A DNA stretch of 35,367 nt. Origin: an uncultured Clostridia bacterium. Lineage in GTDB: Bacteria; Bacillota; Clostridia; Oscillospirales; Ruminococcaceae. The position numbers were made by a program, and so were the translations under genes. The notes beneath the pieces are model-generated. The model was not told where the DNA came from, made no database searches, and saw nothing but the letters and a program-made list of their open reading frames with translations. The stretch spans positions 1-35,367 of the forward strand of contig CAMCFA010000023.1 in NCBI GenBank assembly GCA_945873955.1. The letters run 5' to 3'. Shown piece after piece: positions 1 through 35,367 of the stretch (the stretch's first letter is position 1; each line of letters starts with the position of its first letter).

Positions 1-103
1 TTATTATACCACTTTTTCGATTCTTAGTCTACTAGTTTTGTGCGGTATTGCCTTAGGTTATTTATTGTATAATTCATTATATAGGAATAGTGTGGCAAGG
101 TAA
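1..103 (+). CDS. C-terminal end of a membrane protein (5' end outside window)
   Basis: Reading from base 2, an open frame runs to a TAA at 101-103. It encodes 33 residues made of one strongly hydrophobic segment (SILSLLVLCGIALGYLLY) followed by a short polar, basic tail. This is what the last transmembrane helix of a membrane protein looks like. A rho-independent terminator follows at 161-194, which supports a gene ending here. The family cannot be identified from so little sequence. After the terminator an 8-codon ORF (210-236, good AGGAG site) starts and stops at once; it may be the relic of a truncated gene. Confidence 0.45.
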   Translation, partial: YYTTFSILSLLVLCGIALGYLLYNSLYRNSVAR

Positions 104-160
104 TGAAATTGTGCTACATTACCTTCAATATATAGTTATGGGATTGTAAGAATATAATTT

Positions 161-194
161 TGCCTTGAACCTGAAAGGGTTCGGGGCATTTTTT
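161..194 (+). terminator. Rho-independent terminator
   Basis: TGCCTTGAACC pairs with GGTTCGGGGCA around a short loop (wobble pairs in the middle), followed at once by six T. It closes the partial membrane-protein gene to the left. Confidence 0.7.
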
Positions 195-282
195 GTTAGG
201 AGATTATTTATGGCTAATGTTTTATCTGAAAATTAAATCGAATTATATTAACAATCACATATTTATCACGAATCTCCATGAA

Positions 283-349
283 TTTATACGAATTTTATAA
301 CACTGCATTTTGATTTATACGAATTTTCTCTTGACAAATTCGTATAAAA
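283..349 (+). promoter_or_regulatory. Operator-like repeats of TTTATACGAATTTT
   Basis: The 14-base word TTTATACGAATTTT occurs at 283-296 and again at 313-326. Its reverse complement (AAATTCGTATAAA) lies at 337-349, inside the spacer of the promoter at 331-359, and a half copy (ACTCGTATAA) runs into the -10 box. Two direct copies plus an inverted copy over a promoter is the arrangement expected of a repressor binding region. The downstream AlbA_2/winged-helix protein is the obvious candidate ligand (autoregulation), which is inference. Confidence 0.6.
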
Positions 350-359
350 CTCGTATAAT
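331..359 (+). promoter_or_regulatory. Sigma-70 type promoter of the AlbA_2 gene
   Basis: A consensus -35 TTGACA (331-336), a 17-nt spacer and a consensus -10 TATAAT (354-359), placed 21 nt before the start codon at 380. So strong a promoter overlapped by repeated operator-like words suggests tight repression. Confidence 0.8.
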
Positions 360-379
360 TCTATTAAGAGGTGATAATA

Positions 380-1807
380 ATGCTTCAATCCGAGCTTGTT
401 GATTTAGTAAAATTCGCGCAGGCGACACACAGCGAAAGCAATTCGCTGGAAATCAAGTCTGCAAAAGAGGGCTGCCCGAAGATATACGATACACTATCCT
501 CATTCTCCAATCAATCAGGAGGCGGCACTATCGTATTCGGCGTTGACGAGAAGGACTTTTCCCTCTGCGGAGTATATGACGCGGCAGACCTACAGAAGAA
601 GATAATGGAGCAGAGCCTTCAAATGGAGCCGGAGGTAAGACCGCTGTGTACGGTCGCTGATATTGACGGGAAAACTGTTGTCAGCGCAGAGATACAGGAG
701 ATAGATAATTTCCGGAAGCCGTGTTTTTATAAGGGCGTCGGTCGGCTGAAAGGTTCGTATGTCCGTGTTGGTGACGGCGACAGGAAAATGACCGAGTACG
801 AGGTTTACAGCTTTGAAGCCTTCCGGCAAAAAATCCAGGACGAGCTGCGCACAACCGATGAGGCGGAGCTTTCCGAGATTGATACGGATTCTATGACAAA
901 ATACCTGATTACTCTGAAGTCTAAGAAACCTAACCTTGCCGCTCTTCCCAACGAAAAAATCAAGGCACTCCAGGGTTTTGAGAAAAACGGCGAACCTACA
1001 CTTGCAGGAATAATGCTGTTTTCTGTTTATCCGCAGGCATTTTATCCGCAGCTATGTATTACTGCAGTGTCGGTTCCGGGAAATGAAATAAGCACGGTCG
1101 GCAGCGTTGGCGAGCGTTTCATTGACAACCAGAGAATAGACGGAACTATCACGCAAATGCTCGACCAAGCGCTTCTCTTCATTCGGAAAAACACACGCAC
1201 CAAGACCATAATCGACCCCGACACAGGCAAGCGTTCTGACAAGCCGGAATACCCCGTTATAGCGGTCAGAGAGCTTCTTCTTAATGCGCTCATACACAGG
1301 GATTACAGCATTCATACCGATTCTGCTCCGGTAACTGTTCGGATATTTGCCGACAGGCTTGAAATTGAAAACCCCGGTGGGCTTTACGGAAGAATGACCC
1401 TTGACCAGCTTGGAATGGTATCTGCCGACACTCGAAACCCGTTCCTTGCGAATGCGCTTGAGGTTATGGAAGTAACCGAGAATCGGTTCAGCGGCATTCC
1501 GACGGTAATTGCCGCAATGCGTGACGCAGGACTTCCTGCTCCGAAATTCGAGAGCGAACGCGGAGTTTTCCGTGCAACGCTGTTCAATGACACCGTGGCG
1601 GTAATTCCCGCCAACAGCAAAGAAGCTGAGCTGCTGGATTTTTGCAATACTCCCAGAAGCCGCGATGAAATTGAGGAGCTTTTCAGAGGCAGGCTGTCGA
1701 TTAACTATGTCATGTCAAGCATTGTAAAGCCGCTCGTTGCAGAGGGTAGATTGAAGCTGACATTACCCGATAAACCCAAAAGCAGGAACCAGAGGTATTA
1801 CAGATAA
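380..1807 (+). CDS. AlbA_2 (Schlafen-like) domain / RecG-like ATPase transcriptional regulator
   Basis: A 475-residue predicted regulator. Start ATG 380 is chosen over the in-frame GTG at 371 because AGAGGTG (367-373) is the ribosome site for 380. The N-terminal ~130 residues show the AlbA_2 pattern (ESNSLEIKSAKEG, then FSNQSGGGTIVFGVDE, then YVRVGDGDRKMTEYE). Around residues 295-400 lies the HATPase_c_4-like part with RELLLNALIHRDYS and ENPGGL. The last ~65 residues look like a winged helix. Proteins of this layout are usually annotated as putative DNA-binding or RecG-like helicase-related proteins and are common in islands; their biochemical role is poorly known. The upstream operator-like repeats suggest autoregulation. 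The gene is richer in G+C than the cassette at 2467-5355. A terminator follows directly. Confidence 0.85.
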   Translation: MLQSELVDLVKFAQATHSESNSLEIKSAKEGCPKIYDTLSSFSNQSGGGTIVFGVDEKDFSLCGVYDAADLQKKIMEQSLQMEPEVRPLCTVADIDGKTVVSAEIQEIDNFRKPCFYKGVGRLKGSYVRVGDGDRKMTEYEVYSFEAFRQKIQDELRTTDEAELSEIDTDSMTKYLITLKSKKPNLAALPNEKIKALQGFEKNGEPTLAGIMLFSVYPQAFYPQLCITAVSVPGNEISTVGSVGERFIDNQRIDGTITQMLDQALLFIRKNTRTKTIIDPDTGKRSDKPEYPVIAVRELLLNALIHRDYSIHTDSAPVTVRIFADRLEIENPGGLYGRMTLDQLGMVSADTRNPFLANALEVMEVTENRFSGIPTVIAAMRDAGLPAPKFESERGVFRATLFNDTVAVIPANSKEAELLDFCNTPRSRDEIEELFRGRLSINYVMSSIVKPLVAEGRLKLTLPDKPKSRNQRYYR

Positions 1808-2308
1808 TATAACAGAGGGAGCAAGCTTGATATGGCTTGCTCCCTTTTGGTTTATGGCGTTATGTTCTCTATTGCTTGATTTATTCGTGTTCAGCCTCTT
1901 CTTTTGTCGCCTGAACAGTCCGAACGGGTGCTGCACAGGAGCATAAATCGAGTACAGCTTTAACGGCAAATTTCCGGTATTGATGATATTGTGCCATGTT
2001 CCTGCGGGAATGATTACGGCATAATCGCTGTTTATCCTCTGTCGTATATTCAGACAATCTTTCCGTTTCCCCATAACCGCAAGCGCACAGCCATCCTCAA
2101 TACGGATAAACTGGTCTGTATGAGGGTGGATTTCCAGCCCGATATCTCCCCCGACCGGAATGCTCATTACCGTTACCTGAAGATGATCTCCTGTCCATAG
2201 AGATGTGCGATAAGTCCGGTTTGCTTTAGTAATCCGGTCAATGTTTACAGCAAGCGGTTCGCCGACGTAATCCCTTATTTCCGATTTCGTGTAACCGTGC
2301 TCGTTCAT
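1763..2308 (-). CDS. Cupin-fold protein with a C-terminal frameshift
   Basis: A small cupin. Motif 1 is seen as EIHPHTDQFIRIEDG and motif 2 as IIPAGTWHNIINTG, giving a metal-binding double-stranded beta-helix of unknown substrate. The start at 2308 (MNEHGYT) is preferred over 2323 because GGAGG sits 8 nt before it. After HPFG the frame runs on in 52 unfamiliar residues to 1763, overlapping the end of the convergent upstream gene. Adding one base between 1919 and 1920 restores an ending TVQATKEEAEHE with a stop at 1881-1883, which fits the acidic C-terminus usual for this cupin family. The gene therefore looks like it carries a one-base deletion (or a sequencing error). The core fold is intact, so it may still work. 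Confidence 0.8.
   Translation of the reverse strand: MNEHGYTKSEIRDYVGEPLAVNIDRITKANRTYRTSLWTGDHLQVTVMSIPVGGDIGLEIHPHTDQFIRIEDGCALAVMGKRKDCLNIRQRINSDYAVIIPAGTWHNIINTGNLPLKLYSIYAPVQHPFGLFRRQKKRLNTNKSSNREHNAINQKGASHIKLAPSVILSVIPLVPAFGFIG
1817..1849. terminator. Terminator after the AlbA_2 gene, possibly bidirectional
   Basis: GGGAGCAAGC (1817-1826) pairs perfectly with GCTTGCTCCC (1835-1844), followed by TTTT. It lies between the convergent AlbA_2 and cupin genes. The minus strand has a less clear T tract, so bidirectional use is uncertain. Confidence 0.8.
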
Positions 2309-2316
2309 ATAGTGTG

Positions 2317-2361
2317 CCTCCATTTCGTTACTCCTATATAATATATAATATGAAATGGAGG
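2317..2361 (-). repeat. Inverted repeat covering the cupin ribosome-binding site
   Basis: CCTCCATTTC (2317-2326) and GAAATGGAGG (2352-2361) form a perfect 10-bp inverted repeat with a 25-nt A/T-rich spacer. On the cupin mRNA one arm contains the GGAGG used for the start at 2308. Folding would hide the ribosome site. Alternatively the repeat is an operator between the divergent promoters. Function not shown. Confidence 0.5.
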
Positions 2362-2415
2362 TAATTGGTGTTCAAACAACATAGTCTAAGCAATAAATCA
2401 TTATGGTGACAGACC

Positions 2416-2444
2416 TTGACAAAATGCCAAAACAATGGTATACT
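2416..2444 (+). promoter_or_regulatory. Promoter of the cyclase-like cassette
   Basis: TTGACA (2416-2421), a 17-nt spacer and TATACT (2439-2444), 22 nt before the start codon at 2467. It would drive the overlapping genes 2467-5355 as one transcript. Confidence 0.8.
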
Positions 2445-2466
2445 TAATAAAAGAGGTGATAGATCA

Positions 2467-3801
2467 ATGGACACTTCGGAATTTCTGTATACGCCCCAAT
2501 TTAAAGATGTTTTAAAATTGATAAAGTCTTTGTCATCAATCAAGTCCGTTTTAACCAACGATAAGCTCTTATGTGAAATAGACGAAGAACTATACACTGA
2601 TTGCTTAAAATGTTTCTTTTCACTATTGGTAGAAAGAAAAAGAAAAAATAAAAGATATAGATTTGAAGGTCTACCAAGTAATCTAAAAATAATTGATGAA
2701 AATGGGGAAATCGATTTCGAAAGCTCTGTCAGAATTACAACTTTATTCTCAAGTAACAGTTTGGATTTTTTCCATAGAATGGTTGCTGATTTTTTTTTCG
2801 AAAAGAAAAAATCGACGGTTCCTCTAAATAATCAAATTTTCTATATATCTTGTTCATCTATTTATTCTAAAGAAAAAATAGATATTTTTTTGATAAACAA
2901 AGATGGGAATTTGAGGGTGGTTGATGATAACAAGAGGATTTTTAGTGTAAAAGAATACTTTGAAAACTATGTGTTCTCAAGTAATCTCAAATACCCTAAT
3001 ATTGAAATAGATTTTTCAACTGGAACTAGATATGATTTGCAAAACAAACTAGATAGATGGGCTGAAGAGTTATCAAGGATTGTACAAGATAATCCTGTCC
3101 TGTTAACAGGGGCTATATCATTTTTTGACTTTTTGGGATGGAAAGGACTTTGGCAGAATAGTAACACCATACCACTAACTGAAATCACAAAACTGATAGA
3201 CTCAATTAACACTTTCACGAAAGAACGAACAGCTGAATACTTTAAAGACAATCCTACCAGAGAGACGTTAAGCACTTTTCTAAGTATCTCGGACACTATT
3301 GCAATCCTTACGCCCAAAAGAGATTCAGTTGAAGCATTAGATTTACTATGCCTTCATGCTGAAATTGCGAAATATGTACTTGAGAATTCGTGCAAACTAG
3401 GATACCCTATTCGCGGAGCAATATCATATGGACAGTATAGCGTTATAAATAATGTGATGATAGGACCTGGAATAGACGAATGTGCTAGTTGGCATGAATC
3501 GTGTGATTGGATTGGAGCTCATTTTACTCCTAGCGCTCAATTTGAGCTAATGAAACAAAAATCCCTTATTTCAAATTATATTATTTCGGATTATGAGAAA
3601 ATTCCGTTAAAATCCGGATACCCCAAACTGAATTTCTGCATAAACTGGAACATCTCAGAAGATGAATTTGATTCATTGCGCGGACAAAACAGAGCAATAC
3701 TGCCTTATATTTCCGCAAAGTATTTAAATACATACAATTTTTTGCATCGCCAGAGAAAGGAAGATTTTTATGGCAGTCCAGAAGATGAAGACCATAAATA
3801 A
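2467..3801 (+). CDS. Class III nucleotidyl-cyclase-like protein, first gene of a putative toxin-antitoxin/defence cassette
   Basis: A 444-residue protein. Start 2467 follows AAGAGGTGAT by a proper distance and lies just after the promoter; the longer in-frame ORF begins inside that promoter. The first ~210 residues are not recognised. The C-terminal half has the spacing of a divergent class III cyclase catalytic domain: ISFFDFLGWKG with Asp221, LSISDTIAIL with Asp276 (the two expected metal ligands), RGAISYG with Arg316, then DWIGAHFTPSA (about 347-357). Known members of this fold make cAMP, cGMP, or in Pycsar defence cCMP/cUMP; the nucleotide made here cannot be told. No cyclic-nucleotide-binding effector is adjacent. 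It overlaps the protease gene by 32 nt. The A/T-rich codon usage differs from both flanks, which suggests transfer as a unit. The cyclase assignment is from motif reading only. Confidence 0.6.
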   Translation: MDTSEFLYTPQFKDVLKLIKSLSSIKSVLTNDKLLCEIDEELYTDCLKCFFSLLVERKRKNKRYRFEGLPSNLKIIDENGEIDFESSVRITTLFSSNSLDFFHRMVADFFFEKKKSTVPLNNQIFYISCSSIYSKEKIDIFLINKDGNLRVVDDNKRIFSVKEYFENYVFSSNLKYPNIEIDFSTGTRYDLQNKLDRWAEELSRIVQDNPVLLTGAISFFDFLGWKGLWQNSNTIPLTEITKLIDSINTFTKERTAEYFKDNPTRETLSTFLSISDTIAILTPKRDSVEALDLLCLHAEIAKYVLENSCKLGYPIRGAISYGQYSVINNVMIGPGIDECASWHESCDWIGAHFTPSAQFELMKQKSLISNYIISDYEKIPLKSGYPKLNFCINWNISEDEFDSLRGQNRAILPYISAKYLNTYNFLHRQRKEDFYGSPEDEDHK

Positions 3802-4894
3802 GGAGCGATTGGTTTGGGCTAGAAACTATTATGGTTTAGATACTCAAACTGTTTCTGCGAAAACAAAAATAACTGAAACAAAGCTGCAAGATTTTGAATC
3901 TGGCGCAGATTTTCCAACATATTCAGAACTAGAGAAATTGTCAGAAGCGTACAATCAACCTGTCCTCTTTTTCTTCTATCCAAAACCTCCGAAATCCCAA
4001 TTCTTGTCTGCGGAGTTTCGTGCTCTAGAAAAATCATCAAGTAGGGTTCTTACTCTTAAGCGTCGAGAATTAATTGAGAAAGCAGATGTGTATATATTAA
4101 ACCTCGAGGAACTCTTTGCTTCAGAAACTAGACCATCATTTTCTGATTTAATTACAGAAGAAAAAATATCTACGTCAGAACAACTGATCTCATGGCTTAG
4201 AGATAAAGTTGAATTGTCGATTGAAGTACAGGTCAAAACTAATAGTGCTGATAAACTGCTTGAATACCTTCGTGAAAAGCTTTTCAAAATAGGGTTATAT
4301 GTTTTTAAAGACTCATTTCAAGACAATGATGTTTCAGGCCTTTGTTTGTATGACAAACAGTACCCTGTTATACTGCTAAACAACAAAATGTCTTTTCCAC
4401 GACAGCTTTTTACTCTTTTCCATGAAATATATCATATATACTTAAAAGTTAATGACATGGATTTTGCACATTCTAATCTTGAATCAAAGTGCAATAAATT
4501 TGCAAGCTATTTTCTAATTCCAAGTGATGATTTAAATATACAGATAAGTCAGTACTCTGATTATGAAGATGATAAACTGATCTGTGATTTGGCTCTACGT
4601 TATTGCGTAAGCAAAGATGCTGTTGCGTATCGCCTTAAATCATTGGGGCTTATTGGTGATCAATTCTATTCCAATTACCATACTACTTATACTCGTGAAG
4701 CAACAGATAAATCTTCAGGTGGCAATTTTTATTTTACTAAAATCAGTTATTTGGGTAAATCATACCTTTCCAATGTTTTTGAAAAATACTATGCAGGCAA
4801 ATTAACCATTACACAAGTTAGCCAACTATCTTTCACAAAAGCATCTCTTGTTCAGTCGTTGGATTCAAGTCTTTTTAGGAGGTTCAATCAATAA
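3770..4894 (+). CDS. XRE-type HTH fused to ImmA/IrrE zinc metalloprotease
   Basis: A 374-residue, two-domain protein. Residues about 8-65 form an XRE-like helix-turn-helix (ARNYYGLDTQTVSAKTKI followed by LEKLSEAYNQPV). Residues about 165-290 are an ImmA/IrrE-family peptidase with HEIYH at 218-222 and a likely third zinc ligand Glu238 in ESKCNKFASYFLIP. Such proteins act as antitoxins or as proteases that cleave repressors after a stress signal. Here the gene overlaps the cyclase-like gene by 32 nt and the next gene by 1 nt (TAATG), so the three are translationally coupled. XRE-ImmA/IrrE next to a DUF4411/PIN-like protein is a known toxin-antitoxin pairing, in which this would be the antitoxin and autoregulator. 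The start has AAAGGAAG upstream. Confidence 0.9.
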   Translation: MAVQKMKTINKERLVWARNYYGLDTQTVSAKTKITETKLQDFESGADFPTYSELEKLSEAYNQPVLFFFYPKPPKSQFLSAEFRALEKSSSRVLTLKRRELIEKADVYILNLEELFASETRPSFSDLITEEKISTSEQLISWLRDKVELSIEVQVKTNSADKLLEYLREKLFKIGLYVFKDSFQDNDVSGLCLYDKQYPVILLNNKMSFPRQLFTLFHEIYHIYLKVNDMDFAHSNLESKCNKFASYFLIPSDDLNIQISQYSDYEDDKLICDLALRYCVSKDAVAYRLKSLGLIGDQFYSNYHTTYTREATDKSSGGNFYFTKISYLGKSYLSNVFEKYYAGKLTITQVSQLSFTKASLVQSLDSSLFRRFNQ

Positions 4895-5355
4895 TGTATT
4901 TATTAAATAGTGACTCTCTTAAATATATGCTTATTCAATATCCAAGGAGCATCATGCCTGCATTTTGGGATAAATTTGAAGTTGCCTGTGACAATGATTA
5001 TATTATATCATCCAGAGAAACGCGGAAAAAGGTTGAGCAGGAACTTTCAACAGATTATTCTTTAGAGTGGGTGAATAAACACAGAAAGATTTTTAAAACT
5101 CTTGACGAAGCAGATGCTAATGTTCTTGGAGAATATATGCTCGAAGGTATTTTCAACGATTTTGAAGAAGATCCAAGATTTGCTCGACGCCGTCTCCCAG
5201 AAGATACTCCTTTTCTAATTGCAATGGCAAAATCCAAAAGTGGAATAATAGTGTATAGGCAAGATTGCTTAATGACCGATAAACTTAAAGCTCTATGCAA
5301 AAAAGCTGGTATTAAAAATATAGAGCTTGAGGAAATGATTCTCCAACTCAACTAA
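4894..5355 (+). CDS. DUF4411/PIN-like putative toxin
   Basis: A 153-residue protein resembling DUF4411 and the wider PIN/VapC-like ribonuclease group. The start MYLLNSDSLKYM has the first-strand Asp (Asp7), the PAFWDKFEVA segment follows, and the late EDTPFLIAMAKSKSG segment (about 103-117) carries the second acidic site (Asp104) of a PIN-like fold. PIN toxins cleave RNA using a cluster of Asp/Glu residues. It starts inside the stop of the XRE-ImmA/IrrE gene (1-nt overlap), the usual antitoxin-toxin order. The length is close to that of DUF4411 proteins. No recognised gene follows before the hairpin at 5451. Family membership is fairly firm; RNase activity is inferred. Confidence 0.7.
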   Translation: MYLLNSDSLKYMLIQYPRSIMPAFWDKFEVACDNDYIISSRETRKKVEQELSTDYSLEWVNKHRKIFKTLDEADANVLGEYMLEGIFNDFEEDPRFARRRLPEDTPFLIAMAKSKSGIIVYRQDCLMTDKLKALCKKAGIKNIELEEMILQLN

Positions 5356-5450
5356 CATATCCAACCTTGAAATTAGATATTTTTTTGCTTATATATTATA
5401 TTCATGTAGCTATATATGAGCTATCCGATTATAACGGCACACAGAAATCT

Positions 5451-5482
5451 CCCCGAAGCTTTCACTGCTTCGGGGATTTTTT
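5451..5482 (+). terminator. Rho-independent terminator between cassettes
   Basis: CCCCGAAGC (5451-5459) pairs with GCTTCGGGG (5467-5475) and is followed by ATTTTTTG. It ends the cyclase/ImmA/PIN cassette or attenuates transcription into DUF960, whose start is only 22 nt further on. Confidence 0.75.
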
Positions 5483-5503
5483 GTGTCCGGGAAAGGAGGA
5501 AAA

Positions 5504-5791
5504 ATGTTTACAAGTCCACGCTACGCCACACGAGGCGTAACCACAACAGTGCCGCTCATGCTACAGATAATCCTGTGGGATTTAATCGACAGCATGGAGG
5601 TTGAAGAGAAAGATTACCTGCAAGTCTTTCGTCTGTCAGCTGAGAGCGGCAAGCAGAAGATCACCCACACACAGGAACAGCCAGAGTACAGCAAGGAGTA
5701 CCTGTTCCCGAGCGAAGACCCCATCACGGCAAAAATCTTCGTCATTGACGACGAAACCCACACAACTATGCTTTTGGCAGAAGAATACTGA
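5504..5791 (+). CDS. DUF960 family protein
   Basis: A 95-residue protein matching the DUF960 pattern almost throughout: MFTSPRYATRGVTTTVPL, then LWDLIDSM, KDYLQVFRLS, QKITHTQEQPEYSKEYLF. DUF960 proteins are small acidic cytosolic proteins of unknown function found mostly on Firmicutes plasmids, phages and conjugative elements. The start is fixed by AAAGGAGG 7 nt upstream. It is first in a packed operon with the amidoligase (18-nt gap), glutamine amidotransferase and resolvase. Confidence 0.85.
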   Translation: MFTSPRYATRGVTTTVPLMLQIILWDLIDSMEVEEKDYLQVFRLSAESGKQKITHTQEQPEYSKEYLFPSEDPITAKIFVIDDETHTTMLLAEEY

Positions 5792-5809
5792 TTTTAGGAG
5801 GAATCAACC

Positions 5810-6928
5810 ATGGACAACAAAGAAACCGAACGCCTTGTTTGCAGCTGCTGCGGCGCTGAACTTGACACCGAGGACTACTATGAAATGCAAGGAGAATTGC
5901 TCTGCCCCGACTGCTACCACAATGAAACCGTCGCCTGCGAGCACTGCGGCGAGCGAATCTGGCTTGACGATAACGCCGGTTCAGATAACATGCCGCTCTG
6001 CCAGCGTTGCTTTGACGACTACTACACCACCTGCGAGTGCTGCGGCAGAATCATTCATCGCGACTACGCCAACTACGACGATGACGACGATTACCCCTAC
6101 TGTGACCGCTGTTATGAGGAACGCTGTCAAAGCTCCATTCACGAGTACAGCTATAAGCCTGACCCTATCTTTTATGGCGACAGCAAGCGCTATTACGGCG
6201 TGGAACTTGAAATCGACGAAGGCGGCAAGGACAGCGACCACGCTGATACGCTTCTGGGTATCGGCAACAGGCTTGCGGAACACATCTACATTAAGTCCGA
6301 CGGCTCGCTAAACGACGGCATGGAGATAGTTACCCACCCCATGACATTACGCTATCACAAAACAAAAATGCCGTGGGCAGAACTCATGGAATCTGCAATC
6401 CATATGTACTACCGCAGCCACAAAACCAGCACCTGTGGGCTTCACGTACACGTCAACAGAACAGCCTTCGGCAACACCCGGGAAGCACAAGACGAGTGCA
6501 TTTCCCGGGTGCTTTATTTTGTGGAACATCACTGGAACGAGCTGCTGAAATTCAGCCGACGCACCGAGTATCAGATGAACCGTTGGGCGGCTCGGTACGG
6601 ATACAAGAATAACCCGAAAGAGATTCTTGAGGATGCAAAGAAAGGTTGCAACGGACGGTACGCATGCGTGAATATCACGAACTGGTCAACTATTGAGTTC
6701 CGTATGTTCAGAGGTACGCTCAAGTACAACACGCTCATTGCCACGCTGGAACTTGTGGACAGTATCTGCGATATGGCGCTGACCTACACGGACAACGAGA
6801 TTTCCAAGATTAGCTGGACGGATTTTGTCAGCGGACTTGATGAAGAAACCTGCTCCGAACTCATTACCTATCTCAAGGAGCGCCAGCTTTATGTAAACGC
6901 ACCGATTGACACGAAGGAGGATAACTGA
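5810..6928 (+). CDS. Amidoligase with N-terminal zinc-finger modules
   Basis: A 372-residue protein. Residues 11-101 hold six CxxC pairs (11/14, 32/35, 43/46, 64/67, 75/78, 98/101), read as three LIM/treble-clef-like zinc modules. From about residue 128 follows an Amidoligase_2 domain: YYGVELEID (Glu132, Glu134), KSDGSLNDGMEIVTHPM, LHVHVNR (212-217) and IEFRMFRGTLKY. This family belongs to the gamma-glutamyl-cysteine/glutamine-synthetase-like COOH-NH2 ligases, which join a carboxylate to an amine using ATP. The substrate is unknown; the zinc modules suggest binding of a protein or nucleic acid. The stop is followed after one base by a class II glutamine amidotransferase, a plausible ammonia source. 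Ribosome site AGGAGGA at 5796-5802. Confidence 0.88.
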   Translation: MDNKETERLVCSCCGAELDTEDYYEMQGELLCPDCYHNETVACEHCGERIWLDDNAGSDNMPLCQRCFDDYYTTCECCGRIIHRDYANYDDDDDYPYCDRCYEERCQSSIHEYSYKPDPIFYGDSKRYYGVELEIDEGGKDSDHADTLLGIGNRLAEHIYIKSDGSLNDGMEIVTHPMTLRYHKTKMPWAELMESAIHMYYRSHKTSTCGLHVHVNRTAFGNTREAQDECISRVLYFVEHHWNELLKFSRRTEYQMNRWAARYGYKNNPKEILEDAKKGCNGRYACVNITNWSTIEFRMFRGTLKYNTLIATLELVDSICDMALTYTDNEISKISWTDFVSGLDEETCSELITYLKERQLYVNAPIDTKEDN

Positions 6929-6929
6929 T

Positions 6930-7913
6930 ATGTGTGCAATTTTCGGACTTATAGACTACAACCACACCCTTAACGCAAAGCAGCGCGAGAAGGTCTTGCG
7001 CGTGCTTTCGCAGGAATGCGAGGAGCGCGGAACTGACGCCACAGGCTTCGCATACAATTCCTGCGGGAAACTCACCATCTACAAGCGTCCGTTTGCCGCT
7101 CACAATGTTCACCTGAAACTGCGTGAGGACGCTAATGTCATTATGGGTCACACGCGAATGGCAACACAGGGCAACAAACTTGACAACCGCAACAATCACC
7201 CGTTCCCCGGAATCGTGAACGGAACGCACTTCGCCTTAGCACACAACGGCGTAATCCACAACGACCTCACGCTCCGCGCACAAATGAAACTCCCAAACAC
7301 TCCAATCAAAACCGACAGCTACATAGCGGTGCAACTTCTCGAACAGCAGAAAACCCTCGACATGAAGTTCATTGGTGAGATGGCGGAGTTGGTCGAGGGG
7401 TCTTTTGTGTTCACTATACTTGACGACCGCAACAATCTCTACTTTGTCAAGGGCGATAATCCGCTTGCGCTGTACTGCTACGAAAAATATGGGTTTTACA
7501 TCTACGCAAGCACCGAGGCAATTCTCGACCGCTCACTCGCAAAACTCGGAATACTTGGCTTTGAGCACACGGAGATAGACACAAACTGCGGCGACATCAT
7601 CAAGATTGACAGCACGGGCGCAATGGAGCGAGGTTTGTTCGATACCTCAAATCTGTATGCGTTCGACTACCGCTTTCTCCGCAGCAGCTATTGGGATTAT
7701 CCCGACCCAGGCAACCATGAGCCGCAAGATGTGAAGCAACTCAAAGATTTCGCCGCCAGTATCGGAATTTCCAGAGAGGACATTGACCTGCTCTTATGCT
7801 ACGGCTATTTCGTGGAGGAGATAGAAGAAATGCTCTACCACCCCGGTGATTTCGAGCAGGCGCTTGCTGAAATACTTGACGAGTGCGCCTTTGACTACTG
7901 CGGTGAGTTCTGA
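6930..7913 (+). CDS. Class II (Ntn) glutamine amidotransferase
   Basis: A 327-residue protein beginning MCAIFGLIDY, so that after Met removal Cys2 is the N-terminal nucleophile. Further class II signatures are RGTDATGFAY, GHTRMATQGN, ALAHNGVIHND, IKTDSYIAVQ and EGSFVFTILDD. The domain hydrolyses glutamine and delivers ammonia. No synthetase domain is fused: the last ~60 residues (from about SIGISREDID) are a short acidic helical tail reminiscent of a UBA/CUE three-helix bundle. Start ATG 6930 is required to expose Cys2 and has AAGGAGG 9 nt upstream; the longer frame from 6906 would bury it. Being one base after the amidoligase gene, it probably supplies ammonia or transfers nitrogen for that enzyme's product (inference). 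Confidence 0.88.
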   Translation: MCAIFGLIDYNHTLNAKQREKVLRVLSQECEERGTDATGFAYNSCGKLTIYKRPFAAHNVHLKLREDANVIMGHTRMATQGNKLDNRNNHPFPGIVNGTHFALAHNGVIHNDLTLRAQMKLPNTPIKTDSYIAVQLLEQQKTLDMKFIGEMAELVEGSFVFTILDDRNNLYFVKGDNPLALYCYEKYGFYIYASTEAILDRSLAKLGILGFEHTEIDTNCGDIIKIDSTGAMERGLFDTSNLYAFDYRFLRSSYWDYPDPGNHEPQDVKQLKDFAASIGISREDIDLLLCYGYFVEEIEEMLYHPGDFEQALAEILDECAFDYCGEF

Positions 7914-8467
7914 TGAAGAATTTCGTATTTGGATATGCCCGTGTTTCCACAGAACAGCAGAACCTTGACCGTCAGCTTGATATGCTCCAGAAGTACGGAG
8001 TTGACTACCTCTACAACGAGAAGATAACCGGCACAAAGCGCAACCGTCCCGAACTTGAAAAGCTGTTGGAGCGCTTGACCGAGGGAGACACCGTTGTTGT
8101 AGAATCGCTCTCCCGTCTGGGAAGAAGCACCAAAGACCTTATCTGGTTGATGGAAACATTCAACTCAAAAGGGGTGAACCTCGTTTCTCTGAAAGAGTCT
8201 ATAGACACCACAACCAGCACGGGCAAGCTGCTGTTCACTCTAATGTCAGCATTGGCACAGTTCGAGCGTGATGTCCTCGCTGACAGAACCAGAGAGGGAC
8301 TAGCCGCCGCTCGTGCCAGAGGCAGGAAAGGCGGACGGCGCCCTATCGACAAGGAAGCCGTCCGCAAGGCTGTGAAGCTGTACAAGACAAAGCAGTACAC
8401 CGTGAGCGAGATAACAGAGCTGACGGGTGTGCGAAAAACAACGCTCTATAAAAATCTGCACGAATAG
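7913..8467 (+). CDS. Serine recombinase, resolvase/invertase family
   Basis: A 184-residue small serine recombinase. The catalytic Ser12 lies in GYARVSTEQQNLDRQ (Arg10 beside it), SLSRLGRS is at about 65-72 and the E-helix segment ALAQFERDVLADRTREGL follows. The C-terminal ~45 residues (GGRRPIDKEAV to TTLYKNLHE) form the DNA-binding helix-turn-helix. Length and layout fit Tn3-type resolvases and DNA invertases. The ATG overlaps the TGA of the amidotransferase by one base, so it is translationally coupled to a putative modification operon, an unusual place for a resolvase. It may resolve plasmid or element multimers or invert a segment; no obvious paired res/inversion sites were found by eye. 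Confidence 0.93.
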   Translation: MKNFVFGYARVSTEQQNLDRQLDMLQKYGVDYLYNEKITGTKRNRPELEKLLERLTEGDTVVVESLSRLGRSTKDLIWLMETFNSKGVNLVSLKESIDTTTSTGKLLFTLMSALAQFERDVLADRTREGLAAARARGRKGGRRPIDKEAVRKAVKLYKTKQYTVSEITELTGVRKTTLYKNLHE

Positions 8468-8474
8468 CAGAGGG

Positions 8475-8507
8475 AAATAAGCTTGCCGCTTGGTGAGCTT
8501 ATTTTTT
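8475..8507 (+). terminator. Terminator after the resolvase
   Basis: AAATAAGCT (8475-8483) pairs with AGCTTATTT (8496-8504), continuing into a T run to 8507. It ends the DUF960-amidoligase-amidotransferase-resolvase operon. Confidence 0.8.
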
Positions 8508-8591
8508 GCACAAAAAGTCTATGTATTACATTGCAACAACCGATACCACAATATATTGTAAACACAAGTCCATAATATTCTTGACAAACTG

Positions 8592-8622
8592 TTTCCAAAA
8601 GGGTACAGCATATCTTTGGAAA
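8592..8622. repeat. Inverted repeat TTTCCAAA-N15-TTTGGAAA
   Basis: A perfect 8-bp inverted repeat (8592-8599 and 8615-8622) in the 303-nt gap before the restriction-modification genes. Next to it are a TTGACA (8581-8586) and a TATAAT (8628-8633), about 41 nt apart, too far to form one promoter. A second -10 context, GTGGTATAAT, recurs at 8713-8722. It may bind a controller of restriction-modification expression; no controller gene is visible nearby. Confidence 0.45.
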
Positions 8623-8693
8623 TGTGGTATAATAACAGTAACTTGGATTTATAACGGAAATGATAGGAATTTACAAAATTATCAAGCTGATTA

Positions 8694-8722
8694 TTGAATT
8701 TTAGTCTGAAAAGTGGTATAAT
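8694..8722 (+). promoter_or_regulatory. Promoter of the restriction-modification operon
   Basis: TTGAAT (8694-8699), a 17-nt spacer and TATAAT (8717-8722), 48 nt before the TTG start codon at 8771. Confidence 0.65.
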
Positions 8723-8770
8723 TATACTATAATGAAATTTACATATAAGAATTAGAAAAGGAGAAATCTC

Positions 8771-10750
8771 TTGCTAAATCTGATTGAGATTGATAACTAC
8801 CCTGTCAAGGATGTTTTGAAAATTCTTCTTCAAGATAAAACAACAGGGAAGAATATAATTTTTGCAACAGATATGTATTCCGACTATGGATACAGTGAAC
8901 GCAACCCCATGACAGAAACCGCAATCACCGGTTTGTGTTCTTTTGAAATACAGCCTCGGGTATGCAAAGCACAATCAGAACAAAATCTGCGTACCCGAAA
9001 AAAAGCCGAGGTTTTCACCCCGACATGGATTTGCAATATGATGAACAACCACCTTGACAGCGACTGGTTCGGGAGAGATGATGTGTTCAACCGAATGGAC
9101 AACGAACACAACATCACCGCTACCGAGGAGCCTGTTGCTTTTTCGGGGAAAAAGACCTGGCAGAAATATGTTGACTCACGCCGACTTGAAATAACCTGCG
9201 GTGAAGCTCCTTATCTCGTATCGCGTTATGATACGACAACGGGTGAGCCTATACCCATTAAAGAACGCATAGGTCTGCTGGACAGAAAGCTGCGTATTGT
9301 CGGCGAAAACACAACAAGCGAGGATGACTGGCTTTTCTGGGCAATAAGGGCTTTTCAGAGCATTTACGGCTATGAGTTTCAGGGCGATAATATACTGATT
9401 GCCCGAATAAACCTGCTTGTGACATTTTGCGATTATCTTGAAAATAAGTGGCACCGTAAAGCCACAAAAGAGGAAATTAAGAAACTCGCGAACATCATAG
9501 CATGGAATATATGGCAGATGGACGGTCTTACCGACACAGTACCTATTGGCACACCGGAAGAACAGTACACACAGATGTCTTTGCTGGACAGCGAGGAGCC
9601 GGTAACGCCTGTTGTTTGCCGAATACAGGACTGGCGAGACAAGCGACCGAAAGTATTTAAGAAAATCAACGGCAAAAATGAAAGAGGTGTTACTATGAAA
9701 TTTGATTATGTTATTGGTAATCCGCCGTATCAGGAAGAGCAAGTATCAACTGATATTGAGAGTTCTCAAAAAAATTTCGCTCCTTCTATCTATAACTTCT
9801 TTATGGATAGTGCTTTCGATATTGCAGAAAAAGTCGAATTGATACATCCTGCAAGATTTCTATTCAACGCAGGTAACACTCCGAAAACATGGAATGAAAA
9901 AATGCTTAATGATGAACATTTCAAAGTGCTAAGTTATGAGCAGGATAGCAATATTATTTTCCCAACGCTGTCTTCGCCGTTAAAAGGAGGCGTTGCGATA
10001 ACATACAGGGATTCAACAAAGTCTTTCGGTGCAATAAAAGCTTTTACACAGTATCCTGAGGTTAATTCTGTTCTTCATAAAGTATTATCAAGAAATGATT
10101 TTATAAGCTTAACAGAAATAATATACTCAAGAACAGCATACAGATTAACAGATAAAATGCATCAAGACCATCCTGAAGCCATAAATAAGTTGAGTAATGG
10201 TCACGCTTATGATATGTCTTCAAATATATTTGAAAGATTACCTTTTATTTTCTTTGATACAATGCCAAGCGACGATAATGAATATATCAGAATTATTGGA
10301 AGAGAAGATTCAAAACGGGTATACAAATATATTCGTAAAGACTATGTAAATAATGTTGGAAATATGAACCATTATAAAGTGCTGGTTCCTCAGGCTAACG
10401 GAAGCGGATTGTTCGGTGAAGCTATGAGTCCTACAATTATTGGAGAGCCAAACACTGGAAATACAGAAACTTTTATAAGTATTGGTAAGATGGACACAAA
10501 GGCTGAAGCACAGTCAATACAAAAATATATCTGCACTAAGTTTGCAAGAACTCTGTGGAGCATATTGAAGGTCACACAAAATGGTAATAAGCCTGTTTGG
10601 AAATATATCCCCCTCCAAGACTTCACCACCAACAGCGACATCAACTGGAGCCTGTCAATCCCCGAAATCGACCAACAGCTTTACAATAAATACGGCTTAT
10701 CACAGGAAGAAATTGACTTTATCGAAAGCCATGTAAAGGAGATGACCTGA
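8771..10750 (+). CDS. Eco57I-like N6-adenine DNA methyltransferase (restriction-modification M subunit)
   Basis: A 659-residue methylase. The TTG start at 8771 is supported by AAAAGGAGA 6 nt upstream, and no in-frame ATG lies nearby. Motif X is seen as VFTPTWICNMMNNHLD, motif I as EITCGEAPYLVSRYD, a motif II/III-like IYGYEFQGDNILIARINLL, and motif IV as NPPY at 317-320, the catalytic motif of N6-adenine methylases. The rest should carry target recognition. The frame stops one base before the helicase/nuclease gene, so the pair is one operon. Two oddities: base composition becomes clearly A/T-richer from about 9690 to 10590, and an internal ATG at 9695 with an AGAGGTG site begins MKFDYVIGNPPYQE, a typical start for free-standing methylases. 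Fusion or exchange of the recognition half is likely. Confidence 0.88.
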   Translation: MLNLIEIDNYPVKDVLKILLQDKTTGKNIIFATDMYSDYGYSERNPMTETAITGLCSFEIQPRVCKAQSEQNLRTRKKAEVFTPTWICNMMNNHLDSDWFGRDDVFNRMDNEHNITATEEPVAFSGKKTWQKYVDSRRLEITCGEAPYLVSRYDTTTGEPIPIKERIGLLDRKLRIVGENTTSEDDWLFWAIRAFQSIYGYEFQGDNILIARINLLVTFCDYLENKWHRKATKEEIKKLANIIAWNIWQMDGLTDTVPIGTPEEQYTQMSLLDSEEPVTPVVCRIQDWRDKRPKVFKKINGKNERGVTMKFDYVIGNPPYQEEQVSTDIESSQKNFAPSIYNFFMDSAFDIAEKVELIHPARFLFNAGNTPKTWNEKMLNDEHFKVLSYEQDSNIIFPTLSSPLKGGVAITYRDSTKSFGAIKAFTQYPEVNSVLHKVLSRNDFISLTEIIYSRTAYRLTDKMHQDHPEAINKLSNGHAYDMSSNIFERLPFIFFDTMPSDDNEYIRIIGREDSKRVYKYIRKDYVNNVGNMNHYKVLVPQANGSGLFGEAMSPTIIGEPNTGNTETFISIGKMDTKAEAQSIQKYICTKFARTLWSILKVTQNGNKPVWKYIPLQDFTTNSDINWSLSIPEIDQQLYNKYGLSQEEIDFIESHVKEMT

Positions 10751-10751
10751 T

Positions 10752-13700
10752 ATGCGGAAGATTAGTATCAACACCTCAAAATCGGTTGTCCCTAAGTGTT
10801 ACGCATACACTACTCCGACCGTTGCAGATAATCAGGGATTTGTAAAGATTGGCTATACCGAACAGGACGATGTTGAAAAGAGAATTAACCAGCAGTTACA
10901 GACGGCGCATATTCCCCATGTCACAGAATGGTCTGATGTTGCGGTTTTCTCCGACGGCGTTACATATTTCCGTGATTCCGATTTCCACGCTTATCTTGCC
11001 AAGCAGGGTGTTGAACGTATGAAACCCCTGCCCGGTGATACGGCATTGCCGGAGTGGTTCAGAACAACCGGTGATGAATCTTTCTCCATGTACTGCAAAT
11101 TCAGACGGGATAGGGGAATATTAAAGGCGCTTGGCGCAATCCCTTATTCCCTCCGCAGCGAGCAGAACGCCGCTGTCGAAAAGACTATGGAGTATTTCAG
11201 CACCCATGAAAAAGGCGAGTTTTTGTGGAATGCAAAGCCCCGTTTCGGCAAAACGCTTGCTGCATACGACCTTTGCAAACGTATGAAAGCTGCAAACGGC
11301 GACGAGATGGCATTTAATGTGCTTATTGTAACCAACCGCCCTGCCATAGCCAACTCCTGGTACGAGGATTATGTCACGTTTCTGGGTGATGAATCGGGCT
11401 TTGCTTTTGTAAGCGAAACAGACAGCCTTAAGGGTAAGCCCTATGTCCTTTCAAAAGAGCAGTATGCTTCAAGCTCGGACGACAGAAGCGCTATTGAGTT
11501 TGTCAGCCTGCAGGACCTTAAGGGCTCGATTTATTTCGGCGGCGAGTATGACAAGCTCTCTGAAGTTAAGGATATGCGCTGGAATCTGCTTATAGTAGAC
11601 GAGGCGCACGAAGGCGTAGATACAAGAAAGACGGATACTGCATTCTATCAGATTAAGAGAGACCACACTCTGCATCTTTCCGGCACACCTTTTAAGGCAC
11701 TCGCCAACGATAAGTTTGAAGAAACCGCAATATACAACTGGACATACGCAGACGAGCAGGCGGCAAAGCGTGGTTGGGACGACGAAAAAGGCAGCAATCC
11801 CTATGAGAATCTGCCCTGTCTTAACCTATTCACATATCAGATGTCCGAGGTTATCCGTGAGGAACTTAAGCAGGGCGTTGAAATTAACGGTGAGACAGAA
11901 GAATATGCGTTTGACCTGAACCTGTTCTTTGAAACAAAAGCCGACGGCTCATTTAAGTATGAAGAATCGGTAGACAAGTTCCTTGACGCGCTTACTACTC
12001 TTGAAAAGTACCCGTTCTCCACAGATGAACTCCGCGAGGAATTAAAGCACACCCTCTGGCTGCTCAACCGTGTTGAGAGTGCAAAAGCCCTTGCCAAAAA
12101 GCTGAAAGAGCATCCTGTATTCAAGGATTATGAGATCGTTCTCGCTGCCGGCGACGGCAGATTGTCTGAAGAGGATGAGGCAAAGAAATCATACGATAAA
12201 GTTCGTGAGGCAATTGCGGAGCATGAGAAAACCATCACTATTTCCGTTGGCCAGCTTACCACAGGTATAACCATACCCGAGTGGACTGCGGTTCTTATGC
12301 TAAGCAATATAAAAAGCCCTGCACTCTATATGCAGGCTGCATTCAGAGCACAGAATCCCTGGAGATATCAGAAGAATGGTACCTGCTATGTCAAAGAGAA
12401 TGCTTATGTATTTGATTTTGACCCCGCAAGAACTCTGATTATCTTTGAGGAGTTTGCGAACGATCTCTCCGCTAATACTTCAGGCGGAAGAGGCGACAGC
12501 GACACAAGGAAGCAGAATGTTCGCGAGCTGCTAAACTTTTTCCCCGTAGTCGGTGAAGATGAAAACGGAGAAATGATTGAGCTGGATGCGGAGAAGGTCC
12601 TTTCTATCCCCAGAAAAATCCGCTCTCTTGAGGTTGTAAGGCGTGGATTCATGTCTAACTTCCTTTTCCAGAACATTTCTAATATTTTCAGCGCACCTCA
12701 GGAAGTTATAGATATTATTCAGCAGTTCGAACCTTTTGCCGAGGGGCAGCTTAGTGTTACACCGGATACCGGAAAAGAACTGTCTGTAAATGACGAGGGT
12801 GAAGTTGAGCTTGACAACGAGTATGTAATAGGACAGGCTAATGATATTTTTGGAGATAAAATTTACGTTCATATTACGGATGTACTTGAAACCCGGACAA
12901 CACAGATTATCGAGGAAACATCTGAAGATAAGCTGATAAAGCGTTTGCAGGACACCTTCAAAACAGAGTTGATACAACCTATTATGGATGTAACAACAAC
13001 CAAGTATGACAGTGAACTTAAGCCCAAAGATGAAAAAGCAATCCAGAAATCGCTTGAGCAGAAAGCAGAGGATCTGGTTCATCAGGAAGTTAGCAGCTTC
13101 ACAATACAAAAGGCTGAGATTGAATTGCAGCGTAAAAAGGACTTGTCCGATTTACTTGGCTCCGGCAGCACTGAAGATGAGGTAAACGAAAAGTATGACT
13201 CTCTTATCAAGCAGGCCACAGAGCAATTCAAGGAGCATCTGGCAGAAACTCTTGAAACTGCTGTTCCCGCTTTCACAGAGGAAGTAGTAAAGACAGTAGA
13301 GACCAAGAAACGCGAGAGTAAGAAACAGGTTATTGAGGATTCTGTCCGTGATCACCTTCGTGGTTTTTCTCGCACAATTCCGTCATTCCTTATGGCATAT
13401 GGTGATGAGAACACTACTCTTGCAAACTTCGACTCTATTATTCCCGATGAGGTTTTCAAAGAGGTTACAAGTATTTCTATTGAACAGTTCCGTTTCCTGC
13501 GCGATGGCGGCAAATATATCGATTCTGAGACCGGAGAAGAAAGAGAATACCAGGGCAGGCTGTTTGATCCTGTTGTGTTTGACGATTCCGTAAAGGAGTT
13601 TCTCACACTCAAGGAGCGCCTGAAAAACTACTTTGACGAGTCCCAGACCGAGGATATTTTTGACTATATTCCTCCGCAGAAAACCAACCAGATATTCACA

Positions 13701-14075
13701 CCTAAAAATGTTGTAAAGCAGATGGTTGATATGCTGGAAGCCGAAAATCCGGGCTGTTTCGATGACCCAGACAAGACCTTTGCAGACCTCTATATGAAAT
13801 CGGGCCTGTATATTGCGGAAATCGTAAAAAGGCTCTATAACAGCGAGGAACTCATCGCATTATTCCCAGACAGCAACGAGCGGCTTAGACATATCTTTAA
13901 CAAGCAGGTTTACGGACTTGCACCAACTGAAATAATATACCGGATTGCCCTCAGTTTTATTCTTGGCTTTGACGAAAATGCTTCAATCAAGGAGCATAAT
14001 CTTCGTATGCTTGATGCCTTGCCTTATGCCAAAGATGGAACTCTTAGCGAGAAGCTTGATGAGCTGTTTGGATAA
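10752..14075 (+). CDS. GIY-YIG/SF2 helicase restriction protein with C-terminal methylase-like half domain
   Basis: A 1107-residue restriction subunit. Residues about 14-95 resemble a T5orf172/GIY-YIG nuclease (CYAYTTPTVADNQGFVKIGYT, then FRDSDFHAYL). A superfamily 2 helicase core follows: PRFGKT Walker A at 163-168, DEAH at 283-286, SGTPF from 310, and QLTTGITIPEWTAVLML with QAAFRAQNPW in the second RecA-like lobe. Residues about 780-880 are charged and helical. From about 975 the protein resembles the N-terminal half of an N6-methylase (IFTPKNVVKQMVDMLE, FADLYMKSGLYIAEIVKRLY, VYGLAPTEIIYRIAL) but ends without NPPY. It probably translocates on and cuts unmodified DNA together with the methylase encoded one base upstream. 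Functional details are inferred. Confidence 0.88.
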   Translation: MRKISINTSKSVVPKCYAYTTPTVADNQGFVKIGYTEQDDVEKRINQQLQTAHIPHVTEWSDVAVFSDGVTYFRDSDFHAYLAKQGVERMKPLPGDTALPEWFRTTGDESFSMYCKFRRDRGILKALGAIPYSLRSEQNAAVEKTMEYFSTHEKGEFLWNAKPRFGKTLAAYDLCKRMKAANGDEMAFNVLIVTNRPAIANSWYEDYVTFLGDESGFAFVSETDSLKGKPYVLSKEQYASSSDDRSAIEFVSLQDLKGSIYFGGEYDKLSEVKDMRWNLLIVDEAHEGVDTRKTDTAFYQIKRDHTLHLSGTPFKALANDKFEETAIYNWTYADEQAAKRGWDDEKGSNPYENLPCLNLFTYQMSEVIREELKQGVEINGETEEYAFDLNLFFETKADGSFKYEESVDKFLDALTTLEKYPFSTDELREELKHTLWLLNRVESAKALAKKLKEHPVFKDYEIVLAAGDGRLSEEDEAKKSYDKVREAIAEHEKTITISVGQLTTGITIPEWTAVLMLSNIKSPALYMQAAFRAQNPWRYQKNGTCYVKENAYVFDFDPARTLIIFEEFANDLSANTSGGRGDSDTRKQNVRELLNFFPVVGEDENGEMIELDAEKVLSIPRKIRSLEVVRRGFMSNFLFQNISNIFSAPQEVIDIIQQFEPFAEGQLSVTPDTGKELSVNDEGEVELDNEYVIGQANDIFGDKIYVHITDVLETRTTQIIEETSEDKLIKRLQDTFKTELIQPIMDVTTTKYDSELKPKDEKAIQKSLEQKAEDLVHQEVSSFTIQKAEIELQRKKDLSDLLGSGSTEDEVNEKYDSLIKQATEQFKEHLAETLETAVPAFTEEVVKTVETKKRESKKQVIEDSVRDHLRGFSRTIPSFLMAYGDENTTLANFDSIIPDEVFKEVTSISIEQFRFLRDGGKYIDSETGEEREYQGRLFDPVVFDDSVKEFLTLKERLKNYFDESQTEDIFDYIPPQKTNQIFTPKNVVKQMVDMLEAENPGCFDDPDKTFADLYMKSGLYIAEIVKRLYNSEELIALFPDSNERLRHIFNKQVYGLAPTEIIYRIALSFILGFDENASIKEHNLRMLDALPYAKDGTLSEKLDELFG

Positions 14076-14145
14076 TATCGTGGGAACACGGTGAAAGAAG
14101 AGCCAAACAAGCATCTTGTTGCATTGTGTACAGTGAAATATGCAT

Positions 14146-14174
14146 AAAAGCCTCACGGGTTTGTGGGGCTTTTT
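14146..14174 (+). terminator. Terminator of the restriction-modification operon
   Basis: AAAAGCCTCAC (14146-14156) pairs with GTGGGGCTTTT with one wobble pair, ending in a T run. The 194-nt gap up to the next gene holds nothing else recognised except the ribosome site of that gene. Confidence 0.8.
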
Positions 14175-14269
14175 CCCTTAAGCCGTCTGCCATGTTAACA
14201 TATGCATATATAAAGATAAGCAGAATTCAATGTTGAACATGGCACTATCATCAAAGGAGGTTCCTGACT

Positions 14270-15031
14270 ATGTTAATAGATTTATCAAAACCCGATACAC
14301 TCCCACAAGAAATCAAAAACTCAATAATATCTTTCATAAAATCATTGCCAATTGATACTATTGAAAACATAAAGAAACAAGAAATACATTATAAAAGTGA
14401 TATTCCCTGCGCTGTTGAACAAATACTTACTTCAAGTCAAGCAAGAAGTATGTGTGAAAGCATTCGCAATTATTTAGAGCCAAATTATCTTCTCTGTTTT
14501 CATGCAACGCGGATAATGGATATTGACGAGATTTATAAAAAGGGATTATTTACCAATAGCGTTGAAAGGTATGTATCCCTATTTGTTCAAACACTTCACA
14601 ATCTCGATTTTACAGAAGAAGTTATTAGCACTGCTGCTAAACTTGTTAAGGCCGAATATGAACGCAAATACAACGGAAGAAGTCCGCAGCTTTGTTTTTT
14701 TACCCCATTAAGCAGTATTAGTTCTGATAGTAACACAAGCTATAATCAGTTTTGCCAAAATGTCTGCGGCGAACTTGCGAGATGGGCTCTTGAGAAGAAA
14801 ATGCCTGATGTATTGCAACGGCTATCTGAAGCAGGAAAACCAGTTGTAGCTGAGTTTTCGTTGAGTTATTACCAAATTCCGAACTTTTACCAGGATATGT
14901 TAATAAATAATATAATTGAGTACTATTTTGGACTATTTATTTGGAACAAAAAGTATCCTTTCAAATACTCTGGATGCACATATAACGATGTTCCATCATC
15001 ACAAATTATCAAAGTTCATCAGATTTTTTGA
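14270..15031 (+). CDS. Unknown protein, possibly ADP-ribosyltransferase-like
   Basis: A 253-residue A/T-rich gene with an excellent AAAGGAGG (14253-14260) before its ATG. No family is firmly recognised. The segment LLCFHATRIMDIDEIYKKGL (His78) resembles the first strand and loop of RNA 2'-phosphotransferase/ADP-ribosyltransferase folds (H-x-T followed by an I..GL helix). The end, DVPSSQIIKVHQIF, resembles their last strand. In between are QLCFFTPLSSISSDSN and NQFCQNVCGELARWALE. No signal peptide or membrane segment is seen. It stands alone behind the restriction locus, after a terminator, and could be another defence or toxin gene. The fold suggestion rests on a few short motifs and is weak; that this is a real gene is well supported. 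Confidence 0.6.
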   Translation: MLIDLSKPDTLPQEIKNSIISFIKSLPIDTIENIKKQEIHYKSDIPCAVEQILTSSQARSMCESIRNYLEPNYLLCFHATRIMDIDEIYKKGLFTNSVERYVSLFVQTLHNLDFTEEVISTAAKLVKAEYERKYNGRSPQLCFFTPLSSISSDSNTSYNQFCQNVCGELARWALEKKMPDVLQRLSEAGKPVVAEFSLSYYQIPNFYQDMLINNIIEYYFGLFIWNKKYPFKYSGCTYNDVPSSQIIKVHQIF

Positions 15032-15120
15032 TTGGTAAAACTAATATGCTTAAACCTTATAATACTTCTATACCTTTGTATATACCAGATACAAAGAGAT
15101 AGCCTGATAGCGTCCGCAAA

Positions 15121-15237
15121 ACGCACCTTTCCCGAACATAGATTCCCGAACGAGTTTCCGAACGAAAATACCCCCGAAATCCGCGTGATTTCGGGGGTTA
15201 CGATTTTGTCCGTAAAACGTTCGTTTTTCGGAAATCT
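15121..15237. repeat. Palindromic repeat element, copy A
   Basis: A nested palindrome fills most of the gap 15032-15330. The inner stem is CCCCCGAAATC / GATTTCGGGGG (15171-15181, 15187-15197) with loop CGCGT; an outer imperfect stem is AGATTCCCGAA / TTCGGAAATCT (15140-15150, 15227-15237). A related copy lies at 22088-22150. The frame open across it codes for no recognisable protein. It may be a terminator-derived dispersed repeat or a mobile non-coding element. Confidence 0.7.
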
Positions 15238-15294
15238 AAGGAAACGCTTCAGATATTTCGTATCAGCCAAACCACCCCGCGTGAGGAATAGCAA

Positions 15295-15324
15295 GCCCCT
15301 CTGCTTCTCAGAAAGCAGAGGGGC
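15295..15324 (-). terminator. Hairpin after the minus-strand small gene
   Basis: GCCCCTCTGCTT (15295-15306) pairs perfectly with AAGCAGAGGGGC (15313-15324). It begins 7 nt beyond the stop of the minus-strand ORF ending at 15331. The following T tract is weak (TTGCTATTCC), so termination is likely but not certain. Confidence 0.6.
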
Positions 15325-15330
15325 AAAGTA

Positions 15331-15618
15331 TTACCACGCCTTACCGGTAATTATATCGTACACCAAGTCATACGGGTCACATAGAGCGTCGCGCAGCTCG
15401 TCGTCGCTCAGATTATCGCTGTTGACAACAATTTCGCCGATACGCTCAGCAAAGATTTCTACAGCCTCGGCGTTCTCCAAATACATTTTGTCATAGCGCT
15501 GAATAAGATGGTGGTTAAAATCGAGTGAAAAAGCCAACCGTGATGATTCCTCGGCTATAAATTTCCGTACAAATTCCATCATAAAGGCTATATTTTGTCC
15601 ATATCTCTTCCGTGCCAT
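15331..15618 (-). CDS. Hypothetical acidic small protein, possibly truncated at its start
   Basis: About 95 residues from ATG 15618 (MARKRYGQNIAFMMEFVRKF), helical and acidic towards the end (NLSDDELRDALCDPYDLVYD). No family recognised. No ribosome site is seen before the ATG, and the sequence immediately upstream belongs to a fragment on the other strand (15617-16051). The present N-terminus may therefore be the result of a recombination junction near 15616. The hairpin directly downstream argues that the 3' end is genuine. Confidence 0.5.
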   Translation of the reverse strand: MARKRYGQNIAFMMEFVRKFIAEESSRLAFSLDFNHHLIQRYDKMYLENAEAVEIFAERIGEIVVNSDNLSDDELRDALCDPYDLVYDIITGKAW

Positions 15619-16051
15619 AAGCAAAATTGAGAAGCCGTTCTACGCAACGATAAATGCAAGCATAACCCTTGTAAAGAAGTTTGAGATTACCCCTAAAAAG
15701 TGGGATACAAAAAAGCCCTATGATTTTATGAACGACCTGACAATCGGACGATTGTTGTACTGCCTCAACACGCTGTCCGTGTTGGAAATTAAATCCCGTG
15801 AACAGCTTTATGATATGGCTGCCGACTTGCGAGAAAAAGCCGAGAACAACGCTGATGATATTGGCTTGAAAACACAGCTTTCACAAATTGAGAATGTGAT
15901 ACGCACTTACGAAGAAATCGTTGAGGGCAATTATATAGATAACCTTATTCGTGCCGAACGGGAGCGCAGAGAAGCAGAGCAGAAAAAAGAAAAATCTCCC
16001 GAACAGCCCAAACCAACACAAACCACAAACAAGAAACCCAACAGAAGATAA
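15617..16051 (+). pseudogene. 5'-truncated mobilisation-gene fragment (possible relaxase C-terminus)
   Basis: The frame carries recognisable-looking protein sequence from about 15617 (RAISKIEKPFYATINASITL) to the stop at 16051, yet no start codon with a ribosome site exists before it. The first ATG (15728) falls inside the conserved-looking stretch and lacks a Shine-Dalgarno. The C-terminus is a long charged helix (KSREQLYDMAADLREKAENN, then EIVEGNYIDNLIRAERERRE) and a Lys/Pro/Gln-rich tail, as often seen at the end of MobP-type relaxases. It sits just upstream of a small ORF and a large serine recombinase, where conjugative elements of this kind keep such genes. The identity as relaxase is inference; truncation is well supported. 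Confidence 0.5.
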
Positions 16052-16063
16052 CGGAGGTAACTT

Positions 16064-16231
16064 ATGCGATACAAAAAGAAAAATCTCAAAATCGTTGTCG
16101 TGCCGCATTACAGCGGCTCTGTGAAAACTACCGAGGTTTTCAGAAAGGTAATAGCCGAACAGATTGAGAAGAAACTCAACAAAGCTGAAAAGAAAAATAT
16201 TGATACGACAAGCGACAATAATTTACCATAA
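16064..16231 (+). CDS. Small basic protein next to the recombinase
   Basis: A 55-residue ORF starting ATG 16064 after ACGGAGGTAACTT. The protein begins MRYKKKNLKIVVVPHYSGSV and continues as a charged helix (VFRKVIAEQIEKKLNKAEKK). Lys-rich small ORFs in this position, just before TndX/TnpX-type recombinases, are frequent in Firmicutes elements; a role as accessory factor is possible but unproven. The good ribosome site and the coherent sequence make it a likely real gene. Confidence 0.6.
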   Translation: MRYKKKNLKIVVVPHYSGSVKTTEVFRKVIAEQIEKKLNKAEKKNIDTTSDNNLP

Positions 16232-16236
16232 AATAC

Positions 16237-16265
16237 TTGAAATACACGGGCGGTTGATGTATAAT
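16237..16265 (+). promoter_or_regulatory. Promoter of the large serine recombinase
   Basis: TTGAAA (16237-16242), a 17-nt spacer and TATAAT (16260-16265), 46 nt before the recombinase ATG. Confidence 0.75.
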
Positions 16266-16311
16266 AAAGATGTCGAATAAATCGGTTGTCCGTGTTTGAA
16301 GGAGGTTTACA

Positions 16312-17943
16312 ATGACAGGACAACCCAAGTACAATACAGCTTTATATCTTCGTCTGTCAAAGGACGACGGCACTATGAACGAGAGTTCAAGCATACAAAC
16401 GCAAAAGGAAATGCTCACACGCTATTGTCGGGAAAACGGCTTTGCAATCAGCCAAATCTACATTGATGACGGCTGGAGCGGAACGAATACCAACAGACCG
16501 AGCTTTCAGCGTATGCTGTCGGATATTGAGGACGGAAAAATCAACTGCGTTATCACAAAAGACCTTTCCCGCCTCGGCAGAAATTACCTTGAAACGGGCA
16601 GTTTTACGGAGATTTATTTCCCCGAGCACAATGTGCGATACATAGCTGTAACGGACGGTGTTGATACCGCAAAAGGCTCTACAATGGACATTACGCCGTT
16701 CAAAAATCTGCTCAACGATATGTATGCGCAGGACATTTCAAAGAAAATCAAGTCCTCGCTGCTGACAAGGCAGAAGCAGGGAAAATTCATCGGCACAAAA
16801 GCTCCCTACGGCTATGTGAAAGACCCTGCGGACAAAAATCATCTGCTGATTGATGAACGCTTTGCGCCTATTGTGAGGTACATTTACAAGCTGGCAAAGG
16901 ACGGTATCGGCATAACGCAAATCGCAAGGCGGCTCACCAAAGAAAAAATCCCTCGTCCCGTTGCTGCGGCTGCCGAGGAATTAGAGTACTATGACAGGTA
17001 TATCACGACCGAGGAAAGCGCATACAAATGGACAATGGGTTCGGTGCGTGAGGTACTCCGTAACCCTGTTTACAAAGGCGCAATTCGTGGGCAGAAACGC
17101 CCTAAAATCTCGCTGAAAAGCGAAAAGAGAAAGCCTGCTCAATCGGCGGGAACATTCGTGGTTGAGGGTATGCACGAAGCGATTATTGACCCCGAAGAAT
17201 GGGAGCTTGTCCAGCGGCTGATTACGAGCAGGAAAAAGGTGCGCAAGGTCGATGTTCAGTATGACAATATCTTTTCGGGCTTGGTGAAATGCGCCGACTG
17301 CGGCTTTGCGCTGACCTATGTAAGAGCGCACAGAAATTGGAACAGTGAGAATATTTACGCAAACTACGACTATCAGTGCAACAACTATCGAATGGAGGGT
17401 AAGTCGGTTTGCACACAGCACAGAATAACTGCTCTGAACCTTTACAATGCGGTTTTAGCGGACATTAAGCGGCTGGCGAATGAAGCTCTCGGAGATGACA
17501 GGCAGATGATTTCCTCAATCGCCGAACGGCTGGGCAAAGCTGAAAAGGACACCGTGCGGCAAGCCGAGCGTGAACTGAAACGAGCGAACAAGCGGCTATC
17601 GGAACTCGACAGGCTGTTTGCAAAGCTTTATGAGGAACACATCAACGGCAAGGTGAGCGAGCGCAATTACAACAGCCTTTCAGCCGCCTACGAAACGGAA
17701 CAGACCGAATTGGAAAGCAGAATAAGCGAACTCAATTCGCTCATAAAGGCAGAGCGTGAGAACGGCGAGAACGCCGAGAATTTCGTTGATTTAATCAAGC
17801 AGTATGCGGACATTGACGAGCTTACGCAGGCTCTCCTCAATACCCTGATTGACAGAATTGAGGTTCACGAGCCTGAAGATGTGGACGGTGAGTTTATTCA
17901 GAAGCTCGATGTTTACTACAAGTTTGTCGGCAGGCTTGATTGA
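16312..17943 (+). CDS. Large serine recombinase (TndX/TnpX type)
   Basis: A complete 543-residue recombinase that integrates and excises a mobile element. Residues 1-150 form the catalytic domain: Ser16 in ALYLRLSKDD, DLSRLGRN, and FKNLLNDMYAQDISKKIKSS. A recombinase domain follows (APYGYVKDPADKNHLLIDE), then a zinc-ribbon with KCADCGFAL and a later C-x(n)-C pair, a long coiled coil (about 395-470) and the conserved end FVDLIKQYADIDELTQALLN. The start has GAAGGAGG upstream. The gene ends at the very edge of its element: within about 30 nt the sequence turns into a truncated yibE/F gene. The C-terminal half is closely similar to the second recombinase at 34604. Confidence 0.95.
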   Translation: MTGQPKYNTALYLRLSKDDGTMNESSSIQTQKEMLTRYCRENGFAISQIYIDDGWSGTNTNRPSFQRMLSDIEDGKINCVITKDLSRLGRNYLETGSFTEIYFPEHNVRYIAVTDGVDTAKGSTMDITPFKNLLNDMYAQDISKKIKSSLLTRQKQGKFIGTKAPYGYVKDPADKNHLLIDERFAPIVRYIYKLAKDGIGITQIARRLTKEKIPRPVAAAAEELEYYDRYITTEESAYKWTMGSVREVLRNPVYKGAIRGQKRPKISLKSEKRKPAQSAGTFVVEGMHEAIIDPEEWELVQRLITSRKKVRKVDVQYDNIFSGLVKCADCGFALTYVRAHRNWNSENIYANYDYQCNNYRMEGKSVCTQHRITALNLYNAVLADIKRLANEALGDDRQMISSIAERLGKAEKDTVRQAERELKRANKRLSELDRLFAKLYEEHINGKVSERNYNSLSAAYETEQTELESRISELNSLIKAERENGENAENFVDLIKQYADIDELTQALLNTLIDRIEVHEPEDVDGEFIQKLDVYYKFVGRLD

Positions 17944-17971
17944 TGATTGTGATGATTTAATTAAATGTTCC
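17944..17971 (+). other. Right end of the serine-recombinase element (attachment-site junction)
   Basis: Between the recombinase stop (17943) and the first codon of clear YibE/F coding (about 17972) the sequence must switch from element to target. Large serine recombinases typically sit a few tens of bases from their attachment site. The exact crossover dinucleotide cannot be set without the empty site. Confidence 0.55.
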
Positions 17972-18472
17972 GTTGGAGCAGGTCAACAGACATTGTTTAC
18001 AAGGGCTATGAACATTCACGGCGCGGTTATGAGCGGGTCGGAAAGCCTGTTGTACTGCGGATTTCAGGACTTAAACCTTACCGAAATTTTCATGGCGGCA
18101 ATATTCATCGGCTCGTCGGGCGCTATGATGGATTTAGCGGTTGACATCACCTCGGCAGTAGACGAGGTAGTACGCAAAAAGCCCGACATAAAGCCGTGGG
18201 AGGCGGTTAAATCCGGCATAACGGTAGGCAGAGCGGCTATGGGCACGATAACCACAACGCTGCTGCTTGCCTACTCGGGAAGCTGCATAGCGCAGCTTAT
18301 GGTGTTCATGGCGCAGGGTACGCCGCTTGACTGCATACTGAACTACAAGTACATAGCCGCAGAGCTTATCCACACCGTTGCGGGCAGCTTCGGAATAGTG
18401 ACTGTTGCGCCCGTAACCGCGCTTGCGGCAGGGCTGCTGCTTACGGAGCGCAGCGGTGAAAAGGAGCGGTAA
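17972..18472 (+). pseudogene. YibE/F family membrane protein, 5' part removed by insertion
   Basis: The C-terminal ~166 residues of a YibE/F-like multi-pass membrane protein (function unknown). Visible are TRAMNIHGAVMSGSES, then IFMAAIFIGSSGAMMDLAVD, the amphipathic VRKKPDIKPWEAVKSG, and hydrophobic segments TTTLLLAYSGSCIAQLMVFM and VTVAPVTALAAGLLL. There is no start codon or ribosome site of its own; the frame begins inside the end of the recombinase element. The element has therefore inserted into yibE/F. The missing 5' half should lie at the element's other end, which is not in this window. A strong terminator follows. Confidence 0.8.
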
Positions 18473-18490
18473 CTTCCCTATAATACAAGA

Positions 18491-18521
18491 ACCCCTCGCA
18501 AGTACGGCGCTTGCGAGGGGT
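18491..18521. terminator. Bidirectional terminator between yibE/F fragment and the radical SAM operon
   Basis: A perfect 12-bp stem: ACCCCTCGCAAG (18491-18502) with CTTGCGAGGGGT (18510-18521), a 7-nt loop, and T-rich sequence on the minus strand (TTCTTGTATT). It lies 5 nt beyond the stop of the minus-strand poly-Asn gene. Confidence 0.8.
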
Positions 18522-18526
18522 TATGC

Positions 18527-18883
18527 TTATCCGTTATTGTTGTTGTTATTATTGTTGTTATTGTTGTTTGACGAGGATGAGCTGTCGCTGAAACTCCGCC
18601 CGCGGTCGCCGGGGAGTCGTATTGTGACTGCGTCGCGCTTGATAACAAGAAGCTCCACCTTTGTGCGCAATAAAACAGGCAGAACCTTTTCTGTTTCGCC
18701 GTTGTAATTTGTAAATGTAAGAAACCCGTTGTTGAACGTTATCTTGTTTGCTGGGCTGTGCATTATGAATTTAAAAATCTCGGGAATAAGCCCGGGGTCT
18801 GTCAGCGTGACATATTTCTCGATTGAATGAGCGTTTTTTATTGCCACAATCTCGCGGTAGGTTTCGGGGCGTCCGTTTTTCAT
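18527..18883 (-). CDS. Small protein with Ser5-Asn12-Gly tail, coupled to a radical SAM enzyme
   Basis: A 118-residue protein starting at 18883, where its ATG overlaps the radical SAM stop (ATGA, 4 nt) with AAAGGAT upstream. The first ~100 residues look like a compact beta-rich domain (KYVTLTDPG, NKITFNNGFLTFTNYNG, VELLVIKRDAVTIRL). The protein then ends in a low-complexity tail: SFSD, five Ser, twelve Asn, Gly, stop. The Asn codons mix AAC and AAT (eight AAC, four AAT) and the Ser codons are likewise mixed, so this is not a simple single-triplet expansion. Neighbourhood suggests it is either substrate or partner of the radical SAM/SPASM enzyme. The tail could be a modified core, but a plain flexible tail is equally possible. 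No known family recognised. Confidence 0.75.
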   Translation of the reverse strand: MKNGRPETYREIVAIKNAHSIEKYVTLTDPGLIPEIFKFIMHSPANKITFNNGFLTFTNYNGETEKVLPVLLRTKVELLVIKRDAVTIRLPGDRGRSFSDSSSSSNNNNNNNNNNNNG

Positions 18884-20640
18884 GTCGTTATCCTTTCTTG
18901 GCGGCAGCAGTAAAGCTCAATGTTCTGAAAAGGAAGATTCTGCGCCTGAATATGATAAAATGCGTTGTTCTTGTGTTTAAGGTAGTGATAATCCCGCAGC
19001 GCAGAGGTTGTAAAGAAAAGATTGTTCGGCGTATCCTCCGTCATGCTGTCCGAGTAAATCCGAAGAAGCGCGGACATATCAAAGCAGTAATATCCGTCCT
19101 TGTCCGACGGGTAAGCGGCGAGGGTGTTTCTGAACACCTGATGCGTCATGATGTGCGCCTGCTTTTCCCTGCCCTCGTCACCGTAAACAATAGTGTCGCC
19201 GCTTAAAAGCATTATGTACAGCGAGTTGTTCTGCGGATAATCGCACTCGGCAGCAAGCGCTTCCTTGCGCACATAAAGCTTAACTTCCGACTGCGGGGTA
19301 ATGCAGACTATCTCCCTTTCAATGCGCAGAAGCTGCGAGCAAAGCCTGTGTTCAATTCCGTCAATATTCAGCAGGAACACATCGTCGCTGTAAATATATT
19401 TCAGCCGCTCGTCGCGCGCGATTATTTCCTCAAGCGTTGGCATAGACGGGTCAAGCGTAAACTCCCGCTTGTAGTAACAGTGCGACTGCTGCGGGTGATT
19501 TATCAGCGTGTACCCATACGCTTCGCTTCGCGGGTTTTCGTCTTTCGGATAAAGCGCGGGGGTACGCTCGTAGATTTTGTTTTGCAGCAGGCAGGTGTAG
19601 GATTTCCTTGTCCCGTACAGCTTTTTTACAAAAGGACACCCCGTTCTGCAAAGCCCTAAATAGCCGCATTCGGCGCAATCCTCGGAAAATCCGCATTTGT
19701 TATGCGCCATGAATATTTTCGTGCGCGCGGTATCAAGAATTTCGCTGACGGTGTTTTCGTAGATGTTCCCGTAGAAAAAATCGCTGTTCCCCTGACCTCT
19801 TACGCAGGAGTAAACGTCGCCGTTTCGCTCAAGCAGAAAGAATTTCTCGCCGCAGTTTACGCAGCCTGTGCAGTAGTCGGGGGTGAACTCCGCAAACCAC
19901 GCGCCGTTTACGCCGCGGTCAAGCTCGGTTCCGTCAAATGTGCGGTGCATTTCCTCAAAAAAGCGCGCCTGTTCATCTTCGGTGAGCGGAGAAAGGAGCC
20001 CGCCCTGACCGCCGAAGCCTATCATAAAATTGAAATCGTTCATATCAAGGCAGGAGTTTTTGTGCAGAAATAAAATGTCGTTTTTCAGTTCCTCAAGCCT
20101 GTCAAAATGCTCCTTGAATATCGTTGCGGACACCTTTTTTCGGTTCGGAATACCTCGCAGAAGCTCAATGTTTTCAAGGATTTTCGCGAGGGTGGATTTG
20201 CCGTCTTTAGTAACGCGAAATTCATCATGCAGAGAAAACGGCAGGTCAAGGCTGCCGCTTACGGAAATATTCAGCTCGCGTATTGAGTCAATATGCCTGT
20301 CCAAGCCGAACAGATTCGTTTTGATGTGCGGTCTGCCGACCTGAAAACCGTTTTGCTCCAAAACCGCTCTGTGCTTATCGTAATAGTCGGCTATAAATGC
20401 CGCCGTATTGCGGAAATCCTGCTTGGAAAGACAAGTAACCTCGCCGCCGTGCAGCGAGATATTAAACGGCATTACGCCCTCGTTCAGCAGCTTTTCCACA
20501 GCGTATTCCAACGTTTCAACGCAGCCGCGTTCGCTTTCGCTGTCGGAGGTTTTGTCGCCAAGATAGCAATATTTGCAGCTCATATTGCAGTTCATGGTCG
20601 GCACATATAAAAGATGAATGAATTTCTCCGCGCTATCCAT
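18880..20640 (-). CDS. Radical SAM/SPASM domain protein, putative peptide or protein maturase
   Basis: A 586-residue enzyme. Start 20640 (MDSAEKF) is chosen because GAGGTGG precedes it; the ATG overlaps the stop of the LRR gene. The [4Fe-4S] motif is Cys18, Cys22, Cys25 in TMNCNMSCKYCYLG, followed by ISLHGGEV. From about residue 250 a SPASM-type Cys-rich region holds CTGCVNCGEKFFLLERNGDV and later SCVRG, CGFSEDCAECGYLGLCRTGC and a final Cys before NKIYER. The last ~190 residues are an extra domain of unknown fold. SPASM proteins use auxiliary iron-sulfur clusters and mostly modify peptides (RiPPs) or proteins. The tight coupling to the poly-Asn-tailed gene downstream and the LRR membrane gene upstream suggests one pathway. 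Confidence 0.9.
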   Translation of the reverse strand: MDSAEKFIHLLYVPTMNCNMSCKYCYLGDKTSDSESERGCVETLEYAVEKLLNEGVMPFNISLHGGEVTCLSKQDFRNTAAFIADYYDKHRAVLEQNGFQVGRPHIKTNLFGLDRHIDSIRELNISVSGSLDLPFSLHDEFRVTKDGKSTLAKILENIELLRGIPNRKKVSATIFKEHFDRLEELKNDILFLHKNSCLDMNDFNFMIGFGGQGGLLSPLTEDEQARFFEEMHRTFDGTELDRGVNGAWFAEFTPDYCTGCVNCGEKFFLLERNGDVYSCVRGQGNSDFFYGNIYENTVSEILDTARTKIFMAHNKCGFSEDCAECGYLGLCRTGCPFVKKLYGTRKSYTCLLQNKIYERTPALYPKDENPRSEAYGYTLINHPQQSHCYYKREFTLDPSMPTLEEIIARDERLKYIYSDDVFLLNIDGIEHRLCSQLLRIEREIVCITPQSEVKLYVRKEALAAECDYPQNNSLYIMLLSGDTIVYGDEGREKQAHIMTHQVFRNTLAAYPSDKDGYYCFDMSALLRIYSDSMTEDTPNNLFFTTSALRDYHYLKHKNNAFYHIQAQNLPFQNIELYCCRQERITT

Positions 20641-21748
20641 TTTCCACCTCAAAATACGTGATTGTTATCGGGCTATCCTTGAATGTACGCTCGTTTACCG
20701 TGCAGCCCTCAGGCAGAGCCATGCTTTCCAATCGGTCGCAATCTCTGAATGCAGAGCTGCCTATTTCCGTTACGGTTCGGGGAACGATGACTTCATAAAG
20801 CGAGTTGCAGTCGAAAAACGCTCTTGCGGCAATCCTCGTTACTCCCTCGGGGATATCTATGCGCATAAGGTTATAGCAGCCGTTAAAGGTGCTTTCGTGT
20901 ATCTCGGTTATTCCGTGCGGGAGAGTGATTTCCCTGAGGCTTTCGCAGCCCATAAAGCTCTGCGCGTGAATATCCGTGATATTGTCGTGAAGCAAAACGC
21001 TTTGCAGGCTCTTGCAGTTGTGGAAAGTGTCGCCGCGTATCTCTGTAACAAGCGGCGGGATTTCAACACTTTTCAGACCAACGCAGTTCATAAATGCCTC
21101 GCCCTCAATAAAGGTAATGGAATCGGGGAACTCAATGCTTCGCAAAAAGTAATTGTTTTTATATGCTCCGCTTTTTATTCCCACAACAGGCTCGCCGTTA
21201 TGATACTGTTCAACGCTCTGCTTTCCCTCTAAACCTGTTCTGCAAAGGCTTACGGCATAGCCGCCCTCGGTGTGCGTATAAATTGTAAACGGCACGAAAA
21301 AGTATACCGATACTCCCGCAATCAGCAGCCCGAAAGCGGAACCAATCGTTGCTTTTATAATTGTATGTCTGCGTTTTATCCGGCGGAAAGCCGATGAATC
21401 ACACTCCTCGCATACGCATATTTCAGAAATGATAGTTGAGATTTTTTTATCGGGGGCTTTCTTGGATTCGTGAGCAATCAGCGCTGCGAGTTTATTCTCC
21501 GAAAAGAACAGCACCAGGCTTACTATCAGCACAGCGCAGGCAAAAAAGATTGCAGGAGCGGCAAGCCTGCATAATAACCCGAACAGTACAATCACTATCG
21601 GGAATACTAAACAGTTGAAGATTCGGTACGCGACAAATCCCGGCAGTTTTTTGGACGACACTTTTTTGCCGCGGTACATTTCATCAAGCTCCTGTGAAAT
21701 CAATTGTTTCAGAATACTGTCTGCGCTCTTCTCCGAATAATAGCTCAT
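20633..21748 (-). CDS. Membrane protein with BspA-type leucine-rich repeats
   Basis: A 371-residue protein. Start 21748 (MSYYSEKSAD) has GAAAGGAGC upstream, unlike the longer in-frame start at 21796. Residues about 40-86 are two transmembrane segments (FNCLVFPIVIVLFGLLC and APAIFFACAVLIVSLVLFF) and about 135-158 a third (GSAFGLLIAGVSVYFFVPF). A Cys pair in ICVCEECDSS lies in the loop between. From about 185 onward are LRR_5 repeats of roughly 23 residues (pattern I..AF..C.SL..I.IP..VT.I). The repeats are predicted to face outside and bind a ligand. The gene is first in the operon with the radical SAM enzyme and the Asn-tailed protein. Its role there is unknown: receptor, anchor or substrate are all possible. 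Confidence 0.85.
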   Translation of the reverse strand: MSYYSEKSADSILKQLISQELDEMYRGKKVSSKKLPGFVAYRIFNCLVFPIVIVLFGLLCRLAAPAIFFACAVLIVSLVLFFSENKLAALIAHESKKAPDKKISTIISEICVCEECDSSAFRRIKRRHTIIKATIGSAFGLLIAGVSVYFFVPFTIYTHTEGGYAVSLCRTGLEGKQSVEQYHNGEPVVGIKSGAYKNNYFLRSIEFPDSITFIEGEAFMNCVGLKSVEIPPLVTEIRGDTFHNCKSLQSVLLHDNITDIHAQSFMGCESLREITLPHGITEIHESTFNGCYNLMRIDIPEGVTRIAARAFFDCNSLYEVIVPRTVTEIGSSAFRDCDRLESMALPEGCTVNERTFKDSPITITYFEVENG

Positions 21749-21773
21749 AGACCCCGCTCCTTTCCCATACTTC

Positions 21774-21779
21774 ATTATA
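21774..21779 (-). promoter_or_regulatory. Likely -10 box of the LRR/radical SAM operon
   Basis: TATAAT on the minus strand 25 nt before the start at 21748. The -35 position at 17-nt spacing (TTCATC) is weak, so this promoter may need an activator. Confidence 0.4.
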
Positions 21780-21874
21780 ACGTATTCACTTAGCAAGATG
21801 AAAGCGCGCTTTGGTTAAGTTACTGTAAAATCTGGGTAAATGTTACTTACGTTCACACGAAGCAGCATATATTA

Positions 21875-21963
21875 CCGAATCATTCCTCAATAATCTATTA
21901 CGCGTCAACACATCAGTAATAAATACCAACGGAGGTTATAAGATGACCAACAGCGAGATACAA
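21875..21963 (+). repeat. 89-bp imperfect direct repeat, copy 1
   Basis: Matches 23794-23882 without gaps and with about 14 differences. It contains the leader (CCTCAATAATCTATTAC), a GGAGG site and the first codons (MTNSEIQ) of the gene at 21943. It lies in the 21749-22215 stretch, which also holds a truncated ORF and repeat copy B and no intact gene. Confidence 0.85.
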
Positions 21964-22047
21964 ATAGAAAAAGAGACCATTCTTGAAGAGAATAGATTTA
22001 CTATCAATTATTTCGGTAGTGAGGTGTCCATTTTTCTTACCGGGTAA
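21943..22047 (+). pseudogene. Truncated paralogue of the small gene at 23862
   Basis: A 34-residue ORF with a good GGAGG site. Its first seven residues (MTNSEIQ) and its leader match the gene at 23862 (MSNSEIQ), but after that the sequence diverges (IEKETILEENRF) and stops. It looks like the 5' end of a duplicate cut off by a deletion or insertion, near the palindromic repeat copy B. Confidence 0.55.
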
Positions 22048-22087
22048 ATAAGCTTTTTTGTAGATATGGTACGGAGTGTTTGCTAAA

Positions 22088-22150
22088 CGGACCTTTCCCA
22101 AACATAGATTTCCAAACGAAAACATCCCCGAAATCCGCGTGATTTCGGGA
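22088..22150. repeat. Palindromic repeat element, copy B
   Basis: Related to 15121-15197: shared blocks include ACCTTTCCC, AACATAGATT, CCAAACGAAAA and the hairpin CCCCGAAATC-CGCGT-GATTTCGGG (22126-22149). Copy B lacks about 11 nt present in copy A and lacks the outer right arm. It lies downstream of the minus-strand ATPase gene and may serve as its terminator. Confidence 0.7.
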
Positions 22151-22215
22151 GCAATTTATTTATCCATATATCAATCATTAGGGTTAGCTTTGCACTAATC
22201 ACCTTGTTCCCGGTG

Positions 22216-23490
22216 TCAGAACAAATCCACTTTCCCCAGCAGAAAATCAATAAGATTACAATGGAAAATCCCATCGTCGTCATAGAAATTATGCGGAATA
22301 TCCATTCTTACAACCACTTTTTTGAAGAAGTCTTTGGTAAGCTTAAGCGAATCCAGCTCAGATGTCGCTTTCTGATCTGTATCCATTCGCAGCGCAGATT
22401 GAATATAGAGCTTACGGTCAGCGTCGTTCACCACAAAGTCTATCTCTTTCTGAGTTGTACTACCGCCGGAACGGTCTGTCACAACTCCTACATCGACAGA
22501 ATATCCACGCATGATAAGCTCATTATAGATGATATTTTCCATGAGATGCCCGGGGTCAAACTGACGGTAATTAAGCCGTGCATTACGAAGTCCCACATCA
22601 GAGTAATAATACTTGTTCGGGAAATTGAAGTATGTCTTTCCCTTGACATCATAACGCTTTGCCATTGAGATCAGAAAAGAGTCGATGGTGTACTGAATAT
22701 AGCTTGAAACAAGCGTCGGGTTGACCTTCTCCTTTTTCATGCTAGCGATTGAATTTGCAATATTCGTGGGATTGGTAAGAGAGCTTATCTGTGACGCGAG
22801 AAAATCAAGAATATCGTTCAGCAAATCCTCTCGTTCAATCCCGTTGCGCTCAACAATGTCCCTGATATAAAGCTCAATATAAAGCGAAGAAAGGTAATCT
22901 TTTTTGTCCTTTTCGTCATCAAGCGCAAGCAACCGCGGCATACCCCCGAACAGCATATAATTATCCAGCGCCTTGCGTTCATCACCGCCGACATAAGAGT
23001 AATACTCAGCGAAAGAAAGCGGGGAAATATGGATTTGAGTTGCTCTACCGCGGAATTCAGTCGCAATATCCTTTGACAGTCCCTTGGAATTGCTTCCGGT
23101 GACATACACATCAAGGTTCTTGTATGCTTTCAGTTCGTTGAGCATATCGTAAATGGTTACTTCAATACCGCCGTTTTCCGTATCTTTGACTTTTGTTGTG
23201 AGCTGTACCTCGTCTATGAACAGGAAAAACTTTTCATTTTTGTGACCCTCCAGAGCTGCTTCAACATATTCGCACAGCGTGATAGGATTTCTGTATTTGT
23301 AGTAACGCCGCTGATCCAGCTCAATCCTGATAATGTGGTCCTCGGCAACACCCTGTTCCAGCAGATAATTGTAGAACAGCTCGAACAGCAGAACAGACTT
23401 TCCGCACCTGTGTATTCCGGTAACGACCTTTATTTTCCCGTTCCACATATTGTGAATGAGCCGTTCAAGGTAGCGTTCTCTTTTCACCAT
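22216..23490 (-). CDS. AAA_14/DUF4143 ATPase
   Basis: A 424-residue ATPase. Walker A is GIHRCGKS at 25-32, Walker B FFLFIDEVQL at about 91-100, and the sensor-like VYVTGSNS follows. The C-terminal half is DUF4143-like with a PD-(D/E)XK-like pattern (TTQKEIDFVVNDADRKLYIQ). The start at 23490 (MVKRERY) is set by GAGGTGAAAC just upstream; the in-frame codons before it cross the promoter. Proteins of this type are very common in gut bacteria and archaea, often in islands; their function is unknown, though nuclease-like C-termini suggest DNA or RNA transactions. The gene is bracketed by the 89-bp direct repeat (21875 and 23794), suggesting it entered or was flanked by a duplication. Confidence 0.9.
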   Translation of the reverse strand: MVKRERYLERLIHNMWNGKIKVVTGIHRCGKSVLLFELFYNYLLEQGVAEDHIIRIELDQRRYYKYRNPITLCEYVEAALEGHKNEKFFLFIDEVQLTTKVKDTENGGIEVTIYDMLNELKAYKNLDVYVTGSNSKGLSKDIATEFRGRATQIHISPLSFAEYYSYVGGDERKALDNYMLFGGMPRLLALDDEKDKKDYLSSLYIELYIRDIVERNGIEREDLLNDILDFLASQISSLTNPTNIANSIASMKKEKVNPTLVSSYIQYTIDSFLISMAKRYDVKGKTYFNFPNKYYYSDVGLRNARLNYRQFDPGHLMENIIYNELIMRGYSVDVGVVTDRSGGSTTQKEIDFVVNDADRKLYIQSALRMDTDQKATSELDSLKLTKDFFKKVVVRMDIPHNFYDDDGIFHCNLIDFLLGKVDLF

Positions 23491-23535
23491 ATGTTTCACC
23501 TCATATTTGCAACATTTTTGTTGTAAGTTATATAC

Positions 23536-23564
23536 AGTATAGCACATTTAAAAAGAATAATCAA
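23536..23564 (-). promoter_or_regulatory. Promoter of the minus-strand DUF4143 gene
   Basis: On the minus strand TTGATT (23564-23559), a 17-nt spacer and TATACT (23541-23536), about 45 nt before the start at 23490. Confidence 0.65.
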
Positions 23565-23643
23565 GTAGAAACATATATTTTGAAGCAATTTTTATGTTAC
23601 AACTTATGTTCGGTTATCTGTCTTAGTTGCTCACAACAACATT

Positions 23644-23691
23644 TATTCACTATCCCAAAGTGAATAAAGTAAATTTTCAGTGAATATTCAC
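23644..23691. promoter_or_regulatory. Cluster of GTGAATA half-sites (operator-like)
   Basis: TATTCAC (23644-23650) and GTGAATA (23660-23666) form an inverted repeat. 13 nt on is the perfect 12-bp palindrome GTGAATATTCAC (23680-23691). Four copies of one half-site lie between the divergent genes at 23490 (minus) and 23862 (plus), as expected of a dimeric repressor. The stretch 23565-23861 holds otherwise only the direct repeat copy 2. Confidence 0.55.
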
Positions 23692-23793
23692 TTTTGCATA
23701 TTGCTGACACCGAGTGTTCAAATGCGGTGAAAGTGATTTTTAACCGTTTATTCCCTTGACGAAAAGAAATAGTTTTAGCCCGGTTCAGGATAA

Positions 23794-23882
23794 CCGAAGA
23801 AATCCTCAATAATCTATTACATATCAACATATCAGTAAAAAATACCAAAGGAGGTATTCAAATGAGCAACAGCGAGATACAA
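23794..23882 (+). repeat. 89-bp imperfect direct repeat, copy 2
   Basis: Second copy of 21875-21963, with the intact downstream gene (23862). The two copies flank the minus-strand DUF4143 ATPase and are 1919 bp apart, start to start. Confidence 0.85.
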
Positions 23883-24143
23883 GAATTTCTTGTTGAAACA
23901 ATAATCACCAAGCCAATGCAGGAGTATTCCGAATACGTCAAGCGACTCATTCACAATCCCAACGACCGGGACGCTAAAACCAGAATAACTGAAATAGAGG
24001 GCTTTTTCCTCTCCGCGCCATTCAGAGCCTTGACACACGCCAATGGAGCGGGGATTATTGCAGCAATTCACGCAATGCTGGATAAACAGGGCGTTCAAAT
24101 AAACGCTTTGCTTGACGGAAAGGAGAATAAAGATGTTCAGTGA
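23862..24143 (+). CDS. Small hypothetical protein
   Basis: A 93-residue protein with AAAGGAGGT upstream (MSNSEIQEFLVETIITKPMQ). It is helical and shows no membrane segment, cysteine motif or family that I recognise. A conserved-looking patch is FRALTHANGAGIIAAIHAMLDKQG. It overlaps the next gene (a HTH protein) by 11 nt, so the two are co-translated. A truncated paralogue of its 5' end is at 21943. Pairing with an excisionase-like HTH suggests a mobile-element or regulatory role; this is inference. Confidence 0.7.
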   Translation: MSNSEIQEFLVETIITKPMQEYSEYVKRLIHNPNDRDAKTRITEIEGFFLSAPFRALTHANGAGIIAAIHAMLDKQGVQINALLDGKENKDVQ

Positions 24144-24312
24144 ATACAAGGATATAGTGACCATAGAAGAATTGCAGGAAATGCTGCGTATCGGACGCAG
24201 CAAGGCGTACCAGCTGCTAAGGAGTGGGCATATCAAGGCGCTCCATGATGGGAGAGTATGGCTTATTCCGAAGAAATCGGTGATTGAGTATGTAATCGGT
24301 CGGTGCGGCTAG
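24133..24312 (+). CDS. Excisionase-like helix-turn-helix protein
   Basis: A 59-residue MerR/HTH_17-type DNA-binding protein: IVTIEELQEMLRIGRSKAY, QLLRSGHIKALHDGRVWLIP and KKSVIEYVIG. This is the compact winged-helix layout of excisionases and other recombination directionality or regulatory factors. Start ATG 24133 has AAAGGAG upstream; the longer frame from 24112 has none. No integrase adjoins it (the nearest is at 28013), so it may belong to a decayed element. A strong hairpin follows the stop. Confidence 0.8.
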   Translation: MFSEYKDIVTIEELQEMLRIGRSKAYQLLRSGHIKALHDGRVWLIPKKSVIEYVIGRCG

Positions 24313-24323
24313 AACCATGAACA

Positions 24324-24360
24324 AGAAAGAGGCAAGGGCGTAATGCTCTTGCCTCTTTCT
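24324..24360 (+). terminator. Terminator hairpin after the HTH gene
   Basis: AGAAAGAGGCAAG (24324-24336) pairs perfectly with CTTGCCTCTTTCT (24348-24360). The descending arm is itself T-rich. Confidence 0.75.
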
Positions 24361-24388
24361 GCTTTGCTCACATATTTTTTATTGATTG

Positions 24389-24404
24389 TGTGATAATTAT
24401 CACA
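24389..24404. promoter_or_regulatory. Perfect palindrome TGTGATAATTATCACA
   Basis: A 16-bp perfect palindrome 28 nt upstream of the -35 box of the next gene. The form resembles CRP/FNR-class or other dimeric regulator sites. The regulator is unknown. Confidence 0.5.
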
Positions 24405-24431
24405 TAATTATATAAAATATCGTGATTTTTC

Positions 24432-24460
24432 TTGACTTAAAAGACAAAAGAGGGTATAAT
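24432..24460 (+). promoter_or_regulatory. Promoter of the second DUF4143 gene
   Basis: TTGACT (24432-24437), a 17-nt spacer and TATAAT (24455-24460), 20 nt before the ATG at 24481. Confidence 0.8.
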
Positions 24461-24480
24461 GAAAATATGGGGGTGAGCTT

Positions 24481-25797
24481 ATGAAACGATTTGTGCTGGA
24501 TGAGCTTCAGAAATGGAAAAGCTCAAAGCGAAGAAAGCCGCTGATAGTCAAGGGCGCACGGCAGGTCGGTAAGACATGGGCGCTTCAGGAGTTCGGACGC
24601 AGCTTCCCGGACGGTTACGCTTATTTCAACTTTGACAAGGAAACCGAGTACCGACAGTTTTTCCAATCAACGAAGGACGTTCGCCGCATATTGCAGAACC
24701 TCGCAATGGCGAGCGGACAGAAGATAACCACGGATACGCTGATAATCTTTGACGAAATACAGGCTTGTCCGGAGGCTCTAAACTCGCTTAAATATTTCTG
24801 CGAGGACGCTCCGGAATACTATGTGGCGAGCGCAGGTTCGCTTCTGGGAATAAAGCTGTCACAGGGCTTCCCTGTTGGCAAGGTTGACTTTCTGGAGATG
24901 GGTCCGATGACTTTCACGGAGTATCTCCTTGCGGACGGAGCGGAAAATCTCGCTGAATATCTGTCGGGGATAAACGAGATAGCTGCGATACCTGACGCAT
25001 TCTTCAATCCGCTGGTCGAAAAGCTGAAAATGTACTTCGTGGTCGGTGGAATGCCGGAGCCTGTTCTTGTCTGGACGGAGGACGGTGACATCAAGGAAAC
25101 CGACCGTGTGCTGTCGGATATTCTGATGTCCTACGAGAATGATTTTGCCAAGCACGCTGACCCGACAGATGTTCCGAAAATACAGCTTATCTGGGACTCG
25201 CTGCCGTCACAGCTTGCACGGGAAAACAAGAAATTCCTGTACAGCGCAGTAAAGGACGGCGCAAGGGCAAGGGAGTACGAAAATGCTCTTAACTGGCTCT
25301 ACAATGCGGATTTGGTGCGTAAAACATTTCGGATAAGCAAGCCGGGGCTTCCGCTGTCGGCATACGATGACCTGACCGCTTTCAAAATCTATATGTCAGA
25401 TGTAGGACTGCTCCGTAAGCATTCTCACCTTGCTACAAGCGCTTTTGCAGAGTACAATCGGCTGTTCACGGAGTTCAAGGGTGCGCTTACCGAGAATTTC
25501 GTTCTGCAAAGCCTGTCAAGGCAGCTTGAAACTGCGCCGAGATACTGGGCGGAAACTCCCTATGAGGTGGATTTCGTGGTTCAGCTTGACAATGATATAA
25601 TTCCAGTGGAATGTAAGGCGGGGACGAATGTCAAATCAACCAGCCTGAAGAAGTACTCGCAGCAGTATCAGGAGCAGACTCCGCTTATGGTGAGATTCTC
25701 GCTGATGAACCTCTCTCTTGACGGAAACCTGCTTAATATCCCGCTGTTCCTTGTTGACAGAGCCGGAGAGCTTATTCGCTTGGCTTTATCCAAATAA
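24481..25797 (+). CDS. AAA_14/DUF4143 ATPase (second, distinct copy)
   Basis: A 438-residue ATPase with GARQVGKT Walker A at 25-32, TLIIFDEIQACPEALNSLKY as Walker B and following helix, and YYVASAGSLLGI as sensor. The C-terminal DUF4143 part includes a PD-(D/E)XK-like core: YEVDFVVQLDNDIIPVECKA. It is a different subfamily from the minus-strand protein at 22216 (only the general layout is shared), so it is not a recent duplicate. GGGGGTGA precedes the ATG. It stands alone between its own promoter and terminator, preceded by a palindrome that may bind a regulator. Function unknown. Confidence 0.92.
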   Translation: MKRFVLDELQKWKSSKRRKPLIVKGARQVGKTWALQEFGRSFPDGYAYFNFDKETEYRQFFQSTKDVRRILQNLAMASGQKITTDTLIIFDEIQACPEALNSLKYFCEDAPEYYVASAGSLLGIKLSQGFPVGKVDFLEMGPMTFTEYLLADGAENLAEYLSGINEIAAIPDAFFNPLVEKLKMYFVVGGMPEPVLVWTEDGDIKETDRVLSDILMSYENDFAKHADPTDVPKIQLIWDSLPSQLARENKKFLYSAVKDGARAREYENALNWLYNADLVRKTFRISKPGLPLSAYDDLTAFKIYMSDVGLLRKHSHLATSAFAEYNRLFTEFKGALTENFVLQSLSRQLETAPRYWAETPYEVDFVVQLDNDIIPVECKAGTNVKSTSLKKYSQQYQEQTPLMVRFSLMNLSLDGNLLNIPLFLVDRAGELIRLALSK

Positions 25798-25805
25798 ACA
25801 CAATG

Positions 25806-25840
25806 CGGCTCAGAGTTCCACGCTCTGAGCCGTTTGCTTT
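25806..25840 (+). terminator. Terminator of the second DUF4143 gene
   Basis: CGGCTCAGAG (25806-25815) pairs with CTCTGAGCCG (25823-25832), followed by TTTGCTTT. Confidence 0.85.
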
Positions 25841-25897
25841 GTTAAGGCAGGGGAATCCTAAGCGGTAATCTGCTTTGCTATTCAGATATGTTCAATA

Positions 25898-26509
25898 TCA
25901 GAACAGTTCGGGATGATTATCCAATGAATCCTCTTCTGTTATCTCACGAACCACACGGCACGGCACACCCACCGCAAGCGAATTTGGCGGAATATCTCTT
26001 GTAACTACACTGCCTGCGCCAATAACGCAACCCTCGCCGATAGAAACTCCTCCGCATATTGTGACATTACCCGCAATCCAACAATTGCTGCCAATAGTTA
26101 TGGGCTTTGCGTATTCTTTATCGGTTGGAGTTCCGTCTTGCTTCAGATACTGATTTCTGTCCTGCCAACGAAGCGGATGTATAGGAGTGAGAAGCGAAAC
26201 ATTCGGGCCGACGAAAACATTATCGCCAATTGTCACGGGGCAACAATCAACACAGGTGAAATTGAAATTTGCATAGAAATTCTTTCCAACCGATGTGAAA
26301 CAACCATAATCGAATTGAACAGGCCCTTGAAAGTAGCAAGAATCACCTGCTATCCCGAGTTCCTTTATAATCTCTGTGCGCTTTTCGTCTGTTTCAAGAA
26401 GCTCATTGTACTCCTTGCTAAGCCTGTGCGCCTTTGCTCTGAGCGCAACAAGTTCTTTGTCGGACGGGTCATAGATTTTTCCCGCTGTCATTTTTTCCTT
26501 TTCGGTCAT
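25898..26509 (-). CDS. Sugar O-acetyltransferase (maltose/galactoside type, left-handed beta-helix)
   Basis: A 203-residue acetyl-CoA-dependent O-acetyltransferase of the LacA/Maa/NodL group. The N-terminal helical segment MTAGKIYDPSDKELVALRAK is typical. Hexapeptide repeats run through VTIGDNVFVGPNVSLLTPIH (catalytic His in the LTPIHP loop) to ITIGSNCWIAGNVTICGGVS, GCVIGAGSVVTRDIP and the closing SLAVGVPCRVVREI. It acetylates the 6-hydroxyl of sugars or oligosaccharide acceptors in the cytoplasm. AAAGGAGAC precedes the ATG. It lies 21 nt after the cut-off STAND ATPase gene on the same strand. Confidence 0.95.
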   Translation of the reverse strand: MTEKEKMTAGKIYDPSDKELVALRAKAHRLSKEYNELLETDEKRTEIIKELGIAGDSCYFQGPVQFDYGCFTSVGKNFYANFNFTCVDCCPVTIGDNVFVGPNVSLLTPIHPLRWQDRNQYLKQDGTPTDKEYAKPITIGSNCWIAGNVTICGGVSIGEGCVIGAGSVVTRDIPPNSLAVGVPCRVVREITEEDSLDNHPELF

Positions 26510-26530
26510 ACTCTTTGTCTCCTTTATACA

Positions 26531-27382
26531 TCAGTCGTTATACTTATGTAATACCTCCACGAAATTTATGTCATTAAGGTCCACATCCATCCCGTCAATT
26601 ACCACTAAGACTTTTTGACCTAAATGATTAAGATTAGACACAATTATATTATACGCATTTGGTATATCAGCATATTTAGCGTTGCGGGGATCATTTCGGA
26701 GAATATCTTTGAATGTCTCCTCAAATGAGATCCGGAATTTAACCCATAAAACATTATTGTAGTATTTTGTACACTCATGCGCAAATCTCATGGCAATCTC
26801 CGTCTTGCCGATACCCGGTTCACCGGACAGAATTGCATATCCATAGCAATTCAAGGATTGACCTATCTCAAACAGTTCGTCCTGCCGACCGGCAAAGAGT
26901 AATGGCTGTTGCAAATCTGTGTTGTGAAATGAGATCGCAATTTTTAAGCGATCTAGTTCCTCTTCGAGTTTTTCGCGTAAAGCATCCACAACAAATGTTG
27001 AGTTATCACCATCATTCAATAAAGTAGTGTATTTTCCGTCCTGTACAAACCTGACGATTTCTGATACCTTACTTTCATCAGCGTCATCCAGCACTGTCAG
27101 GAGATTATCGAAAAACCTCTCTTTAAAGTCTTCATCAAGCAGGTATCCATAATACTTCTTGGGGATAGGACGCGACAAGTCCTTAGAAGAATCAACTATA
27201 TCGGTGTTAAGAATTTTACTAATCGTTGCTTTATCCAGATTCTTTTCTGAAGTCGATGGTGTTATGAGAACTCGCTTTGAGATCTCATAGCGTTCTTTTT
27301 TATCAGAAATTGTTATTATAATCTTGGCAATAATCGCCTGGAACGGGCTGGAGATGAAAGAATGGTCAGTATTTTTTCTCAT
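26531..27382 (-). pseudogene. STAND/NB-ARC ATPase truncated after Walker B
   Basis: A 283-residue reading frame with a good AAGGGAG site and promoter. Residues 1-160 form an unrecognised N-terminal domain (KNLDKATISKILNTDIVDSS, LLDEDFKERFFDNLL). At about 172 an NB-ARC/STAND module starts (LLFAGRQDELFEIGQSL) with P-loop GEPGIGKT at 187-194 and Walker B VLVVIDGMDVD at about 262-272. The frame ends 12 residues later, whereas STAND proteins need the rest of the NTPase, a winged helix and a sensor domain of several hundred residues. The 3' part has therefore been lost, probably by a recombination that brought in the acetyltransferase gene. Intact relatives act as signalling or anti-phage sensors. 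A functional short form cannot be excluded. Confidence 0.7.
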
Positions 27383-27414
27383 TTTTACGGAAACTCCCTT
27401 CTTATAATATGGAA

Positions 27415-27443
27415 ATTATATCATAAATCGCGCTAATAGTCAA
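27415..27443 (-). promoter_or_regulatory. Promoter of the STAND ATPase remnant
   Basis: On the minus strand TTGACT (27443-27438), a 17-nt spacer and a consensus TATAAT (27420-27415), 32 nt before the start at 27382. Confidence 0.8.
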
Positions 27444-27535
27444 GATTTTTGAAATGGAAACTTATCAACTTCACATATGGCAATTTTGTAAACTTTATGA
27501 TATGATAGAGAAAACAAAGAGAACGGAGGTATGAA

Positions 27536-27721
27536 ATGAACAACACTTGCCACGCTCCCCTAGCTGGTGGATTCCTTACTGAATGCCTACAAAAGCTGCT
27601 GTTTGAAAAGCACCTTAACCTGCTATGGGGTAGAAACACCTTGCGCAATTCAGATTTTATAATCACATATTATCTATTTGAAGGAGGTACACAACCATGG
27701 AAATTAACAATGTTACCCTAA
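27536..27721 (+). CDS. Possible small protein or leader ORF before the excisionase
   Basis: A 61-residue ORF whose ATG follows AACGGAGGTATGAA at a proper spacing. The protein (MNNTCHAPLAGGFLTECLQK and on) resembles no family known to me and overlaps the excisionase-like gene by 25 nt in another frame. It may be a real small gene, or a leader whose translation affects expression of the next gene. The good ribosome site is the main support. Confidence 0.4.
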   Translation: MNNTCHAPLAGGFLTECLQKLLFEKHLNLLWGRNTLRNSDFIITYYLFEGGTQPWKLTMLP

Positions 27722-28008
27722 ACCCTGCGCTTAAGGCAAGAGCGGAAAACCACCACCCGCTGTACGACACGCCCGGCGGAATTGCCAAGCGCTGTCGTGA
27801 GGAAAACCTCGGTATATCCGAGAGCAGCATTCGGTTTCTCTGCAAGAACGGCGCGATACCCTGCATCAAGATCGGCCGCAAAACGCTCATCAACTGGAAT
27901 GTGTTCTACGAGTTCATTCAGAGCGGCGGCACTATCCCCCAGCCCGAAAAGCCTGTAATTGAAACCACCGTTGGCATTATTCCTATACCTGCAAGAATAA
28001 AGAGGTGA
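27697..28008 (+). CDS. Excisionase-like DNA-binding protein
   Basis: A 103-residue protein with GAAGGAGGT before the ATG. The centre has a helix-turn-helix of excisionase/HTH_17 form: GIAKRCREENLGISESSIRF, LCKNGAIPCIKIGRKTLINW, then NVFYEFIQSGG. The C-terminal tail is Pro/Ile-rich. The stop is 4 nt before the integrase start, the usual xis-int order in integrative elements. Probable roles are directionality factor for excision and repressor of the operon. Confidence 0.82.
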   Translation: MEINNVTLNPALKARAENHHPLYDTPGGIAKRCREENLGISESSIRFLCKNGAIPCIKIGRKTLINWNVFYEFIQSGGTIPQPEKPVIETTVGIIPIPARIKR

Positions 28009-28012
28009 TACC

Positions 28013-29422
28013 ATGGCATCGGTTGAAAAACGAGGCAAGGGTTATCGCTTCAGAGAGTCAAACGGCTTCGACCCCAAAACCGGCAAGCGGCGATTCTATG
28101 AGAAAAACTGGCTACCGCCGATAGGCATGACCGAGCTCCAGATTCATAAAGAAGTTTTCCGACAAAAGGTACTGTTTGAGGAAGAGTGCAGGCGGCAGGG
28201 CAAGCTTGACCAACACATGACCTTTTCGGAGTTTACGGACTACTGGAACAAAAACTACGCTTCGGGCAATCTGAAAAGCACTACCCTATCGCAATACACA
28301 CTGCTCCAAAAACGCATTGAGCCTGCTCTCGGGCATTTGCGAATGGAGCAGATAGGACCGGAGCACATAAACGCTTTTATGGATATGCTGAAGCAGGAGG
28401 GAATCCGAGTTGACGGCGTTTATATCTGTCAGGTGGATTTTGACAAGTTCATCAGGGACAACGATATCTGTCGGCAACGGCTGTGTGACGCTACCAACAT
28501 CGGCACTTCCACTCTCGAAAAGCTCTGCAAGGACGGCAGGGTCAGCAAAACTACCGCCGAAAAGCTCTGCGCTGCTATTGAGGTAGAGGTTGAAACACTG
28601 TTCCGACCGGAAGCGCTGACCAAGCCGCTCTCGCAAAAAACTCTTCTGCACTACTTTCGGCTGCTCCGCTCAATGTTTGAAAAGGCGGTTCGCTGGAACA
28701 TTGTTTACAGCAACCCCTGCGACAGAGTTGACCCACCAAAGCTGAAACGCAAGGAAGCGCGTTATCTCACCGAGGACGAAACCAAGCAGCTGATGGACGC
28801 TCTTGAAAAAGCTCCCTCGCAATACCGAATGATGGTGTATCTGATGATCTGCACCGGAGCAAGGCGCGGTGAGATATGTGGGCTTGAATGGAGCGATGTC
28901 AACTGGGAGACCGGCAAGATACACATTCAGCGCAACTCGCTTTATCTTCCCGAGGTGGGAATGTATGAGGATACCCCGAAAACCGAAAGCTCTGACCGTA
29001 TCGTCAGCATTTCAGAATCCGTAATGGATATGCTGCGGGAGTTCAAGGCGGAACAGGACAGAACCAAGGAGCTTATGGGCGAAGCGTGGGAGGAGCACAA
29101 CAAAATCTTCACGCAGTTCAGAGGCAAGCCCATCCATCCGCTCACCATTACCAAGTGGCTGTCAAAGTTCTGCAAGGACAACGGACTACCACACACTACT
29201 CCGCACATGCTGCGGCACACCTCGGCAACTCTCCTGCTTATGCAGGGACTGCCAATAAAGGCTGTTTCAAAGCGGCTCGGACACGCTCAGGTTTCCACAA
29301 CGGGAGATATTTACGGGCATAGCCTGGCTTCCGTTGACGAGATAGCCGCCGACGCTCTTGACAACATGCTTAACCCCTCGGACACGCTTCGCCGTAAATG
29401 TGATAACGACAGCGGCAAGTAG
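28013..29422 (+). CDS. Tyrosine recombinase (integrase) with an inserted HTH segment
   Basis: A 469-residue phage-type integrase. An N-terminal AP2-like arm-binding region (EKRGKGYRFRESNGFDPKTG) is followed by a core-binding domain (MTFSEFTDYWNKNYASG). The catalytic domain shows Arg284 in TGARRGEICGLEW, His401 and Arg404 in HMLRHTSATL, GHAQVSTT and the nucleophile Tyr434 in DIYGHS. The set is complete, so the enzyme should be active. Unusually, about 60 extra residues (143-202; FDKFIRDNDICRQRLCDATN, then STLEKLCKDGRVSKTTAEKL) interrupt the core-binding domain and look like an XRE-type helix-turn-helix. AAAGAGGTGAT precedes the start. Two hairpins follow the gene. Confidence 0.95.
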   Translation: MASVEKRGKGYRFRESNGFDPKTGKRRFYEKNWLPPIGMTELQIHKEVFRQKVLFEEECRRQGKLDQHMTFSEFTDYWNKNYASGNLKSTTLSQYTLLQKRIEPALGHLRMEQIGPEHINAFMDMLKQEGIRVDGVYICQVDFDKFIRDNDICRQRLCDATNIGTSTLEKLCKDGRVSKTTAEKLCAAIEVEVETLFRPEALTKPLSQKTLLHYFRLLRSMFEKAVRWNIVYSNPCDRVDPPKLKRKEARYLTEDETKQLMDALEKAPSQYRMMVYLMICTGARRGEICGLEWSDVNWETGKIHIQRNSLYLPEVGMYEDTPKTESSDRIVSISESVMDMLREFKAEQDRTKELMGEAWEEHNKIFTQFRGKPIHPLTITKWLSKFCKDNGLPHTTPHMLRHTSATLLLMQGLPIKAVSKRLGHAQVSTTGDIYGHSLASVDEIAADALDNMLNPSDTLRRKCDNDSGK

Positions 29423-29482
29423 CTTTTTCGAGGAACTTCGTGACAGGCTGCGGTAAATTCCGCAGCTCGTCATGAAAATATC

Positions 29483-29506
29483 AATAAAGCCCACGCTTTA
29501 TTTTTT
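29483..29506 (+). terminator. Terminator of the integrase operon
   Basis: AATAAAGC (29483-29490) pairs with GCTTTATT (29495-29502) around CCAC, followed by TTTT. A second small hairpin (GATACC/GGTATC at about 29514-29531) with a T run follows within 15 nt. Confidence 0.75.
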
Positions 29507-29549
29507 CGAACGAGATACCAAAAATGGTATCGGGAATTTTTTATGTTTT

Positions 29550-29633
29550 CCACCTTTTCAGAAAAAATCAGCCGAAAAAGCCCTAAAAGTGCCTTTTTCG
29601 GGGGTATAAGACTCTCTTTTTTCTGAAAGGTGG
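29550..29633. repeat. Nested inverted repeat upstream of the HerA/FtsK-type ATPase
   Basis: Outer arms CCACCTTTTCAGAAAAAA (29550-29567) and TTTTTTCTGAAAGGTGG (29617-29633) are complementary apart from one extra T. Inside is a second stem CCGAAAAAG / CTTTTTCGG (29572-29580, 29593-29601). The whole 84-bp structure ends just before the ribosome site of the ATPase gene. It could be a replication or transfer origin, an attachment site or an mRNA control structure. Confidence 0.7.
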
Positions 29634-29651
29634 AATTAAGGAGGATTTTTT

Positions 29652-32483
29652 ATGAATAACATTGCGAATACCAACACCACCGGGGCGCCCCAAATGCCTT
29701 TTCAAGTTTTCAAATTGGTTTCTGAAACAGAACAGGTTCAACCGCAAGAGAACTCATCTACCTCTAAACCAGACACCAAAGAGGAACCGAAAGTGGAAGT
29801 AATTCAACAGAACGAATCACTTCCGGCTTTCAGCAATACAATTGCCAACGCAGATTACTTTGAAGACAAACACTCGGAGTACAGTATTATAATTGCCAAT
29901 AATCAGATGCTCATTAGCGGAACAACATTCAGAACCAACATTGTAAACTCCAATAATGTTACTTATCCTACTGATCCAAATCCCTATTGCCAGATACCAT
30001 ATCTCCCAACCTCTCAAAGAGAACATCATAGTCATAGGAATACTGCCAAGAAATCCGATGAGCTAATCTGCACGGGAAAGATTGAGGTTATCCGCAAGCT
30101 CGCTGAATTTGATGAAAAAGGTCACAGGACGGACTATGCTGTGATAAGAATAACCGGTGCTAATCTAACGACAACCGAGGTTAATGTTCCGAAAGAGTAT
30201 GTGACTAATCACAAATTTATACAGGAAATCTTCGAGAAGAACGAGGGAATAGTCCACGCTCCGGGTAAACTGTCATTTCTCTGCCAATACCTTGCTAACC
30301 AATATCAGAACGCCAAATGGGAAACAATAAACAAAGGCTTCAGTATTCAACAGGATAGAATTCATCACAGCGAGGAAGCAGAAATATATAAAAACGCCTG
30401 CGAAATACCCGATTGCCGCACACGGTTCGGATTATGCGACAACATCATCAAACTGCCCGTGGCTTCGCTGCTTACTGTTGCAACCTATTCCGAAATATGG
30501 TTTCTGATGACCCAAATCGGACATAAAGCAAAACCTATTGTTGTACTTAATTGCGATAATATTGATACAGCAAAAAGTGTGCTTGGCAAGGCATTTCCCA
30601 ACGCTCCGCAAATTGCACTCGGCAAGCAGATGGAGGTGCGATTGGCAGAAATCCAAAGCAAACTTGCCTTTATCATTGCAGACTCGGGAAACTCCTATTT
30701 TGCAGACAAGCTGGTTGAGATTATGGACAAATCGGGAAGCGACGGAGCAGCAGAAATCAACTGTCTGCCGATGGTTGTCACTACCTCGAAAAATCTGTTC
30801 AAATGCAGCAGCGACCGGCTAATCAATATGAAGCTTGACGATAGCATTAACGAGCACTCGGAAAGGGTGGTTTTCTGGCTAATGAAACGGCTTATATCCG
30901 AAAGCGGAGGAATTACCTTGAAAGAAATGTCAGCGAAATACAAGGAGTATTCCTCGCTGCTGGACAATGACCCGAGTCTGAACGATGTGTCTGCGCCGTT
31001 CTTTGCCGCTTTGCTTACGATATTTGATACATTCATATCATCGTGGGAGCTGGAAGCAGGCAATCATCAGAGGCTCATTGAAGCAATGACAAATTACCTC
31101 ATTGACACCAACGAGGGCTGTTCGGATTCGATAATTGAGCGGCTGAAAGCTGCGATAATGGCGAATAACGGCATTCCGGTGTTTGACCGTGTAAGGTGTA
31201 CCAGTATTACTCCCAACGGCATAATACTGGTGGACAGTGAGAAGATTTCCCTTGACAACATCAGCTTTGCGAAATTCTCCGAGCTGTGTGGGTTTGAGAA
31301 ACCGAGGAATTTTGCGGAAGCGCTGAAAACCGAAGGCTTACTGTTAACTGACGGCAAGCTCCAGAAAAAGGTATCTCTGCCGATGGCGGAGAAAAACGAG
31401 AATATGTACTGCTTAGCCGTGGGCAAGCTCTTTGAGTTTGGCGAGCAGATACCCGAAACAGACGAGTTCGCTTTCGGTGCGCCGGAAGTCCAGCTTCGTC
31501 TGGGCATAACAACAGCAAATAAGCCTCTATACTTCACTTTCTCCCGAACCGATGGTTCGCAGAACGCAAATGTCTATATTTCAGGCTCCTCAGGCAAAGG
31601 CAAAAGTACGCTGCTTCGCCAGTGGGCAAGGGAGTCCGCACGGAACGGGCTTGAAACTGTGATTATTGACACCGACGGTCAATTCAGCCGTACAATGACA
31701 GGCGATGAGGTGGTGGTTTACAGTATCGGCGATGAATACAGCATTTCCTCGTCTGCTTCGGGCGGCACTCTGATTGCTGCCGCCAACGCCTGTGTTAATC
31801 TCTCCACCAAACAGAGAAACGAGTTGAAAGAATACTCTGTTTCCATCGGCAAGTGCCAAAGCATCAAGGAGCTTTTCGGTCATTTTGATCAGATGATGTA
31901 CGGCAATACTCTTACCACGCTTGCAGATGTCAACAGCGCAATGCAAAGCAGTGGTATTCCTGACGGCAAAGAGCTGAGCTGGAACGATATTTGCCACCGG
32001 GACTTGATTTCTGTACTGGACCTTTCTTCGCTTGATGTGACAGATATAAAGCCGATTCTTGACCTTATTCTTGAGGAACTGTTTGCTCACAAAAAGTCAA
32101 AGCAGGACAAAGGCGTAGTAACCTGTACGCTGATACTGGACGAGGTACAGAATTTCAATCTTGATGGTTTATCGCCGCTCGCTCATCAGATTCTTCGCCA
32201 GGGACGCAAGTTCGGCATTTCGACGGTTATGGCAACGCAGTATCTTTCCTCGGACGATGCGAAGAACATCGGAAAGCTCCTCAAGCAGTGCGAGAGCTTC
32301 TGCTCATTTAAGCCGGCGAATGCGTTGGATACTATGAAGATTATGAGCCTCGAGAAGAATGAAGCTGCGGAGTACTGCCTGAATAACCTTGAAACAGGTC
32401 AGGTCATCGTTAGCGGCGCATTTTCTACTGATCGGTGCAGTATAAGATATCCTGTTAAGGTGTTCGTCGAAAACGATAAATAA
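29652..32483 (+). CDS. HerA/FtsK-type ATPase with DUF927-like N-terminal half
   Basis: A 943-residue protein. Residues 1-75 are low-complexity and polar. The middle (about 130-560) resembles the DUF927 group of element-encoded helicase-related proteins (KWETINKGFSI, TVATYSEIWFLMTQIG, FIIADSGNSYFADKL). The C-terminal third is a HerA/VirB4/FtsK-like motor: Walker A GSSGKGKST at 645-653, VIIDTDGQFSR, Walker B LILDEVQNF from 827, and GRKFGISTVMATQYLSSDDA. Such motors move DNA or strip protein during replication, partition or transfer. AAGGAGG precedes the ATG and a nested inverted repeat lies directly upstream. With xis and int it forms the core of an integrative element; no relaxase or coupling protein is nearby, so replication or segregation is as likely as conjugation. 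Confidence 0.8.
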   Translation: MNNIANTNTTGAPQMPFQVFKLVSETEQVQPQENSSTSKPDTKEEPKVEVIQQNESLPAFSNTIANADYFEDKHSEYSIIIANNQMLISGTTFRTNIVNSNNVTYPTDPNPYCQIPYLPTSQREHHSHRNTAKKSDELICTGKIEVIRKLAEFDEKGHRTDYAVIRITGANLTTTEVNVPKEYVTNHKFIQEIFEKNEGIVHAPGKLSFLCQYLANQYQNAKWETINKGFSIQQDRIHHSEEAEIYKNACEIPDCRTRFGLCDNIIKLPVASLLTVATYSEIWFLMTQIGHKAKPIVVLNCDNIDTAKSVLGKAFPNAPQIALGKQMEVRLAEIQSKLAFIIADSGNSYFADKLVEIMDKSGSDGAAEINCLPMVVTTSKNLFKCSSDRLINMKLDDSINEHSERVVFWLMKRLISESGGITLKEMSAKYKEYSSLLDNDPSLNDVSAPFFAALLTIFDTFISSWELEAGNHQRLIEAMTNYLIDTNEGCSDSIIERLKAAIMANNGIPVFDRVRCTSITPNGIILVDSEKISLDNISFAKFSELCGFEKPRNFAEALKTEGLLLTDGKLQKKVSLPMAEKNENMYCLAVGKLFEFGEQIPETDEFAFGAPEVQLRLGITTANKPLYFTFSRTDGSQNANVYISGSSGKGKSTLLRQWARESARNGLETVIIDTDGQFSRTMTGDEVVVYSIGDEYSISSSASGGTLIAAANACVNLSTKQRNELKEYSVSIGKCQSIKELFGHFDQMMYGNTLTTLADVNSAMQSSGIPDGKELSWNDICHRDLISVLDLSSLDVTDIKPILDLILEELFAHKKSKQDKGVVTCTLILDEVQNFNLDGLSPLAHQILRQGRKFGISTVMATQYLSSDDAKNIGKLLKQCESFCSFKPANALDTMKIMSLEKNEAAEYCLNNLETGQVIVSGAFSTDRCSIRYPVKVFVENDK

Positions 32484-32490
32484 ATAACAA

Positions 32491-32518
32491 GGTGGGACAA
32501 GCTGTTGTCCCACCTTTT
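32491..32518 (+). terminator. Terminator of the HerA-like gene
   Basis: GGTGGGACAA (32491-32500) pairs perfectly with TTGTCCCACC (32505-32514) around GCTG, followed by TTTTG. Confidence 0.9.
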
Positions 32519-32619
32519 GTGATATTCTCATGAATTTATGAATTAAGTCCAGTACTTTTGATGGTTTACACTTCAATTATTCAGTCCATCCGATACTCTA
32601 TTGTAATATTGCTGTTTAC

Positions 32620-33102
32620 CTAACTCCCTTGCCTTATTGCAATACCATACTTATCTACAAATCCGATCCTCCCGACTCCGATAACACCACGGCGCAAAAA
32701 CGTGATATTGATTCGTTCCGGTTCAAATCTCTTATATGGTATCCGAGCAACCGATACTTTTTTGTAATCAGCGAGAGATGACTCAATCTTTTCATAATCA
32801 GACAACAGAACCCCAGTTGAATCAAGCACATCTTTTGGAAGCTGATAGTCTTGCTCAACAAGTCCAAAGAATGTACAGCCTGTTTCAATGCAAAAAGCAA
32901 GAACACAATATTCGATTCCTTTGAACACAAAGCTGCCGATAACTGAGCCGATAAAGCTCCCTATCATATAGCCAAAGATTGCGGAGGCAGGAGTTAACAA
33001 AGCAGTTGCCACTGCTGCGCCTGCGATACCTAACGCACGCATGGAGGCGACAAATAACAAGGTGAAGCTGACGCTTCGAATGGCATACGGATTTCGGAAC
33101 AT
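32620..33102 (-). CDS. Membrane protein with glycine-zipper segment, hypothetical
   Basis: A 160-residue protein. The first ~75 residues are hydrophobic, with ASMRALGIAGAAVATALL and a Gly/Ser-spaced helix (FGYMIGSFIGSVIGSFVF) of glycine-zipper type, then YCVLAFCIETGCTFFG. The second half is soluble (LPKDVLDSTGVLLSDYEKIE, ERINITFLRRGVIGVGRIGF). No family recognised. The start codon at 33102 lacks a clear ribosome site and follows 13 nt after the stop of the small Cys-rich ORF, so the start or even the operon may be disturbed. Glycine zippers occur in pore-forming and lipid-associated proteins, but no such role is shown. Confidence 0.5.
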   Translation of the reverse strand: MFRNPYAIRSVSFTLLFVASMRALGIAGAAVATALLTPASAIFGYMIGSFIGSVIGSFVFKGIEYCVLAFCIETGCTFFGLVEQDYQLPKDVLDSTGVLLSDYEKIESSLADYKKVSVARIPYKRFEPERINITFLRRGVIGVGRIGFVDKYGIAIRQGS

Positions 33103-33115
33103 CGATCATCTGATC

Positions 33116-33346
33116 TCAGCCATCTTTCTCCGTTGCGGAAACCTCCCAATCTATCTCCCCGGCCGTCAGCTCCTCCCTGCGACCCACACTTTGTAGTGAT
33201 GACTCATTTTCTAGGTCAATACAGTATGGTTCGCATTTGTTATCACCGAGGTGTTGGTGGCAGTATTGGCGATCCTGCTGATGAAACTCGTTTACAGCAG
33301 GACGATACAGAGTATCCCCACAGAAGGAGCAAAGATAAGTAACCAT
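33116..33346 (-). CDS. Possible small Cys/His-rich protein
   Basis: About 76 residues from ATG 33346: MVTYLCSFCGDTLYRPAVNE, then a patch with FHQQDRQYCHQHLGDNKCEP. The CxxC followed by spaced Cys/His residues looks like a zinc site. No ribosome site precedes the ATG and the second half is unremarkable and acidic. It could be a genuine small gene co-transcribed with the membrane protein downstream, or a chance frame. Confidence 0.35.
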   Translation of the reverse strand: MVTYLCSFCGDTLYRPAVNEFHQQDRQYCHQHLGDNKCEPYCIDLENESSLQSVGRREELTAGEIDWEVSATEKDG

Positions 33347-33411
33347 TATGCACAAACTGTTACCTAAGTAACCGCTTTTCCGAAACTGCCCATTGTTTTT
33401 CAAAAGAAATC

Positions 33412-33420
33412 TGCTATAAT
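33412..33420 (+). promoter_or_regulatory. Extended -10 promoter of the flavodoxin operon
   Basis: TGCTATAAT, an extended -10, lies 45 nt before the flavodoxin ATG. The -35 region (ATTGTT at 17 nt spacing) is weak, as is usual with extended -10 promoters. Confidence 0.6.
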
Positions 33421-33464
33421 AGAATTAACGGTACGGAAGTTACCTAACACACAAAGGAGGAATT

Positions 33465-33974
33465 ATGATGAACGCACTGATCGTTTTCTTTTCAAGAGCC
33501 GATGAGAACTACTTCGGCGGTTCGATGAAGTATGTGGAGGTCGGCAACACTGAGATCGCAGCCGGACATATCACGAAGCTGACGGGCTTTGACAGCTTCA
33601 AGCTCGAAATGGTGCAGCCCTATTCCGCAGACTACATGACCTGCATCGACGAAGCAAAGGCACACCTCAGAGCAAATGCACGTCCCGAACTGAAAGAGAT
33701 GCCAGATGTATCAGGCTATGACAACATCATTCTTGCCTATCCGAATTATTGGGGTACTGCTCCGATGGCGGTGTTCACGTTCCTTGAAAGCGCTGATCTT
33801 TCGGGCAAGACGATCTATCCGCTCTGCGCAAACGAAGGCAGCGGACTTGGCAAAAGCGTTTCGGATATAAAGAAGTACGCCAATGTCGGTGAGGGGCTTT
33901 CTCTGACCGGCAGCGGAGTGAAACAGGCAAAGCCCGTGATCGAAACGTGGCTGAAAAATAACGGACTTATCTGA
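33465..33974 (+). CDS. Flavodoxin-like protein
   Basis: A 169-residue flavodoxin-fold protein. The N-terminal strand and phosphate loop region is NALIVFFSRADENYFGG; later DNIILAYPNYWGTAPMAVFT is the loop that stacks on FMN, and KTIYPLCANEGSGLGKSVSD the last part. Flavodoxins of this length without a classical TxT loop are mostly electron-transfer or quinone/azo-reductase-like proteins. AAAGGAGGAATT precedes ATG 33465 (33468 is an alternative start). The aldo/keto reductase follows 12 nt later, so both were probably one redox operon before the insertion. Confidence 0.9.
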   Translation: MMNALIVFFSRADENYFGGSMKYVEVGNTEIAAGHITKLTGFDSFKLEMVQPYSADYMTCIDEAKAHLRANARPELKEMPDVSGYDNIILAYPNYWGTAPMAVFTFLESADLSGKTIYPLCANEGSGLGKSVSDIKKYANVGEGLSLTGSGVKQAKPVIETWLKNNGLI

Positions 33975-33986
33975 GGAGGTTTTACT

Positions 33987-34550
33987 ATGCAGACTTACAT
34001 CACTTTGAATGACGGTACGAAGATCCCGCAGTTCGGGCTTGGCGTTTATATGGTGCCGAAGGGCGCTGAAACGGAGAACGCAGTCCTCGACGCGCTGAAA
34101 ATGGGAGTGCGCCACATCGACACGGCTCACGCTTATCAGAACGAGAGAAGTGTCGGCAAGGCTGTCAAAGCAAGCGGTATTCCCCGTGAGGAGATCTGGA
34201 TCACCACAAAGCTCTGGCCGCACGAATACGGCGAGGGCAAGACCTCTGCTGCTATCGACAAAATGCTTGAAAGGCTCGGCACTGACTACATTGATCTGCT
34301 TCTGCTGCATCAGCAGTTCGGTGACTACCTCGGTGCGTGGAAGGACATGGAGAAGGCTGTGAAGGCAGGCAAAGTTCGTTCAATCGGCATCAGCAACTTC
34401 GAGAGCGAGCGCCTTGAGGAGCTGTGCGAGGCTGCAACTATAAAGCCCTCTGTATTGCAGGTCGAGTGCCACCCCTACTATCAGCAGAACGAACTGAAAA
34501 AGCGTATCGAGAAGTACGGAACGGTCATTGAGAGCTGGTATCCCATCGGT
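33987..34550 (+). pseudogene. Aldo/keto reductase cut by a mobile-element insertion
   Basis: The first 188 residues of a normal aldo/keto reductase: LNDGTKIPQFGLGVYMVPKG, HIDTAHAYQNERSVGKAV (Asp and Tyr of the active site), WITTKLW (Lys), YIDLLLLHQQ (His), IGISNFESERLEEL, QVECHPYYQQNELKK and SWYPIG. Intact enzymes are about 275-285 residues. After Gly188 the frame continues for 26 unrelated residues to 34631, inside the end of a large serine recombinase gene on the other strand. The insertion therefore removed the NADPH-binding C-terminus; the rest should lie at the far end of the element, beyond this window. GAGGAGG precedes the start. Confidence 0.85.
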
Positions 34551-34603
34551 GCTGAACGCACTCAACGCAATATCCGAAAATCCAATTGTAAAGCCATTCA
34601 TAA
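34551..34603. other. Attachment-site junction of the right-hand recombinase element
   Basis: The target/element switch lies between the last clear reductase codon (34550) and the recombinase stop (34604-34606), mirroring the arrangement at 17944-17971. The element extends rightward out of the window. Confidence 0.55.
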
Positions 34604-35367
34604 TCAGTCAATAATCCCGACGAATTTGTAGAAAACATCAATCTTCTGCACAAACTCGCCGTTGATTTCTTCGGGTTCGTGAACCTCAATCCTGTCGATT
34701 AAGGTATTTAGCAGAGCCTGCGTCAACTCGTCGATGTCCGCATAGCGTTTAATCAGCTCCACAAAATTAGCGGCATTTTCGCTGTTCGCACGGCTTGTTC
34801 CGATTGTCTTTTCGTACTCGCCGACAGCCGTTTCAAGTTTGCTCTGCTCCTTTTCGTAAGCCGCAACAAGCGTGTTGTAGTTGCGGTCGGAAATCTCGCC
34901 TTTTGCGTGTTCCTCGTAGGTTTTCACGAACATTGTGTCAAGCTCCGCAAGCCGTTTCCGAGCCTTTTTAATCTCACGTTCAGCTTGACGAACACCGTCT
35001 TTTTCGGCTTTTCCAAGCCTTGCCGCAATTTGCGAAATCATCTTCTCGTCATTCTTTACGGCTAACTTTGCGAGCCGCTGAATATCCGCCAAAACCGCAT
35101 TGTAAAGGTCGATTGCGGCTATTCTGTGCTTACTGCAATTTTTTGAGTTCTCACGATGAATACGGCAGTAATAATCGTGATTTTCGCGAGGGTCTGCCTT
35201 TTTCGTCCTGCCCGAACGGTACGGAATAAGCGCATAACCGCAGTCGGCGCACTTCACCAAGCCCGAAAAGATGTTGTCATATTTAGCGCAGTCGCCTTTG
35301 TCGCACTTCTTGCGGCTTGTTATCATTCGCTGAATTATCTCCCAACGCTCAGACTCAATTATAGGCT
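34604..35367 (-). CDS. Large serine recombinase, C-terminal part (5' end outside window)
   Basis: About 254 residues of the C-terminal half of a TndX/TnpX-type large serine recombinase. The frame is open to the window edge (PIIESERWEIIQRMITSRKK), so the gene continues beyond it. Visible are the zinc ribbon (KCADCGYAL with later YYC and NCSKH), the coiled coil (RLGKAEKDGVRQAEREIKKA onward) and the conserved end YADIDELTQALLN then VFYKFVGIID. It is closely similar to residues ~300-543 of the recombinase at 16312 but differs in the zinc-ribbon insert and coiled coil, so it is a relative and not a copy. It ends at the junction with the interrupted aldo/keto reductase. Confidence 0.93.
   Translation of the reverse strand, partial: PIIESERWEIIQRMITSRKKCDKGDCAKYDNIFSGLVKCADCGYALIPYRSGRTKKADPRENHDYYCRIHRENSKNCSKHRIAAIDLYNAVLADIQRLAKLAVKNDEKMISQIAARLGKAEKDGVRQAEREIKKARKRLAELDTMFVKTYEEHAKGEISDRNYNTLVAAYEKEQSKLETAVGEYEKTIGTSRANSENAANFVELIKRYADIDELTQALLNTLIDRIEVHEPEEINGEFVQKIDVFYKFVGIID

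Follow-up and report, generated by a model that had tools for sequence, protein, structure and literature searches.

The modification of linked substrates by radical SAM/SPASM enzymes is well known. As described in the accessible part of PMC11002830, radical SAM attack at the C-beta of Asn occurs in dynobactin, which carries a Trp-Asn C-beta bond together with a C-N cross-link, in the cyclophanes of XncB and OscB and in a Cys-Asn ranthipeptide; the same part of that source presents the polycyclopropylglycine maturase TvgB, of the anaerobic sulfatase-maturase subfamily, as acting many times on one repeated residue. The target of TvgB, compared here by description from the same part, is the Val of Thr-Val-Gly-Gly repeats and not an Asn homopolymer. 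In polytheonamide, the side-chain N of Asn is methylated by PoyE, which the accessible part of PMC11285071 treats separately from PoyB and PoyC, the C-methyltransferases of the radical SAM type. The proteusin epimerase PoyD (compared by description) and the N-methyltransferase PoyE are likewise Asn-directed peptide modifiers. A sequence-only reading of the locus described below had invoked Asn-directed radical SAM epimerization and methylation in proteusins, and the methylation half of that statement falls away with this placement of PoyE.

Here, we analyze a three-gene operon in a 35,367-nt stretch of DNA from an uncultured Clostridia bacterium (the window, i.e., the whole stretch analyzed), whose small protein, with its oligo-Asn tail, is probably the substrate of a maturase, the radical SAM/SPASM enzyme of the same operon. 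The ORF coordinates reproduce the three minus-strand genes as first read, with overlaps at 20633/20640 and 18880/18883, as does the ORF translation the Ser5-Asn12-Gly end of the 118-aa protein. Of the common terminator also proposed, a 13-bp stem-loop is present, but the match alone is not significant because the scan returned six such sites versus 4.9 in shuffles.

Features of the operon in the window (residue numbers of the enzyme count from one codon after the ATG, at 20637, as in the model and alignments)
Feature	Positions	Strand	Remarks
LRR membrane protein	20633-21748	minus	371 aa; ORF and Pfam LRR_5
Radical SAM/SPASM enzyme	18880-20640	minus	586 aa; ATG at 20640
SPASM region	19591-19872	minus	eight invariant Cys (C256, C262, C278, C321, C324, C330, C334, C349) in alignments A2 and A3
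Enzyme C-terminal domain, residues ~366-585	18883-19542	minus	conserved in cellular and phage members
Small (carrier) protein	18527-18883	minus	118 aa; C-terminus SSSSS-N12-G
Folded domain of small protein, residues ~1-92	18608-18883	minus	probable docking part
Linker of small protein, including Ser5	18569-18607	minus	from sequence; relatives have Ser/Gly-rich linkers
Asn12 tract	18533-18568	minus	AAC/AAT mixed; proposed modification site; Gly and stop at 18527-18532
Terminator-like stem-loop 3' of small gene	18522-18490	minus	13-bp stem; consensus match only

The AlphaFold2 model of the small protein is confident over residues 11-90 (mean pLDDT 89-96 per block) and drops to 48-61 over residues 91-118. 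The genome of the window (3.47 Mb, 172 contigs) contains a single match to the carrier and a single match to the enzyme. Recombinase-like ORFs, as judged by eye, also occur in the window.

The enzyme comprises an anSME-like catalytic part and an extra conserved C-terminal domain. It belongs to the radical SAM/SPASM superfamily: the CX3CX2C motif (C17, C21, C24) and the eight SPASM cysteines do not vary in either the 45-row alignment A2 or the 18-row alignment A3, which includes four phage sequences, and the matches to Pfam Radical_SAM (36.9 bits; cut-off 29.5) and the NCBIfam SPASM domain TIGR04085 (40.7 bits; cut-off 27) lie above threshold, with Pfam SPASM (20.1 bits) just below its cut-off of 21.5. 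TIGR04085 is the only NCBIfam model above cut-off among the matches listed; no named subfamily or equivalog cut-off was passed among the best 25 of 56 matches of the window enzyme, nor a named subfamily cut-off among the 25 matches listed for the related enzyme of locus L029. The nearest solved fold to the window enzyme is anSMEcpe (PDB 4k36-4k39). Compared with the anSMEs, it has an additional C-terminal domain of about 220 residues and an Asn-tailed carrier in its operon, and it reaches only 89.1 bits against the cut-off of 349 for the anaerobic sulfatase maturases (TIGR03942). The CDF of anSMEcpe, in which an Asp that we take to be the catalytic base follows a SPASM Cys, aligns to CVR in the window enzyme and CHR in the phage enzyme; with V or H in place of this Asp, the sulfatase-maturase reaction is not expected. 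DynA (NF041298) is the best NCBIfam match listed for the window enzyme, at 94.5 bits versus a cut-off of 450, and ranks second among those listed for the L029 enzyme; DarE (NF038005) scores 63.6 of the 650 bits needed. Unlike in the DynA and DarE systems, the tails here are devoid of Trp and the carrier has a folded domain. The three-residue cyclophane maturases need a core aromatic; none follows the tract in 61 of 65 complete cellular tails, whereas the phage ends described below do have Y or F after Asn. The extra C-terminal domain, whose predicted structure is mostly confident, is hardly covered by the solved-structure matches listed; its invariant residues in A3 are N471, G480, Y485, G486, E488, R490, K492 and H495, followed by T543, T544, R548, H551, Y552, K554, N558, Y561 and P569.

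Searches of genome contigs with the window enzyme returned 92 relatives, of which we kept 80 (79 at 51-59% identity and one at 47%, with alignments spanning most or all of the enzyme) from Bacillota, Bacteroidota, Actinomycetota and a lineage in which UGA encodes Gly. Bacteria with this kind of enzyme live in the gut and rumen. An Asn-tract small protein lies directly downstream of the enzyme in 74 of the 80 loci (72 with at least five Asn codons just downstream, plus L057 and L071, read by hand under translation table 4), and in the remaining six (L010, L043, L055, L061, L076, L081) the contig ends 3-403 nt past the enzyme. Small-protein homologues devoid of the tail beside the enzyme, which the sequence-only reading had named as evidence against itself, hence did not surface. 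The 74 loci display a RiPP-like organization, with a linked substrate made of a docking part and a core, here a folded domain plus a tail. The tract is mostly 10 to 18 Asn long. Eight of the 72 tract-bearing contigs end in or just after it and 64 tails are complete; with the window counted, the tract of 61 of 65 complete tails is terminal or followed by just one residue (R, G, H, S or A). Short or broken versions are also found, namely N5-SS-N3-IG downstream of the enzyme in L031, N5 in L067, N6 in L019 and runs interrupted by K, H or T in L024, L049, L060 and L082; in L015, the tract script took an internal N5 run, the real tail being N13. A second Asn-tail frame is seen upstream in L031.

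The mean column identity of the enzyme is 61% (45-row alignment) versus the 23-38% identity of the carriers to the window protein, tail counted, with most of the nearly invariant columns located in the tail, so that the poly-Asn is more strongly conserved than the carrier protein to which it belongs. AAC and AAT are mixed in all 73 tracts examined, and across 68 tracts the longest same-codon run is 3.10 versus an expected 4.09, a value as low being reached in 0 of 5000 within-tract shuffles. This alternation above chance argues for selection of the Asn tract at the protein level, and we read the codon pattern as what selection for uninterrupted Asn combined with slippage avoidance would produce. 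These loci contain 537 other ORFs of 100 aa or more (in a set that omits L021, L024, L043, L046, L071, L076 and L081). No such ORF has NNNN at its very end or one residue short of it; NN in either position is found in 15, of which one is the L060 carrier itself.

Two genome surveys address the converse relationship. Among 291 genomes of the class of the window, the enzyme is present in two and (AAY)9, i.e., poly-Asn of at least nine residues, in 19; which of these 19 lack the enzyme is taken from the enzyme search of the 291. At one locus per (AAY)9 genome (19/19), a tract followed by at most one residue is seen in both enzyme genomes only; further separate (AAY)9 places in G203, G271 and G342 fall outside these 19 loci. 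Two enzyme-less frames come close, a 512-aa one with N10SGD near its end, three residues following the tract (L086), and a 101-aa one ending N9TN7TN (L089). Among 241 genomes of the order of L029, 12 have the enzyme, 18 the tail pattern and 11 both. In one of the 11 (G461), the tail is on another contig and visible only at the contig edge; in another genome, G555, the enzyme is present and its contig ends 338 nt beyond the match; in G525, the carrier lies near the contig start with the C-terminal motif of the enzyme upstream. The enzyme motif is upstream in 11 of the 11 whole tailed carriers opened in this survey, the twelfth tail being at a contig end. The other six pattern matches are non-carriers: four frames of 8-21 aa and, without the enzyme, a 308-aa frame ending N7Q, all AAT (L145), and a 108-aa stop-to-stop frame ending N8Y (L148). 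As L145, L148 and L089 show, the enzyme cannot be assumed from an Asn tail alone; the carriers track the enzyme, but frames ending in Asn runs also occur in genomes that lack it. Across the loci opened in both surveys, we saw no lineage with a tailed carrier that had lost the enzyme. Thus, as to the earlier proposition that a tailed homologue without a radical SAM gene would count against coupling, tailed carriers occurred in the two surveys only beside the enzyme, but a few unrelated enzyme-less frames do end in Asn runs.

An independent line of evidence comes from phages. Searches with the window enzyme, at E-value limits of 1e-20 for plasmids and 0.01 for phages, gave only two matches that cover at least 80% of the query, one in a plasmid record of Campylobacter coli and the other in the Campylobacter phage CAM-P21, the latter a homologue at 31.8% identity over 97%. 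The Campylobacter gene lies in a contractile-tail module, Mu-like in our reading, after a tail fiber gene and a 211-aa gene, and the fiber (Pfam PF12571) ends in SGSTNNNNY. The Campylobacter enzyme matches the profile PHROG 1802 at 475 bits near full length and the window enzyme does so at 125 bits (profile 49-548 of 556); this profile is annotated merely as a radical SAM domain-containing protein. Further loci were found in viral contigs, giving 15 distinct enzyme-bearing phage-type loci (L163-L174, L185, L238, L239). At 14 of the 15, the fiber-position protein has an Asn end: NNNNY (nine loci), NNF or NNS (four) or NNNNN (one). Many of these loci are near-identical, so the 14/15 amounts to about four tip types, and the four NNF/NNS ends are individually weak given the 15 of 537 other ORFs with comparable ends. 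A comparison of three tip types gives 14-25% identity over the 72 residues that precede the final eight. Fisher values calculated for 13 of the 15 loci take no account of relatedness and carry no weight here. The exception, L239, has a full-length enzyme homologue (33%) and nearby fiber-like proteins without an Asn end, one of them Cys-rich. A candidate 34-codon ORF at L239 ends TNNSNH.

Of 26 loci with the fiber protein, seven have the enzyme, two (L182, L183) are truncated and left out, and 17 have a complete fiber and no enzyme, although for L181, L190 and L192 the 3' flank is shorter than 1.3 kb. None of these 17 fibers, which have the same stalk, has an Asn-run end, and a 164-168-aa gene follows instead. 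From this contrast of a shared stalk with a different end and downstream gene, the fiber end, the 211-aa gene and the enzyme appear to be exchanged together as a cassette. Since Asn ends occur in 14 of 15 fiber loci with the enzyme and 0 of 17 without it, the C-terminal oligo-Asn is very probably the substrate of the enzyme. The initial suggestion that the Asn tail is a candidate modified core, for what we predict to be a modification, is in this way backed both by the 74 of 80 cellular loci and, independently, by the phage fibers. Within the phage collection, the CAM-P21 protein alone matches the window enzyme over at least 80%. The Campylobacter phages CP220 and CPt10 are T4-like and also have radical SAM genes. 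The accessible part of PMC2853527 gives 11 and 12 radical SAM proteins in Campylobacter phages and offers no link to fibers.

The third operon protein has hydrophobic segments in its N-terminal half, followed by C-terminal BspA-type LRRs (layout by eye; Pfam LRR_5, 211 bits). Among the 78 loci (drawn from the 80 and the window, which is counted) whose upstream flank reaches 1.5 kb or more, its gene immediately precedes the enzyme gene in 70, six of which fell outside the automatic filter and were assigned by reading; it is downstream in two and was not found in six (L023, L046, L054, L058, L059, L066). The LRR protein of the originally described three-gene unit is therefore a frequent partner (72/78), but not an obligatory one. 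No LRR gene is annotated beside the phage enzymes. Of the 64 loci whose downstream flank extends 1.5 kb or more, 42 have a fourth gene next, which encodes a membrane protein bearing zinc-ribbon motifs and is missing from the window; from charge and hydrophobicity, we read the LRR side as probably extracellular and these zinc ribbons as probably intracellular. When neighbors were clustered (skipping L021, L024, L043, L046, L071, L076 and L081 of the 80 loci), the four operon genes formed large clusters and the next cluster held 7 ORFs in 6 loci.

Based on these observations, we consider it likely that the small protein is a ribosomally synthesized substrate in which a docking domain (about 92 residues) is joined by a linker to the C-terminal oligo-Asn tail. 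The folded domain of the carrier, or the fiber in phages, would present the flexible tail to the enzyme, whose extra C-terminal domain probably docks the carrier. The enzyme would then abstract a hydrogen from a tail Asn, at C-beta as our guess, and, through its two SPASM clusters, carry out a two-electron oxidation, moving from one residue to the next, to yield a stiffened, altered protein tip. That a modification occurs is, in our view, highly probable, and the Asn residues are almost as probable as its site; the chemistry itself, C-beta oxidation or side-chain cross-linking of Asn, is offered tentatively, at somewhat less than even weight. Phage fiber tips are probably finished by the same enzyme family, and the modified tip may therefore serve in surface contact, a role for which we consider the chances evenly balanced; the cellular tip would work together with the LRR protein. 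A more speculative and rather doubtful extension is that bacteria and phages share one chemistry, turning oligo-Asn into a cross-linked or oxidized tip as a general finishing of surface-contact proteins, be they fiber tips or, in gut bacteria, carriers partnered with an extracellular LRR protein.

Several other explanations compete with this. The enzyme might instead epimerize Asn from L to D, as in proteusins, giving a D/L oligo-Asn of new shape and protease resistance and no change in mass; we hold this to be unlikely, and our best guess places C-beta oxidation with cross-linking ahead of it because attack at Asn C-beta is known and TvgB acts repeatedly. The oligo-Asn could also stay unmodified and act as a handle for enzyme binding, the alteration falling elsewhere, on the LRR protein or on some other region of the fiber. 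The LRR linkage in 72 of 78 loci and the size of the fiber, much larger than its tip, would fit such an arrangement, but it is made improbable by the six loci of 78 in which no LRR gene was found and its lack of annotation beside phage enzymes, by fiber tip types that have little in common except their end, and by the near-pure homopolymer of 12-20 residues, which binding would hardly need.

As a third alternative, the poly-Asn might have arisen by expansion of a simple sequence or be a disordered, prion-like tail that stays unmodified, its operon linkage being incidental, given that poly-Asn of at least nine is found in 19 of the 291 Clostridia-class genomes and that a few unrelated enzyme-less frames end in Asn runs. 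The mixing of AAC and AAT beyond chance, the presence of the tail in 74 of the 80 loci with the enzyme and the recurrence of Asn ends on phage fibers with the enzyme and not on those without it make this very improbable, and we retain the reading of the tail as the substrate of its operon enzyme.

In the accessible parts of open-licence full texts, we found no description of poly-Asn with radical SAM enzymes, of radical SAM with LRR/BspA proteins or of radical SAM with tail fibers; a homopolymeric Asn target, its sharing between a cellular carrier and a phage fiber, and this enzyme subfamily were likewise not found described there. It would be unusual for a homopolymer to serve as an enzyme substrate that is retained in both Bacillota and Actinomycetota and recurs on phage fibers. 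If correct, our proposal would add a post-translational modification to phage fiber tips and provide a short tag as a directly testable substrate for new enzyme chemistry, the degree of chemical novelty hinging on oxidation or cross-linking versus epimerization. In the tree of the enzyme, horizontal transfer is likely: the window enzyme groups with two Eggerthellaceae enzymes (support 94/93), and the loci with UGA encoding Gly sit among Bacillota enzymes. The tail of the window and both Eggerthellaceae tails end in Asn-Gly.

The fourth gene of the operon, typified by L029, a locus of an enzyme relative, is linked in 42 of the 64 loci with flanking sequence, and its L029 product reached the cut-off of no Pfam family. 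In two other loci of enzyme relatives, L057 and L071, all in-frame TGA codons of the enzyme gene (16/16) fall at alignment columns where Gly is the commonest residue. Given this placement and a TCA-anticodon tRNA in the L057 genome, UGA is probably read as Gly in this lineage, as in the code 25 lineages.

Features discussed here and their coordinates
Feature	Locus	Positions	Strand	Remark
Recombinase/integrase-like ORF	window	16312-17943	+	by eye
Recombinase/integrase-like ORF	window	28013-29422	+	by eye
Recombinase/integrase-like ORF	window	34604-35326	-	by eye
Neighbourhood of full-length enzyme homologue	L239	3767-4378		large viral contig
Carrier-like frame	L160	6501-6903		L031 genome, upstream of enzyme
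Radical SAM gene	L057 and L071	5001-6704		in-frame TGA codons
tRNA, anticodon TCA, 74 nt	L222	346-419	-	L057 genome; ARAGORN label SeC
Fourth operon gene	L029 and relatives	7112-8125		membrane protein, zinc-ribbon motifs

Eight metagenome contigs (L014, L016, L022, L033, L048, L053, L054 and L070) break inside or just past the Asn tract; hence, the gene for the Asn-tailed carrier, the proposed small-protein substrate, may often escape assemblies and gene finders. Upstream of the L031 enzyme, a carrier-like frame displays GCTSCGGSRNNNK ahead of N9-G, and a second frame, bearing Cys and Asn, lies downstream. A 167-aa protein encoded near the viral enzyme homologue of L239 has a C-terminus rich in Cys, and a 34-codon candidate ORF, also near the homologue, ends in TNNSNH; this homologue possibly acts on another type of substrate. 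In another genome of the class, a 101-aa frame around the tract of the 3027-base locus L089 ends in N9TN7TN; it is an unrelated small protein whose end is rich in Asn, and a search of that genome with the enzyme gave no match.

Putative serine recombinases and a tyrosine integrase, assigned by eye, flank the window operon, and these surrounding ORFs suggest that it resides on a mobile island.
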